Shown: positions 1 through 64,000 of the stretch, piece after piece
Layout of the letters: every line of letters begins with the position of its first letter
Position numbering within the stretch: the first letter of the stretch is position 1
Assembly (NCBI RefSeq): GCF_005885605.1
Contig: NZ_SZVP01000001.1
Coordinates: 496,001-560,000, forward strand
Length of the DNA: 64,000 bases
Source: Colwellia ponticola
GTDB lineage: Bacteria > Pseudomonadota > Gammaproteobacteria > Enterobacterales > Alteromonadaceae
Direction: 5' to 3'
Made by a program: the position numbers and the translations under genes
The notes under the pieces: generated by a model
Told to the model about the DNA's origin: nothing
What the model saw: the letters and a program-made list of their open reading frames with translations, nothing else
The model's database searches: none

Positions 1-140
1 CAACTCTGATCTCAACTTCATCAACAAATTTCATGGAATCTCAATAACCCTAATATGGTCGTTCTTGTGCAATTTTCACTAGTATAAACTATTTTTGACT
101 GACTCGATAACATAGCTAAAAAAATCGTCAAAAAAAAACT

Positions 141-172
141 AAAAAAAAACCTCGCTAGGAAGCGAGGTTTTT
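141..172 (-). terminator. Rho-independent terminator of rplU-rpmA
   Basis: Read on the minus strand, a 9-bp perfect stem (AACCTCGCT / AGCGAGGTT) with a short loop is followed by a run of T. It lies just past the rpmA stop codon, where the operon transcript should end. Bases 1-140, beyond it, show no gene or clear signal. Confidence 0.9.
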
Positions 173-189
173 ATAAGTCACAGTATTAA

Positions 190-447
190 TTAGTCAGCGA
201 TAATGCTAACGAACTTACGACTTTTTGGACCTTTAACTTCAAATTGTACTTTACCATCAGATAAAGCAAATAAAGTGTGATCTTTACCGATACCCATGTT
301 GTTACCAGCATGGAAACGAGTACCACGTTGACGAACAATGATGTTACCAGCTAAAACAGATTCGCCACCGAAGCGCTTAACACCTAGGCGTTTTGCTTCT
401 GAATCGCGACCATTTCGTGTACTACCTGCAGCTTTCTTATGTGCCAT
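190..447 (-). CDS. rpmA: 50S ribosomal protein L27
   Basis: L27 is a small basic protein of the large ribosomal subunit whose N-terminal tail reaches the peptidyl-transferase centre. The 85-residue product has the full family length and begins [17 protein letters not shown], the typical unprocessed gammaproteobacterial N terminus. The [15 protein letters not shown] core is present. It lies 15 bp downstream of rplU on the same strand, the universal L21-L27 pair, and is followed by a strong terminator. Translation from the ATG at 445-447 matches the family start. The identification is secure. Confidence 0.98.
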
Positions 448-462
448 GTCAAAATGCTCCTA

Positions 463-774
463 TTAGCCGTTAATACCAGTAATTTTCACTTCAGTGAACC
501 ATTGACGATGGCCCGCTTGTTTACGTGAATGCTTACGACGTTTAAATTTAACAATGGTCACTTTGTCAGCGCGAGCTTGATTAACAACCTCAGCAACAAC
601 TTTACCACCAGCAACGTAAGGCGCGCCTACATTGATGTTATCGCCATTAGCGATCATTAAAACGTTATCAAATTCTACTGTTGCGCCTACTTCAAGCTCA
701 AGCTTTTCTAGACGAACTGTTTGTCCTTCGGTTACACGATGCTGTTTACCACCGCTTTGGAATACCGCGTACAT
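463..774 (-). CDS. rplU: 50S ribosomal protein L21
   Basis: L21 binds 23S rRNA in the large ribosomal subunit. The frame is open from an ATG at 795, but the family start [14 protein letters not shown] lies seven codons inside. I therefore place the start at 774, giving 103 residues, the same length as the E. coli protein. The C-terminal basic stretch [18 protein letters not shown] is characteristic. It is the first gene of the rplU-rpmA operon, divergent from ispB, an arrangement common in gammaproteobacteria. A GC-discriminator promoter lies directly upstream at 834-862. Confidence 0.97.
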
Positions 775-833
775 AGCTACTCCGTACTGCGTCATATATT
801 TGTGACGCTAATTTTATAAAATATAGGGCGCGA

Positions 834-862
834 ATTCTACGTGAAGAACATAATAAGGGCAA
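834..862 (-). promoter_or_regulatory. Sigma-70 promoter of rplU-rpmA
   Basis: On the minus strand TTGCCC (857-862) and TAGAAT (834-839) are separated by exactly 17 bp. They are followed by the GC-rich discriminator TCGCGCCC. Such discriminators are typical of ribosomal promoters under stringent (ppGpp/DksA) control. The start of transcription should fall near 826, leaving a leader of roughly 50 bases before the chosen rplU start. This is a sequence match only. Confidence 0.7.
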
Positions 863-1057
863 GTCTTAAAGTGATCATTTATTAACTTTATTATTGTTTT
901 ATGCTTTTACATTATTTTTCATCTAAGAATGGCAACAAAGCCACTAGAAAACTACTTTTGCATAAAATTTAGTGTAAACTTTAGAGTTCATAACTAACTG
1001 AATACTTTTGATTAGCCATTAATCAAATAGCGAACAAAATAGCGAACTAAAAGTGGT

Positions 1058-2041
1058 ATGGGCAATAAAGTAAATATTAAAGCAATACAAGCATTAGCGC
1101 AGGATGATATGACCGCAGTAAATGATCTTATTTACGATCAATTACAATCCGATGTTGCACTAATTAATCAACTTGGTATCTATATTGTTAACGCAGGCGG
1201 TAAACGCATGCGACCTATGTTAACAGTGCTTGCTGCCAGAGCGCTTAACTATCAAGGTGAAAAACATTGGGAAATAGCCGCTATTATTGAGTTTATTCAT
1301 ACGGCCACCCTGTTACATGATGATGTTGTCGATGAGTCCAACATGCGTCGCGGCAGAGAAACCGCGAACGCACTCTTTGGTAATAGTGCTAGTGTTTTGG
1401 TCGGTGATTTTCTTTATACCCGATCTTTTCAAATGATGACTAAATTAGGCAATATGCGCATTATGGATATTTTATCTGATGCCACTAATATTGTTGCCGA
1501 AGGTGAAGTATTACAGTTAATGAACTGTAATGACGCGAGCACCACTGAAGAAAGCTATATGCAGGTCATTTATTGTAAAACAGCTAAGTTATTTGAAGCC
1601 GCAACACGCCTCGCAGCGATAGTGTCTGATCAGGATGAAAAAACTGAACAAGCCATGGCCGATTACGGTAAATACCTTGGTACTGCATTCCAGTTAGTTG
1701 ATGACATTATGGATTACACTGCGGATGCTAAAGGCATGGGTAAAAATGTTGGTGATGATCTTGCTGAAGGCAAGCCGACCTTACCGTTGCTTTATGCAAT
1801 GAAGCATGGCAATAGCGCTCAACAGCAGTTAATTAAAGAAGCCATTGAATTAGGTAATGGTATGGATAACCTTGAATTAATTCTAGCCGCTATGGAAGAA
1901 ACAGGGGCATTACGTTATACCCAAAAAATAGCAGAGATAGAAGCAGATAAAGCGATAAAATCATTGGATGTTATTGCTGATAGCGAGCAAAAACAAGCAC
2001 TGATTGCTTTAGCGCACATTGCTGCTAACCGCAGTGCTTAA
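1058..2041 (+). CDS. ispB: Octaprenyl diphosphate synthase
   Basis: This trans-polyprenyl synthase condenses isopentenyl diphosphate with farnesyl diphosphate to make the octaprenyl side chain of ubiquinone and menaquinone. The 327-residue protein has the GGKRMRP substrate-binding motif near residue 48, the first aspartate-rich motif DDVVD at 88-92 and the second, DDIMD, at 215-219. It closely resembles E. coli IspB (323 residues), including the segments TATLLHDDVVDESNMRRG and GKNVGDDLAEGKPTLPLL. It is divergent from rplU, as in E. coli, and ends in a hairpin terminator. The chain length of the product is inferred from homology. Confidence 0.95.
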   Translation: MGNKVNIKAIQALAQDDMTAVNDLIYDQLQSDVALINQLGIYIVNAGGKRMRPMLTVLAARALNYQGEKHWEIAAIIEFIHTATLLHDDVVDESNMRRGRETANALFGNSASVLVGDFLYTRSFQMMTKLGNMRIMDILSDATNIVAEGEVLQLMNCNDASTTEESYMQVIYCKTAKLFEAATRLAAIVSDQDEKTEQAMADYGKYLGTAFQLVDDIMDYTADAKGMGKNVGDDLAEGKPTLPLLYAMKHGNSAQQQLIKEAIELGNGMDNLELILAAMEETGALRYTQKIAEIEADKAIKSLDVIADSEQKQALIALAHIAANRSA

Positions 2042-2103
2042 TTTAAGCCGTTTGCTATAACACTCGACAAGTAACCTTCTAAAGCCTATAAAGTAAAGTA
2101 CAT

Positions 2104-2146
2104 AAAAAACCGCTTATTGACTATATCAATAAGCGGTTTTTTATTA
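2104..2146 (+). terminator. Terminator of ispB
   Basis: A 15-bp stem (AAAACCGCTTATTGA paired with its complement) around a 5-base loop is followed by TTTTTTATT on the plus strand. It lies about 60 bp after the ispB stop, between convergent ispB and mdh. The A run on the other side means it could also work on the minus strand. Confidence 0.88.
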
Positions 2147-2184
2147 ATACTAATACTAATACTAAAGCAGTTTATTAAATACTC

Positions 2185-2220
2185 AATAAAAAAGGTTCAC
2201 ACCTTAAGTATGAACCTTTA
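2185..2220 (-). terminator. Terminator of mdh
   Basis: On the minus strand AAAGGTTCA and TGAACCTTT pair around an 11-base loop and are followed by TTTTTATTG. The hairpin lies about 30 bp past the mdh stop codon. Confidence 0.78.
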
Positions 2221-2250
2221 TGTAAAGTACTTGTAAAAGTAACGATAGAA

Positions 2251-3186
2251 TTAAGCGTTGATGAAATCAACACCTTCTTTAATGTCTGCGTTTAGTGTGG
2301 CTAACATATCGTTTTTAGCTTTTTCTTCAAATGCTGATAACTTACCGTATGGTAAAATTTCAGCTACACCATTAACGCCTAAACGAACAGGGTGAGCGAA
2401 GAAGTCAGCATCGCCGCCATCAACATCTACGTAAGCGTAATCTACAACATCTTCACCTTGTAAACCTTTAACTAAAGATAAACAGAAACGAGCAGCAGCG
2501 GCGCCCATAGATAACGTAGCTGAACCACCACCTGCTTTAGCATTAACAACTTCAGTACCCGCATTCTGGATACGTGGCGTTAACGCTGCAACTTCTTCTT
2601 CAGAGAATGTTACGCCTTCAACTTGTGAAAGAAGTGGTAAAATAGTTGTACCTGAATGGCCGCCAATAACCGGTACTTTCACTTGTGAAACGTCTAAGCC
2701 TTTAAGTTCAGCAACAAAGGCTTCACTACGGATAACATCTAATGTTGTTACACCAAAAACACGGTTTTTGTCGTAAGTACCCGCTTTTTTGAATACTTCT
2801 GCAACAATTGGCACAGTGCCGTTTACTGGGTTAGTGATAACACCCACTAACGCTTTAGGACAATTAGCCGCAATGCCTTCTGCTAAAGTTTTGATGATTC
2901 CAGCATTTACTGCAAATAAGTCTGCTCGGTCCATACCTGGCTTGCGTGGCATGCCCGCTGGAATAATAACAATATCTGCGCCTGTTAATGCTTTGTCTAA
3001 TGCATCAACACCAAAGCCTTCAACAGTAACCGCTGTAGGGATGTGTGATAAATCAACAGCAACACCAGGAACAACAGGTGCAACGTCATATAATGACAAC
3101 TCAGAACCTGCTGGTAGTTGCGTTTTTAATAGTAATGATAATGCTTGACCAATACCGCCTGCGGCGCCTAAAACAGCTACTTTCAT
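2251..3186 (-). CDS. mdh: Malate dehydrogenase
   Basis: NAD-dependent malate dehydrogenase interconverts malate and oxaloacetate in the TCA cycle. The 311-residue protein matches E. coli Mdh (312). The glycine-rich NAD motif GAAGGIGQ is at 8-15 and Asp34 gives NAD preference. Substrate-binding Arg81 and Arg87 lie in the active-site loop (RKPGMDR), with Arg153 further on. The catalytic pair is Asp150 and His177 (GGHSG). The upstream TCTCC, read on the minus strand as GGAGAAGTC, is a good ribosome-binding site for the ATG at 3186. It is divergent from argR, the same neighbour as in E. coli. Confidence 0.98.
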
Positions 3187-3531
3187 GTGACTTCTCCAAA
3201 ACTAAGGGGTTATTTGTTGTAAAATTAATCGTTGAAATAATATTCGAGTAAATACGTTAATTTTTTGCTGAACAAAAGATATAGTATAACTAAGTAAAAA
3301 ACAATTTTTATAAACTTATAGTCGGTATTAACTTCCCGTATAATGTTACCATAATGTTTATGCTACGTTATTGATTTTAAAAAGTTACATCATTCTTAAA
3401 ATTAAAACTTTGCTTAAATACATTGCTAATTCCAGCTGAAACCTGCATCTACATGTGATTTGGGTATATACTAGCGTTATTTATATTGATTACAAACGCC
3501 ACTTTAGTCTATTACGGGTTGATTTTGCATT
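3187..3531. promoter_or_regulatory. Divergent mdh / argR control region
   Basis: This 345-bp AT-rich gap carries the promoters of both mdh and argR. A TATAAT at 3339-3344 points toward argR but has only a weak -35 (TTATAG, 17-bp spacer). ArgR usually represses its own gene through paired 18-bp ARG boxes. I looked for the TGAATWWWWATTCA core and found no convincing copy, only half-like sites. No other structure was seen. Confidence 0.4.
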
Positions 3532-4005
3532 ATGAACGGTTTACAAAAACAAGAAGCACTAGTACAAGCATTTAAAGATTTATTGAAACAAGAGCAATTT
3601 GGCTCTCAAGGTGAAATTGTTGATTCATTGAAAGCCAATGGCTTTGATAACATAAGTCAATCAAAAATATCTCGCATGCTAAGCAAGTATGGCGCGGTAA
3701 GAACGCGAAATGCGCGCCAAGAAATGGTTTACTGCTTACCTGCTGAGTTAGGCGTGCCTACAGCACAAAGTCCGCTAAAACAGCTTGTTTTAGAGATAGA
3801 GCATAATGGCGTGATGATTATTTTACAAACCAGCCCTGGTGCTGCTCAACTCATCGCTAGGCTACTTGATAGTTTAAGTAAAAGTGATGGGGTGCTGGGT
3901 ACTATTGCCGGTGATGATACTATTTTTATTGCCCCGAGTGACGTGAGTAAAATTGATGAAACCATCAAAAAATTGGAGGAGCTGTTCTCAAAAAACCTAG
4001 CTTAA
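3532..4005 (+). CDS. argR: Arginine repressor
   Basis: ArgR is the hexameric arginine-sensing repressor of arginine biosynthesis and a cofactor in Xer recombination. The 157-residue protein has the N-terminal winged helix-turn-helix (roughly 1-75). This includes the [20 protein letters not shown] recognition region and is followed by the short VYCLP linker. The C-terminal oligomerisation and arginine-binding domain carries the [13 protein letters not shown] motif with its paired aspartates near residue 130. E. coli ArgR has 156 residues. It runs convergent with the sensor kinase downstream. The gap of 62 bp contains no clear terminator. Confidence 0.96.
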
Positions 4006-4067
4006 AACTAGCTTAAGTTTAACCTAAATTTACGCTTAGATTAAACACCGGACAATACGATAGCACA

Positions 4068-7000
4068 CTACACGGCTGCCTTATTGATTACTTGTTTTAT
4101 ACTACTTAATAACAATTGCTTGGTGATGGGCTTAGGTATGTGTAAGTTCATTCCTGCTGCTAAGCTTTGCTGTTTATCTTCATCTCTAGCATGGGCTGTC
4201 ATCGCTATAATAGGTAAATCCTGATACTGACTTTGTGCTCTAATTTTTTTCGTTGCGCTAAGCCCATCCATAATAGGCATCTGAATATCCATTAACACCA
4301 CATCAAATTGTTGTTCTGCTAAAATAGCTAACGCGCTTTGGCCATTATCAGCAATGCTCACCTTCGCCTGTAAGTTTAATAATAGCTCTTTGGCTACTAA
4401 TTGATTAACCAAGTTATCCTCCACTAATAACACGGTAACACCTTGTAGGTTTTCCTCATTACTGGTTAATAACAAGATGTTGTCACTCTTTACGGCAATT
4501 TTATCGGTTAATTTTTCTTGGTAACGTGTATTATCAGTACTTCCTATCTGACTATTTTTTTGTGGTGTCATCTCATTTACTGTTTCATCTTTATTCACTA
4601 AAGCTTGAGATATTTGGTCAAGCGTATAACGAAACAGCGGTTTATCAATTAATAAGTAGGTGCTAGGTAACTTCGCTAAATCGATACTAGTTTTATTACT
4701 CAACGCAGGTTGGCATAAGCAAAGTAATGTAAACTCAGCTAAGGGCATCATTGAGCCGTTATGATGTTGTTGCTTAACAAAGTCAGCTTCTTCAATCAGT
4801 AATACGCTATTGGCAACTACCTCTATTTGACATAAAGCTTCCACATTGGGAATGTCATGTAATACCCAGCCCATCTTGGTAATACTATTAATAAAGCTTA
4901 TCGAAAGTTCTTGATTAATTGCATAAATAGTTACGTTAGTGACCAACGGCTTAGCTAACTCTGCGGGTAAATTAACTAAACGTGAATCGCTTGCCGGTTG
5001 TTCTGAAGGTAAAACCAATTGCAGTGGCAAAACAAAACTAAGTTCACTGCCCTGTCCTAATTGACTAGTAAGGTTGATTTCTCCTCCCAACAATTTAATA
5101 ATTTGCTGACAAATAGATAACCCTAAACCAGAACCGCCATATTTACGGGTCATTGACTCATCAGCTTGACTAAAGGCAGTAAATAAATGTCCTTGATTAT
5201 CACTAGCGATACCAATTCCGGTATCAATAACGCGAAAGCGCACCTTAGCGACATTATCTTTTATTAAAGGCGCATCAATAAGTAAACTAATTTGACCTTG
5301 CTCAGTAAATTTAATGGCATTATTTAATAAATTAGCAAGCACTTGTATTAAACGCATTTCATCACAAATAACATTACTAGGAACATCGGGACTTATATCA
5401 ACAATGACTTTAACGCGCTGGTGATCAACATTACCAATATTAAGCTTTAAGGCTTTATTAATAATAATCGGTAAGTTAACAGGCTCTTGTCTAACAATCA
5501 TTTTACCCGCTTCAATTTTAGATAAGTCTAAAAGCTCATCAACAAGGTGTAATAACGTCGATGAGGCACTTTGTGCATTAACTAAGTAATGTTGTTGACG
5601 GGGATCTAAAGTAGTATGCGCTAATAAGTCCATCATGCCTTGCATCGCATTAATAGGGGTTCTTACTTCATGACTCATATTAGCCAGAAATTGAAGCTTA
5701 ACTCGGTTAGCATACTCGGCTTGATCTTTGGCTTTTTTCAGGGCTGATTGCGTTGCTTGTTGTAGCGTAACATCATGAAAAATACTGATAGTACCAAGAA
5801 TATTACCTTGGTCATCGGTAAATTGATTACAGAAACCTTGATATATATAATCACCCGCTTTAATTAATGCTTGCTGCGGATAAATATCATTATTATCAGC
5901 ATTTAAACGGTTAACTTCTTCTGCTAAAGGTGCGGGCATAAAAATAACAGATTTACTGCCTAACATTTGCTCGACTGAATGCTGAGTTAAACGCTCAAAC
6001 GCTTTGTTACAGCCCATCAATAAGCCCTTTGGATCATTAAATACAATTAATTCAGGAATAGCATTCATCACAGAAAGCAATAAAGCATAGTCACGTTGAT
6101 GCTTGGCACTACTCTCTTGCAACGCTTGTGTTTTTTCAATAACACGACTGTCTAATACATCATTTTGCTCAGTGAGTTGTAGTAGCAAACTTCGGTTTTG
6201 AGTAAATATATCTTCAACTACTTGAAACCAATGTAACCAGTCTGCCGTAGGTGTTACCTTACCGGGATCCCCCTCCGCGCAGTATTGAATATGATTAATA
6301 AACTCTGTAGTGGGCTTAATAAAGGTACGCTTTGTCATAGTATTTATTAGCATAAGAAATGCTAATAAACCGATAAATAACATGACGAAAACAAACATAA
6401 AATCACTGTACTGCGGTGCTGAAAAATTCTCATAGCGTTGATACTTTAACAAGGTCCAATCATTAATCGCCAACACTTGCTTTTCAATAAGCCAATCACC
6501 TAAATGTTCACTGTCACCTACTTTAGCCAGGGCTTGGGCATTAAGCCCTTGTAAGGATTTAGGTAACAGATCTTGCCAAGAGGCACGGTAGCTTAATGAT
6601 TCTTTTCCTCGGCGTTTTGAAAGAAGGATATCATTATTATTATTATATAAAAGTAACCCTTGTTCATTGGAGTCTAACTCTGGCAAATTAGCATGCAAGC
6701 GCGATAAATTAATATCAATCACGACCGAGCCTAGCAGCTTATTTTGATGAAAAACACCGGTACCTAATGAGGCATTCATACCACTACCTGCTGCATCAAG
6801 GTAGGGAGGTGACCACAATACACGATTATCTTTAACTGTTAATGACTGCATCATTTGATTATGAGGTCTAGCTAAGGTTTTTTTATTAAACTGCCATATT
6901 TCACGGTCAACCCAAGGGTAAATACTCACAAAATTATCAAAGGAAATATAATAAAACCACGTGGCTTCTTTGAGAATGTTTTGTGCGGCAACAAATGCCG

Positions 7001-7436
7001 GCGTTAGTGCATTCGCCATAGCAATTTCTTGTTTTTTCAGTGTATCAAACTGACTTATTTCCCCTAAACCAGTAATGTTACTGCTTAAGCGTTTTCCTTG
7101 CTTAATAACATCATGTAGCGGTTTATTTAAATAAAACAACTCACCTTGTTGTGATAAACCAGGCATAGGAATATTTATTTCGTTAGGATGTTTGAGAATA
7201 TACTCAGCAAACGCTTGTATCCCAACAACGGCTTGAACACTTTGCTCTAAAATATTATTAAGTTGTTGAGCCTCTTGCTTTAGCTCAAGTAAGCTTTGCT
7301 GTTTGTGCTGTGAAATTTGGTTGAAATATCGAAGTGAGGCAGCAGAAAAAGCAACCAAAATAATAACAATAAATGCCACAACAATAGTGATGTTATAGCG
7401 TCTAAAGACTGTATTGATGCCCGTTTGGTGATGCAC
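4068..7436 (-). CDS. Hybrid sensor histidine kinase
   Basis: This is a membrane-bound hybrid kinase of 1122 residues. Visible domains in order are TM1 (about 15-37), a large periplasmic sensor (38-345) of the double-Cache type by its WSPPYLDAAGSG and GSVVIDINLSRL segments, and TM2 (346-367). A short cytoplasmic linker follows, then a PAS domain (about 455-560), HisKA with His589 (NMSHEVRTP) and HATPase_c with N-box NLLNNAIKF, DTGIGI at 738-743 and GGSGLGLS at 767-774. The C-terminal receiver starts near 999 with phospho-acceptor Asp1050 (LMDIQMPIMDG). Residues about 822-935 look like a decayed receiver. No response-regulator gene is adjacent, so partner and signal are unknown. It is a single-gene unit. 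Confidence 0.92.
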   Translation of the reverse strand: MHHQTGINTVFRRYNITIVVAFIVIILVAFSAASLRYFNQISQHKQQSLLELKQEAQQLNNILEQSVQAVVGIQAFAEYILKHPNEINIPMPGLSQQGELFYLNKPLHDVIKQGKRLSSNITGLGEISQFDTLKKQEIAMANALTPAFVAAQNILKEATWFYYISFDNFVSIYPWVDREIWQFNKKTLARPHNQMMQSLTVKDNRVLWSPPYLDAAGSGMNASLGTGVFHQNKLLGSVVIDINLSRLHANLPELDSNEQGLLLYNNNNDILLSKRRGKESLSYRASWQDLLPKSLQGLNAQALAKVGDSEHLGDWLIEKQVLAINDWTLLKYQRYENFSAPQYSDFMFVFVMLFIGLLAFLMLINTMTKRTFIKPTTEFINHIQYCAEGDPGKVTPTADWLHWFQVVEDIFTQNRSLLLQLTEQNDVLDSRVIEKTQALQESSAKHQRDYALLLSVMNAIPELIVFNDPKGLLMGCNKAFERLTQHSVEQMLGSKSVIFMPAPLAEEVNRLNADNNDIYPQQALIKAGDYIYQGFCNQFTDDQGNILGTISIFHDVTLQQATQSALKKAKDQAEYANRVKLQFLANMSHEVRTPINAMQGMMDLLAHTTLDPRQQHYLVNAQSASSTLLHLVDELLDLSKIEAGKMIVRQEPVNLPIIINKALKLNIGNVDHQRVKVIVDISPDVPSNVICDEMRLIQVLANLLNNAIKFTEQGQISLLIDAPLIKDNVAKVRFRVIDTGIGIASDNQGHLFTAFSQADESMTRKYGGSGLGLSICQQIIKLLGGEINLTSQLGQGSELSFVLPLQLVLPSEQPASDSRLVNLPAELAKPLVTNVTIYAINQELSISFINSITKMGWVLHDIPNVEALCQIEVVANSVLLIEEADFVKQQHHNGSMMPLAEFTLLCLCQPALSNKTSIDLAKLPSTYLLIDKPLFRYTLDQISQALVNKDETVNEMTPQKNSQIGSTDNTRYQEKLTDKIAVKSDNILLLTSNEENLQGVTVLLVEDNLVNQLVAKELLLNLQAKVSIADNGQSALAILAEQQFDVVLMDIQMPIMDGLSATKKIRAQSQYQDLPIIAMTAHARDEDKQQSLAAGMNLHIPKPITKQLLLSSIKQVINKAAV

Positions 7437-7780
7437 TGAAAGACCTTAAGTTTTGTTTCAATAAAAGTTAAAAATAATTAGGAGGAAATTAAAGCAAAAC
7501 CCAAAGTGGCTATATTTAAAACGTCAGCCATACGGTTTATATCAAAGACGACTAAGGTGGTAGTGTTATTTAAAATGAGGTCTGAAGTGTTATGGTTCAA
7601 CATAATATCAACTCTATTGGGTATTGAACCTATGTCGTTCATATATGACTTAGGCACCTATGCATAGAATTTTAGCATCATAGACACCTATCATCATAAA
7701 TTAACGTATTTTAATTAATGTAATTAACTTATCTAAATCTTCTTAGTAAAGCTAAGTGACTTAACATTATTTTTGCGTAC
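7437..7780. other. Intergenic gap with a 14-bp tandem duplication
   Basis: This 344-bp gap between two minus-strand genes shows no open frame with gene-like features and no clear terminator hairpin. The only structure seen is at its right end. TTATTTTTGCGTAC occurs twice in perfect tandem at 7767-7780 and 7781-7794, the second copy being the last codons of the cytochrome gene. Confidence 0.6.
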
Positions 7781-8116
7781 TTATTTTTGCGTACTAAAGT
7801 AGGCGGCAATATCGGCAATATCTTGATCACTTAAATTAGCCGCTTGTGGTGTCATCATCGCTGACATTCCGCCAGCTCTTTCACCTGAACGGTATGCTTT
7901 GAGAGCACTTTCAAGGTAGTTAGCATGTTGCCCGGCTAAATTAGGATAAATATTAATCGCTGAATGGCCAGTGGCGCCATGACAAGCAGCACACATGGCT
8001 ACTTTTTTTGCACCAGCTTTAGCATCTCCTGTTGTCGCTGCATGAGCAACTCCTGTTTGCATCATTAAAAACGTTAACGACATAAAAGTAAGTGCAGTTA
8101 TCGATTGCTTTATCAT
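7781..8116 (-). CDS. Periplasmic class I cytochrome c (c553/c4-like)
   Basis: This is a small secreted monohaem cytochrome. Residues 1-26 form a Sec signal peptide ending AHA, followed by a mature domain of about 85 residues. The haem-binding motif CAACH is at 42-46. YPNLAGQHANYL and the C-terminal SDQDIADIAAYFS are typical of the c553/c4 class. The sixth ligand is a methionine among M84, M87 and M88. The gene is divergent from the molybdoenzyme operon at 8566, so it may carry electrons to or from that periplasmic enzyme, as cytochromes c do for dimethylsulfide and ethylbenzene dehydrogenases. That pairing is inferred from position only. Confidence 0.9.
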   Translation of the reverse strand: MIKQSITALTFMSLTFLMMQTGVAHAATTGDAKAGAKKVAMCAACHGATGHSAINIYPNLAGQHANYLESALKAYRSGERAGGMSAMMTPQAANLSDQDIADIAAYFSTQK

Positions 8117-8565
8117 TATCTTGGTTCCTTTTTCTTTTTCAACATAAATTAATATTCATGAAATTAATAATTTTTAATATTTATTAATTGTTAAAAAATT
8201 AATTTTACAAAATTGACTTTACAAAAATAAGCTATTACACCTATTAACATTAGTATGTCAATAAATTCATTGCAAGCATTATTAACTGCACTTGATTTGG
8301 CATCTTAATTGGTATGTTATTGTCTATATTTTCCATATGTTTTACATTATTTTCACATGTAAACCCGACAAGCTGTTATAGACTCATAAAGATGCTAATA
8401 GCGTGCATAACCGTATTTGTTAGTGATACTTATTTTACATTAATTAAAAAAATTTGACGGCAGGTGCACAATCACTCATTGGTAATTTATCGTTATTGTC
8501 TACCCTTTATTAACTATATTTCAGTTATCGGTTAGTCGACGACGAACGTTGATTAGGAGAATGGT
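8117..8565. promoter_or_regulatory. Divergent control region, cytochrome c / molybdoenzyme operon
   Basis: This 449-bp AT-rich gap separates two divergent units and must hold both promoters. An inverted repeat TTTACAT-N9-ATGTAAA at 8341-8363 could be an operator, but in DNA this AT-rich it may be chance. No FNR-type TTGATNNNNATCAA site was found. A strong ribosome-binding site, TAGGAG, precedes the ATG at 8566. No open frame or stable hairpin was noted. Confidence 0.4.
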
Positions 8566-11349
8566 ATGGAAATGGGGAAAATAAAGCGCCGCGACTTTCT
8601 TAAAGGCTTAGGCGTTGCTGGCACAGGTGTTATGCTTAGCAATAAAAGTTGGAGCCTCAATCGCTTAGAACCTATAGGCAATACCTTAGCTAAAGAATAT
8701 CCTTATCGAGGCTGGGAAGATTTATACCGTAATGAATGGACCTGGGACTCAATAGGTCATGCCGCTCATTGTATCAACTGTATGGGCAACTGCGCGTGGA
8801 ATGTCTACGTTAAAGACGGCATTGTTATTCGTGAAGAACAAATAGCTAAATACCCGCAAGTTAATGCCAAGGTTCCTGATGCTAATCCTAGAGGTTGTCA
8901 AAAAGGTGCTATTCACTCTACCTCAATGTATGAAGCAGACCGCTTACGCTATCCTTTAAAGCGTGCTGGCGAACGTGGTGAAGGTAAGTGGCAACGTATC
9001 TCTTGGGAACAAGCCACCGAAGAAATTGCCGATAAGATCATCGATATTTTTGTTAAATACGGCCCAGGTAAACTCAAAACACACCAAGGCTCTGGTAACC
9101 AAACCATGGTCCGCCAATCCGGTCCAAACCGATTTGCTTCTCTCGTTGGTGGTATTCAGCTTGATGGCTTTACCGTCGTGGGTGATTTAAATACTGGCGC
9201 GCATTTAGCCTACGGTAACCCACTAGAGAGCTTTACTTCTGACGCTTGGTTTGATGCCGATTATATAATGCTAGGTATGATTAACCCCAATGCGACTCGT
9301 ATTCCTGACGCCCATTATATATGGGAAGCTAAATATAATGGTGCGCGCATTACCAGTACAGCCCCAGATTATAACCCTAGCTCTATTCACACTGACTTAT
9401 GGATGCCTATTAAACAAGGCTCAGATCCGTTTTTAGCCATGTCCTTTGTACACGTTATTATTGAAGAAAAACTCTTTAAACCTGCGTTTATGAAAGAACA
9501 AACTGACTTGCCCATATTAGTACGCCTTGATAATGGCAAAATGTTGCGTGAAGCCGATTTAGAAAAAGGCGGATCAGAAGAAGTGTTTTATCATTGGGAT
9601 TTAGTCACTAAAAAAGCGGTAAAAGTCAAAGGTTCAATGGGCGATAAAACTAAAACCTTAAAGCTAGGCGATGTTGATCCCGCGATTGAAGGAACCTTTA
9701 CGGTTAAAGGTATCAAGGTCACTACCGTTTTTGAACAAGTTAAAAAAGAAGCAGCAAAATACGCCCCAGAAAAGACCCAGGCAGACACTAATATACACCC
9801 TGATATTGTCCGCCAAGAAGTGCGCCACTTAGCTAAGGCTAAAAAAGCTATTATCATGCTCGGCTACATTACCTCAAGTTATTCTAACTGTATTTACATT
9901 GGCTGGGGCTATGCGCTTGCGCTAGCACTTACTGGTCATGGTGGTCGCACTGGTGGCTTAGATACCTCTTGGGTGGTTTGGAACCATCCATTGTGGGGGG
10001 AACTCGCTAACTTTGAATACAAAAAATCAGCTCGCTATGAAGCCGGTGGTTTAGGTGAGTTTATACGCGGCGGTATGATGCAAGGCGCTCGAACCGTGTT
10101 CGATAACGCTAAACTCAAAAAACGCGTCGGCTTCGATCTCGATGAAATGGAAGACATGATGAACGAGTCAATGGATAAGGGGTGGATGCCTTATTACGGT
10201 GAAGTTAAAGGCATGATTTCAATTGCTGATAATACCTTTCGCCGTAATAAAATGTCAAAAACATACCGTGAAGAACATCTTCGCCAAGCCAGTGAGTTAT
10301 TTGTTGATATTAACGTACGTATGGACTCAACCGCTGAGTGGGCTGATTATGTACTGCCTGCAGCAAGCCATTACGAAGCTTGGGATATACGTACCCAGGG
10401 CTATCATCGTTTTGCCAATATATTTACTCGCTCGGTCGAGCCAGTTGGCGAATCAAAGCCTGACTGGGATATCATGGTGTTATTGACTAAAAAAATTCAA
10501 GAACGTGCTATTGCCCGAGGTATTGGCCCAATACCTGATGGTGATGTTACTCGTGATTTACATACCATTTATGATGACTTTACTAAAAACGGCACACTAA
10601 ATACTGATTATGATGTTGCTAAACATATTGTAGAAAACTCACCGGAGTTCGGCGGTGTCAGCTTAGAAGATGCAGGAAAGCGCGGCTTTATTGTGATGAA
10701 CGAGCATGCGGGTTTAAACCAACCGTTAAAACCAGACGAGCCCTATAATCCCTTTACTGCACAAACAGATGGTAAAAAGCCTTACGAAACACTCACTGGA
10801 CGTATTACTTTTTATTGTGATCATCCGCGCTTTGAAAAACTCAACTCAATGGTGCCAACGGCTCGCTCTCATGCTGGTGCAGGTGCATCTAACTACCCGC
10901 TTGAGTTTTACTCACCACATGCGCGTTGGGGTATTCACTCAAACTGGCGAAGCAATAAATACCTATTAAGGTTGCAGCGCGGTGAGCCTAATATTTATAT
11001 TAATCCTAAATTAGCAGCACAACGGGGAATTAAAGATGGCGATCGCGTGCGCATGTTCAATGCTGTCGGTGACTTTTTTGCGCAAGCGAAATTTTATCCT
11101 AGTATTCCTGTTAATTCAATTATGATGGAACATGGCTGGGAGCCACACCAATATATTCAACGTAAAAACATGAATATGTCACATGCTACTTTCTTACAAC
11201 CGCTAGAGTTAGTTGGTGGGTGGGGACACCTTAAGTTTATTTACGCTAAGTGGAACGCCAATCAAGTGATTCATGAAAATAGCTACGATGTCGAATTAGC
11301 TAAACTTGAAGATATTACCGACCCGAGATTGCTCAAGGGGAATAAATAA
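8566..11349 (+). CDS. Type II DMSO-reductase-family molybdoenzyme, catalytic alpha subunit
   Basis: The 927-residue protein is the catalytic subunit of a periplasmic bis-molybdopterin-guanine-dinucleotide enzyme. It resembles the NarG/EbdA/DdhA/SerA/ClrA branch. A Tat signal (KRRDFLKGLG, residues 7-16) begins it. The N-terminal Fe-S ligands are H65 or H68, C69, C72, C76 and C111, the histidine being a hallmark of type II enzymes. D207 in VGDLNTG aligns with the molybdenum-ligating aspartate of NarG. PDAHYIWEAKYNGARI and PSSIHTDLWMPIKQGSDPF fit NarG-type cofactor segments. The stop overlaps the beta-subunit start by one base. Dimethylsulfide, hydrocarbons, selenate or chlorate are all possible substrates. 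Sequence reading alone cannot choose. Confidence 0.93.
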   Translation: MEMGKIKRRDFLKGLGVAGTGVMLSNKSWSLNRLEPIGNTLAKEYPYRGWEDLYRNEWTWDSIGHAAHCINCMGNCAWNVYVKDGIVIREEQIAKYPQVNAKVPDANPRGCQKGAIHSTSMYEADRLRYPLKRAGERGEGKWQRISWEQATEEIADKIIDIFVKYGPGKLKTHQGSGNQTMVRQSGPNRFASLVGGIQLDGFTVVGDLNTGAHLAYGNPLESFTSDAWFDADYIMLGMINPNATRIPDAHYIWEAKYNGARITSTAPDYNPSSIHTDLWMPIKQGSDPFLAMSFVHVIIEEKLFKPAFMKEQTDLPILVRLDNGKMLREADLEKGGSEEVFYHWDLVTKKAVKVKGSMGDKTKTLKLGDVDPAIEGTFTVKGIKVTTVFEQVKKEAAKYAPEKTQADTNIHPDIVRQEVRHLAKAKKAIIMLGYITSSYSNCIYIGWGYALALALTGHGGRTGGLDTSWVVWNHPLWGELANFEYKKSARYEAGGLGEFIRGGMMQGARTVFDNAKLKKRVGFDLDEMEDMMNESMDKGWMPYYGEVKGMISIADNTFRRNKMSKTYREEHLRQASELFVDINVRMDSTAEWADYVLPAASHYEAWDIRTQGYHRFANIFTRSVEPVGESKPDWDIMVLLTKKIQERAIARGIGPIPDGDVTRDLHTIYDDFTKNGTLNTDYDVAKHIVENSPEFGGVSLEDAGKRGFIVMNEHAGLNQPLKPDEPYNPFTAQTDGKKPYETLTGRITFYCDHPRFEKLNSMVPTARSHAGAGASNYPLEFYSPHARWGIHSNWRSNKYLLRLQRGEPNIYINPKLAAQRGIKDGDRVRMFNAVGDFFAQAKFYPSIPVNSIMMEHGWEPHQYIQRKNMNMSHATFLQPLELVGGWGHLKFIYAKWNANQVIHENSYDVELAKLEDITDPRLLKGNK

Positions 11350-12329
11350 TGACTGTTAAACGCCAACTCAGCATGGTTTTAGATTTAAATAAATGTATAG
11401 GCTGTCAAACCTGTACTGCCGCTTGTAAATTGATGTGGACTAACCGTAACGGTCGCGAGCATATGTACTGGAACAACGTCGAGACCATGCCCGGTAAAGG
11501 TTACCCAAAAGACTATCAACAAATGGGTGGTGGTTTTGATAAAGATGGTGCGCTACGTTTAGGTCGACAGCCCAGCCAAGAAGATTATGGCATTCCGTGG
11601 GAATACAACTATGAAGAAGCCCTAATGACTGGCACTGACCCATGGTTACGCCCTAATGTTAAACCTACCTGGGGCGCTAACTGGGATGAAGACGAAGGTG
11701 AAGGTGATTATCCTAATAGTTACTATTTCTATCTTCCGCGTTTATGTAACCACTGTGCAAACCCTGCCTGTTTGGCCGCTTGTTCACGCAATGCTATTTA
11801 CAAGCGCCAAGAAGACGGCATTGTACTGGTTGACCAAGAGCGCTGTCGTGGCTATCGCTATTGTGTTAATGCTTGCCCATACAAAAAAATATATTTTAAT
11901 GAACAAATATCTAAATCAGAAAAATGTATTTTCTGCTATCCGCGCATTGAAAAAGGTTTACCTACCGCCTGTGCACAACAATGTGTTGGCCGTATTCGCT
12001 GGATTGGTTATCGTGATGATGAAGCAGGACCGATTCATTTATTAGTAGAGAAATATAAGGTGGCGCTACCGTTGCATGCTGAATGGGGCACACAACCTAA
12101 TGTATTTTATGTACCGCCCTCCTCCCCACCTAAAATTGGTCCTAATGGTGAAGAATTAGACGAGTCACGTATACCACTGTCTTATCTGGAGAGCTTATTT
12201 GGTCCACGCGTTGGCGAGGTATTAGAAACATTGGCTGAAGCTCGCCAGTTAAAAGCTGACGGTAAAGAAAGTGAATTAATGGATACTTTAATTGGCTTTA
12301 AGCACGCTGAAATGTTCAAACTGAGCTAA
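11349..12329 (+). CDS. Type II molybdoenzyme Fe-S beta subunit
   Basis: This 326-residue electron-transfer subunit resembles DdhB, SerB, EbdB and NarH. It should pass electrons between the alpha-subunit cluster and the gamma-subunit haem. Four cysteine groups are visible: C16-C19-C22-C26; C133-C136-C141-C145; C166-x-x-Y169-x-x-C172-x3-C176; and C193-C196-C208-C212. The tyrosine at 169 replaces one cysteine, as the tryptophan does in NarH, which predicts one [3Fe-4S] and three [4Fe-4S] clusters. It has no signal peptide, so export by hitch-hiking with the Tat-bearing alpha subunit is expected. The start codon overlaps the alpha stop (TAATG), implying coupled translation. Confidence 0.94.
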   Translation: MTVKRQLSMVLDLNKCIGCQTCTAACKLMWTNRNGREHMYWNNVETMPGKGYPKDYQQMGGGFDKDGALRLGRQPSQEDYGIPWEYNYEEALMTGTDPWLRPNVKPTWGANWDEDEGEGDYPNSYYFYLPRLCNHCANPACLAACSRNAIYKRQEDGIVLVDQERCRGYRYCVNACPYKKIYFNEQISKSEKCIFCYPRIEKGLPTACAQQCVGRIRWIGYRDDEAGPIHLLVEKYKVALPLHAEWGTQPNVFYVPPSSPPKIGPNGEELDESRIPLSYLESLFGPRVGEVLETLAEARQLKADGKESELMDTLIGFKHAEMFKLS

Positions 12330-12339
12330 GGATGGCAAA

Positions 12340-13083
12340 ATGATTGATATTATTTCACCTTTAACGCGACAACGTGAAGCGCAGGTTACTGAACCTCGCG
12401 AAACAATTTATCACCTTAGTGCTGTTACGTTTGCTTATCCACTCAAAGAAACTCAACAAGCACTTGAAGAAGGTCGTTTACAAGGTTCTTTTAGTCATGC
12501 TTGGGTAGCTTCAGGTGAACAACCTTGGCCAGAGCTTAACGCAAGCAAAGACTTACATAGTTTAGAAGTTGGCTACATGGCTACCTTTATCCATGGTCAT
12601 CGCGGAAAACCCAGAGTGCCTTTAGTAGCGAGCGCCTATCCACAATTAATTGCAGGACAAACACCTGGCGCTTTTATGCTCAACGTACAGGCCTTTTATA
12701 GTCACTTTGGTTTAAAAGCCGCGGTTGACGATGAAGGGATAAAAGATGAGCCAGACCATGTAGTGACCATGCTAGAGTTTTGTGCACTACTATGTCATTT
12801 AGAACTTAAAGCATTAGTCGGTGGTCGCGATACCAGTACTTTTCGTCGTGCCCAGCGTGACTTTTTAGCGCGATACCTAATTCCTATGCTACGCATACTT
12901 AGAGGGACTTATGCTAAAGAGAGTCACTACGAATTAGATGCTACTTTAGCGTACCTAATTACAGTATTACCCGATTGGGCGAGCGCTCAACATCGCGCCT
13001 TAGAAGATCAAGTAGGTCCAAGCTCAAAATCAACTACTGAAAATACTTCAGTGGCCTCTGCCAATCAGTCTATGTGGACTTGA
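12340..13083 (+). CDS. TorD/DmsD-family assembly chaperone (delta)
   Basis: This is a 247-residue soluble protein of the TorD/NarJ-type redox-enzyme maturation family. Such proteins hold the catalytic subunit for cofactor insertion before Tat export and are not part of the mature enzyme. The characteristic DEPDH motif is at 136-140, followed by a helical stretch VVTMLEFCALLCHLE. The N terminus (YHLSAVTFAYPL) also fits the family. It lies 10 bp after the beta gene and before the gamma gene, the A-B-D-C order of the ddh, ser and clr operons. The C-terminal 20 residues are a serine/threonine-rich tail without recognisable function. Confidence 0.88.
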   Translation: MIDIISPLTRQREAQVTEPRETIYHLSAVTFAYPLKETQQALEEGRLQGSFSHAWVASGEQPWPELNASKDLHSLEVGYMATFIHGHRGKPRVPLVASAYPQLIAGQTPGAFMLNVQAFYSHFGLKAAVDDEGIKDEPDHVVTMLEFCALLCHLELKALVGGRDTSTFRRAQRDFLARYLIPMLRILRGTYAKESHYELDATLAYLITVLPDWASAQHRALEDQVGPSSKSTTENTSVASANQSMWT

Positions 13084-13110
13084 AAGGTCACACTAAGTGA
13101 GGAATAAGTA

Positions 13111-13911
13111 ATGAACGTTAATCTTATTGTAAAAAGTTTTTTAACGCTAGCGTTAGCGGTGAATATCAATTATGCCTGGGCAGAAGATAACGAATTAAAC
13201 CCTAACATTACCGAGGTAAAACCAGGAGATACGGTAAAAGTATCGCGCATCCCAGGGACTATTTACTTACGTACCCAAAACGATCCTGATGACCTTATTT
13301 GGGATCGCTTACCTATGTATCATACTAATTTACTGACTGCGCCACCGGTGCATCAATCAGTTAAGTTGCGCTTTGATGAAGGAGCTACTCTCAGTAAGCG
13401 TATTTACTTTCAAGTCGCGCAATCTAGTGAGCGCTTTTATATCCGTTTGCGCTGGAAAGACGCCACACAAGATCGTACGACGACCGTTGATGCTTTTCGT
13501 GATGGCGTAGCAGTACAATTTGCGATTAATAACGCTGACACTTCTTACATGATGGGATCTGGTCCCAAAAATCCAGTCAACATTTGGTATTGGCGTGCAG
13601 ATACCGATAAGGTTGCTGATTTAGCGGCAGGTGGCTTTGGTAGTACCACGACCTTACCTGTGCAAGCGGTAAGTGGTGCTAGCTCGTATATACTTGATCA
13701 GATCCCTGAAGATAATGCTTGGCATGTAGTCATGTCTCGACCTTTAAAAGTTAACGGTAAGTATGATGTTAACTTTCAACGTCCAATTGTGCCAATGGGC
13801 TTTGCCGTATGGCAAGGCAGCGATGAAGAGCGAGACGGTAATAAACGCGTAACCCATACTTGGATCAAGTTAGATACTGGCTATACTACAGCGAGCGTTT
13901 CTAAAAAATAG
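13111..13911 (+). CDS. Haem-b-binding gamma subunit (EbdC/DdhC-like)
   Basis: This is a 266-residue exported protein of the ethylbenzene-dehydrogenase gamma family, the haem b carrier that links the beta subunit to a soluble periplasmic electron carrier. A Sec signal peptide covers residues 1-24 (ending AWA). Family marks are the segment YMMGSGPKNPVNIWYW (146-161) and the C-terminal FAVWQGSDEERDGNKRVTHTW. In EbdC the haem iron is held by a methionine and a lysine. By position M147 or M148 and K245 are the likely counterparts. The ribosome-binding site GAGGAA precedes the ATG. The presence of this subunit argues for a soluble periplasmic complex, not a quinol-linked membrane one. Confidence 0.88.
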   Translation: MNVNLIVKSFLTLALAVNINYAWAEDNELNPNITEVKPGDTVKVSRIPGTIYLRTQNDPDDLIWDRLPMYHTNLLTAPPVHQSVKLRFDEGATLSKRIYFQVAQSSERFYIRLRWKDATQDRTTTVDAFRDGVAVQFAINNADTSYMMGSGPKNPVNIWYWRADTDKVADLAAGGFGSTTTLPVQAVSGASSYILDQIPEDNAWHVVMSRPLKVNGKYDVNFQRPIVPMGFAVWQGSDEERDGNKRVTHTWIKLDTGYTTASVSKK

Positions 13912-13932
13912 TTTCTAAAATAAGGATACAGC

Positions 13933-15039
13933 ATGTCGGTTTCTCATTATCCAGAGCGCGATCCATTAGCCTTAACACCAGCAGATTGTGGCCGAGGCCA
14001 CGCCTGTCAATTTTGCCCTGAAGAAGGGGAATGCAAATTAGACAAAGGTCATCATGAAAAGCGCTTGATTGAAGCGAGGCTAGCTGACATTGGCCAAATT
14101 ATTATGGTAATGGCTAATAAAGGTGGCGTAGGGAAAAGTACCGTCTCGGCCAACGTTGCCGCTGGACTTGCTGCGCAAGATTATCATGTTGGTGTCGCTG
14201 ATGCTGATATTCATGGTCCAAATCAAAGCCGATTTTTTGGTTTTGTTGGTGAGCGCGTACGCTTAAGCAATAAAGGTTTACCGCCACAGGCCTTTACTTA
14301 TAAAGGTATTAAACATCCTGTTAAGGTAGGCTCATTAGCTTTTATGATGCAAAGTGACGACACGCCTATTGTTTGGCGCGATGCTTACAAGCATGACTTT
14401 ATGCATCATTTAATAGGATCTTTTGACTGGGGACCGCTAGATTTTTTAATCATAGATATGCCGCCGGGCACAGGGAATGAGCTGATCACCTTAGCTGATA
14501 TGCTAGAAGGTCATGACGTAGCCGCTTTATTGGCGACAACACCACAAGAAGTTGCCCTGATGGACAGTCTAAAAGCCGTACGGTTTTGCCAAGATCGCAA
14601 ATTACCAATCATTGGTGTTGTTGAAAACATGGCAGGGGTAACTTGCCCGCATTGTCGCGGTGAATTTCATGTATTTCCACGTTCTCACTTAGCCGCAGCA
14701 CTTAGCGCAGCAGGTGTTGAGTCACTCACACAAATTCCGTTGTCATTGGCATTATCTAGTGGTTCAGATACCGGTGTTCCAGTCGTATTATCAGCCCCTA
14801 AAGGCCCGGAAGCACTTGCCTTTGCGCCAGCGATAGCGGCTTGTCGTGCTCATGCTGATTCAGTATTTGCTGAAGCAGCGGCGCAATCTTTACACGACTT
14901 AACGCAAGCTGGACTTGATTCACCTGAGTTAACACAAGCACTGAACGCTGTTCCTCCTAAGCAGCGTAAGGCTTTACGCGAACAACTCAATACTATGCTA
15001 GGTGCACCAGCAGGCACTGATGTCAAACCAGATCATTAA
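13933..15039 (+). CDS. Mrp/ApbC-like P-loop ATPase with N-terminal cysteine motif
   Basis: This is a 368-residue Mrp/NBP35-type ATPase, a family of Fe-S cluster carriers. The deviant Walker A motif NKGGVGKST is at 62-70, ADADIHGPNQS follows, DMPPGTG is the switch region, and a CPHC pair sits at 238-241 where Mrp proteins bind their cluster. Unusually, residues 1-40 carry four cysteines (C19, C25, C28, C34; C-x5-C-x2-C-x5-C), a possible second metal site. A C-terminal tail of about 60 residues is charged and unassigned. It begins 21 bp after the gamma gene behind AAGGA. It may load Fe-S clusters into the operon's enzyme. That role is inference. Confidence 0.85.
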   Translation: MSVSHYPERDPLALTPADCGRGHACQFCPEEGECKLDKGHHEKRLIEARLADIGQIIMVMANKGGVGKSTVSANVAAGLAAQDYHVGVADADIHGPNQSRFFGFVGERVRLSNKGLPPQAFTYKGIKHPVKVGSLAFMMQSDDTPIVWRDAYKHDFMHHLIGSFDWGPLDFLIIDMPPGTGNELITLADMLEGHDVAALLATTPQEVALMDSLKAVRFCQDRKLPIIGVVENMAGVTCPHCRGEFHVFPRSHLAAALSAAGVESLTQIPLSLALSSGSDTGVPVVLSAPKGPEALAFAPAIAACRAHADSVFAEAAAQSLHDLTQAGLDSPELTQALNAVPPKQRKALREQLNTMLGAPAGTDVKPDH

Positions 15040-15143
15040 TAAGAAAAATCAAGTTCTTATGGCAAATATGTGATAACCAAATGAGTTAGTGTGCAGCAGC
15101 GCTAACGATAATCATCCCGCTATTTTTTAATGAGTACACATCC

Positions 15144-17006
15144 ATGACAGAACCTCTTACTAAAGATAGACGCCGTTTTTTCAATCAATTTCTAAACATA
15201 GATAAAAATGTACCTAATAAAGCCCCGTGGCACAGAGTACCCGAGGTAGGAGCAGGAGACGGCGATGTGCTGTGGTCTGGGTGGGCGGGTAACGGTGAGT
15301 TATTTGTTGTGGGGGATGAAGGTATGGTATTACATTACACAGGCACTGCTGATCAAGCAGGTGATTTGTGGCAACAAATGACCTTACCTGTACGCCAGCC
15401 GCTACATGGTATTTGGGGTGCCTCTGCTAATAATCTATACGCTGTCGGCTGGATGGGTACACTGCTTCATTACGATGGTCAGCAATGGCATCACCTTAGC
15501 GGTGGTAAAATAGATGAAAAAACCGGTAAATTTCAAGCCTGCCAAGAAAACACCCCCTTATTTGCTATTGACGGCAGCGCTAAAGGCGAAGCATGGGCAG
15601 TAGGCGACGACGGCGTTATTTTACATTTTGATGGTAAAAAGTGGCAATTAGAACAAAGTCCGACCAGTATTAATTTACGTGCAGTTGCCTGCGCCGAAGA
15701 TCAAACGGTATACGCCATTGGTGGTGAAGGCACTGTATTACAGCGTAATACTAACGGACAATGGTTACAGCTTGAGTGTCAGCTCAGTTCAGGATTTCAA
15801 GCTATGCTTATTATGCCTGATGGTAGTCTCTTACTAGGTGGCGGTCGTTATTTTATTGATCAAGGCGGCTTTCGTGGTGAGTTAGTCCATTATAAGGACG
15901 GCGAATTTCATGCGCTTGATTTTGAGCAATCGATGCCACGCATAAGAGCACTGAAATCTTATAAAGACGGCGTATTGATTGTCGGTGACCAAGGACATTT
16001 ATATTACTTAAACGGTTTACGCTTAGATAAGCTAGAAAGTAATAGTCATCATGATTTAATGGACATCATTGTACTACCTACCGGAGAAGCGATAGTGGTT
16101 GGTGACTTTGGCACTATTATGACAGCGGCCGAAGATTTCACTAAAGCCCTAGCGCCACCACCTAAAGCAGTTGAAGTAAGCCCTTGGCAAGCAATGGAAA
16201 CACAAAATACCCGTCAACTTTGGCAGGTAAGTGAAGGCGTTAACGGTAATTGCTACGCATGTGGTGAAGCGGGTACTGTTTTGCGCTTAACTGATTTAAC
16301 TAATGATTGTTGGGAAACACTACCGCCACCCAGTGATTTAGCCGTACATTGTGTTTGGGATAGTGGCAATGGTTTGTTTGCCGCCGGTCAACTGGGTCGT
16401 ATCTATCGCTTTGGTGGACAAGAATGGACACTACATTTTGATTTGCACTTAGATATTACTATTCTCGCCATGTGGGGTAGCAGCCCGAACTCTATTTATG
16501 CCGTAGGTGACGAAGGTTTAATACTACATTTTGATGGTTTGAACTGGCAACGCATGGCAAGTGGTACTAAATCGGCATTATATGGTCTGTGGGCGTGGGA
16601 TAATGAACATTTGCTCGCCCCAGGTGATTTTGGTCTTATACTTCGCTATAACGGGACAGAATGGGCAGAGTTTAACGTGGGTACTGAAAACTTTCTTTAT
16701 GGTGCTTGGGGTGACAGTCTCACTAATATTTATAGCGTTGGCTTATCAGGTACCTTGGCACATTTTAATGGTCAACGCTGGCAACAAATGGCCACTCGCC
16801 TTAGAGAAGATCTTCTTTCAATATCAGGCTCTGAAAAAGCCGGCGCTTATGCTGTTGGTACGCGTGGCTGTGTGCTTCGTTTAGACCACGGACAATGGCT
16901 TAGAGAAGAAAGTGGTAGCAGTGCAGGTTTACGTTCGGTATGTGCCACCCAAAGCGGCGTTGTTTACGCAGTAGGGGATAAAGGCACGATATTACAAAGA
17001 AAATAA
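15144..17006 (+). CDS. Repeat protein, probable double beta-propeller
   Basis: This is a 620-residue protein built almost wholly of repeats of about 40-50 residues with the core xxAVGdxGxxLHfdGxxW. I count about thirteen cores, near residues 56, 100, 152, 190, 279, 318, 371, 412, 453, 492, 531, 570 and 609. This suggests two six- or seven-bladed propellers, similar to YCF48/BNR-like repeat proteins. The N terminus contains RRRFFNQFL but no hydrophobic segment follows, so it is not a normal Tat or Sec substrate and appears cytoplasmic. It starts 104 bp after the ATPase gene with a weak ribosome-binding site. YCF48-type proteins act in complex assembly, so a scaffold role is possible but unproven. 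Confidence 0.75.
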   Translation: MTEPLTKDRRRFFNQFLNIDKNVPNKAPWHRVPEVGAGDGDVLWSGWAGNGELFVVGDEGMVLHYTGTADQAGDLWQQMTLPVRQPLHGIWGASANNLYAVGWMGTLLHYDGQQWHHLSGGKIDEKTGKFQACQENTPLFAIDGSAKGEAWAVGDDGVILHFDGKKWQLEQSPTSINLRAVACAEDQTVYAIGGEGTVLQRNTNGQWLQLECQLSSGFQAMLIMPDGSLLLGGGRYFIDQGGFRGELVHYKDGEFHALDFEQSMPRIRALKSYKDGVLIVGDQGHLYYLNGLRLDKLESNSHHDLMDIIVLPTGEAIVVGDFGTIMTAAEDFTKALAPPPKAVEVSPWQAMETQNTRQLWQVSEGVNGNCYACGEAGTVLRLTDLTNDCWETLPPPSDLAVHCVWDSGNGLFAAGQLGRIYRFGGQEWTLHFDLHLDITILAMWGSSPNSIYAVGDEGLILHFDGLNWQRMASGTKSALYGLWAWDNEHLLAPGDFGLILRYNGTEWAEFNVGTENFLYGAWGDSLTNIYSVGLSGTLAHFNGQRWQQMATRLREDLLSISGSEKAGAYAVGTRGCVLRLDHGQWLREESGSSAGLRSVCATQSGVVYAVGDKGTILQRK

Positions 17007-17044
17007 GACGGCTAAAGTAGCTAAAAATAACGGCTTGCTTAATC

Positions 17045-17080
17045 AAAGCGCGGGAGTAACAAAATATTGCCGCGCTTTTA
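17045..17080 (+). terminator. Terminator of the molybdoenzyme operon
   Basis: AAAGCGCGG (17045-17053) pairs with CCGCGCTTT (17070-17078) around a 16-base loop, and the second arm runs on into TTTTA. It lies about 40 bp after the stop of the last operon gene. The loop is long and the T run short, so its strength is uncertain. Confidence 0.65.
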
Positions 17081-17124
17081 ATCCATAATCACTACATAAT
17101 AACTGATTGGCTAAAGCCAAGCTT

Positions 17125-17563
17125 ATACCAATTCTATTAAATTTATTCCCAACTCAGAGCTGTATTAGCGAGCTTAGAACAAGCAAAATTTGTTAAGTAT
17201 AGTGATACCAATCTCACTAACTATGTGATCATTTCTACTGGTTAAAACAACCAACTACTGCGTTATTTATTTTATAATTAGAACAACTAGTTATTAAAAT
17301 AAATGCCTTGTATTTGGCTATTTTTTCCTGCGTATAAAGTAGATCGCCTAATTAATGAAACTGGTATGAGTCTATATTTCATCAATTTTGTGCTGTTATC
17401 AGTTTGCTAATAAGCTCCCAAGGGCGAGTACCTAATAAAAGGCAAAGGCTTACATGCGGCGTTATTGATTTTGACAAGGGAATAACCATTCTCTTCAATC
17501 AATGTCTTGCCTCTAAGCCTTTTAATACTCGCTGAGTGGGAAATAACTTAATAGACTTGGTAT
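17125..17563 (+). repeat. MITE-like element, copy 1 (439 bp, with nested insert)
   Basis: The element is bounded by imperfect terminal inverted repeats of 32-33 bp. The left one (17125-17157) begins ATACCAATTCTATTAAAT. The right one (17532-17563), read in reverse, begins ATACCAAGTCTATTAAGT. Both reach an ACTCAG end. It has no coding capacity. The outer parts match the inverted copy at 46768-47080 along most of their length, and a second element is inserted at 17205-17367. It fills most of the gap between the propeller gene and the PIN-PhoH gene. Confidence 0.85.
17205..17367 (+). repeat. Second inverted-repeat element nested in copy 1
   Basis: This is a 163-bp segment with its own ends, ATACCAATCTCACTAA on the left and the reverse complement of ATACCAGTTTCATTAA on the right. 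It interrupts the larger element. The copy at 46768-47080 reads straight through the equivalent point (TATAGTTATTCTATATTT against TATAGT, insert, TCTATATTT). The insertion is therefore younger than the host element. It contains no open frame of note. Confidence 0.75.
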
Positions 17564-17593
17564 TAGTAAAAACAGGCTAACGAAAAAAATTCA

Positions 17594-18979
17594 TTAAAAG
17601 TTCTTTTCAGTAAATTCAGCTAATGAGCTTCGTTCAACTTCATCAAATATTAGCACACTACCCTTTTCATAATGTCGATAAATATTAACGGCAGCACTAG
17701 CGCCTGAGCTAGTTGCAGTGACAAACCTATCATCAATTTGCGCAAGGTTACCCAGTACAATAGTACGACAATTTTTACCGCCTCGACTGAGCATGCCTTT
17801 CATCTGTGCCCTAGTCATGTTTTGCGCTTCATCAATAATCAATACCGCATCATCAATAGAGCGTCCTCTAAAATACGCCATCGAGGTAAACTCAATATTG
17901 GCCTTATCAATAATATGCTCAACGGTAGCACGAGTACTTTTTTCATCAGCACCATCACTTGAGTGCATTGATATTAAAGCATCAGTAACACCTGCCAATA
18001 GCGGTAGAGATTTCTCGGTTAAATCACCGGGTAGAAACCCAGGGTCGTCATCCATAAAATCTCTGCTGCGCACCACCACTATTTTTTTGTATTGCTTGGT
18101 TTCAATCACTTGATGTAAACCACTAGCAACCGCTAAAAATGTTTTACCCGATCCCGCTGGGCCAAGTATGATATTTAAATCAAGCTCAGGGTCGGTTAAT
18201 TGATCTAGAGCGACGGCTTGTCGAGGATTTTTAGGTAGTATGCCCCAAATTTTTTCCTGTTTTCTTTGTAGTAACGTGGTGAAAACATGCTCTTCATTCA
18301 CTTCTTTTATCTTGCCAATATGACCCACTTCGTCATACCAATACATATTGACTTGCGCTTCATCATTAAAAACATCACGATTAAACCGATATAACTTACC
18401 ACTCATGGCAAAATCTTTTTCGTCTTCACAGCGATCAAATAAATCGCCAGTAAATGCTTGCACGCCGGTATATAACAAGTCAATATCGCTGACTTGGTTA
18501 TCTACTAATACGTCTTCAGCATCAACCCCTATAGTACGCGCTTTTAAACGCATATTAATATCGCGACTGACGATAGTGACATTTTTTTGTAACTGGTTTT
18601 GTAAATGCAAGGCATAGTTAATAATGCGATTATCGGCATCGCTGCCAATGGCGTGCTTTAATTCTTTGGCAAAATCTAACTGGGTATCAATACCAATAAA
18701 TAGCTTGCCACGTTTGGCTGTTTCAGTACAAGGTAGCTGAATACCCTGCTCCATTTCTTCACTAGAATGACCATTGATAATATCTTCAAGCATACGAATA
18801 ACAGCACGAGCATCTTGGCTAACACTTTTATCTAGCCGCTCTTTTAAATTATCTAACTCTTCTAATACCGTTAAACAAATATAAATATCATCACGGTAGG
18901 CCAACAAACTCTTAGGATCATGGACTAACGCTGAGGTATCAAATACTCTTGGATTTCTATTGTCATTAACGTTTTTCAT
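17594..18979 (-). CDS. PIN-PhoH family protein (PhoH2-like ATPase/RNase)
   Basis: This is a 461-residue fusion of an N-terminal PIN nuclease domain (about 10-155) and a C-terminal PhoH ATPase domain (about 250-461). PIN acidic residues include D14 (FDTSALVHD), the E40-E41 pair, D116 and D140. The Walker A motif GPAGSGKT is at 273-280 and the Walker B DEAQ at 383-386, with VLGNLAQID as a further PhoH motif. PhoH2 proteins of this layout have been shown to unwind and cleave RNA in other bacteria. The physiological role here is unknown. The gene stands alone between a repeat element and a small hypothetical gene on the same strand. Confidence 0.92.
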   Translation of the reverse strand: MKNVNDNRNPRVFDTSALVHDPKSLLAYRDDIYICLTVLEELDNLKERLDKSVSQDARAVIRMLEDIINGHSSEEMEQGIQLPCTETAKRGKLFIGIDTQLDFAKELKHAIGSDADNRIINYALHLQNQLQKNVTIVSRDINMRLKARTIGVDAEDVLVDNQVSDIDLLYTGVQAFTGDLFDRCEDEKDFAMSGKLYRFNRDVFNDEAQVNMYWYDEVGHIGKIKEVNEEHVFTTLLQRKQEKIWGILPKNPRQAVALDQLTDPELDLNIILGPAGSGKTFLAVASGLHQVIETKQYKKIVVVRSRDFMDDDPGFLPGDLTEKSLPLLAGVTDALISMHSSDGADEKSTRATVEHIIDKANIEFTSMAYFRGRSIDDAVLIIDEAQNMTRAQMKGMLSRGGKNCRTIVLGNLAQIDDRFVTATSSGASAAVNIYRHYEKGSVLIFDEVERSSLAEFTEKNF

Positions 18980-19032
18980 TAGGTCGCTCCCAAAAAAGTA
19001 AACACTGCATTTAGCACACTGATTTTCTAGTT

Positions 19033-19341
19033 TCAGTGGCTATATAGATACACTCTATAACGGAGTAAAGGTAGATTAATGTCGACTATGCTGAGCTTTA
19101 GTAAGGCTATCAACGAAGCCGTGCTTTTTGCTAAGTTAAGCCTTGCCCACTTCTGCTTTAAAAAAAGTATAGCGCTATTTTTGGCTAATAATAAAAAACA
19201 AGAAAGTTGAGAATACACAGGAGGGGGTGCAGTAGTGATGGGGGTTGATGCTAGTTTAGGTAAAGCTTGATTAGCACAACTGAATTGTTTCGTTAACTTT
19301 TCAACTGAATTACGCTCATTATTGGTATGCTCTTTAGTCAT
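19033..19341 (-). CDS. Small hypothetical protein
   Basis: This is a 102-residue open frame starting MTKEHTNNERNS. It is chosen because GGAG lies about six bases before this ATG on the minus strand, a better context than the ATG 12 bases upstream. A threonine/proline-rich middle is followed by two moderately hydrophobic stretches (near SQLSCFLLLAKNSAILFL and STASLIALLKLSIVDINL). I recognise no family. It could be a small membrane-associated protein or a chance frame. The remaining bases of the gap, 19354-19642, hold the rapA promoter region. I see no other gene there. Confidence 0.35.
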   Translation of the reverse strand: MTKEHTNNERNSVEKLTKQFSCANQALPKLASTPITTAPPPVYSQLSCFLLLAKNSAILFLKQKWARLNLAKSTASLIALLKLSIVDINLPLLRYRVYLYSH

Positions 19342-19642
19342 AAAAATCTCCATGATTTTCTAACACCATAAATGACAAAAAACTATATAAAAAATTATGT
19401 TAAGTACTATAAAAAGAACTGTAAATGAAAAAATGCTAATTAATCTTATGCTTAACTACCATAATATCTTAATTATGATGAAGCAAGGGTAATTTTTAAT
19501 GATTCTGTCTATAATTAAGAGTAACATAGCGGCTTTTTTTTACCGCTAGTTTTAATAGTTAATTAATATTTAGTCAACTCATTAGTGAATCGCTTAATAA
19601 GCATATTAACGAGTACTAAGCAATTGTTGGAGAAGTCAGTTT

Positions 19643-22579
19643 ATGCCATTTCAGGTAGGTCAGCGTTGGATCAGTGATAGTGAATCAGCTCAAGGGTTAG
19701 GTACAGTCACTGGGGTTGAAAATCGCTTTGTTAATATTATTTTCACGGCAACAGGCGAAGCCCGTAAATACGCTAAAGATAATGCGCCTTTAACGCGTGT
19801 TATTTTTAACCAAGGTGACCTTATCCCGAGTCATGAAGGTTGGTCTTTAAAAGTAATATCACACACTGAAGCACACGGTATCATAAGTTATGAAGGTATA
19901 CGTCAAGACAACAATGAGCACGTCACCTTAAAAGAGGTGATGATAGATCACTTTATTAAGTTTAATAAACCTCACGATCGTTTACTCAATAGCCAAGTTG
20001 ACCGTTTAGATTGGTTTCGCTTGCGTAAAGATTGTTTGCAGCACCAATACCAACAACAGCAATCTGACTTAACCGGCTTAACCGGTGGTCGCGTTAGTTT
20101 AATACCTCATCAATTGTACATTGCCGATGAAGTGGGTAGTCGCTTTGCCCCACGTGTTTTGCTCGCTGATGAAGTGGGTTTAGGTAAGACTATTGAAGCT
20201 GGCTTAATTATTCACCAGCAATTAGTGACTGGCCGCGCAAAACGAATTTTAATCATAGTTCCTGAATCGTTAATGCACCAATGGCTAGTTGAAATGCTAC
20301 GCCGCTTTAACCTTAATTTCAGTATTTTTGATAACGAGCGCTGTGTTGAAACTAGTCGCGATAATTATGTGGATGGCAAAAAAGCCAACCCGTTTAGCTC
20401 TGAGCAATTAGTGCTAGTAAACTTAGGGTTTATTACTAATAACCCCGAGTGGTATGAAGCAATCCTAGATGAAGATTGGGATTTAATGGTGGTTGATGAA
20501 GCCCATCATTTAAACTGGCAACAAGACAAACCCAGTATTGAATATCAATGTATTGAGCAATTAGCGCAGGTTATTCCAGGAGTCTTATTATTAACCGCGA
20601 CGCCTGATCAACTTGGTCATGAAAGTCACTTTGCACGTTTGCGTTTATTAGATGCCGATCGCTTTTATGATTATCAAAAATTCATTGAAGAAGAATCTCA
20701 CTATAGCGATGTTGCTGATGCAGCAAATACTTTAGTTGAGGGCAAAAAGCTGTCTGCAGAACAAGAGGCAACGCTTAGTGGGTTATTAAAAGAAACTAAT
20801 ATTAGTGAGCAACTTAGCCAGCTAAATCAAGTAGATACAAAAGATAACGAGCAATCGGCGCAGGTACGTCAAGTACTGTTAAAGCAATTACTTGATAGAC
20901 ATGGCACAGGCCGTATCTTATTTAGAAACTCACGTAATACTATTAAAGGCTTTCCTGCTCGTCAGCTATTACCAACCGCTTTAGTGATGCCTGAGCAATA
21001 TCAAGATAATATTAATGATTTTATGCTTAGCGACAGCCCTGAAGCATTAGCTAACTCCAAGCAGGCTAAGTATATATTTACCCCTGAAATGTTACACGGT
21101 TTGGAGCAAACGAATGAGCTCTGGACTGACTTTGACCCTAGGGTAGATTATTTGATTGAATTGCTACAGTCGCTAAAAAAAGAAAAAGTCTTAGTGATTT
21201 GTGCCAATGCGCAAACAGCCATAGATTTAGAAGCAGCACTACGTATTAAAGAAGGCATTCGCAGCGCTGTTTTCCATGAAGGTTTATCTATTTTTGAACG
21301 TGATAAAGCTGCGGCTTACTTTGCGCAAGACGAAGACAGTGCGCAATTATTATTGTGTTCTGAAATAGGTAGTGAAGGACGTAACTTCCAATTTGCTCAC
21401 CATCTAGTTTTATTTGATTTACCTAGTAACCCTGATTTATTAGAACAACGCATTGGTCGTTTAGACCGTATTGGTCAAACAGAGATCATCCGCATTCATG
21501 TTCCTTACTTTGAAGACTCTGCCCAACAATTATTGTTTGATTGGTACCATCAAGGCATGCAAGCCTTTGAGCACACCTGTATTACGGGTAGAGTGGTGTT
21601 TGAAACCTTTGGCGAGCAATTACTTGCGCTGGCACTAACCTGCCAACAACAATCAAGTGAAGCAGAAACACTGATCAGTGATAGTTGGCAAAAACACTTA
21701 ACCATTAAAGCTGAATTGGAGTCTGGCCGAGATAAGTTGTTAGAGCTTAACTCTTCAGGGCAAGGACGTGCCCATGAACTGGTTGAAAAAATTGAGCAAG
21801 CTGATAACGATATAGGCTTACCGCAGTTTATGTTTCAAGCCCTTGATGTTTTTGGTGTGCAACAAGATGATAAAGCCGATAATGCTATCGCGTTAAATCC
21901 AAGTGAGCATATGCTTAATAGTAACTTCCCTTGCTTACCTGAAGACGGCACAACGGTTACTTTTGATAGAGACACAGCCTTAGTTAATGAAAATTATCAG
22001 CTACTGACTTGGGATCATCCTATGGTACGTGGTGTTATGGAAATGGTGTTAACTGATGAGCTTGGTAATGCCAGTATTGGTTTATTAAAAAATGAAGCGT
22101 TACCGGTTGGTACTTTCTTTATTGAATGTTTATTCACCGTTGAAGCAACCGCGCCAGCTCATTTACAACTAGGTCGCTATTTACCGACCACACCGATTCG
22201 TATTTTAGTCGATAAAAACGGTAATAACTTAGCGGATAAAGTCAGTGAAAATGTGCTTGATAAGCAATTGTCGCCGGTTAAAAAGCAAATGGCATTACAG
22301 CTTATTAAAGCGCTTAAATCTCAAATTTCGCCTTTAGTTGAAAAAGCAGAAGCACATGGTGCTCAGCATATTGCCGCTATCCAAGAAAAATCATTAGCAG
22401 CTATGCACAAAAAACTATCTGCAGAGCAGCAACGATTAACCGCATTAAAAGCAATTAATCCCAGTGTTCGTCAAGAGGAGATTGACTTTATTAGTCAACA
22501 ACAAGATGAATTAAGTCATTACATTGATAAAGCACAATTGACCTTTGAAGCGATTCGCATGATAGTAGTTACACACTAA
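19643..22579 (+). CDS. rapA: RNA polymerase-associated helicase-like protein RapA
   Basis: RapA (HepA) is a Swi2/Snf2-type ATPase that binds RNA polymerase and helps it recycle after transcription. The 978-residue protein matches E. coli RapA (968) end to end. It has the N-terminal tandem Tudor-like region beginning MPFQVGQRWISDSES, the Walker A motif in DEVGLGKT (176-183), DEAH at 285-288, motif III LLLTATP, and the helicase C motif QRIGRLDRIGQ. It ends IRMIVVTH like the E. coli protein. GGAGAAG lies about 10 bp before the ATG, a good ribosome-binding site. It is followed by rluA, as in E. coli. Confidence 0.97.
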   Translation: MPFQVGQRWISDSESAQGLGTVTGVENRFVNIIFTATGEARKYAKDNAPLTRVIFNQGDLIPSHEGWSLKVISHTEAHGIISYEGIRQDNNEHVTLKEVMIDHFIKFNKPHDRLLNSQVDRLDWFRLRKDCLQHQYQQQQSDLTGLTGGRVSLIPHQLYIADEVGSRFAPRVLLADEVGLGKTIEAGLIIHQQLVTGRAKRILIIVPESLMHQWLVEMLRRFNLNFSIFDNERCVETSRDNYVDGKKANPFSSEQLVLVNLGFITNNPEWYEAILDEDWDLMVVDEAHHLNWQQDKPSIEYQCIEQLAQVIPGVLLLTATPDQLGHESHFARLRLLDADRFYDYQKFIEEESHYSDVADAANTLVEGKKLSAEQEATLSGLLKETNISEQLSQLNQVDTKDNEQSAQVRQVLLKQLLDRHGTGRILFRNSRNTIKGFPARQLLPTALVMPEQYQDNINDFMLSDSPEALANSKQAKYIFTPEMLHGLEQTNELWTDFDPRVDYLIELLQSLKKEKVLVICANAQTAIDLEAALRIKEGIRSAVFHEGLSIFERDKAAAYFAQDEDSAQLLLCSEIGSEGRNFQFAHHLVLFDLPSNPDLLEQRIGRLDRIGQTEIIRIHVPYFEDSAQQLLFDWYHQGMQAFEHTCITGRVVFETFGEQLLALALTCQQQSSEAETLISDSWQKHLTIKAELESGRDKLLELNSSGQGRAHELVEKIEQADNDIGLPQFMFQALDVFGVQQDDKADNAIALNPSEHMLNSNFPCLPEDGTTVTFDRDTALVNENYQLLTWDHPMVRGVMEMVLTDELGNASIGLLKNEALPVGTFFIECLFTVEATAPAHLQLGRYLPTTPIRILVDKNGNNLADKVSENVLDKQLSPVKKQMALQLIKALKSQISPLVEKAEAHGAQHIAAIQEKSLAAMHKKLSAEQQRLTALKAINPSVRQEEIDFISQQQDELSHYIDKAQLTFEAIRMIVVTH

Positions 22580-22588
22580 TGCTCTATT

Positions 22589-22610
22589 GGGCAGCTATTA
22601 TAAACTGCCC
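22589..22610 (+). terminator. Hairpin after rapA
   Basis: GGGCAG and CTGCCC pair around a 10-base loop about 10 bp past the rapA stop. No T run follows (GTCTAT), so it may act as a transcript-end stabiliser or a weak terminator. A second, much stronger palindrome follows at 22640. Confidence 0.45.
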
Positions 22611-22639
22611 GTCTATACATTAATTACCGATGCACCAAT

Positions 22640-22675
22640 TGATAGAGCTACATTCAGCTGAATGTAGCTCTATCA
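22640..22675. repeat. 36-bp perfect palindrome
   Basis: Eighteen base pairs are perfectly self-complementary around the centre CAG|CTG, reading TGATAGAGCTACATTCAG and then its exact reverse complement, with no loop. It lies between rapA and the chosen rluA start. It could form a long hairpin in RNA, acting as terminator, processing site or translation block for rluA. It could also be a palindromic protein-binding or repeat sequence. Confidence 0.85.
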
Positions 22676-22692
22676 TTAATTATGAGAACACC

Positions 22693-23388
22693 ATGAGCGC
22701 AAACCCTGATTTTATCTACCTTCCACCTATGTCACCTTATCTTGATATTATTTACCAAGACGATGATATTGTTGTTTTAAATAAAGCCAGTGGTATTCTT
22801 AGTGTGCCGGGTCGTTTACCTGAACATCAAGATTGTTTACAAAACCGCGTACAACGTGTTTTACCTAGCGCTACTATCGTCCATAGACTTGATATGGCCA
22901 CTTCAGGTTTAATTATTATGGCGTTAAACAAATCCGCGCATGTTGCTATTAGTCGTCAATTTGAACAAAGAAAAACCCAAAAGACTTACCTAGCACGTGT
23001 TTTAGGTAGTGTTGCGCTAAATGAAGGTAGTGTTGATTTACCCCTGATATGCGATTGGCCAAACAGACCAAAACAAAAAGTAGACCATGAAAACGGTAAG
23101 CAATCGTTAACCCATTACCGTGTACTTAATCGTAACCAAAAACAAAGTGACTCTGCAGATGAACAAGCCAGTACTTTAGTAGAACTAACACCTGTTACTG
23201 GGCGCTCTCATCAACTAAGAGTCCATATGCTTGCCTTAGGCCACCCTATTTTAGGTGACAGGCTATACGCCCCTAAAGTAGGGTTAGCGATGAGTAATAG
23301 ATTACAGTTGCATGCTTTAAATTTAAGCTTGTTTCATCCAAAAACAGAGCAGGCTATTAGCTTTCATGCCCCCTGTTCATTTAGCTAA
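22693..23388 (+). CDS. rluA: RluA-family 23S rRNA/tRNA pseudouridine synthase
   Basis: RluA converts U746 of 23S rRNA and U32 of some tRNAs to pseudouridine. The frame is open from 22630, but the upstream 21 codons would be read through the 36-bp palindrome. The ATG at 22693 has GAGA about six bases before it and gives 231 residues starting MSANPDFIYLPPMSP, close to the E. coli length (219). The catalytic motif HRLD is at 64-67 with Asp67 as nucleophile, followed by ATSGLIIMA. TGRSHQLRVHM marks the C-terminal fold. Position after rapA and near djlA matches E. coli and supports RluA over its paralogues. Confidence 0.92.
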   Translation: MSANPDFIYLPPMSPYLDIIYQDDDIVVLNKASGILSVPGRLPEHQDCLQNRVQRVLPSATIVHRLDMATSGLIIMALNKSAHVAISRQFEQRKTQKTYLARVLGSVALNEGSVDLPLICDWPNRPKQKVDHENGKQSLTHYRVLNRNQKQSDSADEQASTLVELTPVTGRSHQLRVHMLALGHPILGDRLYAPKVGLAMSNRLQLHALNLSLFHPKTEQAISFHAPCSFS

Positions 23389-23448
23389 TACTATGAAACC
23401 TTGCTCGATATAGCTTGGTCAAGCTAATCTATAAAGGAATACCGTCAG

Positions 23449-24387
23449 ATGAAGAGCTCAGTTAACATAAGTAGAGATAGTCTTAATGCAAAAACATTAA
23501 AATTATTTATCTGTTCGATAGTATTAATTTGCTCAATATCCCCTAGCTTTGCTGAAGAAAAAAAAGTAGCAACTGCGTTAGAACATACTGAGCAGCCAGC
23601 TAAAAAAATTAGCCCTGTCAAAAAGCCTATTTCCTTAACTAAACAACATAAAGATGATCTTACCCATTATTTAAGCGCTGAACAGCTCAAGCCATTATTA
23701 GCAGGCCCTGATGATTATTTAACCTTAGTGAAAAAATATACTAGTGCTAACAGTAAAGGGGTGGCAATTTTATTACCCGAATGGCAGCAAGGTGCTACTA
23801 ATCCAAAAGCTATTAACTATTTACGCAATGCTTTGCCTGCCAAAGGTTGGAGCACTATCGCGATACAGCCAAATAACAAACCTGAGAATTACCCTTCAAC
23901 GGCAATAACAGTCGAAGAGCAAAAAGCAGAAAATAAAATAGCGTTAGATGATTACAAGAATAAATTAAGCACTATGATGAACGCCATCATGAATACAGCA
24001 AAAGAGTACCCTGGTATTGTCTTAGTTATCGCTCAAGGTAATAATGCCGCTTTATTAATAGATTTATACAGTCAAGTAAATAGTCAGCGCCCCAATGCCC
24101 TAATAATGCTTAGCGGCTATAGACACAGTAACTATGCTTTTATAGATAGTGTTAATGAAGAATTTGCCAAGCAATTAGCGACTATTGAACTACCTGTGCT
24201 TGACCTATACCTGCAACATGATAACCCACTGGTATTAGCGAAAGCGCCACAAAGAAAGGCACTGGCCAAACAAGAAATGAAAGTGTATTACCGCCAGCGC
24301 CAATTAAATAATACCGTCACCAGCTATTACCCTGAAGTACCCCTGTTGAGCCAAATTAATGGTTGGCTCAAAACGATTGGTTGGTAA
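23449..24387 (+). CDS. DUF3530-like exported protein (alpha/beta-hydrolase-like)
   Basis: This is a 312-residue protein with an N-terminal hydrophobic segment (about 17-35, ending PSFAEE) that looks like a signal peptide. A lysine/proline-rich linker follows, then a domain resembling DUF3530. The segments GVAILLPEWQQGATNP, LRNALPAKGWSTIAIQP and GIVLVIAQGNNAALLIDLY have the strand-turn-helix pattern of an alpha/beta hydrolase. The usual nucleophile position reads AQGNNA, lacking serine, so ordinary hydrolase activity is doubtful. It starts 60 bp after rluA, behind AAAGGAA. Its place between rluA and djlA is an insertion relative to E. coli. The function is unknown. Confidence 0.75.
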   Translation: MKSSVNISRDSLNAKTLKLFICSIVLICSISPSFAEEKKVATALEHTEQPAKKISPVKKPISLTKQHKDDLTHYLSAEQLKPLLAGPDDYLTLVKKYTSANSKGVAILLPEWQQGATNPKAINYLRNALPAKGWSTIAIQPNNKPENYPSTAITVEEQKAENKIALDDYKNKLSTMMNAIMNTAKEYPGIVLVIAQGNNAALLIDLYSQVNSQRPNALIMLSGYRHSNYAFIDSVNEEFAKQLATIELPVLDLYLQHDNPLVLAKAPQRKALAKQEMKVYYRQRQLNNTVTSYYPEVPLLSQINGWLKTIGW

Positions 24388-24427
24388 CAGCAGCCCTCAA
24401 ACAACAAGTGTGTTTTTGAATAGTTCA

Positions 24428-25252
24428 TTATTCTTTGTTGTGCTTAACAATAAACTCATAAGCCGATTGAATATCTTGGGTTTTTTGCTTAGCACTTTCC
24501 ATCATTTCTGGTGGTAAACCCTTAGCAATTAACTTATCAGGATGATGCTGAGACATTAATTTTCTATAGGCTTTTTTAATAGCGCTTGTGCTAGCATCTT
24601 TATCAATACCTAACACTTTATAAGCATTATCAAGTTGTTGACCACTAGAGAATGTCCCCGCTCCTTGCTGCCTATAACCACCAGACTGCTGTTGATGGAA
24701 GTTAGTACCGGCTATAATCATTTCTAACAAATTATCAAGCTCAGCTGCCGAATAACCTAACAATTTTGCGATGGTATGCAAAACTGAGCGTTCGGCATCA
24801 TCTAATTCACCGTCACTAAAGGCCACTTGAATTTGTATTTCTAAAAACATTAATAATAAATCATGTCGATTACCCATCAAGCGCTTAAATTTAACTAACC
24901 GATCTTGAAGCGGAAACCCTGACGATTTACCTTCACGAAAAGCATCTTGTGCTTGTTGACGTAAATCACTGCTCAAACCTAACTTGTCCATATAGGTGCT
25001 AGCAAAGGCTATTTCGTGACTGGTCACCTTCCCTTTTGCTTTAGCAACATGACCCATGACTGAAAAAGTAGTATAGAAAAAGGCCGCTTGTCTAGAGATT
25101 TCATCTTCTTTACCGCCAACCATGCCATTAAAATTAAACGCACGACCACGGTCAAATAAATGTCCAAGCCACAGACCAAGTAAAGCGCCAAACAAGTTTT
25201 TACTGAGCATAAAGCCAAATAAAAAACCTAAAATTTTACCCCAAATATGCAT
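24428..25252 (-). CDS. djlA: Membrane-anchored DnaJ-like co-chaperone DjlA
   Basis: DjlA is an inner-membrane type III DnaJ protein that recruits DnaK and is tied to envelope stress signalling in E. coli. The 274-residue protein has one glycine-rich transmembrane segment at 4-32, a TerB-like helical domain (about 50-190), a glutamine/glycine-rich linker (about 192-205) and a C-terminal J domain (about 208-274) with the essential HPD in SQHHPDKLIAKGL. Length and layout match E. coli DjlA (271). It is convergent with the DUF3530 gene and divergent from lptD, as djlA is in E. coli. Confidence 0.96.
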   Translation of the reverse strand: MHIWGKILGFLFGFMLSKNLFGALLGLWLGHLFDRGRAFNFNGMVGGKEDEISRQAAFFYTTFSVMGHVAKAKGKVTSHEIAFASTYMDKLGLSSDLRQQAQDAFREGKSSGFPLQDRLVKFKRLMGNRHDLLLMFLEIQIQVAFSDGELDDAERSVLHTIAKLLGYSAAELDNLLEMIIAGTNFHQQQSGGYRQQGAGTFSSGQQLDNAYKVLGIDKDASTSAIKKAYRKLMSQHHPDKLIAKGLPPEMMESAKQKTQDIQSAYEFIVKHNKE

Positions 25253-25461
25253 GTTTTTGAATATTCCTTAAAATAATATCTATGGTCATTACCATTGAAA
25301 AGTACAATATTTCAGTCTGTATAGATTGAACCTAAAGTTGAACGATGAAGAAGAATTTAGCGCAACGACAGAAATTGCTATATCATAAAGCAATTAGCCG
25401 TTAAAATACTTGATTATCGCTATAAAAATAATTTATCAATTTTACCATTTTCGGATAATAA

Positions 25462-27774
25462 ATGCTTTTTTCCCGTACATTGAGTTTTACCTTAGTCGCA
25501 CTTTTAGTTAGTTTTATAAAAGTTGTCCACGCTAATGACGAAATAAATGAACAATCTTCTGAAACAAGAGTAATGATGTGTCCGTTACCTGTGTTTGATG
25601 ATATTGCCTTAAATATTCCCAAAGTAATTGATAGTAGTATCCGTATATCCTCTTTACAAGCAAGCATAAAACAAGACCAAGATGCTGTTTTTAGTGGCTC
25701 TGTGCTTATGGTCGATAAAGCCCAAAAAATCATGGCAGACCAACTTTCTTTTAACCGTTTAAAGATGCAAATAGAAGCCATAGGTAATATTCATTACCAA
25801 GGTAAGCAAATCAATATATTTGCTAATACACTCAGTGCAAGTAAAACAGATAGCTCAACAAAAATGACCGAAGCGTCATACCAACTTGACGGTAACCCTG
25901 GTCATGGTACTGCAGCAGAGCTCTCTATTAACAGTCAAGGTATGCTGAGCTTAGTCGATTCTACCTTTACTACCTGCTTACAGGAAACCCCTGATTGGCA
26001 AATAAAAGCTGCTGAAATAAACCTTTCTTCAAATGGTGATTTTGGTGAAGCTTATCATGCACAGTTAAGGCTATTAGATGTCCCCGTTCTTTATGTGCCC
26101 TACTTCTCTTTTCCTATATCTAAAGCGCGTTTAACCGGTTTTCTCTACCCTGAAATAAGTTCATCAACTAATTTAGGTGTCGAGTTCAATGCCCCTTTTT
26201 ATTGGAATATTGCCGAAAACTACGATGCGACTATTACACCACGTTACATGTCTAAACGTGGTACACAATTACAAACCGAATTTCGCTACTTAGTCGATCA
26301 ACAAGCCGGCCAAATAGACCTTGAATATCTAGATAATGACAAACAAATAAAAGCTAATGACGACGCACGTTATTTAGCGCGTTTTCAACATGTGGGTACT
26401 TTTTCTGACGATTTTAGAGCTTATATAGATTACACCACTATTAGTGATGAAAATTATTTAGTGGATATAGGTAGTAAACAATATAACGCCAATGATGCTT
26501 ATCTTTATCAAACAGGTGAGTTGGCTTATTTTGGCGAACAGTGGCAAGCAACCGTGCAGCTACAAAGTTTTGAAGTACTTGGTGATCACCAGCCTAGCTA
26601 TAAAACTTTACCGCATATTCAATTATCAGCCCAACAGCCATTAAACTTTTTAGCTGGGCAATTTGAACTCTATTCTGAAATGACCAATTTTCAAGCGGCA
26701 GAGAAAGATCAAGTTGAAGCGAGCCGTTATCACGTTGAAGCAGGGGTTACCTTCCCTATTGTTCGACCTGCTTGGTTTGTAAACTCTGAAATAAAGTTAA
26801 TGCATACTTATTATCAACAAAGCAATATTACTGTAGGTAGTGCCTTAGAAGAAACGGTAGAAAGGACCTTGCCGAAAGTACGTATCCATGCAGGCATTAA
26901 TTTTGACAGGCAACTACTTGCCTTTGGCAATAATTACCGTCATACCTTAGAACCACAGTTACAATATCTTTATGTACCAGAAAAAGATCAATCCGCTATT
27001 GGTTTATATGATACAACTGTATTGCAAGATGATTTTCACGGTATTTTTCGAGACTCACGCTATAGTGGTTTAGATAGAATATCTGGTGCCAACCAATATA
27101 CCTGGGGGATTACCAGTAGATTACTTAATGAAGATAATCTAGAGATAATTCGCCTCAGCTTAGGGCGAATTCAATATATTAATGATAACAACACTGATCT
27201 TGCCAATGATGCTTTGTTAATTGATAATGGCACCACCAATGATAAGCAGTCATCTGTTGCCGCCGATTTATTTTATCGCATTAATCATCAATGGCAGGTT
27301 AGTGGTGATATTCAATACAACACCCTAGAAAGCTTTACCAATAAGGGGCAAGTCAATATTGATTATCAAATTAATAAATATAATCTCGTACAGTTGAACC
27401 ATCGTTATACGCGTAATGTCTCAGGAGATAGCTTAGAACAAGTTTCATTATTAACAAGTTTTGCTATTAACGATAACTGGGCATTTGTCGGACGTTTAAC
27501 GCAAGACTTACAACAAGATGAAAATTTAGAGTCTTATGCTGGCTTTCAATATGAAAGTTGTTGTTGGGCAGTGCAAATTGCGTATCACCGGAATATAAAC
27601 TCTAATTTAGATCCTGCCAGCTTTGTTAGCGAAGACCGTAATGAATTTGATACCGGTGTTAGTATCAAGTTAATTATTAAGGGCTTAGACGGCAAGCAAT
27701 CAGCCATAGGTACTCAAGATATGTTTAATAAGAGTATATTTGGTTATAAACGTCCCTATTATTTACAAAACTAG
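25462..27774 (+). CDS. lptD: LPS-assembly outer-membrane protein LptD
   Basis: LptD forms, with LptE, the outer-membrane barrel that inserts LPS into the outer leaflet. The 770-residue protein has a signal peptide (1-24, ending VHA), an N-terminal OstA/jellyroll domain (about 50-180) and a C-terminal barrel. Cysteines sit where E. coli LptD forms its two inter-domain disulfides: C40 (MMCPLP), C172 (TTCLQE) and the pair C700-C701 (ESCCW). The last residues end in aromatic-rich YKRPYYLQN. It is the first gene of the lptD-surA-pdxA-rsmA-apaH run. SurA, encoded next, helps fold LptD. Confidence 0.96.
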
Positions 27775-27832
27775 CTACTCACAGAATTAGTGTCCTAGAC
27801 AATATTAAGCATATAAAACAAGATATCAAAAT

Positions 27833-29134
27833 ATGAAACATAGAATTAAAGCAATACTGTTAGCCTCTAGTCTTATCGTTACCACAATGACCTCAGTACA
27901 AGCAAAGGAAGTGTTGCTTGATAGAGTTGCCGCTATTGTTAACAGCGGTGTAGTTCTTGAATCTGAAGTAAACGACTTACTTACTAACATCAAACAGCAA
28001 GCTAAAAAGAATAATCAAAGCTTACCTTCTGATAGCGCCCTGCGCGTGCAAGTAATGGATAAACTTATTAATGATAACCTACTTAGCCAAATTGGTCAGC
28101 GTATGGGGATTCAAATTAGTGATGCGCAACTTGACCAGACCTTAAATAACATGGCCAAAGAAGACCAACTTACCTTGGCTCAATTTCGCCAGCAAATTAT
28201 CGATGCCGGTGGTAATTATGAAAAATACCGTGAAAGTGTGCGCATAGAGCTTATTTCAGGTGAAGTGAGTCGCAATAGTGTTAGACGCCGAATTTTTGTT
28301 TCGCCACAAGAAGTACAAAACTTACTCAGGGTAATGAAAGAGCAAAGTACGAATAATGTCGAATATAATTTAGGACATATTTTAATAGAGTTTCCAGCTG
28401 ACGCGAGCCAAGCAGACTTAGACGCCGCGAAAACGCGTGCTAATAAAGTAGTCGAATTATTAAATGATGGCTCAGACTTTGCTAAAATTGCCATCACTTC
28501 ATCCGGCGATGCTAACGCGTTAAAGGGCGGTGATTTAGGTTGGAAAAACATTAATGAAATGCCAACTCTCTTCTCCGAGTTAATTAATGAACAACCTAAA
28601 GGTAGCGTAGTTGGCCCAATACGCACAGGTTTAGGCTACAGCATAGTTAAAGTGTTAGATATTCGTGGCAGAAAAGTCGTTGAAGTTGAAGAGGTCAAAG
28701 CGAGCCACATATTAATTAAACCCTCTATTATTTTAAGTGACGAAAAAGCACAAGCATTATTGCAAAGCTTTTTAGATAAAATAAATGCGGGTGAAGCAAC
28801 ATTTGCAGAGTTAGCAAAAGAGCATTCCCAAGGTCCAACGTCTGTGCGTGGTGGTGACTTAGGTTGGGCAGACCCAACCAGTTATGACCCTGCCTTTAAA
28901 GATGCACTAGCAACCATGAAAAAAGGTGAATATCATAAACCATTCCGCTCTTCCTTTGGCTGGCATATTATCCAGTTAGAAGATCGTCGTATGGTTGATG
29001 CTACTTCACAAATGAATGAAAACCGGGCTTATCAAATTCTCTTTAACCGTAAATACGGTATGGAGAGTACTCGATGGTTAAAAGAAACTCGCGATGAAGC
29101 CTATATTGAAATATTTGAACAGGATAAAAAGTAA
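27833..29134 (+). CDS. surA: Periplasmic peptidyl-prolyl isomerase chaperone SurA
   Basis: SurA escorts unfolded outer-membrane proteins across the periplasm to the BAM complex. The 433-residue protein has a signal peptide (about 1-24, ending VQA), an N-terminal SurA domain (25-170) and two parvulin domains. The first is at about 176-277, with [13 protein letters not shown]; the second is at about 287-386, with [16 protein letters not shown]-terminal helix follows. E. coli SurA has 428 residues. Its stop codon overlaps the pdxA start by one base (TAATG), showing coupled translation. Confidence 0.97.
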
Positions 29135-30117
29135 TGACATTACGAATAGCAATTACACCCGGTGAACCAGCTGGTATCGGCCCAGACTTAGTCATTACAA
29201 TTGCACAGCAAGCCTGGCCCGTTGAAATGGTTGTTATTGCTTCTAAAGCTTTATTACAAGAAAGAGCAACTGCGCTTTCTTTACCACTAACGCTAATAGA
29301 CTATGATAAAAACACGCCTGCTAAAGCACAGCAAGCGGCTACATTAACTGTTATTGATGTGGAACTAGGACAGCCTTGTATTGCTGGCACACTAGACCCT
29401 GCCAATGGTGCCTATGTGGTAGAAACATTAAGAATTGCCAGTGAAAAAAACATTTCTGGTGAATTTGATGCTGTTGTGACAGGCCCTGTACACAAAGGTC
29501 TAATTAACAAAGCCGGTATTGCTTTTAGTGGCCATACTGAATATTTTGCTAGCCAAGCCAATTGCTCTGATGTAGTGATGATGCTTGCTACTGAAGGTCT
29601 TCGAGTCGCCTTAGTCACTACCCATATTCCACTGGCATATGTATCAAAAGCCATTACTTATGAACGCTTACAAAAAATCACTCGAATTTTACATCACGAT
29701 TTACAAAAGAAGTTTGGCATCGAATCACCCACTATTTATGCGTGTGGTATCAACCCACATGCGGGTGAAGATGGCCACCTTGGCCGTGAAGAAATAGAAG
29801 TGATGGAGCCAGCATTTACCGAACTGCGCGCTGAAGGCATAAATATTATTGGTCCTTTGCCTGCTGATACTATTTTTCAAGAGAAGTATTTGGTTGAAGC
29901 CGATGCTATTTTAGCTATGTATCATGACCAAGGCCTGCCCGTATTAAAATATAAAGGCTTTGGCTCTTCCGTCAATATCACCTTAGGTTTACCGTTTGTT
30001 CGTACCTCAGTTGACCACGGTACCGCTCTAGATCTTGCTGGTACGGGTACCGCTGACTCTGGTAGTTTTATTGAAGCCATAAATAATGCTATTAACTTAG
30101 CGAGCAATAAAGCTTAG
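29134..30117 (+). CDS. pdxA: 4-hydroxythreonine-4-phosphate dehydrogenase
   Basis: PdxA oxidises 4-phosphohydroxy-L-threonine in the DXP-dependent route to pyridoxal phosphate. The 327-residue protein begins with the family motif [12 protein letters not shown], has the metal-binding and active-site segments [22 protein letters not shown] and [13 protein letters not shown], and ends with [19 protein letters not shown]. coli PdxA has 329 residues. The start overlaps the surA stop, and rsmA follows after 32 bp, the same order as in E. coli. Confidence 0.97.
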
Positions 30118-30149
30118 CTAGTAATAAATAGTTTAATAAAGAAGTAGTT

Positions 30150-31067
30150 ATGAACGACAAAAAACATTTAGGTCACCAAGCGAAAAAACGCTTCGGACAG
30201 AACTTTCTCCATAATGATGCGGTTATCAGCGATATAGTTGATGCCATTAATCCTGAGCCAGGTGAAAATTTAGTAGAAATAGGCCCTGGTTTAGGCGCCT
30301 TAACAGAGCCTGTTATTGAACGCGCAGGTAAATTATCTGTAGTAGAGTTAGATAGAGATCTCGCCCATAGGCTTCGTCACCACCCTTTTTTGGCTAAAGA
30401 CTTAACTATCTATGAAACCGATGCCCTAAAGTTTGACTTCGCACAATTGGTTAGCGAAGACAAACCTTTACGTATATTTGGTAATTTACCCTACAATATT
30501 TCAACACCACTTATTTTTCACTTGTTAACCTTTAAAGATAAAGTGAAAGATATGCACTTTATGCTACAAAAAGAAGTGGTAGAGCGCATGGCTGCAGGAC
30601 CTCACTGTAAAGCCTATGGTCGTTTATCTATTATGACCCAATATCAGTGTCAGGTATTTCCAGTAATGGAAATAGGTCCTGAAGCTTTTAAACCAGCGCC
30701 AAAAGTAGATTCGGCGATAGTACGCTTAGTTCCTCATGCGCATATTGCCAACCCAGTAAAAGACATCAACGCTCTTAATACCGTTTGTTTGGCGGCATTT
30801 AATCAGCGTAGAAAAACTATACGTAATACCTTTAAAAAGTTAATTAGTGAAGCACAGCTCGATGAATTAAATATTGATGCTAATTTACGTCCAGAAAATT
30901 TAACGCTTGATGAATATATAAAACTGGCCAATTTTATTGTCGATAATCCGCCTGAAGCTGCACCAGTAAAGGAAAAAAGGCGTATGTCAAAAAATAAAAA
31001 GCCTCAAGATGACGTTCAAAGTGATGATATAAACTTACGTGAGGTTTCTGCACCCGACGCAGAATAA
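30150..31067 (+). CDS. rsmA: 16S rRNA dimethyladenosine transferase RsmA (KsgA)
   Basis: RsmA dimethylates A1518 and A1519 at the 3' end of 16S rRNA, a late step in small-subunit assembly. The S-adenosylmethionine-binding motif EIGPGLGAL is at 43-51 and the catalytic NLPYN at 112-116. The 305-residue protein is about 30 longer than E. coli KsgA (273). The extra residues, from about 270, form a charged, probably disordered tail ([17 protein letters not shown] and on). The apaH start follows within four bases, with no apaG between them. Confidence 0.97.
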
Positions 31068-31070
31068 TTG

Positions 31071-31931
31071 ATGGCTACTTATTTAGTTGGGGATATTCAA
31101 GGCTGCTATAACGAGCTAGCCGCCTTATTATCACACGTAAACTTTAACAGTAAACATGACACCCTCTATTTAGCGGGCGACCTAGTCGCTCGCGGTCCAA
31201 ACTCTCTTGAAACTCTTCGCTTCGTTAAATCCTTGGGTAACAGCGCTAAAGTCGTATTAGGAAATCACGACTTACATTTATTAGCGGTGCACGCGGGCAT
31301 CAAAAAGGCGAAGAAGTCAGACCGCCTATCTGCATTGCTAACGGCGCCAGATATAAATGAACTAATGGATTGGTTAGCAGCCCAACCTTTATTACAAAAA
31401 ATAATCGATAACCCCACTGATCCAACTCATACCAATATTGCAAAAGAAAATTATGCTTATATGAGTCATGCTGGTATTTCACCACAGTGGCAGCTCGCTG
31501 ATGCAATAGCACAAGCCAAAATCATTCAAACTAAGCTCGCAAGTAATGAGCGAAAAACATGGTTAGCGTTAATGTATGGTGAACAACCAAACAGCTGGCA
31601 TAACGCCCATACTGAGGTTGAAAAATTTCGTTATAGTATTAATGCCTTTACCCGTATGCGTTTTTGTTTTAGCGACGGCTCACTAGAGTTTACTCATAAA
31701 GGTTCACCTAAAAGCCTTATATCTACTGACAACGTTATGCCTTGGTATGAGTTATCGGCAACGATTAATAATACTGCTTGGGTATTTGGTCACTGGGCTG
31801 CACTAATGGGAAACACATCACATCACAATATTTACCCACTCGATACCGGTTGTGTCTGGGGTAATCAATTAACCATGCTACGCTGGCATGATAAAAAATA
31901 TTTCAAACAAGCTGCACTAACAATTGATTAA
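31071..31931 (+). CDS. apaH: Symmetrical diadenosine tetraphosphatase
   Basis: ApaH hydrolyses Ap4A to two ADP and can remove Np4 caps from RNA. The ATG at 31071 is preferred over the in-frame TTG at 31068. It gives the family N terminus MATYLVGDIQGC and 286 residues. Metal-binding motifs of the calcineurin-like fold are GDIQGC, GDLVARGP and LGNHDLHLLAVHAG. NAFTRMRFCF, FGHWAALMG and LDTGCVWG are typical of ApaH. It lies directly against rsmA. In most relatives apaG separates these two genes. Confidence 0.95.
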   Translation: MATYLVGDIQGCYNELAALLSHVNFNSKHDTLYLAGDLVARGPNSLETLRFVKSLGNSAKVVLGNHDLHLLAVHAGIKKAKKSDRLSALLTAPDINELMDWLAAQPLLQKIIDNPTDPTHTNIAKENYAYMSHAGISPQWQLADAIAQAKIIQTKLASNERKTWLALMYGEQPNSWHNAHTEVEKFRYSINAFTRMRFCFSDGSLEFTHKGSPKSLISTDNVMPWYELSATINNTAWVFGHWAALMGNTSHHNIYPLDTGCVWGNQLTMLRWHDKKYFKQAALTID

Positions 31932-32098
31932 CATAAGTTATTCATATAGCTAATAAAAACGACTTTATAAAAAAGCGTATAAAACATCATCAGCAATTTT
32001 TACTCTATTTTTTCGCTCAACATCATAAAAAACCAGCACAATTAACTGTTTTCTCTTCACGCACAGTGATAACCTCATCTGGTATTTAGAGACAATTA

Positions 32099-32154
32099 AT
32101 ACCAATTTGATTAAATTTATCCCCTAATCAGCGCTGTATTAGCGAACTTGGTAT
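32099..32154 (+). repeat. Miniature inverted-repeat copy (56 bp)
   Basis: This begins ATACCAATTTGATTAAAT and ends CTTGGTAT. It carries the internal GCTGTATTAGCGA also found just inside the left end of copy 1 (17125). It looks like an internally deleted member of the same family. It lies 43 bp before the chemotaxis-receptor start. Nothing else was seen in the rest of the 265-bp gap after apaH. Confidence 0.7.
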
Positions 32155-32196
32155 AACGTGTTAACGAAGCAATAGCCGACTATATGGGTGAGTTTA

Positions 32197-34215
32197 ATGA
32201 ATTTAACTGTAGCTGCAAAAATAATGGGTGGCTTTGCTATCATCTCGCTTTTACTCATAGCCACGAGCGTAATATCGCTATTTAATTTAAACAGCATTAG
32301 TGAATCAACCCAGCAACAGAACACGCTAGCGATTCCAATGCTTAAAGCCAGTAATAAGCTTGCCCTTGAACTCAGCCAAATGAGTAACTTGACATTAAAA
32401 GGTTATTATCAAACTGATCTTGCCCAACTCGCTACGGAACTAAAAGAGTATAAAAATATAGAGCTGCTATTTACACAACAGCTCTCTTCATTAAAAAAAA
32501 TTGTTGCCGCTGAACAAAAACTATCAACGAACTTAACACAAGTAGATGAGCTTTATGTTAACTTTCATAACGCAAGTATCGATTTATTTAGTCACCATAA
32601 AACCAGTATTGAACAACAACAGTTATTAACCGAAAAGGTTAGTCTGTTAGAAAAAAAGGTAGATGATACTATTATGTTGTTGTTGGATTTAGCAGATAAT
32701 GAACTCGCTGCTACCAAGCTACAGCGTGCCATTAACTTAAGTGATTACTTAGAAAGCCAATTAAACTCTATTGTTACTTCCTCACTAGAATATCGCAATA
32801 TAGTCGATGAAAACACCGCTGACTTTATCGGCAGTGAACTCACTCGAAGCCTTAGTGATGCAAAGCTTTCGGTCAATAATATCATTGTAGAGTTAGACAT
32901 ACTCGGCATTACTGACCTCTCAACACAAGTTGCTTCAGACTTCAAAGCAATACAAGCTATTTTATCAGAAGAAAAAGGTTTAATAGCGCATAAAAACAAA
33001 CAATTAACATCTAACCAGCAAGCCGCTACCTTATTAATGACAGCGGAGCAGTTCGCTCAGAAAATGAATAATATATTAGATAAACAAATTGAACTCGCTA
33101 ACCAAACAACGGTTATGTCAAGTCAACGCATTAAAACATCTGTCAATGATGGCAGCACCCAAACCACGGTTATTATGGTGGTATCTATTTTCTTAGCCTT
33201 AATCATCGCTCGCATTACCCTTATTGGTATTACCCGTCCCTTAGCGCGCGTAAATGAAATGCTCAGTATTGTTGCTTCTGGAGATCTGTCAATGAAACTC
33301 GATGAAAGCGGTAAAGATGAATTCGCTCAGCTATCAAAAAATTGTAATTTATTAATAGAGAGTTTACGTAATCTCATTGAAAGCATAGTCAACCGCTCAG
33401 CACAGCTCGCTGCTGCTGCTGAGCAAACCTCTGCTGTAACAGCCCAAAGTACTATTGCTATTGAAGAACAACGTAACCAAGTAGAGCAAGCCGCCTCGGC
33501 AACCACTCAAATGAGCAACACGTCACAAAGTGTACTTTCTAGTGCCAACGATGCATTAAGTGAAATTAAACATGCCGATGAAGAAGCTGAACGAGTAAAA
33601 GACATTTCGGTTAGAAACCGTCAAACCATTGAGTTACTGGCTAACGAAGTGGATTCTGCGGCACAAGTTATTAATCAATTACAACAAGACAGTGCTTCAA
33701 TAGGTGGCATATTAGATGTGATTCGAGGCATTGCTGAGCAAACGAATTTATTGGCATTAAATGCGGCCATTGAAGCGGCCCGTGCCGGTGAGCAAGGTAG
33801 AGGTTTCGCCGTTGTTGCCGATGAAGTGCGTACCCTAGCCAGCAGAACACAAGCATCAACATCTGAAATTCAAGCCATGATTGAATCATTACAAACAGGC
33901 GCTGGTAAAGCGGTTGTGGTAATGGATGCTGGTAAATCTAAAGCGGTTGAGTGCGTTGATCAAAGTCAGGAGGCTGATCAAGCACTAGCAACCATTACTC
34001 ACGCCGTACATCAAGCATTTGATCGCAGCTCTCAAATAGCAAACGCTGCTGAAGAGCAAAGTGTCGTTGCCCATGAAATTAGTGAGAACCTTGAGTCGAT
34101 TGTCACCATTGCCGAACAAACCACTACAGGAGCACAACAAACAGCCTCCTCAAGTAGTAAAGTTGCCTCTTTAGCTGAGGAATTACAACGCTCTGTTCGA
34201 GAGTTTAAACTATAG
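32197..34215 (+). CDS. Methyl-accepting chemotaxis protein
   Basis: This is a transmembrane chemoreceptor. I chose ATG 32197 over the in-frame GTG at 32188 because GGGTGAG lies just before it. The 672-residue product has TM1 (about 9-31), a helical periplasmic sensing domain of about 280 residues, TM2 (near [20 protein letters not shown]), a HAMP linker and a cytoplasmic signalling domain. The conserved hairpin tip [20 protein letters not shown] starts near residue 514 and is followed by [15 protein letters not shown]. There is no C-terminal NWETF-type CheR pentapeptide. The ligand is unknown and no other chemotaxis gene is nearby. Confidence 0.94.
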
Positions 34216-34284
34216 CCCCAAAGGTCATATAGGTAATTACCACTAACGACTAGTGACTACTTTTGACTTAATGACGAGTTATAG

Positions 34285-34312
34285 TTGACTTACTCCTCAT
34301 TAGCTATATAAT
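34285..34312 (+). promoter_or_regulatory. Strong sigma-70 promoter of the cold-shock gene
   Basis: TTGACT (34285-34290) and a perfect TATAAT (34307-34312) are separated by 16 bp. Transcription should begin near 34319, leaving a leader of about 190 bases before the ATG at 34513. Long 5' leaders are a known feature of cspA-type mRNAs, where they set mRNA stability and cold-dependent translation. I found no exact match to the E. coli cold box. Confidence 0.75.
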
Positions 34313-34512
34313 GCACACAGCTTGAAGTTAGTTTTATTTTTTTGTACACCATTTCGATGTTATCTCATGCTTACCTTAGATAAGATATCTGTAACACGTC
34401 CTGATTTATAAGTAATAGCAACTCTTTTTAGCAAACACTAATAACTTAATTTAAACAATGATTTAAATAAGTTTGTTAGCATAATTACTCTTAAAATTTA
34501 TAGGATATACAC

Positions 34513-34719
34513 ATGTCTACTACAACTGGTACAGTAAAATGGTTTAACGAAGCTAAAGGTTTTGGTTTCATCGAGCAAGAAAACGGTCCAGACGTTTTTG
34601 CTCACTTCAACGCTATCGTTGGTGAAGGTTTCAAAACTCTTGCTGAAGGTCAAAAAGTTGAATTTACAGTTACTGACGGTCAAAAAGGCCCTCAAGCTGA
34701 AAACATCGTTGCACTTTAA
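34513..34719 (+). CDS. CspA-family cold-shock protein
   Basis: This is a 68-residue single-stranded nucleic-acid-binding protein with one cold-shock domain. RNP1 reads KGFGFIEQ and RNP2 VFAHFNAI. The first phenylalanine of the second motif has the usual place, while the Asp/His variation (VFAHF) is seen in several CspA paralogues. It acts as an RNA chaperone. AGGA precedes the ATG by about eight bases. It is a single-gene unit with its own promoter, long leader and terminator, and its codons look highly optimised. Which paralogue (CspA, CspC, CspD or CspE type) cannot be decided here, so no symbol is given. Confidence 0.95.
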
Positions 34720-34776
34720 TTTGCACTACTTAGGTTAATTACCGGAATAAATTTCCACTAATTACCTAACGATGTT

Positions 34777-34815
34777 AAAAAAAAGGACATACCTTAATTG
34801 GATGTCCTTTTTTAT
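34777..34815 (+). terminator. Terminator of the cold-shock gene
   Basis: AAAAAGGACAT pairs with ATGTCCTTTTT around an 11-base loop and leads into TTTTTTATT. It lies about 60 bp past the stop codon. Confidence 0.88.
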
Positions 34816-34889
34816 TGCCTGCTATTTACCCTGTTAAATTTCCTTCGCTTCGTACACCTTAATTAACAGCAATACCTTATGTTTTTACC

Positions 34890-34925
34890 ATAAAAAAGCC
34901 AGTACATATTACCGTACTGGCTTTT
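34890..34925 (-). terminator. Terminator of the murA transcript
   Basis: A 12-bp stem (AAAAGCCAGTAC with its complement) around an 8-base loop is followed on the minus strand by TTTTTTA. It lies about 45 bp past the murA stop and probably ends the mla-ibaG-murA transcription unit. Confidence 0.87.
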
Positions 34926-34968
34926 CACTGCTTATCATTTCTAATGGCAATAAAACAAAAAATTTACC

Positions 34969-36243
<1,275 letters not shown>

Positions 36244-36355
36244 TTACTTAAAAAATAATTAAAAACATCGGGTCAGTATACACAAAAATGCCCAGCAATA
36301 AAAAGCTAGGCATTAATTAAAAGTACAATTTAGGCTAACTATTGATTAACCGCAA

Positions 36356-36619
36356 TTAACTATTAAATAGTTTATCGCGTTGCCACTGTGCTTTATTAAA
36401 TGTTTTGACTGATACGGCGTGAATTGTGCCATCTTTTATAATATCGGCTAACGGTTTAAGTACCGCTTGTTGACGTTTGACACGACTTAACTCATCAAAC
36501 ATATCGCTTACGGCATTAATTCGACACTGAGAGCCGTCAAAAGTCACATGCACTTCATCAAGCTCAAGTGCTTCATTTATTAACTTACTAACTAATTGTT
36601 CAATTTCACCAACTTCCAA
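36356..36619 (-). CDS. ibaG: BolA-family protein IbaG
   Basis: This is an 87-residue BolA-like protein. Members pair with monothiol glutaredoxins and handle Fe-S clusters. E. coli IbaG (YrbA) is linked to acid stress. The FDGSQCRINAVSDMFD segment and the conserved C-terminal IHAVSVKTFNKAQW, with its invariant histidine, are seen. Its position between mlaB and murA identifies it as IbaG and not BolA. GGAGTCTCC-type sequence upstream provides a GGAG ribosome-binding site on the minus strand. Confidence 0.93.
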   Translation of the reverse strand: MEVGEIEQLVSKLINEALELDEVHVTFDGSQCRINAVSDMFDELSRVKRQQAVLKPLADIIKDGTIHAVSVKTFNKAQWQRDKLFNS

Positions 36620-36645
36620 GGGAGTCTCCTTTGCTTTTTATGATA

Positions 36646-36948
36646 CTAATCACATGCTAGAGGCAATAAACCGTCTACACCGCTTAACGTAATTAATTTA
36701 GATAGTTTATCAGGTATATTGCTAAAGCTTAACTGACAAGTATGCTGTTCAGCTTGCTCTAGCAAATAAAACAACCAAGCAAGACCAGCAGTATCAATTT
36801 TATTGACTAGCTTTAAATCAACTTTCACTGCGCTATGGTCAAACCAACTCATATAGTCATCATTTTGTATTTCTACAATACTGTGTCGACTAAGCTCACC
36901 AGATATTGACAGAATACCATGATTTAAAGTTATATTCGCTTTACTCAC
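36646..36948 (-). CDS. mlaB: Phospholipid transport protein MlaB (STAS domain)
   Basis: This is a 100-residue single STAS-domain protein. MlaB binds the MlaF ATPase and is needed for assembly and activity of the MlaFEDB inner-membrane transporter. The segment KVDLKLVNKIDTAGLAWLFY contains the DTAG loop with the serine/threonine typical of STAS domains. It follows mlaC by about 12 bp and precedes ibaG, as in E. coli. Confidence 0.9.
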   Translation of the reverse strand: MSKANITLNHGILSISGELSRHSIVEIQNDDYMSWFDHSAVKVDLKLVNKIDTAGLAWLFYLLEQAEQHTCQLSFSNIPDKLSKLITLSGVDGLLPLACD

Positions 36949-36960
36949 TAGTAGTTACCC

Positions 36961-37686
36961 TTACGATTCTTTGTTTGTCGCACTTTCTTCATCTTTTTCT
37001 GTACGATTTTTAAAAACAATGTCTCGAGTACTTTTACTTTTTAATAACTCGGTCACATAAGGAAGACCTTTTTGTCTAATCATGCTACCTAACTCAGCTT
37101 GTTTCGAATCCAATAAGCTTATACCTTCAGCTACCATATCAAATGCTTGCCATTGGTTAGTTCTATTATCAAGTCTAACTTTAAAGGCAACGTCAATATC
37201 ATCACCGCCAGGCATAATAATACGAGTGTTTACCGCCACTATTTTTTTGCCTGCAAATGATCTTTCAGGAGCAAATATGACTTCCTGATTATCATATAAA
37301 GTAAACACTTGAGCGTAAGAGCTTACTAAATATTCACGAAACACAGGAACAAACTCACGTCGTTCAGTATCAGTGGTTTTTTGTAAATGCTTACCTATCA
37401 CCTTAAAAGCTGAGTAGGTGTAATTGATATAAGGCATTAGCTCTTCTCGAACAATGTCTTTTAACAAGTTAGGATTCTCTTGAATGGCTTGTTGCTCACG
37501 AGCAAAACGTTTGAAGGTTTTATCAGCCGCCTGTTCCACCATTTTATAGGGGTTACTTTGATCAACTGCTACGCTATTTACTGCTTCACTATTAGCGCGA
37601 GCATTGGCACTGATTATTAGCATACTCATAAGCGCGATGAGTAAACCGAAAACGTTTTTTACATTACCCAATGTATTCATATTCAT
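36961..37686 (-). CDS. mlaC: Periplasmic phospholipid-binding protein MlaC
   Basis: MlaC is the soluble carrier that shuttles phospholipid between the outer-membrane MlaA complex and the inner-membrane MlaFEDB complex. The 241-residue protein has a signal peptide (about 1-30, ending ARA) and the family core with NPYKMVEQAADKTF, LMPYINYTYSAFKVIG and the C-terminal KGLPYVTELL. The C terminus ends in a charged serine/glutamate-rich tail (RTEKDEESATNKES). It directly abuts mlaD, with no gap. Confidence 0.95.
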   Translation of the reverse strand: MNMNTLGNVKNVFGLLIALMSMLIISANARANSEAVNSVAVDQSNPYKMVEQAADKTFKRFAREQQAIQENPNLLKDIVREELMPYINYTYSAFKVIGKHLQKTTDTERREFVPVFREYLVSSYAQVFTLYDNQEVIFAPERSFAGKKIVAVNTRIIMPGGDDIDVAFKVRLDNRTNQWQAFDMVAEGISLLDSKQAELGSMIRQKGLPYVTELLKSKSTRDIVFKNRTEKDEESATNKES

Positions 37687-38175
37687 TTACTTATCCTCAC
37701 CACTACCTTGGCTAAATAAAAATTGTCCTATTAACTCTTCTAATACTAAAGCAGGTTTAGTATCTTCAATAAAGTCACCTGGTTGTAAAGTACCTACCGA
37801 TTCATGGACGAAACCAGGTTGCACACCTAAATATTGTTCACCCAGTAAGCCCGCTGTTAAGATTGATACTGAAGTCGCTTCAGAGAACTTATTATATTGC
37901 TGATAAATTTCTAGGGTAACAACGGGAATATAATCCTGATCATCTAACGAGATATTACTAACACGACCAACAACAACACCACCGACTTTAATAGGTGAGC
38001 GTACTTTTAAACCGCCGATATTATCAAACTTAGCAAACAACTGATAACTTTCACCGCCGCCGCCCATACCCGAGTTTGCGACTTTAAGTGATAGCATTAA
38101 TAAAGCAGCTAACCCTAGTGCAACAAAAAAACCGACTAATAATTCTACTTTTTTAGACACCATGTCTTTCACCAA
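37687..38175 (-). CDS. mlaD: Inner-membrane MCE protein MlaD
   Basis: MlaD forms the hexameric MCE ring on the periplasmic side of the Mla transporter. The 162-residue protein has one transmembrane helix (about 10-28, VGFFVALGLAALLMLSLKV) and an MCE domain with FDNIGGLKVRSPIKVGGV and a GLLGEQYLGV segment. The length fits the single-domain family (E. coli 183). The gap to the upstream mlaE is 113 bp, unusually wide for this operon, and holds AT-rich sequence with no other gene. Confidence 0.95.
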   Translation of the reverse strand: MVKDMVSKKVELLVGFFVALGLAALLMLSLKVANSGMGGGGESYQLFAKFDNIGGLKVRSPIKVGGVVVGRVSNISLDDQDYIPVVTLEIYQQYNKFSEATSVSILTAGLLGEQYLGVQPGFVHESVGTLQPGDFIEDTKPALVLEELIGQFLFSQGSGEDK

Positions 38176-38288
38176 CGCCTTGTAATAAAAATTTAATAAT
38201 AAAAATATAACGAGTTAACCAGAGTGTAAGTTAGGTTGTGTACTTAGCAATATGAGCGATTAAAACGCGATTACTTTAGCAACAATAT

Positions 38289-39083
38289 TTACTTAACAAA
38301 CATCAATGCCGTTAGAATAAAATCTAAAAATAATACTAATAGTGATGATTGTACCACTGTTGAAGTAGTCGCCCGACTAATACCTTCAGAGGTAGGTTCA
38401 CAATCATAACCTTTATATACCGCTATCCACATAACCACAAAAGCAAAAACAATACTTTTGATAACACCGTTGAGAATGTCTTTTTGAAAGTCTACTTGGT
38501 CTTGCATTACCGACCAAAAAGTTCCGCCATCAACACCTAACCAATCAACGCCAACGAGATGCGCGCCAAGTATACCCACCATAGAAAAAATGCCTGCTAA
38601 TAGGGGTAAGCTAATAAAACCAGCCCAAAAGCGTGGCGCTATTACCCGTCTTAGAGGGTCGATAGCCATCATTTCTAAACTTGATAATTGTTCTGTTGCT
38701 TTCATTAAACCAATTTCTGCCGTTAGTGCAGAGCCTGCACGACCAGCAAATAACAAAGCAGAAACGACAGGACCAAGCTCTCGCAGCAATGACAAGGCGA
38801 CCATAGGCCCTAAACTAGCTTCAGCGCCATAGCCCACTAAAATAGTATAGCCTTGTAAAGCTAATACCATACCAATAAAGACACCCGATACAATAATAAT
38901 GAGTAACGATAATACACCAACACTGTAAAGTTGTTGCATCAGCAAGGGGGTACCTTTGCGAATATTAGGCACGTGCATTAACGCCGACACCAATATAATC
39001 ACTGCTCGGCCTAAGCCCGAGATGATTTGTAGAGTTTTTTTACCTAAAGACTGTATCTGTTGCACTACTTTTCGCCTCGACAC
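38289..39083 (-). CDS. mlaE: Phospholipid ABC transporter permease MlaE
   Basis: MlaE is the membrane subunit of the MlaFEDB lipid transporter. The 264-residue protein has an N-terminal amphipathic helix and five to six hydrophobic segments. The family motif [31 protein letters not shown] is visible in parts near the centre, with [13 protein letters not shown] after it. GCEPTSEG-like [20 protein letters not shown] marks the C-terminal coupling region. It follows mlaF by only four bases. Family length is 260 in E. coli. Confidence 0.96.
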
Positions 39084-39087
39084 TGAT

Positions 39088-39921
39088 TCATTTAGTTAAC
39101 TCTTTTGAATGTTTTTTAATAAGTTCACCACTATAAGCAGGTGCTTCATAGTGAAAAGGGACTGCGCCATCAGCTTCTCCGTTAATGAATTGTCGTACCA
39201 AAGCAGAGCTATCATTGCGTATTTGATCAGGAGTACCATGACCAATAACTTTCTTTTCTGCAACAATATAAATGTAATCCGCGATACTCATCACTTCAGA
39301 GACATCGTGTGACACCACGATAGAAGTTAATCCTAGAGCATCACTTAGTGAACGAATTAAGCGAACAATAACGCCCATAGAAATAGGGTCTTGGCCAGCA
39401 AAAGGTTCATCATATAAGATGAGCTCAGGGTCTAACGCAATAGCGCGAGCCAGTGCTATTCTACGCGCCATGCCCCCCGAAAGTTCACTCGGTTGCAAGT
39501 CTTTCGCACCGCGCAAACCAACAGCTTCTAATTTCATCAAAACTATTTTTTCAATGATGGCTTCACTGAGTTGGCTGTGCTCCCTAATAGGAAAAGCAAT
39601 ATTATCGTAAACACTCATTTCTGTGAATAAGGCACCACTTTGAAAAAGCATACTCATTTGTTTACGTGCTTCATAGAGCTCTGCACGTGATAACAGTGGG
39701 ATATTTTTACCTGCAAACAATATATTGCCGCTTTCAGGTTTAATTTGACCACCAATTAAGCGTAGTAATGTGGTTTTACCAATACCACTTGGTCCCATAA
39801 TTGCGGTCACTTTGCCTTTAGGGATAGACAGACTCATTTTATCAAAAATGACCCGTTCACCTCGTTTAAAGGTTAAGTTTTCAATTTCAACCAAGTTTGT
39901 TTCAGATACAGAGCTTGTCAT
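39088..39921 (-). CDS. mlaF: Phospholipid ABC transporter ATP-binding protein MlaF
   Basis: This is the ATPase of the Mla transporter, which maintains outer-membrane lipid asymmetry. The 277-residue protein has the Walker A motif GPSGIGKTT (about 43-51), signature LSGGMARR, Walker [14 protein letters not shown] and a switch histidine in VVSHDV. The C-terminal extension after the ABC domain, which in MlaF clasps the neighbouring subunit, is present ([20 protein letters not shown]). It is first in the mlaFEDCB-ibaG-murA unit and divergent from yrbG, as in E. coli. Confidence 0.96.
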
Positions 39922-40188
39922 TGTTCAACACCACTGTTTTTTATTAGGTATAATTTACAGAAGGAATTCTGTAAGTGGCAGTGATTTTACCTGAGCGCTA
40001 ACAATTCTTCATTAGAAATAATTGAATAACAGCACATTAACGATAAAAAGCCTAAACGATACCGCTACAAACTACGCTTTTTTGTTCAAAAGTAAGGCAA
40101 TAAAATATTTTTTTCATCTTGTTAGCATTATTTACTTCTTTTTTGCCTTACAACCAGCGACAATTTAGGCTTCACTATGGAGTATTTG

Positions 40189-41166
40189 ATGTTAGAACAA
40201 ATTTTTATTTTACTTATTGCCCTGGTTGTCCTCGTTTGGAGTGCTGATAAATTTGTTTTCGGTGCCTCATCGTTAGCAAGAAATTTAGGGATCTCCCCTA
40301 TGATTGTAGGGCTAACCATTGTTGCTATGGGCTCATCCGCCCCAGAAATGATGGTAGCGACAACCGCTTCTTTACAAGGTAACCCAGACACCGCTATTGG
40401 TAATGCTATCGGCTCAAATATTACCAATATTGCCCTAGTACTTGGTATTACCGCGCTACTACAACCCTTAACGGTGTCATCACAAACAATAAAACGTGAA
40501 ATTCCACTTATTTTAGCCGTTACCGCATTAGGTTATTGGTTACTTATTGATAATCACTTTAGTTTTATTGAAGGGGTTATTTTAATGACAGGTTTTGCTA
40601 TTTATATTATTGCACTACTGGTTATTACCTTGCAGAAAACAAAAGGTAAACCAAGTGATGACCCTTTAATCATCGCTGCAGAGCAAGATGTGCCAGCGGC
40701 GGTAGATATGAAATTATCACTGCTGTGGTTGACAGTCGGCATTATTTTATTACCGTTAAGCTCAAGTTTCTTGGTTGATTCTTCTATCTTTATTGCTAAA
40801 GCTTTCGGTATTAGTGACTTAGTGATTGGCTTAACTATTATTGCTATTGGTACTAGCTTGCCTGAGCTTGCCGCTAGTGTAATGAGTATTATCAAAAAAG
40901 AAGATGACTTAGCACTAGGCAATATTATTGGTTCAAATATTTTTAATATTTTAGCGGTATTACCTATCGCTGGCTTAATAGCTCCGGGTGATATTGACCC
41001 TTTAGCGGCCAGTAGAGATGCGCCTTATATGTTAGGTGTTACTTTATTACTCTTGATTTTATGCTTTAGCAGGCGTCGTGGCGCATTTAGAATTACCCGT
41101 GCCAAAGGGGCATTATTACTGTTAAGCTTTGTTGCTTATCAAGTGCTACTTTTTAGTCACTTATAA
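40189..41166 (+). CDS. yrbG: CaCA-family calcium/sodium antiporter
   Basis: This is an inner-membrane cation/Ca2+ exchanger. GGAG lies seven bases before the ATG at 40189, so I prefer it to the in-frame ATG at 40177. That gives 325 residues, the length of E. coli YrbG. Two inverted alpha-repeats are seen: GSSAPEMMVATTASLQG with GNAIGSNITNIALVLG, and GTSLPELAASVMSI with GNIIGSNIFNILAVLP. These contain the conserved GxSxPE and GSNxxN ion-binding motifs. About ten hydrophobic helices are present. It is divergent from mlaF and upstream of kdsD. Confidence 0.94.
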   Translation: MLEQIFILLIALVVLVWSADKFVFGASSLARNLGISPMIVGLTIVAMGSSAPEMMVATTASLQGNPDTAIGNAIGSNITNIALVLGITALLQPLTVSSQTIKREIPLILAVTALGYWLLIDNHFSFIEGVILMTGFAIYIIALLVITLQKTKGKPSDDPLIIAAEQDVPAAVDMKLSLLWLTVGIILLPLSSSFLVDSSIFIAKAFGISDLVIGLTIIAIGTSLPELAASVMSIIKKEDDLALGNIIGSNIFNILAVLPIAGLIAPGDIDPLAASRDAPYMLGVTLLLLILCFSRRRGAFRITRAKGALLLLSFVAYQVLLFSHL

Positions 41167-41204
41167 TAGCTATTAATCACAAGAACGGGTGTATATTTAC
41201 CATT

Positions 41205-42170
41205 ATGCAAAACTTCAAACAGTTAGCAAAAAATGTTATTGAAATTGAGCAACAAGCCATTGCTGAACTAGTACAATATATTGATGATAGCTTTGAGCTT
41301 GCTTGTCAGCTTATGTTTCATTGTAAAGGTCGTGTTATCGTTATTGGTATGGGAAAATCGGGCCATATTGGCGGCAAAATAGCGGCGACGCTTGCGAGTA
41401 CTGGCACGCCAGCTTTTTTTGTTCACCCAGGAGAAGCCAGTCATGGCGACTTAGGCATGATCACCAGTAACGACGTCGTATTAACTATTTCTAACTCGGG
41501 TGAAACCAGTGAAGTACTTGCTATTATTCCTGTTATTAAACGGATAGGCGCTAAACTTATTTCAATGACAGGCAATGCCGATTCAACCTTGGCTAAATTG
41601 GCGGATACCCATATTTGCATTAAAGTATCGACAGAAGCCTGCCCTTTGGGTTTAGCTCCTACCTCAAGCACCACGGCCACTTTAGTGATGGGCGACGCGC
41701 TAGCGGTCGCTTTACTCAATGCCCGTGATTTCACTGCCAATGACTTTGCGTTATCGCATCCAGGTGGCAGCTTAGGTAGACGCTTATTACTTCGTCTAAG
41801 CGATATAATGCACAAAGATGAACGTATTCCGATAGTATCTGAACAAGCTTTTATCAAAGATGCCTTAGTTGAGATGTCATTAAAAGGTTTAGGCATGACT
41901 GCTATCGTTAACGATAAAAAGCAGCTAGTGGGCTTGTTCACTGATGGTGACCTTCGTCGCGTGTTAGACGATAGAGCAGATATTCACAACGATAGCATCA
42001 GCACGGTAATGACACTACGCCCTAGTGTCGCGCAAAGTGATATGCTAGCAGCAGAAGCGTTAAAAATAATGGAAGATAAGAAGATCAACGGTCTTATTAT
42101 TGTCGATAGTAATAACATCCCTGTTGGCGCGATGAATATGCATGACTTACTAAGCTCTGGAGTACTTTAA
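41205..42170 (+). CDS. kdsD: Arabinose-5-phosphate isomerase
   Basis: KdsD converts ribulose 5-phosphate to arabinose 5-phosphate, the first step toward Kdo of the LPS core. The 321-residue protein has an N-terminal SIS domain (GMGKSGHIGGKIAATLASTG, HGDLGMI, SNSGETSEV) and two C-terminal CBS domains (about 205-321). E. coli KdsD has 328 residues. It overlaps the kdsC start by one base, so translation is probably coupled. Confidence 0.97.
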   Translation: MQNFKQLAKNVIEIEQQAIAELVQYIDDSFELACQLMFHCKGRVIVIGMGKSGHIGGKIAATLASTGTPAFFVHPGEASHGDLGMITSNDVVLTISNSGETSEVLAIIPVIKRIGAKLISMTGNADSTLAKLADTHICIKVSTEACPLGLAPTSSTTATLVMGDALAVALLNARDFTANDFALSHPGGSLGRRLLLRLSDIMHKDERIPIVSEQAFIKDALVEMSLKGLGMTAIVNDKKQLVGLFTDGDLRRVLDDRADIHNDSISTVMTLRPSVAQSDMLAAEALKIMEDKKINGLIIVDSNNIPVGAMNMHDLLSSGVL

Positions 42171-42715
42171 TGAATACCTTATACGGTAATGTCAAAACCA
42201 ATATTTTAGCAAAAGCCCAACAAATAAAATTACTGGTTTGTGACGTCGATGGTGTTTTTTCCGACGGCAGAATATATTTAGGGAACAACGGCGAAGAGCT
42301 AAAAGCTTTTCATACTAAAGATGGCTTTGGTATAAAAGCCTTAGGTGCAAGTGGTGTTGTGGTCGCTATTATTACCGGAAGAAAATCAGCCATCGTTGCT
42401 AACCGTATGAAAGCCTTAAATGTTGCTCACATTATTCAAGGTCAAGAAGATAAACTACCCGCGTTAAAAACATTAACTGAACAACTTAATATTGATCTTA
42501 GCGATGTAGCTTACCTAGGTGACGACATACCCGACCTCCCCTGTATTGAAGCGGTAGGGCTTGGTATTAGTGTCGCAGATGGCCATCCGTTAGTATTGCG
42601 CAATGCTGATCACACTACGTTTACTCGCGGTGGGTTTGGTGCTGTACGAGAAGTCTGTGATTTACTTATGCAAAGTCAGGGCAGCTTAGCTAATGCATCA
42701 GGCGCAAGTATATGA
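42170..42715 (+). CDS. kdsC: 3-deoxy-D-manno-octulosonate 8-phosphate phosphatase
   Basis: KdsC dephosphorylates Kdo 8-phosphate to Kdo. The 181-residue HAD-family protein lacks a large cap domain, as expected for the tetrameric KdsC type. The catalytic aspartates D25 and D27 lie in VCDVDGVFSDGRIY, with TGRKS and GDDIPDLP as further HAD motifs. The last codons overlap lptC by four bases. It lies between kdsD and lptC, the conserved LPS cluster order. Confidence 0.97.
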   Translation: MNTLYGNVKTNILAKAQQIKLLVCDVDGVFSDGRIYLGNNGEELKAFHTKDGFGIKALGASGVVVAIITGRKSAIVANRMKALNVAHIIQGQEDKLPALKTLTEQLNIDLSDVAYLGDDIPDLPCIEAVGLGISVADGHPLVLRNADHTTFTRGGFGAVREVCDLLMQSQGSLANASGASI

Positions 42716-43281
42716 ATCGATTAAATAGCATCGCGCTATTTGTCTTACTGCTTAGTGCGCTTGTTTATGGCATTATTGAATGGCGTACCGCATCAATTGA
42801 TCAATATACTTCGGTAATTTATGACCGACGTCCTGATTTTATTACTGAAAAGTTACAGAGTAAAATTTACAGTGATTTAGGTCAATTAACACACACGGTT
42901 GCAGCCGCGAGAATGGAGCACTATGATGACTTAGAAATAAGTTATTTTGAAGCACCTAATTATACTTTATACCCACAAAAAGATGCTTTACCTTGGCAAG
43001 TTAGTGCACGAGAAGCCACACTGTACAAAGACAAACGTGTGGAGCTAAAAAATCAAGTACATATTCAAGCAACGCAAAGTGATAGTTTAATAAAAGAGAT
43101 TCATTGTAAAAAAATAATCTTAGATTTAACAACAAATATTATTAGTTCAGAACAGCCCGTGGTGGTGGTCGGTAAAGATTTTACCATGTACGGCTCGGGA
43201 TTAATTATCGATTTAAACACTAAACAAATGACCCTAACCCAGCATGAACGTACTATTTATAAAAGACATGATGAAAGCTAA
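42712..43281 (+). CDS. lptC: LPS export inner-membrane protein LptC
   Basis: LptC is a bitopic protein that receives LPS from the LptBFG transporter and passes it to LptA. The 189-residue protein has one N-terminal transmembrane helix (about 5-22, NSIALFVLLLSALVYGII) and a periplasmic beta-jellyroll domain with YEAPNYTLY-like SYFEAPNYTLYPQKD and the C-terminal LIIDLNTKQMTL. Length matches E. coli (191). It overlaps both kdsC and lptA. Confidence 0.93.
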   Translation: MNRLNSIALFVLLLSALVYGIIEWRTASIDQYTSVIYDRRPDFITEKLQSKIYSDLGQLTHTVAAARMEHYDDLEISYFEAPNYTLYPQKDALPWQVSAREATLYKDKRVELKNQVHIQATQSDSLIKEIHCKKIILDLTTNIISSEQPVVVVGKDFTMYGSGLIIDLNTKQMTLTQHERTIYKRHDES

Positions 43282-43921
43282 CTTAAAACGTTTTATCTTA
43301 AAAGGTAATCCTTTAAAAGTTAAGACCTTAAAAAACAGTAACTATAGAATGTTAGCATTAGCTTGTGGTCTAGCATTATTCAATACTGCGCACGCAGCTA
43401 AAGCAGATTTAAAACAAGAAATCACTATTAAATCACAGCGACAAGCTGCTGATCTTAAAAATAAAATTGCCAGCTACTTAGACAATGTTAGCATTAGCCA
43501 AGGCTCCATTTCTATTACTGCTGATATAGTGAAAGTGTTTAGCCAAGCTGATAAAGAAAGCGGTGAAAAAATTGATACCTATCTCGCTAAAGGTAATCCG
43601 GCGATATTTCAACAACAGCTCGAAGACGGTAGCTTAATCAAGCTACAAGCCGATGAAATAACCTATAATCCTAACATCCATATGATCACCATTTCAGGTA
43701 ATGCGCTAGTAAAGCAATCGGGTAGTGAAGTCAGTGGCGATGAAATAACTTACAACACTCTTAATGAAAAACTAGAGGCAACAAGCACTAATAATCAATC
43801 TGTTACTACTATATTACAACCCACTATGTTAAAAAAACAGAAAGAAGCAAGCGATAAATCTAAAACGGATAAAACAACAAAGCAAACCATTAAGCAAGAA
43901 GGCGATAGCCGTGACAACTAA
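43268..43921 (+). CDS. lptA: Periplasmic LPS-transport protein LptA
   Basis: LptA polymerises into the periplasmic bridge that carries LPS from LptC to LptD. The frame is open from 43244, but the paired ATGs at 43268 and 43271, after AAAGA, are the likely start. That gives about 217 residues. A signal peptide follows (hydrophobic [16 protein letters not shown]), then an OstA-type jellyroll beginning [14 protein letters not shown]. The C-terminal 30 residues are lysine/threonine-rich and probably disordered. It overlaps lptC by 14 bases and lptB by 11. Confidence 0.92.
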
Positions 43922-44690
43922 TGTAGCAACTAGTGATAAAAGCAATGTAATAGGCACAGCGCCGCTAAATACCCTTATTGCTGATAGCTTATCTAAGTCT
44001 TATAAAAGCCGACAGGTTGTGAAAAATGTTAGTTTACAAGTTAATGCTGGGCAAATTGTTGGCTTGCTAGGCCCCAATGGTGCAGGAAAAACCACCTCGT
44101 TTTATATGATTGTTGGTTTAGTCCCTAATGATAATGGCACCATTAAACTAAATGGTCAGGATCTAACACTTGCCCCTATGCATGAGCGAGCACGTAGCGG
44201 TATTGGTTACTTACCCCAAGAAGCCTCTATATTTAGAAAACTTACTGTGTCTGATAATATCATGGCGATATTACAAACACGCAAAGAGCTTAATGAAAAT
44301 CAGCGCGCTGAAAAACTAGAGCATTTATTAGAAGAGTTTCATATTTGTCACATTAAAGATAATACCGGGATGAGCTTATCGGGCGGTGAAAGACGCCGAG
44401 TAGAGATTGCACGAGCATTGGCCGCTGATCCACAGTTTATTTTATTAGATGAGCCTTTCGCTGGTGTTGATCCTATTTCAGTTGGTGACATAAAAAAAAT
44501 AATCTTACACTTAAAACAACGCGGTATCGGTATATTAATTACCGACCATAATGTGAGAGAAACTTTAGACGTTTGTGAACATGCTTATATCGTCAGTCAC
44601 GGTGAAATAATTGCTCAAGGAAATGCAAAACAAATTCTTGCCAATCAAAAAGTAAGAGATGTATACCTTGGTGAGCAATTCACGCTATAG
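43911..44690 (+). CDS. lptB: LPS export ABC transporter ATPase LptB
   Basis: LptB is the cytoplasmic ATPase that powers LPS extraction from the inner membrane by LptFG. Translation is taken from the GTG at 43911, inside the end of lptA, with AAGAAGG before it. The 259 residues include an N-terminal extension of about 18 over E. coli LptB (241). Walker A is GPNGAGKTT, the signature [15 protein letters not shown] and Walker [14 protein letters not shown], with switch His in ITDHNV. The transporter genes lptF and lptG are not in this window. Confidence 0.96.
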
Positions 44691-44829
44691 TTACTCTATA
44701 AGTTAAGTTACCACTTAGTTATTGTTACTAGAGCAGTTAATAGAAAATAGCTACGAGATTTATGGCTAGACCACATAACCATAATTTACGACGATGTAAC
44801 GACTAACAATAGGAAATTATATAACCTCG

Positions 44830-46347
44830 ATGCGCCCTACACTACAGCTCCGTATTGGACAACACTTAACCATGACGCCCCAATTGCAACAAGCGATCAA
44901 GCTATTGCAATTGTCTACTTTAGAGTTGCAACAAGAAATTCAAGAGATTTTAGAAAGTAATCCGTTACTTGAGCTTGATGAAAAAGCACAAGATGACAGT
45001 ACTAACGAACACAATGATCTTGAAGAGGCTTTTTCATCCTCCAGTAATGATTCAGCAACTGAACAAGTAACCAGTGATGGTAGTGAAGACCAACAAGCCA
45101 ATATTGATGAAATATCAACTAGCGAAGCATTAGAAAAAAATGACATACCAGAAGAGCTTAATAACGATACTACCTGGGAAGATAGTTACAGTGCTGGTGC
45201 TTCAAACTCTGGCGGTGTAGGCAGTCCAGCAGACGATTACACCTACCAAGGTGAAACCACTGATTCAATACAAGACCATTTATTATGGCAAATGGAATTA
45301 ACCCCTTTTAGTGATACCGACAAGACGATTGCTATCGCTATTATTGAAGCGGTTGATGATGCTGGTTACCTCACTGTTTCCCCTGAAGAAATATTAGAAA
45401 GTGTTGGTATTGATGATGTAGAGTTAGATGAAGTAGAAGCAGTATTAAAGCGTATTAATATGTTTGATCCTGTTGGTGTTGCCGCGCGTTCAATTCCCGA
45501 TTGTCTGCTTATTCAATTAAATCAATTTAGCGCCGATACTCCTTACCTACAAGAAAGTAAATTAATCATTAAAGAGCATATAGATTTACTCGGTAATCGC
45601 GATTATCGCCAGTTGATGCGTAAAACCAAATTAAAAGAAGATCAACTACGTGAAGTGATGCGCTTAATTCAAAGCTTAAATCCACGTCCTGGTGATGTAG
45701 TCATTAAAAACGATGACCAGTATGTTATACCTGATGTCTCTGTCGAGAAAAAAAATGGTCGCTGGATAGTCGAATTAAACTCAGACTCAGCACCAAAACT
45801 TTCTATCAACCAACAATATGCCGCCATGTCTAAAACCATGAAATCATCGACCAATGACGGGCAATTTATTAGATCCAACTTGCAAGAAGCCAAATGGTTT
45901 ATTAAAAGTTTAGAATCACGTAATGACACGCTACTAAAAGTATCTAACTGTATTGTACAGCGCCAGCAAGGTTTTTTAGAGCATGGTGCTGAAGCCATGA
46001 AACCTATGGTGTTAAACGATATAGCAGAAGCAGTTGATATGCATGAATCGACTATTTCACGGGTTACCACGCAGAAATATATGCATACACCAAGAGGAAT
46101 ATTCGAGCTGAAATATTTTTTCTCTAGCCACGTCAGCACAGAAAATGGTGGCGAGTGTTCTTCTACCGCTATTCGCTCTTTAATTAAAAAGCTCATTTTA
46201 GCAGAGATACCTGCGAAACCATTAAGTGATAGTAAAATGGCTGATTTACTTGCTGAGCAAGGCATAAAAGTGGCTCGCCGTACTATCGCTAAATATCGAG
46301 AGTCGTTAGCGATACCACCATCAAACCAGCGTAAAAGTTTATTGTAG
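44830..46347 (+). CDS. rpoN: RNA polymerase sigma-54 factor
   Basis: Sigma-54 directs transcription of nitrogen, motility and other genes from -24/-12 promoters with enhancer-binding activators. The 505-residue protein has the glutamine-rich region I ([26 protein letters not shown]), an acidic region II (about 55-145), the core-binding region and the C-terminal RpoN box [12 protein letters not shown]. It lies after lptB and before hpf-ptsN-rapZ-NPr, the standard gammaproteobacterial cluster. The 139-bp gap after lptB may carry its own promoter. Confidence 0.98.
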
Positions 46348-46477
46348 TAGTTACACCTCATGTTAAAGTCTACTACGGGTCAGCTAAAGAGTTAAAGCTA
46401 CATAATGGAAACTATTGAGTAAACTCTATATTTTAGAATGTTACCTATTAGCACATTACATAAAAAGGAACCTGCAT

Positions 46478-46765
46478 ATGCAAATTAATCTTTCTGGTCA
46501 CCATGTTGAAATTACCACTTCATTACGCGAGTATGTAGACACTAAATTCTCAAAATTAGCACGTCATTTTGATCATATTAATAATGTTCATGTAGTACTT
46601 ACCGTAGAAAAGCTCAATCAAAAAGCTGAAGCGAATGTTCACCTAAATGGTAGCGAAGTGTTTGCCTCTGCCGTGAATACTGACATGTATACCTCTATTG
46701 ACACCTTAGTTGAGAAACTTGATAAACAAATTCTCAAATACAAAGGCAAAATATCTCAACATTAA
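46478..46765 (+). CDS. hpf: Ribosome hibernation promoting factor
   Basis: HPF binds the 30S subunit in stationary phase and promotes 100S ribosome dimers. I place the start at ATG 46478, with AAGGA eight bases before it. This gives the family N terminus MQINLSGHHVEITTSLREYV and 95 residues, the E. coli length of the short form. The upstream in-frame ATG at 46415 would add 21 residues unrelated to the family. The stop codon lies three bases before an inserted repeat element that separates it from ptsN. Confidence 0.95.
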   Translation: MQINLSGHHVEITTSLREYVDTKFSKLARHFDHINNVHVVLTVEKLNQKAEANVHLNGSEVFASAVNTDMYTSIDTLVEKLDKQILKYKGKISQH

Positions 46766-46767
46766 TA

Positions 46768-47080
46768 ATACCGAGTCTATTAAGTTATTTCCGACTCAGC
46801 GAGAATTAAAAGGTTTACAGGCAAGGCATTGATTGAAGAGGATGTTTACTCAGGAGAATGTGCTCGTGCATTCTCTAATAAGCTATCTCCATGTAGCGTC
46901 CTTGCCAAAGTCAATAACGCCGCCTATAAGCCTTTTAAACTAGCCCTTGGGGAGCTTATTAGCAAACTGATAACATCACAAAATTTATTAAATATAGAAT
47001 AACTATAATTAGTAAATTTTGCTTTTTCTAAGCTTGGTAATACAGCTCTGAGTTGGGAATAAATTAAATAGAATTGGTAT
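46768..47080 (-). repeat. MITE-like element, copy 2 (313 bp)
   Basis: The ends are ATACCGAGTCTATTAAGT at the left and the reverse complement of ATACCAATTCTATTTAAT at the right, extending inward to ACTCAG on both sides. Read on the minus strand it matches copy 1 (17125-17563) over most of its length. The 163-bp nested insert is absent and about 40 bases not present in copy 1 appear instead. It is non-coding and separates hpf from ptsN. Confidence 0.85.
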
Positions 47081-47164
47081 AACCATCAGATTAGTTAAGC
47101 AACGGGCTTTATTAATCTGATACACCGCTTTGAAGTAATTAAAGCATATTTAAAAAAAGATGTT

Positions 47165-47665
47165 ATGAGCGAAATGACATTGCTTATAACATCTAAAAAA
47201 ACATATATAATCATGCAGTTATCAGAAATATTAACGACAAACACTATTTGTTGTGCCGTACAAGTAAACAGTAAAAAGCGTATTCTAGAAAAAATTTGCC
47301 AGCTTGCAGCTATGCAAATAACTACTATAGGACAAGATGATTTACTAGCGAGCTTACTCGAGCGAGAAAAAATGGGCAGCACCGGTATTGGTAATGGCAT
47401 TGCTATTCCTCATGGTCGATTACCTAACTCAAGTAACGCCGTTGCCGTATTAATAACAACCCAAGAAGCCATTGACTTTGACGCCATAGATAATAAGTGT
47501 GTTGATGTTTTTGTTGCCTTATTTGTGCCTGAAGATAGCTGCGAAGAACATTTAAAGACCCTACAAAGTATTGCTAAGTTATTAAGTAATAAAAAGGTAA
47601 TCAAGCAAATTCGTAAATGCACTGATAATCAAACCTTGTATAACTTAATTCAACAGGCCAATTAA
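47165..47665 (+). CDS. ptsN: Nitrogen-regulatory phosphotransferase IIA-Ntr
   Basis: PtsN is the terminal phospho-acceptor of the nitrogen PTS (PtsP, NPr, PtsN). It regulates potassium uptake and other systems by protein contacts. The phosphorylated histidine is H83 in GIAIPHGR, and KMGSTGIGNG precedes it. The start is uncertain. ATG 47165 follows a purine-rich AAAAAAAGA and gives 166 residues. ATG 47213, where similarity to the family begins (MQLSEILT), would give 150 but lacks a ribosome-binding site. The gene lies between hpf and rapZ in the rpoN cluster. Confidence 0.93.
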   Translation: MSEMTLLITSKKTYIIMQLSEILTTNTICCAVQVNSKKRILEKICQLAAMQITTIGQDDLLASLLEREKMGSTGIGNGIAIPHGRLPNSSNAVAVLITTQEAIDFDAIDNKCVDVFVALFVPEDSCEEHLKTLQSIAKLLSNKKVIKQIRKCTDNQTLYNLIQQAN

Positions 47666-47700
47666 TAAGAAAGCTGTAACACAGCATTGGAAGATAATAA

Positions 47701-48555
47701 ATGAAGTTAATCATTGTCAGTGGTCGCTCTGGATCAGGTAAATCAGTAGCCTTGAGAGTCTTAGAAGATCTTGGTTATTATTGTGTCGATAATATCCCTA
47801 TTAATCTACTACCGGCATTAACCCATACGGTCATTAACGACTATGAAAATGTCGCGGTAAGTTTAGACGTACGCAACCTACCTAAAGATCCACAGGATAT
47901 TCCAGAGATTATTGCTTATTTACCTAAAGCGGTCGATGTCAATACACTCTTTTTAGATGCTGACGATAATGACTTGATCAGACGCTTTAGTGAAACACGC
48001 CGCTTACACCCTCTGATTAAAGAAAATATGGCGCTTGATCAGGCTATCGCCTTAGAAAAATCACTACTAGAGCCAATATCAACGAAAGCTGATCTTTACA
48101 TCAATACCAGTCAGCTTACTCCTCACCAATTAGCCGATTTAGTCAGAGAACGTATTTTAGGTAAAAAAACCGGCTCTATGGTTTTGGTGTTTCAATCTTT
48201 TGGTTTTAAGCACGGTATACCTGTTGATGCTGATTACGTTTTTGACGCAAGGTTTTTACCTAACCCTTTTTGGGAAGCGTCGCTAAAGGGTAAAACCGGC
48301 GTCGACTCAGAAGTAAAAGATTTTCTCGCCAGTCAAGCCATTGTCACTAAATTTATTTGGCAAATTAATAGCTTTATGATGACTTGGTTACCTCATTTAG
48401 AACGCAATAACCGTAGCTATGTCACTATCGCTATAGGCTGTACTGGTGGTAAACACAGATCTGTTTATATTGCTGAAATGCTTGCAAAAAATTTTCGTAA
48501 AGAACGTGATGATATTCAAATTCATCATCGTGATATTCATGTTAAATCTACCTAG
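47701..48555 (+). CDS. rapZ: RNase adapter protein RapZ
   Basis: In enterobacteria RapZ binds the small RNA GlmZ and presents it to RNase E, thereby controlling GlmS and envelope precursor supply. The 284-residue protein has the P-loop GRSGSGKS at 8-15, LDVRN after the first strand, and the C-terminal RNA-binding region with IGCTGGKHRSVYIAE. E. coli RapZ also has 284 residues. It follows ptsN by 35 bp and precedes the NPr gene, the usual order. Whether GlmZ-like RNAs exist here cannot be seen from this window. Confidence 0.96.
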   Translation: MKLIIVSGRSGSGKSVALRVLEDLGYYCVDNIPINLLPALTHTVINDYENVAVSLDVRNLPKDPQDIPEIIAYLPKAVDVNTLFLDADDNDLIRRFSETRRLHPLIKENMALDQAIALEKSLLEPISTKADLYINTSQLTPHQLADLVRERILGKKTGSMVLVFQSFGFKHGIPVDADYVFDARFLPNPFWEASLKGKTGVDSEVKDFLASQAIVTKFIWQINSFMMTWLPHLERNNRSYVTIAIGCTGGKHRSVYIAEMLAKNFRKERDDIQIHHRDIHVKST

Positions 48556-48569
48556 TAAACAGGTATAAA

Positions 48570-48845
48570 ATGGCTGTGCTCTCTCAAAAAATCACCCTAT
48601 GTAATAAATTAGGCTTACATGCACGTGCCGCGACTAAATTAGCACAATTAAGTCAAAAATTCTCTGCGAAAATAACGCTTGAATTAGCTGGTAAAGAAGC
48701 TGACGCCGGTAGTATCATGGCACTGATGTTACTCGCTGGCGCTCAAGGAAAAGTGGTTAATGTTACTGCAAAAGGCGTGGATGCAAAGCTGGCGTTAACT
48801 GAAATATGCCAACTTATTTGTGATAAATTTGATGAAGCTGAATAA
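48570..48845 (+). CDS. ptsO: Phosphocarrier protein NPr
   Basis: NPr is the HPr-like carrier of the nitrogen PTS, passing phosphate from PtsP to PtsN. The 91-residue protein has the active histidine H18 in KLGLHARAATKLAQL and the second conserved region DAGSIMALMLLAGAQG. The latter carries serine where sugar-PTS HPr proteins have the SIMGVM variant. It is the last gene of the rpoN-hpf-ptsN-rapZ-NPr cluster. A decayed repeat element follows directly. Confidence 0.94.
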   Translation: MAVLSQKITLCNKLGLHARAATKLAQLSQKFSAKITLELAGKEADAGSIMALMLLAGAQGKVVNVTAKGVDAKLALTEICQLICDKFDEAE

Positions 48846-48847
48846 TG

Positions 48848-49110
48848 ACACCAATTCCATTTAATTTTTGAGCAACTCAATTTTTTATAAGTAAGCTTAC
48901 AACAATGTGAATTAAGTAGCTATGTTATGAGTTATGAGTTTTATGTCATTATCAGTTCGCTAATACACTCGCAAAGCTCAAATAGTTATTAAAAGGCAAA
49001 GACCTGTATGCTGCATTATAAGTAAAACTTATATGGTAAGTGGGGAGCTTATTCTCCTGAGTTCTTATTATCATCGATAAATCGCTTGCCCTAAAACTTG
49101 TAAACTCAGC
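48848..49110 (+). repeat. Decayed MITE-like copy 3
   Basis: The left end reads ACACCAATTCCATTTAAT. Inside are scattered matches to copies 1 and 2: TTATCAGTTCGCTAATA, TTATTAAAAGGCAAAG, TTCTCCTGAGT and a final AACTCAGC near 49110. The right terminal repeat is not recognisable. It fills the gap between the NPr gene and mgtE and supplies the upstream in-frame codons before the mgtE start. Confidence 0.6.
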
Positions 49111-49151
49111 CTTTAGAGCGTTTGCTGCAGCACTATAAAAATAGGACCGCT

Positions 49152-50510
49152 ATGTCAGAATTATCAGAACAAGAATTCAATCAAAAACGATTACAACAAG
49201 TTAACGAAGCCCTGGGTAGTGGTATGTTTGTGTATGTACGCAAACTACTACAGCATATGCCTGCTTATGATTTAGCGCTTATTTTAGAATCCTCTACGGC
49301 AAAAAGCCGACTAGTACTTTGGCAACTCATCGACTCTGATTTTCATGGTGAAGTACTTGAAGAACTTAATGAAGAAGTTCGTCAGGGTATCCTTAAAAAC
49401 ATGCGCCCAGAAAAGCTTGCCGCCGTTGCTGAAGGGATGGACATTGATGATTTAGCAGAAGTTTTTCGTACCTTACCAGATAATATTTATAACGAAGTAC
49501 TCAACTCGATGGACTCGCAAGACCGCAGCCGAGTCGAAACAGCATTATCTTATGAGAAAGAAACTGCTGGTGGGATAATGAATACCGATACCATTACTTT
49601 GCGCCCTGAAGTAACCGTTGATGTTGTTTTAAGGTATTTACGCTTAAAAGGTGAACTTCCTGAAGCAACAGATTCATTTTATGTCGTTGACCGTAAAAAT
49701 TATTTTATTGGCGCAGTATCACTTGCTACCATAGTTACCGCTAAAGCAGACGCCATTGTTTCTAGTTTAATTGATGCTGAAGTTGAAGCAGTACAAGCCG
49801 ATATGGACGAACAAGATGTCGCACAACTGTTTGAGCGTTACGACTGGTATTCAGCACCGGTCATTGATGAATCGGGGCATTTATTAGGTCGTATTACCAT
49901 TGATGATGTGGTTGATATTATTCGAGATAACGCTGAGCACTCCATGATGAGTATGGTGGGTTTAGAAGGTGAAGCTGACACTTTTGCTCCTGTTATTAAA
50001 AGTACTAAGCAGCGTTCACTATGGCTTGGCGTTAACCTAATAACCGCTTTAATGGCGGTTGCCGTGACCAGTATGTTTGAAGGGGTTTTTCAACAATTAG
50101 CTATTTTGGCGGTGTTAAACTCTTTAGTACCTAGTATGGGTGGTGTTGCCGGTAATCAAACCTTAACACTGGTGATTCGAGGCATGGCGCTAGGCCATGT
50201 TGGCGACAGTAATGCTCGCGCTTTGCTAAGTAAAGAAGTCGCCATTGGCTTTTTAAATGGTGTTATTTGGGCTACCTTAATTGCGACAGTGGTCGCTATT
50301 TGGAAGCAAGATATTATGCTTGGCGGCGTCATTGCTTTCGCTATGCTAATGAACATGACTGCAGCAGGGCTTGCTGGTGTTTGTATACCGTTATTGTTAA
50401 AGCGTTTTAAAATAGACCCTGCATTAGCTGGTAGTGTTATTCTTACCACAGTAACTGATGTTGTTGGTATTTTTGCTTTCTTAGGTACCGCAACACTACT
50501 GCTTACCTAG
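49152..50510 (+). CDS. mgtE: Magnesium transporter MgtE
   Basis: MgtE is a homodimeric Mg2+ channel gated by its cytoplasmic domains. AGGA precedes the ATG at 49152, which is preferred over the in-frame ATG at 49122 that falls at the end of a repeat remnant. The 452-residue protein has the N-terminal helical MgtE_N domain (about 20-125, with KLAAVAEGMDIDDLAEVFRT), a pair of CBS domains (about 130-250) and five transmembrane helices. The pore segment PSMGGVAGNQTLTLVIRG is present. It ends before a bidirectional terminator shared with pmbA. Confidence 0.95.
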   Translation: MSELSEQEFNQKRLQQVNEALGSGMFVYVRKLLQHMPAYDLALILESSTAKSRLVLWQLIDSDFHGEVLEELNEEVRQGILKNMRPEKLAAVAEGMDIDDLAEVFRTLPDNIYNEVLNSMDSQDRSRVETALSYEKETAGGIMNTDTITLRPEVTVDVVLRYLRLKGELPEATDSFYVVDRKNYFIGAVSLATIVTAKADAIVSSLIDAEVEAVQADMDEQDVAQLFERYDWYSAPVIDESGHLLGRITIDDVVDIIRDNAEHSMMSMVGLEGEADTFAPVIKSTKQRSLWLGVNLITALMAVAVTSMFEGVFQQLAILAVLNSLVPSMGGVAGNQTLTLVIRGMALGHVGDSNARALLSKEVAIGFLNGVIWATLIATVVAIWKQDIMLGGVIAFAMLMNMTAAGLAGVCIPLLLKRFKIDPALAGSVILTTVTDVVGIFAFLGTATLLLT

Positions 50511-50565
50511 TGCTATTGATTAAGATGGTATAGTTTGAAGTCATCCCTTCCTAATCTATAGCCCT

Positions 50566-50604
50566 AAAAAAGCGTTATCAATAAGGTATTGATAACGCTT
50601 TTTT
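50566..50604. terminator. Bidirectional terminator between mgtE and pmbA
   Basis: A 17-bp perfect stem, AAAAAAGCGTTATCAAT with its complement, surrounds a 5-base loop. It gives a U-run in either direction. It lies 55 bp past mgtE and 28 bp past the convergent pmbA stop. Confidence 0.92.
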
Positions 50605-50631
50605 GTTTTAATCTGCTCTACACTGCCTTTA

Positions 50632-51993
50632 CTAATGTCCAGCCACTTGCATTTCATCAATCAAAATTGAGCCGGTACGAATACTGCCGCGCATATCCAC
50701 ATCTGAGCCTACGGCCACTATACCTTTAAACATTTGCGCTAAATTACCTGCGATGGTGATTTCACTCACTGGGTAAGCAATTTCACCATTTTCAACCCAA
50801 AACCCTGCTGCGCCACGTGAGTAATCGCCATTAACAACATTAACCCCTTGACCCATCATTTCGGTGACCAGTAAGCCTGTACCTAAGGTTTTTAACATCT
50901 TATCAAAGCTGCCATCATGCCCTTGAGCATTAACCAGCCAGTTATGAATACCACCTGCATTGCCCGTGGTAGTCAGTCCTAGTTTACGCGCCGAATAACT
51001 AGTTAATAAATAAGTTTGTAAAGCACCATCGGTAATAATTTCTCTATCTTGTGTTAACACGCCTTCGCTATCAAACGCGCTACTCGCTAAACCTTTAGCA
51101 ATATGAGGTCTTTCACTGATATTTAAAAATTTAGGAAATACATCATTACCAATAGCATCAAGTAAGAACGACGACTTACGATATAAATTCCCACCACTAA
51201 TAGCAGCAATAAAATGCCCCCAAATAGTGTTAGCAATATCGGCTCTAAATAATACTGGCACTTTACCAGTAGCGATTGTTTGAGGCTTTAAGCGAGATAA
51301 TGTCTCTTGTGAAGCTTGTAAACCAACATTTTTGGCACTTTCTAATAAGGAGAATTCTCGACTTACTGTATAAGCATAGTCACGCTCCATATCCTCACCA
51401 TCACTAGCAATCATCACACAGCTTAAACTATGGCGAGTACTTGGATACCCGACCAATTGTCCATGGCTATTACCGTACACTTTAAAGCCAGCATAAGTAT
51501 CAAAACTAGCACCGTCAGAATTAGTAATACGCGGGTCAACAGCTAAGGCACTTTCTTCACATGCTTTAGCAAGTTCAATAGCTTCTTCAGTGCTTATTTC
51601 ATGAGGGTGGTATAAATCTAAATCAACGGGATTCATCGCCAAAAGAGACTTATCAGCGAGGCCAGAGCAATCATCTACCGAGGTATATTTGGCAATATTT
51701 ACTGCTGCAGTTACCGCTTTAACCAGCGCTTGCTCAGATAAATCAGCTGTAGAAGCACTACCTTTACGACCATCACGATAAACCGTGATCCCTAAGCCAC
51801 CATCATTAGTAAACTCAACATTTTCTACTTCACCCATACGTGTACTAACACTTAAGCCTTGTTGCCGACTCATCGCGACTTCAGCGCTGTCTGCACCCAG
51901 TGATTTAGCCAGCTCAAGTACGGTATTAACACGTGCTTTAACGTCGCTCATTTGAGTAGTGATTGGATCATGCGATTTAGAGGCTTGAGTCAT
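50632..51993 (-). CDS. pmbA: TldD/PmbA-family protease subunit PmbA (TldE)
   Basis: PmbA (TldE) forms with TldD a heterodimeric metalloprotease known for maturing microcin B17 and degrading CcdA in E. coli. The 453-residue protein has the family N-terminal domain (GADSAEVAMSRQQGLSV, GLGITVYRDGRKGSAS) and C-terminal MGQGVNVVNGDYSRGAAGFWVENG. It lacks the HExxxH motif, which is carried by the partner. E. coli PmbA has 450 residues. Its partner TldD is encoded 0.9 kb away on the same strand, with darP between them on the other strand. Confidence 0.95.
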   Translation of the reverse strand: MTQASKSHDPITTQMSDVKARVNTVLELAKSLGADSAEVAMSRQQGLSVSTRMGEVENVEFTNDGGLGITVYRDGRKGSASTADLSEQALVKAVTAAVNIAKYTSVDDCSGLADKSLLAMNPVDLDLYHPHEISTEEAIELAKACEESALAVDPRITNSDGASFDTYAGFKVYGNSHGQLVGYPSTRHSLSCVMIASDGEDMERDYAYTVSREFSLLESAKNVGLQASQETLSRLKPQTIATGKVPVLFRADIANTIWGHFIAAISGGNLYRKSSFLLDAIGNDVFPKFLNISERPHIAKGLASSAFDSEGVLTQDREIITDGALQTYLLTSYSARKLGLTTTGNAGGIHNWLVNAQGHDGSFDKMLKTLGTGLLVTEMMGQGVNVVNGDYSRGAAGFWVENGEIAYPVSEITIAGNLAQMFKGIVAVGSDVDMRGSIRTGSILIDEMQVAGH

Positions 51994-52259
51994 ATTAGTT
52001 TCTACTTTCTCTTTGTATAGGTTTTAAAGGGGCTACAGGTTTCTACAGCAATTTAGCGGCAACAACTTAACGTATAAAAATGCTGCGCGTTTGTCATTAT
52101 TTTTATCATTAAATCGTAGTCTCAGCGCCACTCCAAGCAATTGCACGTCAACAATAGCACTCGAGTAGAATACGACCACAAAAGATCAACAGCACTAATT
52201 AATTTAGTGATATAATAAGTGTAATTATAATTTATTTTAACATGGTATGAGACATTATT

Positions 52260-52775
52260 ATGCCCCAGTCAGTCAACGATATCGACGAATCATTCGAAGA
52301 AGAGTTAAAAAGTAAAACAGAAGTTAAACGTGAAATGCATCAGTTGCAAGATTTCGCCCAAAGCTTAATAGAAATGTCTAAGCATCAACGCAGTCGTCTA
52401 CCGTTAAGTGACGACTTAAAAGACGCAATGATTTTAGCCGATAAGATCCGTAACAAGCATGAAGCTTTACGCCGTCATATTCGTCATACCGCTAGAATAT
52501 TGTTAGAAACTGACCTTGCACCTATTCATCATGCTATTGAAGTGATGGCGAATAAACATCAACAAGAAACGGCAAAATTTGTCCGTTTAGAAAGTCTTAG
52601 AGATGAATTAATTGAGCAAGGCAATGATGCTGTTGAAGCCTTAATTAGTGAATTTCCAACGATTGAGCGTCAAAAAATCAAACAATTAATTCGCCATGCA
52701 GCCAAAGAGAAAAAAGCAGATAAATTAGGTAAGCATTACAAAAACTTGTTCGCTTATCTAAAAGAAAACAGCTAA
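52260..52775 (+). CDS. darP: Ribosome-associated protein DarP (YjgA)
   Basis: DarP (YjgA) is a late 50S assembly factor in E. coli. The 171-residue, lysine-rich helical protein matches the DUF615 family. It has DIDESFEEELKSKTEVKREM at the N terminus, KSLIEMS-like AQSLIEMSKHQRSRLPLSD, and C-terminal RQKIKQLIRHAAKEKKADK. E. coli YjgA has 183 residues and is also next to pmbA. A TATAAT-like sequence lies about 45 bp upstream of the ATG, within the 266-bp gap after pmbA. Confidence 0.94.
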   Translation: MPQSVNDIDESFEEELKSKTEVKREMHQLQDFAQSLIEMSKHQRSRLPLSDDLKDAMILADKIRNKHEALRRHIRHTARILLETDLAPIHHAIEVMANKHQQETAKFVRLESLRDELIEQGNDAVEALISEFPTIERQKIKQLIRHAAKEKKADKLGKHYKNLFAYLKENS

Positions 52776-52803
52776 GAAATCAGAGCAAAGACCCGCGTAT
52801 TAA

Positions 52804-52834
52804 AAGCCAGTAACACAATCTGTTACTGGCTAAA
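52804..52834 (-). terminator. Terminator of tldD
   Basis: AGCCAGTAACA pairs with TGTTACTGGCT around a 5-base loop. On the minus strand it is followed by TTTTA, so it suits tldD, whose stop lies 27 bp away. On the plus strand no T run follows. Confidence 0.7.
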
Positions 52835-52857
52835 ATATTTGCTAACAGTCAAGCTAA

Positions 52858-54303
52858 CTACTGCGTACCACCAATAGTCATTTCATCTACTTTTAATGTC
52901 GGTTGACCAACACCAACAGGCATACTTTGGCCATTTTTACCACAAACACCCACACCAGGGTCAAGCTTGAGATCGTTACCCACCATACTAATGCGTTTCA
53001 TTGCTTCCGGGCCGTTACCTATTAACGTCGCTCCTTTTACCGGAGAGGTAATTTTACCATCTTCAATTAAATAAGCTTCCGAGCTAGTAAAAACAAACTT
53101 ACCCGAAGTAATATCTACCTGACCGCCAGCAAAGTTAGGCGCATAAATACCTTTTTTAACCGATTTAATAATATCTTCTGGGCTAGATTCCCCTGCTAAC
53201 ATATAAGTATTAGTCATACGTGGCATAGGTAAATGTGCGTATGATTCACGACGGCCATTACCGGTAGGCTTAACACCCATTAAACCTGCGTTATGCTTAT
53301 CTTGCATATAACCTTTTAAAATGCCCTGCTCAATTAAAACGTTATATTGTCCTGGCGTACCTTCATCATCAATGGTTATTGAACCGCGACGGTCAACTAA
53401 GGTGCCATCATCAACAATCGTACACAGCTTGGAAGTCACTTGCTGACCTACTTTACCAGAAAAAGCCGATGATCCTTTACGGTTAAAGTCACCTTCTAAG
53501 CCGTGCCCTACCGCTTCATGTAGTAATACGCCTGGCCAACCTGCGCCCAATACCACTGGAAAAGTACCTGCCGGTGCTTCAATAGCCACTAGGTTAACTA
53601 GAGCTTGTCTAACCGATTCTTCAGCATAAGCAAGATAACGGGGCTTGTTATCTCCGGGGGCAACGTCAAAAAAGTAACTGTAATCGGTACGCGCACCACC
53701 ACCAGCACTAGCGCGTTCACGTTTACCATTTTCTTCCACTAATACCGAACAATTTAAGCGGACTAATGGACGAATATCAGTCCCATAAGTACCATCACTA
53801 GCACTCACTAAAATAGTTTCATAAACACCTGATATACTTGCAATAACCTGCTTAACACGACTATCAGTTTGACGGGCATGTGCTTCAATTTGGTGTAATA
53901 AATCAATTTTCTGCTCTTGGGTTAAACTCCCCAATGGTTCAACTGATTGATAAACGTTAATAGGTGATTGACGGCTAAAAGCTTTCACTGTTGCGCCTGA
54001 GCCACTATCGGCAATACCTTTTGCCGCGTCTGCCGCTTGTTGTAGCGCTTGAGGATTAATATCATCAGAATACGCAAAGCCTGTTTTTTCACCTGATATA
54101 GCCCTTACACCAACACCTCGTTCAATATTATATGAACCTTCTTTTACAATACCATCTTCTAACACCCAGGTTTCATGTTGACTGGCTTGAAAATATAAAT
54201 CAGCGTAATCAACTTGTCGCCCCATCATACTTTTGAGTGTTTTTGACAATATTTCTTCGTCAATATGACTATCGCTTAGTAAGGATTTTTCCACTATATT
54301 CAT
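52858..54303 (-). CDS. tldD: Metalloprotease TldD
   Basis: TldD is the catalytic partner of PmbA. The 481-residue protein (E. coli also 481) carries the zinc motif [11 protein letters not shown] with HExxxH and C-terminal [19 protein letters not shown]. The N-terminal domain contains [19 protein letters not shown]. It is downstream of the nitrilase-family gene on the same strand. In E. coli tldD follows yhdP, here separated from it only by the nitrilase gene. Confidence 0.97.
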
Positions 54304-54408
54304 TTAGTCTGGCTCTACTTTTATGTTCTTCAATTATAATCAATTGCTACTTTATACCATTGCGCATAAAGAAGTGGCTAAGAGATCACTTTCTTATACG
54401 GATTGATA

Positions 54409-55296
54409 TTATTTCTTTAGCGGCGAGTGCAACGGCATACTTTGGCGTATGCGTTTTATTTCTTCTGGGTGATAGTCAACGCAAATATAACCTTCACCGG
54501 TATCAATACTTTGTTCAATTTCACCCCAAGGATTAATAATCATTGAGTGACCCCAGGTTTCACGACCGTTGTCATGAGTTCCTTCTTGCCCTGCGGCAAT
54601 AATATATACTTGATTTTCTATCGCTCTGGCTTGTAATAACGTTTGCCAATGTGCTTTACCCGTCACCTTAGTAAAAGCACTGGGTACGGTAATAATATTA
54701 GCACCAGCTAAGGTCAGTTGTTGAAACAACAAAGGAAAGCGTAAATCAAAACACACAGTTAAACCAATATTAGCAAAATCAGTTTTAACCACTTTTATTG
54801 ACGTACCGGCTTGGGTATAGCGTGACTCACAATAATTTTTAGTGCTGTCGCTAACATTAACATCAAATAAATGGATTTTATCATAGTGTCCTAATAACTC
54901 ACCATTAGGGTTAAAGAAATAGCTAGTATTAGTAAACTTGCTAGCTGAGGGTGTTAACACAGGTACTGTGCCCGCCACTAAATAGACGCTAAATTTTTTA
55001 GCTAAGCCGGCTAGTGCTGAACAAAGTTCATTATTTTGTGGATGACACTGTGTATTACGCGTTAAGTTACTATGTGCCGAGGTTTTTGCTAAGGTTAATT
55101 GTTCGCTATCTTTACCACCAAAAAACAAACAACATTCAGGCAATACGACTAAGTGCTGAACCTGTGCTTGGCCGGCATTCTCTTGATTAAACGTTGCTTG
55201 TCCGGCAGTAATACTCGTTAATATTTCAGCTATCTTTGCTAAGTTAGTAGCAACATTCGCCGTTGAAGATAACTGTATTGCCGTTAATTTAATCAT
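54409..55296 (-). CDS. Carbon-nitrogen hydrolase (nitrilase superfamily)
   Basis: This is a 295-residue amidase-type enzyme. The catalytic triad is visible: E54 in VLPECC, K140 in GHYDKIHLFD and C182 in LTVCFDLRFP. The order and spacing fit the Nit1/YbeM-like branch, in which some members remove deaminated glutathione. The product is probably a small-amide hydrolase. Deaminated glutathione amidase is the best guess by resemblance but is not proven. It lies between yhdP and tldD on the same strand, an arrangement common in Vibrio and Shewanella relatives. Confidence 0.92.
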   Translation of the reverse strand: MIKLTAIQLSSTANVATNLAKIAEILTSITAGQATFNQENAGQAQVQHLVVLPECCLFFGGKDSEQLTLAKTSAHSNLTRNTQCHPQNNELCSALAGLAKKFSVYLVAGTVPVLTPSASKFTNTSYFFNPNGELLGHYDKIHLFDVNVSDSTKNYCESRYTQAGTSIKVVKTDFANIGLTVCFDLRFPLLFQQLTLAGANIITVPSAFTKVTGKAHWQTLLQARAIENQVYIIAAGQEGTHDNGRETWGHSMIINPWGEIEQSIDTGEGYICVDYHPEEIKRIRQSMPLHSPLKK

Positions 55297-55368
55297 GATT
55301 AACCTTATCTTTTTAATGTTTGTTTTTGCTAATTATAAGCAATTACTTTAGATAACTATCTAAGCTAA

Positions 55369-58300
55369 CTACTTTCTCTTTGCCTCTTGTTCTTCTATAA
55401 GCGCTTTAGCTGCTTTACTCTCTACACTAATACTTTTACTTTTTCTATCGACTTCTTTGAGGTTAGGGTTTTCAACAGAACCGGTCAGTTCAAAGGTAAA
55501 CTCTGAAACCACCTGTGATTTAATCACTTGGTCAATGGCCACACCGGCTAAAAAAGTGACTGGATTTAACGAGGTAGCAATCCACGCCAATACTGGCAAG
55601 CTTGAGGTTAAATTAGGCTTATAAGACATATCATAATCAAGGGCCCCCGTTACCAAGTTGGTTTGCCCTGTCATAAACAAGTCACCTGCAGTGCCTTTCA
55701 TCTCAGTATTAGCCGTTGTTAGTAAACCTTGATTTAATTGATAGTCGCCTTTGATATTACTGTAAAACATACCATCACTAAAAATATCGCGAAAGTCTAG
55801 GGTTAACTTACGTACCAAAGACTCTAAGCTAAGTACTGAAAAAATTTTGGCTTTATCACTTACCTCGGCTAAATAACCATCATCGAGTCGAGCATTAACC
55901 GTGCCATTTAATTGACTAACGGTAAAATTATGCAATCCTCCAGCCCAGTTAAGATCGACATTAATAGTAGCACCACTGTCTTTTATAATAGAGGCAAAGT
56001 CCATTGCTTTTAGCTCTGCCTCCACATTAGCCACAGATAACTTACCTGCTAGCGATGTAGTTGACTCTTGATCGTTATACCGCCATTGCCCCGCCATCGT
56101 TAATTGTGTTTCATTGCGCTTAGCTTGAAAGTTAGTAAATGCGATGGTCTGATGATCTAGCCGTGCAATACTGGCGTCAACTTCTCCTAAATCTAATAAG
56201 CCAATAGTACAATGATCACAATGGAAAGTTAACGCGGGAATATTAGCAAAAATAATGTCACTTTCAGCTTTTATCGCTTGCTCTGTCAACACAGGTATTG
56301 CCGAGTCTTTGTCTTGTTGTTCGTTAGACGGCGCCAGTGTTAAAAACTCGGCATTAATGTCTAAACCTTGTGTTAACCAATCAGGATAGATTTTTATTTG
56401 ACTACGGGTTTGCTCCGCATTGAGTTGTAGTAACCACCACTGCTGCTTATCTAATAAATTAAATGATACGTTAGTGAGCGTTTGCCCCAATAGTGTAAAT
56501 TGGTCAATTGAACCTCTAATACGCTGAGGCTTGGCTAGAAAGGGTCTTGAAGTTTGCTGCTCTGCACTTGCTGCTGGTTGGTTAACACTGTCAACAATAT
56601 CGCTAATTAACGGCTGCCATAGCGAAAAATCGACCTGATCAAGTTTAGTGGTGATATGAAAGCCATCCATTGGCAGCGCCATGCTGCCTTCACCAAGCAT
56701 TAAATTAGCGCGAGTAAAACCGGTATTTTCATGAGCTAATATACCTGAAAAATGCAGTTTATCTCCATAATTTAGTACAACCGTAGACTGTTTTTCACCA
56801 CCCTCAATGTCTACTGACAAGGCGACTTTTTGTTTACCACCTTTGTTATAAGGCGCTGGCAATAATAGCTGGGTATTTTCTAAATCAGAATCAAAATTTG
56901 CGTTATATGAAAAACCACCTTGGTGATGCTGATGCAACGACAGATTGCCTTGCCAAGATAACGCTCCTTTGGTGTATTGCTGTAATTTTTTTGGGACATG
57001 AGCTAACCAGGCTGACTCTTTCCAGAGTGCGGTTAACTGTATTTCAGTATTGTAGTAATCGGTTTTATTCATACCACTAATATCGAGTGAAATAGGCAAT
57101 CCTTGCCAATATAAACGTAAATCTTTAGTGGTTATCTTATCGTTACTAAACGTTAGTTGGCCGTCAACATCAGTAAAATCCATTTGCGGTGTTTGCAATG
57201 CCGCTTGGTTGTTTTTAAAATTAATAGTACCACTAGCGATAGCTTGTTCACTGTGGTTAAGTGGTAAATGCAAATTAAAATCGCCACTTACCTTACCCTT
57301 AATTTGTAATTGTTCTAAAACACTACCAACACTGTCTTGAAAGGGGCTTTGATTCATCAAATCGCCAATATACACCGCTGGTGTTGCCTTTATATCCGCC
57401 TCTACAGTTAAAATTTGTCCATGTGCCAAGTCTGCTATAGCAGCACGCACGCCGGTAACATCTAACCCCGTTAACTTGCCGCCTCGACCCGTTATTAACA
57501 TTGAGTTATTAGTGAAGTTTAAATTAGCAACAAAGTCTGTAATGGCTGGCCAGTGCTCAACAAATTTAAATTCTGACTCACTTAGCTCAGCATCAACAAC
57601 AAAAATACCACTACCATCGTCAAACGGAAAGTGACTTAACGGACCGTTAATTAATATTTGAGCCTGCTCAACACGTCCCGAGACAACCGCAGCATTTAAG
57701 TAATTAACTAAATTGTCACTCATAATCGTTAATGGTAAATAACGCCCCACTAAACCGGCATTACCATTGGTCACATTCGCAAGTAACGCTAAATTCACTT
57801 CACCATTAATAGGCGCATCAACGTTAACTTGCGCCGATAAATTAACCTCTTCTGATAAAAAGTCTAATTGCTCAACCGTTAACCCCCAGCCATTATCATT
57901 AAAAGTTGCATACAATTGTCCAGAGAGATTTTGATAAGGAAAGGCTTGTACAAATAACTTATCAAAATCTAAATTTCCATCTGCGGCAGAAAAATCGACT
58001 GCGAGATAACTGTCTGCGTAAGTCAGTTTACCAGAGACATTTTCCAAGCCTGGAATACCGTGACTATAACTATTAGTAAACTTGGTAAAATTTGTTACTA
58101 CTTGTATATCGTTATCTTGCTTGCGAATATATAAGTCTTCAACTTTTCCTGTTAAGGTCATTTGCGACAACAAATTTCGTGTTGTTTCTTTGGCAACAAG
58201 TAATGGCGTAAGCTGCGCCAACATAGCAACGTCAACTTCAGATAAGTGTAAGGAAAAGTCATCTGCTTCTTTCGCCAGCATAACACTGAACAGTGGTGAC

Positions 58301-59367
58301 TTTTGTTCATTAAGTTGTAAGGAAATAGGCGTAGTATAAAGTTTAAAACTTTGCTCACTACTACCATTTACTAGTAATAATTGCCCTGATGCTAAGGTTA
58401 ACCTTTGTGCTTGCTCGGCAAATAGCCAATTCATGGTACTCTCTGAAAAATCAACTTGTAAACGATTAAGCTTACTATTATTAACAGCTAGCCACGCTGA
58501 AAAATTAATATCCGTTTTAGTTTTATCGTTATCAAGCGCTAACACGTTATCTAGCCAAGGTGTTATGTCGATATGATTAGCTTGTAAATACACTTGTCCA
58601 CTAAGCTCACTACCCCGCTCACCTTGTAAGTCTAATGTTAACTGTAAATTATTAGAGCTCAGACCATTAACGACCACACTTCCTTGTGCTTGATGGCGAA
58701 CCCCAGTATTTAGCCAACGTAAGTGGTTTAATTTTATACTGCGTGACTCGGTGTTGTTATCAACCGAAAGTGCGTGATTTTGCACTGTGACTACACTATC
58801 TAAAATAGAAAAGCGCTTAATACGATTTAAAAAAATATCACTAATAAGGGTAATAGCTTCAGCGTTACTTTTTTTCGACGAGGGTGTTTTAGCAGGCTGA
58901 CTAAGCTTGTTATCACTTTTATTAGCTAACCATAAGTTATCGGAGACATTAACCATCGCACCTGACAAAATAAGGTTTTTTGAAATAAGCCTTTGCTCTG
59001 TTAGCGTACTCCAAAAGTCTAGATGTATTTCAAGCTCTTTAATAAAGACTGTTGCTTCGTCTGTATCAATGACTTGTACATCACCAATAATCAAAATAGG
59101 CCCTGACTTTTGCCAAGTCATATTTAAGGTGCCCATAGTAATATTGGTTTGAGTGCTTTCGTTTAGGTAATCTTGCAGGGGAAGTCGATAGTGGTGTACA
59201 TAAGGTAAAAATAAACGGAAAGCACTAATTAAAACAGCCAGCAAAACCAATATAATGGCAACGGTTTTATAAAGGCGGTTCAGCCAGCGGTGAGACGTAC
59301 TTACAATGTTCATTAAAACGTAGAGAGCCCTATTTTTTATCTTGTAATGCCATGATTTATGGAGCAC
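55369..59367 (-). CDS. yhdP: AsmA-like inner-membrane protein YhdP
   Basis: YhdP is one of the large AsmA-like bridge proteins implicated in phospholipid transport to the outer membrane. The 1332-residue product has one N-terminal transmembrane helix (about 36-54) and then a very long beta-rich periplasmic region (DUF3971 and AsmA_2 type). It ends with the family signature VSEFTFELTGSVENPNLKEV and a lysine-rich tail. The longest frame uses a GTG at 59367, with GGGAT before it. An ATG at 59313 (MNIVSTSHRW) is an alternative without a ribosome-binding site. It lies 26 bp after rng. Confidence 0.93.
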   Translation of the reverse strand: MLHKSWHYKIKNRALYVLMNIVSTSHRWLNRLYKTVAIILVLLAVLISAFRLFLPYVHHYRLPLQDYLNESTQTNITMGTLNMTWQKSGPILIIGDVQVIDTDEATVFIKELEIHLDFWSTLTEQRLISKNLILSGAMVNVSDNLWLANKSDNKLSQPAKTPSSKKSNAEAITLISDIFLNRIKRFSILDSVVTVQNHALSVDNNTESRSIKLNHLRWLNTGVRHQAQGSVVVNGLSSNNLQLTLDLQGERGSELSGQVYLQANHIDITPWLDNVLALDNDKTKTDINFSAWLAVNNSKLNRLQVDFSESTMNWLFAEQAQRLTLASGQLLLVNGSSEQSFKLYTTPISLQLNEQKSPLFSVMLAKEADDFSLHLSEVDVAMLAQLTPLLVAKETTRNLLSQMTLTGKVEDLYIRKQDNDIQVVTNFTKFTNSYSHGIPGLENVSGKLTYADSYLAVDFSAADGNLDFDKLFVQAFPYQNLSGQLYATFNDNGWGLTVEQLDFLSEEVNLSAQVNVDAPINGEVNLALLANVTNGNAGLVGRYLPLTIMSDNLVNYLNAAVVSGRVEQAQILINGPLSHFPFDDGSGIFVVDAELSESEFKFVEHWPAITDFVANLNFTNNSMLITGRGGKLTGLDVTGVRAAIADLAHGQILTVEADIKATPAVYIGDLMNQSPFQDSVGSVLEQLQIKGKVSGDFNLHLPLNHSEQAIASGTINFKNNQAALQTPQMDFTDVDGQLTFSNDKITTKDLRLYWQGLPISLDISGMNKTDYYNTEIQLTALWKESAWLAHVPKKLQQYTKGALSWQGNLSLHQHHQGGFSYNANFDSDLENTQLLLPAPYNKGGKQKVALSVDIEGGEKQSTVVLNYGDKLHFSGILAHENTGFTRANLMLGEGSMALPMDGFHITTKLDQVDFSLWQPLISDIVDSVNQPAASAEQQTSRPFLAKPQRIRGSIDQFTLLGQTLTNVSFNLLDKQQWWLLQLNAEQTRSQIKIYPDWLTQGLDINAEFLTLAPSNEQQDKDSAIPVLTEQAIKAESDIIFANIPALTFHCDHCTIGLLDLGEVDASIARLDHQTIAFTNFQAKRNETQLTMAGQWRYNDQESTTSLAGKLSVANVEAELKAMDFASIIKDSGATINVDLNWAGGLHNFTVSQLNGTVNARLDDGYLAEVSDKAKIFSVLSLESLVRKLTLDFRDIFSDGMFYSNIKGDYQLNQGLLTTANTEMKGTAGDLFMTGQTNLVTGALDYDMSYKPNLTSSLPVLAWIATSLNPVTFLAGVAIDQVIKSQVVSEFTFELTGSVENPNLKEVDRKSKSISVESKAAKALIEEQEAKRK

Positions 59368-59393
59368 AGTTATCCCACGTATGCCGCGGGGTA

Positions 59394-60851
59394 TTACATC
59401 ATAACAACATCAAATTGTTCTTGATTATACATGGGTTCGACTTGCACTTTAATTAACTTGCCAATAAAAACTTCAACTTCAGCTAAATTATGGTATTCAT
59501 CATTAACAATGAAATCGCTCACCGCACTTGAAGCATAAACCGTGAACTTATCTGCGTCATGAGCACGATTAACACGCACTATTTCTCTAAGTATTTCAAA
59601 AAAAGTAGTTTCAACCGTTTTTAAGTGGCCACGACCCGTGCAAAGTGGGCATTCTCCACACAGTACATGCTCTAAACTTTCACGGGTACGTTGACGAGTC
59701 ATTTCGACCAAACCAAGCGCTGAAAAGCCATGTAGACTGTATTTAACTTTATCTTTACTCATTGCCATATCTAATGAGTGTAATACGCGACGTTTGTGAT
59801 CTTCATTATGCATATCAATAAAATCAACAATGATAATGCCACCTAAGTTTCTTAACCTAAGCTGCCTAGCAATCACTTGTGTTGCTTCAATATTAGTACT
59901 AAATATGGTGTCGGCTAAATTGCGGTGTCCAACAAAAGCACCGGTATTAATATCAATAGTGGTCATCGCTTCAGTTTGATCGATGATCAAATAGCCACCT
60001 GATTTCAGTTCAATTTTTCGATGTAACGCGCGCTGTATTTCTCGCTCTACTGAAAACAAGTCAAAAATAGGCAGCTCGCCTGGGTAATACTCTAATACTG
60101 GCGTTAACTCTGGCACAAACTCCTGGGTAAATTCACCTAGCTCTTTAAAAGTGAGATTTGAGTCAACACGAATGCGCTCAAGCTTAATACCAACAAAATC
60201 TCTTAATACTCTAAAGGATAAAGATAAGTCTTGATAAAGAGGTAAGTTAGTTTGTTTACGTTTTTTGCGCATTAAGACTTTTTGCCACACTCTGCGTAAA
60301 AATTCGGCATCATGTTGTAGTTCTAATTCACCCGCGCCTTCACCCGCCGTACGCACAATAAAACCCTGCTGTTCATCACAATACGGATTAACAATTTTTT
60401 TTAAGCGCTCTCTCTCTTTCTCACTTTCAATACGCAATGACACACCCGCGTGTTTCGAGTTAGGCATTAACACTAAGTAACGTGAGGCTACGGTAATATC
60501 GGTAGTTAAACGTGCACCTTTTGAGCCAAGGGGATCTTTAACCACTTGCACCATAAGATGTTGCCCTTCATGTACTAAAGAACGAATATCTGGTACTTGG
60601 TCTGTCTCTCCTTTTAAAATGAGTTTGCTATTAATATCTGAAGCATGTAAAAAAGCCGCTTTATCTAAACCAATATCAACAAAAGCAGCTTGCATACCCG
60701 GCAGTACGCGAATAATTTTACCTAAGTAGACATTACCAACAATGCCACGTTTTCCTTGTCGCTCAATATGAACTTCTTGTAATGAACCGTTTTCGATCAA
60801 GGCTACACGCGTTTCACTAGGCGTAACATTTATTAATAATTCTACACTCAT
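59394..60851 (-). CDS. rng: Ribonuclease G
   Basis: RNase G is the short paralogue of RNase E that matures the 5' end of 16S rRNA. The 485-residue protein has an S1 domain (about 35-125, GNVYLGKIIRVLPGMQAAFVDIG), the RNase E/G catalytic domain with Mg-binding aspartates in IIVDFIDM and TIDINTGAFVG, and the zinc-link CPLCTGRGH near 405. There is no RNase E-type C-terminal scaffold, which supports RNase G (E. coli 489). The order mreBCD-maf-rng-yhdP matches E. coli. Confidence 0.97.
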   Translation of the reverse strand: MSVELLINVTPSETRVALIENGSLQEVHIERQGKRGIVGNVYLGKIIRVLPGMQAAFVDIGLDKAAFLHASDINSKLILKGETDQVPDIRSLVHEGQHLMVQVVKDPLGSKGARLTTDITVASRYLVLMPNSKHAGVSLRIESEKERERLKKIVNPYCDEQQGFIVRTAGEGAGELELQHDAEFLRRVWQKVLMRKKRKQTNLPLYQDLSLSFRVLRDFVGIKLERIRVDSNLTFKELGEFTQEFVPELTPVLEYYPGELPIFDLFSVEREIQRALHRKIELKSGGYLIIDQTEAMTTIDINTGAFVGHRNLADTIFSTNIEATQVIARQLRLRNLGGIIIVDFIDMHNEDHKRRVLHSLDMAMSKDKVKYSLHGFSALGLVEMTRQRTRESLEHVLCGECPLCTGRGHLKTVETTFFEILREIVRVNRAHDADKFTVYASSAVSDFIVNDEYHNLAEVEVFIGKLIKVQVEPMYNQEQFDVVMM

Positions 60852-60885
60852 AAAATTCCTTATTTCAAAAACTTATTCCAAAGAA

Positions 60886-61560
60886 CTATTTGGTATCAAT
60901 GCTACCAACAAAACCCGCGTTAGTCAGCAATTGAGCCGTTTCATATAAAGGTAATCCAACCACAGCAGAGTAGCTACCATTGATAGCTTTAACAAATTGC
61001 CCTGCAATGCCTTGAATACCGTAACTGCCGGCTTTATCTTGCGGCTCACCCGTTAACCAATAAGCTGAAATTTCGGCCTTGCTTAATGAGGTAAAGATAA
61101 CGTCGGTAGTAACCACTTGCCCTTGCACGCTATCTTTGCTGACCAAGGCAACGGCGGTTAGCACTTGATGCTGCTTATCAGATAATAATGACAAAGTACT
61201 AATACAGTCTTGCTCATCGACGGGTTTACCCAATATTTTGCCATTAAAGACTACACTAGTATCTGAACCCAAGACAAAGCTATACGCTTGTTCTGCTTCA
61301 GGTAATAAATTAAAAACATGCTGAGCTTTTTGCTTAGCTAAACGTAGCACATAATCAGTAGGACTTTCTGCTTGCCCTACGGTTTCATCAATATCACTTG
61401 CCTGCACAGAAAATTGATAACCTAATTGTGCTAATAATTCCCGACGTCGAGGTGATTGCGACGCTAATATCAATTTTAACTTAGGCTTGCTAGCAGCGTT
61501 AATTGATGCTGTTACCGACGATTTAGTTACAGAGTGTTGAGGTACTAAAGGATTGCTCAT
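60886..61560 (-). CDS. maf: Maf-family nucleotide pyrophosphatase (YhdE-like)
   Basis: Maf proteins hydrolyse dTTP, UTP and modified nucleotides to monophosphates. The conserved core is ILASQSPRRRELLAQLG near residue 31, then SDIDETVG, SDTSVVFNGKILGKP and GSYGIQGIAGQFV. The 224-residue product has about 28 extra N-terminal residues compared with E. coli YhdE (197), without an internal ATG to replace the start. Those residues are low-complexity (Ser, Val, Ala). The position between mreD and rng indicates the YhdE (dTTPase/UTPase) type. Confidence 0.94.
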   Translation of the reverse strand: MSNPLVPQHSVTKSSVTASINAASKPKLKLILASQSPRRRELLAQLGYQFSVQASDIDETVGQAESPTDYVLRLAKQKAQHVFNLLPEAEQAYSFVLGSDTSVVFNGKILGKPVDEQDCISTLSLLSDKQHQVLTAVALVSKDSVQGQVVTTDVIFTSLSKAEISAYWLTGEPQDKAGSYGIQGIAGQFVKAINGSYSAVVGLPLYETAQLLTNAGFVGSIDTK

Positions 61561-61717
61561 AAAATCAGTTACTGCGTTAACGCTAGTCCTTAAGAAAATG
61601 TTATACCAAACGGATTAATTAAAAATAGTTTATTGAATAATTGATTTTATACTACTATTTTCTGTGCAATTTTTAGTCGCTAGTTATTAAGATGATGAAT
61701 AATTAACTGACAGCTAA

Positions 61718-62197
61718 TTATTTGATACGAAAATGTCGACGCACACGACGAAGTAATAAAAAGACCCATGGCCAAAGTATAATACTAGTAAACACTGGGT
61801 ATAAATAGCTAGGTAAGAAGACTACATCACTCAAAAAGCGCTGTAGCCAAAACACAACCAGATGATATTGTGCAGAAAGTACGCCAATAATCAATGCTTG
61901 TTGCCACACTGAAAAGTTTCTAATTTTTTGAAAGTTAACCACGGTAATATAAATAGATAATGCCATTGCACAGGCATGAACACCCAAGACTGACCCCAAT
62001 AGTATATCTAAAATCAATCCCATTACCCAAGCGGTAATTATATTGACTTTACTTGGTAGTGCTAAACACCAGTACACTAAAACAATTAATATCCAGTCTG
62101 GGCGAAAGGCATCAAAACTTAATGGTAACGGGGTAATACTGGCCATCAAGGCAATAAGTAAGGTGAGTAGGATAATAAAGCCGTTATTGCTAAACAT
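61718..62197 (-). CDS. mreD: Rod-shape-determining protein MreD
   Basis: MreD is an integral membrane partner of MreC and MreB in lateral cell-wall elongation. The 159-residue protein has five hydrophobic segments and the family motif PDWILIVLVYWCLALP near residue 33, with GLILDILLGSVLGVHA after it. It is immediately adjacent to mreC, with no gap. After its stop, the 157-bp gap to maf contains an ATACCAAACGGATTAAT sequence resembling a repeat end but no clear element. Confidence 0.95.
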   Translation of the reverse strand: MFSNNGFIILLTLLIALMASITPLPLSFDAFRPDWILIVLVYWCLALPSKVNIITAWVMGLILDILLGSVLGVHACAMALSIYITVVNFQKIRNFSVWQQALIIGVLSAQYHLVVFWLQRFLSDVVFLPSYLYPVFTSIILWPWVFLLLRRVRRHFRIK

Positions 62198-63088
62198 TTA
62201 AGGTTTTCCTGCCGCTGTACTTTTTTTCAGACTATCAATATTTTTTTTAAGGCTAGCGCTACTTATGGCATGCTCTTCTGACAATAACAGCACATAGCGT
62301 AATCTATCTATTTGTGCAACGGGCTCACTATAAACAATAGAGAACTCTCGTGATTCATCGCTACGTACCATGACTACACGAGACACGGGATACCCTTCTG
62401 GGTATTTACCTCCTAGCCCTGAAGTAACCAGCAAATCACCTGTTTTTATATCTGCGCTATGTGGCACAAAGTTATGGACAAGACGGTCTATTTGACCACT
62501 ACCTGAAGCAATGAGCCGTAAACCATTTCGCTGAATACGCACCGGTATTGCATGTGATATATCGCTAATTAATATAACTCTGGAGCTACTCACGCCAACA
62601 TGGAGAATTTGACCAACAATACCTTTTTCATCAAGTACTGGCTGGCCTTCATAAACACCATCATTAGTACCACGATTAATAACCACTTGATGCGAATAAG
62701 GGTCACCATCAACAGAGAGTATTTCGGCAAACATTTTTTTAATTTCATTACTCACTGGCGAGGCGAGTAATGAACGTAATCGGGCATTTTCTTGTCGTAC
62801 AATACTTAATTGCATCACTTGCTCGTGAAAAAACAGTTCATTTTCACGGAAGTTTTGGTTCTCTTGCATCAGTTGTCGACGGGTAACGATATTGGTTGAT
62901 GCCCAGTTCATTATTTGTTTAGGGGCGTTAGCCACATATTGCAATGGGCTTACCATGGTTTGTAAATAACCGCGCACGGTTTCAAAACTTGACATTCTAT
63001 GGTCGAAAAAAATCAAGGCCATCGAGCAACAAAGCACCAAAATTAGTCGGTGTGCTGGTGATCTGCCTTGATTAAAAATTGGATTCAT
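62198..63088 (-). CDS. mreC: Rod-shape-determining protein MreC
   Basis: MreC is a bitopic periplasmic scaffold protein of the elongasome. The 296-residue protein has an N-terminal transmembrane helix (about 11-28, AHRLILVLCCSMALIFFD), a coiled-coil (about 65-105) and a beta-rich domain with VVINRGTNDGVYEGQPVLD and LVTSGLGGKYPEGYPVSRV. The C-terminal tail is short and lysine-rich. It follows mreB after a gap of 159 bp that holds short tandem repeats. Confidence 0.96.
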   Translation of the reverse strand: MNPIFNQGRSPAHRLILVLCCSMALIFFDHRMSSFETVRGYLQTMVSPLQYVANAPKQIMNWASTNIVTRRQLMQENQNFRENELFFHEQVMQLSIVRQENARLRSLLASPVSNEIKKMFAEILSVDGDPYSHQVVINRGTNDGVYEGQPVLDEKGIVGQILHVGVSSSRVILISDISHAIPVRIQRNGLRLIASGSGQIDRLVHNFVPHSADIKTGDLLVTSGLGGKYPEGYPVSRVVMVRSDESREFSIVYSEPVAQIDRLRYVLLLSEEHAISSASLKKNIDSLKKSTAAGKP

Positions 63089-63247
63089 AAAAATTACAAA
63101 CTAGATGAATAGGGTTTTGACGCTATGTAAGCGAACATAGTTCAATAATACAACAGCATTATAACTTTCAATGTGCATAAGCATATTACACATTGAAAAT
63201 TTATCCGTACGACAACTTACTTATATGATGTTTACTCGTACGAAAGC

Positions 63248-64000
<753 letters not shown>

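Follow-up and report, generated by a model that had tools for sequence, protein, structure and literature searches.

A six-gene operon of Colwellia ponticola encoding a molybdoenzyme of the dimethylsulfide dehydrogenase family, an Mrp-like ATPase and a double-propeller protein that probably help to build it

Described relatives

The operon analysed here lies in a 64,000-nucleotide stretch of the Colwellia ponticola genome (hereafter the window). Its best known relative encodes the dimethylsulfide (DMS) dehydrogenase DdhABC(D) of Rhodovulum sulfidophilum, the sole such enzyme found in that genome. The two share the same clade, 69% alpha identity and the same six-gene order A-B-D-C-Mrp-propeller. 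They differ in the pocket, where DdhA of R. sulfidophilum has T, I and D in place of Q174, G201 and V204 of the window. The branch that includes the window (the window branch) also differs from R. sulfidophilum by a linked cytochrome c and by lacking the pair of histidine kinase and response regulator genes linked to the enzyme on the DMS dehydrogenase (DDH) side.

A second relative is the chlorate reductase locus of Stutzerimonas chloritidismutans AW-1, whose alpha subunit is 85% identical to that of the window and nested in the window branch. The genes for B, D, C, Mrp and propeller are present as in the window and lie on a further contig, the end of which overlaps the first (99.8%). Unlike the window, AW-1 has a chlorite dismutase gene (cld) next to the enzyme, a changed pocket and, between the alpha and cytochrome c genes, an ORF resembling a transposase. 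The ClrABDC chlorate reductase of Ideonella dechloratans resembles the window enzyme in its type II set of alpha, beta, delta and gamma genes and in their order, but its alpha subunit is only 45% identical and belongs to another clade, and its neighbours include neither an Mrp nor a propeller gene.

Gene content of the operon

All six ORFs are carried by the + strand, as the initial annotation had described. The first encodes the catalytic Mo-bisMGD subunit alpha of the DdhA family (8566..11349, 927 aa; NCBIfam TIGR03479, 1223 bits for a cut-off of 985). It is followed by the Fe-S electron-transfer subunit beta (11349..12329, 326 aa; TIGR03478, 574 bits for a cut-off of 481), the NarJ/TorD-type assembly chaperone delta (12340..13083, 247 aa) and the haem b subunit gamma (13111..13911, 266 aa; TIGR03477, 187 bits for a cut-off of 170). 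Delta matches Pfam PF02613 (3.3e-15) and TIGR03482 (E 1e-35), the latter under its cut-off (124 vs 152), and the alpha subunit does not reach that of the ethylbenzene dehydrogenase equivalog NF042978 (441 bits vs 2000). The gene order is that of ddhABDC.

The motifs reported earlier were all recovered. As read from the sequence, alpha carries an N-terminal Tat motif RRDFLKG and the type II Fe-S motif H68-x3-C72-x3-C76-x34-C111, and gamma a Sec-type signal. Asp207 of alpha is the equivalent of PcrA D170 in an alignment built on the AW-1 homologue. Met148 and Lys245 of gamma are invariant in 79/79 aligned gammas; from the haem ligands of EbDH, we take them to be haem ligands.

The last two genes encode an Mrp/NBP35-like P-loop ATPase (13933..15039, 368 aa) with an N-terminal Cx5CxxCx5C motif and a CPHC motif, and a double propeller (15144..17006, 620 aa) that bears an N-terminal twin-arginine motif without a clear hydrophobic core. 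In a check for recent acquisition by base composition, the operon had a G+C content of 43.9%, compared with 37.4 and 38.7% for its flanks, but its third-position G+C was only slightly raised (0.29–0.37 vs 0.29–0.32). No orthologous site was found for an empty-site comparison, the flanking PhoH being only 40–41% identical to the PhoH of the three genomes compared (G194, G006 and G031).

Placement of the alpha subunit and pocket residues

In the alpha tree, the window and R. sulfidophilum group in one 63-row clade (SH-aLRT 99), which is recovered in a second tree (23 rows, 100/99). Within it, the window branch includes 39 rows in the first tree (SH-aLRT 97) and 11 in the second (100/100); the window alpha falls outside the clade of Ideonella ClrA. 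In the first tree the Chromatiaceae join the DDH side (support 92), but in the second they are basal (99/98); all counts below include them in the DDH side. The trees were built without SerA, AhyA and CmdA; EbdA and PcrA entered the comparison through alignments alone.

Twenty-two diagnostic positions of the alpha alignment separate the window branch from the DDH side. Five of them are located within residues 171–204, ahead of the Mo-ligand Asp207 (post hoc P about 0.001, a value that overstates independence as the loci are related), and at 171, 174, 197, 201 and 204 the window differs from the DdhA-side pocket. The window enzyme is therefore assigned to the wider DDH family and not to the DMS dehydrogenases themselves. 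The window carries Q179, Q184 and G201, whereas K179, Y184 and H201 are common to AW-1 and its sister, which also have one residue inserted ahead of W472 that the window lacks. In the alignment, PcrA F164 falls at position 201 and PcrA W461 just after the AW-1 insert; both PcrA residues belong to the perchlorate reductase gate. The AW-1 pair is further set apart from the window branch by Y434F and S357T, the pocket being the site of some of the changes only.

The presence of R. sulfidophilum and S. chloritidismutans in the clade rules out an undescribed enzyme class. The suggestion of a distinct, undescribed branch holds in part: the branch is well supported and distinctive in both pocket residues and control signals, but the family is a described one, and the cld-linked enzyme of S. 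chloritidismutans falls inside the branch itself.

Linkage of the ATPase and propeller genes to the enzyme

The Mrp-like ATPase gene is found downstream of alpha in 51/53 and the propeller gene in 46/53 of the clade relatives with enough sequence, whereas both are absent (0/13 each) from the Ideonella-type chlorate reductase clade. This agrees with the proposal that the two genes are conserved as a module. The relatives come from a scan that required one of two peptide patterns and retained the best 80 of 115, and they are not a census; 10 of the 63 alphas were dropped for short flanks, and the window, L109 and L011 were left out. The relative G470 (alpha 57%, inside the clade) has neither gene within an 18 kb stretch, and its addition gives 51/54 and 46/54. 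Five loci (Rhodospira, three Chromatiaceae and a MAG grouping with them) keep the Mrp gene after alpha but have no propeller, that is, no tblastn match of at least 400 residues to the window protein, a threshold that a divergent propeller could escape. Two of these five genomes were searched whole and harbour none. A search starting from the propeller yielded matches at E 1e-20 in 4/369 genomes of the class, full length only in the window's own, which is too few for a linkage count.

Oceanimonas carries, beside a complete set, a second one made up of alpha, beta and gamma, with no delta, Mrp or propeller gene. In Oceanisphaera, a second copy beside a complete set is followed by an apparent deletion remnant of Mrp and propeller. 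These second copies suggest that the delta, Mrp and propeller genes can work in trans.

The initial annotation had taken the two genes as the possible mark of an undescribed enzyme, which is not supported, since R. sulfidophilum, the reference DMS dehydrogenase host, has the identical gene order. It had also asked whether alpha would fall in a characterised clade with the same downstream genes already described: alpha does stand beside described enzymes, but a description of the two genes was not found in the portions of the literature searched. The ATPase and the propeller accompany the enzyme in most of its family, the best known member included, and probably contribute to its assembly.

The Mrp-like ATPase and the double propeller

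The ATPase matches the NUBPL/Mrp-type family PF10609 (1.2e-69), and its closest solved structures are CFD1 and Mrp-type carriers. CPxC and Walker A are both present in 60/60 aligned rows and the N-terminal Cys motif in 59/60, which places the protein among the Mrp/NBP35/ApbC Fe-S carriers, with a predicted role in Fe-S transfer. It differs from these carriers in being bound to an operon and in scoring too low for the MrpORP and ApbC models of NCBIfam. As the C. ponticola genome encodes another Mrp elsewhere (34% identity), the operon protein is an extra paralogue.

The propeller has only weak matches, to propeller families, in Pfam and NCBIfam profile searches. Its AlphaFold model (mean pLDDT 89.9, pTM 0.56) suggests, by strand count, two times seven blades, a generic fold. 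The VIA-align alignment covered the second propeller (model residues 343–620) in nearly all rows, and no conclusion is drawn on the first domain. A motif RRx[FLI] occurs within the first 40 residues at 51/51 loci, the misframed L029 giving no evidence. Most propellers lack a clear export signal; as the highest hydropathy after RR (0.96) exceeds the lowest alpha value (0.8), Tat export stays possible for some of them. A weak profile kinship links the window propeller to Ycf48 (E 7e-4), which the part of the source available presents as a photosystem assembly factor (PMC10403576). The family cut-offs are missed by the window propeller (PF14870, 22.7 bits vs 27) and by its AW-1 homologue (NF010237, 25.6 vs 326), and Ycf48 is a single propeller, unlike that of the window, which is double and encoded in an operon with a molybdoenzyme.

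Upstream region and control

A small cytochrome c is encoded divergently (7781..8116, - strand) and is separated from alpha by an A+T-rich promoter region of 449 bases (8117..8565). It adjoins a hybrid histidine kinase (4068..7436, - strand) that is outside the DDH-side kinase family and is a possible regulator. Cytochrome c homologues are located at most 2.5 kb upstream of alpha at 17/34 window-branch alphas vs 0/22 on the DDH side. FNR-like boxes are found upstream in 22/37 vs 1/21; three loci, namely the window, L025 and L020 (short upstream), stand outside these counts, and adding the window and L025 gives 22/39. The DDH-side kinase/regulator pair was found at 0/36 window-branch loci, some with short flanks. 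The window branch thus differs from the DDH side in its control, having FNR-like boxes and cytochrome c and not the kinase/regulator pair. Before alpha in the window, a search allowing up to one mismatch found no FNR box, and the same holds for the near relatives from Marinospirillum and Denitrificimonas (L071 and L014). Promoter and terminator scans gave no clear excess over shuffles.

Proposed assembly and function

The following model appears reasonably probable as a whole. The operon would encode a soluble periplasmic molybdoenzyme of the DMS dehydrogenase family, together with three factors that assemble it in the cytoplasm. The chaperone delta would bind the Tat peptide of alpha and keep alpha-beta open. 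In the part of a review available, NarJ is described as binding the remnant Tat peptide of NarG and as required for the insertion of FS0 (PMC10609526). The Mrp-like ATPase would hand over [4Fe-4S] clusters, FS0 of the alpha subunit most likely among them, and the double propeller would act as a holder or platform at this delivery step. By its remnant twin-arginine motif, it might bind the same delta chaperone and so time release to Tat. Alpha-beta would then be exported folded via Tat and gamma via Sec, and the finished enzyme would exchange electrons through haem b with the divergently encoded cytochrome c. Alternatively, the last two genes might have another role, for instance in sensing or in partnership with the mature enzyme, and owe their linkage to horizontal transfer of the whole cluster as a block. 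The cluster is apparently mobile, as such an alpha occurs in 3/295 genomes of the order, the window's own included, and in relatives spread over alpha-, beta- and gammaproteobacteria; the generic propeller fold would also fit. This alternative is nevertheless improbable: Mrp and propeller, with or without delta, are the genes absent from tandem second copies, the ATPase has Fe-S-carrier motifs and most propellers lack a clear export signal.

Concerning the reaction, the FNR-like boxes, the linked cytochrome c and the cld-linked enzyme nested in the branch tip the balance slightly towards a terminal reductase used in anoxia. The absence of an FNR box from the window counts against such a reductase; so does the same module in R. 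sulfidophilum, the DMS-oxidising reference organism. A DMS dehydrogenase, which would work in the periplasm, oxidizing DMS to DMSO and passing the electrons to cytochrome c, would fit this missing box, the identity and gene order shared with R. sulfidophilum, the common 63-row clade and the many relatives that are marine or halophilic by name. The diagnostic positions, the frequency of FNR-like boxes in the branch and the lack of the kinase/regulator pair make it rather unlikely, for the window as for its branch, and less likely than a reductase. A chlorate reductase of the S. chloritidismutans kind is very unlikely: the 85% identity to the cld-adjoining AW-1 enzyme speaks for it, but the whole C. 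ponticola genome has no match to PF06778 (chlorite dismutase), the pocket differs from that of the AW-1 pair and chlorite dismutase occurs in only two, AW-1 and Tropicimonas, of the 38 carrier genomes searched, that of C. ponticola among them.

Significance

If right, these proposals name candidate proteins for a poorly understood step of molybdoenzyme maturation: the available part of the review mentioned above calls the exact function of NarJ in cofactor insertion unclear and does not mention ApbC (PMC10609526). One may tentatively picture the DMS-dehydrogenase-type enzymes as having a dedicated, undescribed assembly machine, in which Mrp would insert the alpha Fe-S cluster and the propeller would mimic a Tat substrate for the chaperone. 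The window branch would then consist of uncharacterised anaerobic reductases, mostly marine or halophilic, one lineage of which became a chlorate reductase via few pocket changes. The presumed chlorate reductase linked to cld is nested in this branch, the other members searched being without chlorite dismutase. Finally, taxa such as Sulfurovum, Bacteroidota and Chloroflexota are credited with 'ddhA' in surveys (PMC7039863, PMC13360808), and the Mrp and propeller pair could serve as a marker of true ddh-family genes.

The operon and its relatives

The six ORFs of the operon (8566–17006) lie on one strand (+), in the order and with the motifs described in the initial annotation. Alpha, beta and gamma score above the NCBIfam cut-offs for type II enzymes of the DMSO reductase family; the chaperone (delta) strongly matches its own NCBIfam family, yet stays below the cut-off. 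The closest PDB relatives of alpha are ethylbenzene dehydrogenase and the type II enzyme 4ydd, which we take to be the perchlorate reductase PcrA. Asp207 of alpha (numbering of the window protein) corresponds to Asp170 of 4ydd in an alignment made with the homologue from Stutzerimonas chloritidismutans AW-1, and Met148 and Lys245 of gamma are invariant in all 79 aligned gammas.

Scanning 84,980 species genomes for either of two peptide patterns gave 115 relatives, from which 77 loci were kept. In a tree of 83 alphas, the window protein belongs to a clade of 63 rows (SH-aLRT 99), apart from the 18 rows of Ideonella-type chlorate reductases (SH-aLRT 100). The 63-row clade contains the branch of the window and a side that includes the probable DMS dehydrogenase of Rhodovulum sulfidophilum (DDH side, with which Chromatiaceae are counted). 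A careful tree limited to 33 rows recovers the corresponding clade with 23 rows (support 100/99) and the window branch with 11 (100/100). In both trees, the closest kin of the window alpha come from Marinobacter, Marinospirillum, Denitrificimonas and Halomonas, not from its own order, where such an alpha is found in 3 of 295 genomes (the window's own and two Oceanimonas). The PhoH/PIN gene located downstream (17594–18979) is 41% identical to that of one same-genus genome, so this flank may also be non-orthologous. Tandem enzyme copies belonging to two sub-branches within the window branch occur in Oceanimonas (L009/L032), Oceanisphaera (L022) and a MAG (L061), the last locus being cut off. The Thiorhodococcus MAG cluster2_bin.20 carries one enzyme of each group (L038, L054), which means either that one cell has two functions or that the MAG was misbinned.

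The possibility that the operon represents a distinct, undescribed branch was not borne out, as Rhodovulum sulfidophilum carries the same six genes within the clade. Such an alpha is found in 2 of 16 Rhodovulum genomes. One of them belongs to R. sulfidophilum DSM 1374, as parts of two contigs match the plasmids of this strain at 100% identity; behind the single alpha of this genome (910 aa, 69% identity to the window alpha) come beta, delta, gamma, Mrp and propeller genes. R. sulfidophilum is the DMS dehydrogenase organism according to parts of PMC7039863 and PMC8520302, and the ratified sequence named in the latter comes from strain SH1. Being the sole candidate in the DSM 1374 genome, this locus is probably ddh.

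Conservation of the two additional genes

Linkage was counted for the 53 of the 63 alphas whose downstream sequence extends over 6.5 kb or more. Of these, 52 are followed by delta, 53 by gamma, 51 by the Mrp-like gene and 46 by the propeller gene, versus 0 of 13 for the last two in the Ideonella-type clade; the suggestion that they form a conserved module thus stands. Both alphas devoid of Mrp are extra copies adjoining a complete set: the one from Oceanimonas consists of alpha-beta-gamma without delta, Mrp or propeller, and the one from Oceanisphaera of alpha-beta-delta-gamma followed by sequence read as a fused remnant of Mrp and propeller. The other five alphas without propeller belong to Rhodospira, three Chromatiaceae and a MAG that clusters with these; a propeller is present in L054, a Chromatiaceae MAG. 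Within the clade, genome G470 (alpha 57% identical) lacks both genes over an 18 kb stretch, and its alpha-beta-gamma set (L144, 5223–9801) has no recognizable delta nearby. From these counts and losses, the module is conserved (Mrp better than the propeller), and the pattern of loss agrees with accessory genes able to serve both enzyme copies. No description of the two genes was found in the partially covered literature on these operons, and they are not claimed to be unpublished.

C19, C25, C28 and C34 of the Mrp-like protein are retained, along with the P-loop and CPxC, in each of the 27 sequences aligned. Among proteins of solved structure, it is closest to the Fe-S carrier CFD1 and to Mrp-type carriers. 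Another Mrp (34% identity) is encoded elsewhere in the genome. The N-terminal cysteine motif is found in 59 of 60 rows, the exception being a Haloferax protein. A type II operon of a Haloferax plasmid (L012, 5884–14684) carries alpha, beta and gamma followed by TorD, HEAT-repeat and Mrp-family ATPase genes; it thus resembles the window in having such an ATPase nearby but differs in its lack of N-terminal cysteines.

The predicted model of the propeller (mean pLDDT 89.9, below 50 at the N-terminus; pTM 0.56) shows two times seven blades by our own count. All 51 loci have RRx[FLI] within the 40 N-terminal residues, the misframed L029 having no value as proof. The maximum 15-residue mean hydropathy soon after RR ranges from -1.13 to 0.96 in propellers and reaches 0.8 or more (mean 1.24) in each of the 84 alphas. 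By these values, whose ranges overlap slightly, most propellers look like carriers of a Tat motif without hydrophobic core.

Divergence of the pocket and the AW-1 locus

At 22 positions, the window branch (37 rows, counting the window itself) and the DDH side (22 rows) each conserve a residue, but not the same one. Five of these positions lie within residues 171–204, directly before Asp207; since this cluster was noticed before testing, its P of about 0.001 is a guide only. Position 201 is G in 37/37 versus I in 22/22 rows, and position 204 is V in 35/37 versus D in 22/22.

The alpha of AW-1 (85% identical to that of the window) shares its contig with a cytochrome c gene and a chlorite dismutase gene (cld) whose product has a signal-like N-terminus; a transposase-like ORF lies between the alpha and cytochrome c genes. 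Beta, delta, gamma, Mrp and propeller are found on another contig, and 1641 bases at its end overlap with the first contig (L099, 10621–12261; L100, 1–1641). The identity of 99.8%, not 100%, fits either an assembly break within one locus or two alpha-beta near-copies. Apart from a same-gene fragment and a weak match, AW-1 yielded no second such type II alpha. AW-1 respires chlorate (part of PMC9320692), and from the linkage to cld we infer that its enzyme is a chlorate reductase. A cld match was found in 2 of the 38 carrier genomes searched, window's included: AW-1 and Tropicimonas. CAL, a Pseudomonas MAG forming a nested pair with AW-1 (support 100 in the 83-alpha tree), yielded no cld. Both share K179, Y184, H201, A204, T357 and F434 and carry one additional residue ahead of W472. 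In the window alpha, positions 179, 184 and 201 are Q, Q and G, and the insert is absent. Aligned with 4ydd, position 201 corresponds to F164 and the inserted residue to the position before W461; in PcrA, F164 and W461 form a gate.

Control signals

The two groups also differ in their surroundings. On the DDH side, genes for a histidine kinase (22/23 loci) and a response regulator (21/23) adjoin the operon; R. sulfidophilum, outside the clustering, was scored as missing, yet tblastn detects both. Genes of this type were found at 0 of 36 window-branch loci, some with short flanks. A homologue of the window's small cytochrome c lies at most 2.5 kb upstream of 17/34 window-branch and 0/22 DDH-side alphas. 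FNR-like boxes (at most one mismatch, within 450 bases upstream of alpha) occur in 22/37 regions of the window branch (background 0.034 per region) and 1/21 of the DDH side. They are found in Halomonas (8/13), Marinobacter (5/6), Oceanimonas (3/3), Oceanisphaera (2/2), a gammaproteobacterial MAG (2/2), Marinobacterium (1/2) and one Alcaligenaceae (1/1), and not in the single regions of Denitrificimonas, Marinospirillum, Vreelandella, Stutzerimonas, Pseudomonas, another Pseudomonadaceae, another Alcaligenaceae, a Thiorhodococcus MAG and another gammaproteobacterial MAG. In AW-1, the cytochrome c gene and the transposase-like ORF flank a one-mismatch box. The Ideonella-type clade has boxes in 6/18 regions. 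FNR control of the chlorate-respiration gene cld of Ideonella is reported in part of PMC7349173. The window itself has no such box within these 450 bases, which speaks against transferring the control of its branch to it as it stands.

Proposed maturation and function

By analogy with the remnant Tat peptide of NarG, which is bound by NarJ (part of PMC10609526), the following model is proposed. Delta would keep alpha-beta open while the Mrp-like ATPase would load Fe-S clusters; the propeller would serve as a platform and, through its RR, compete for delta. The finished alpha-beta would then be exported by Tat and gamma by Sec, and the enzyme would work together with cytochrome c. For the window branch, we favor a role as a reductase in anoxia, with an oxide or oxyanion other than chlorate as substrate. 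As the genome also encodes NapA-, TorA- and FdhF/YdeP-like enzymes, anaerobic respiration by this Colwellia is plausible.
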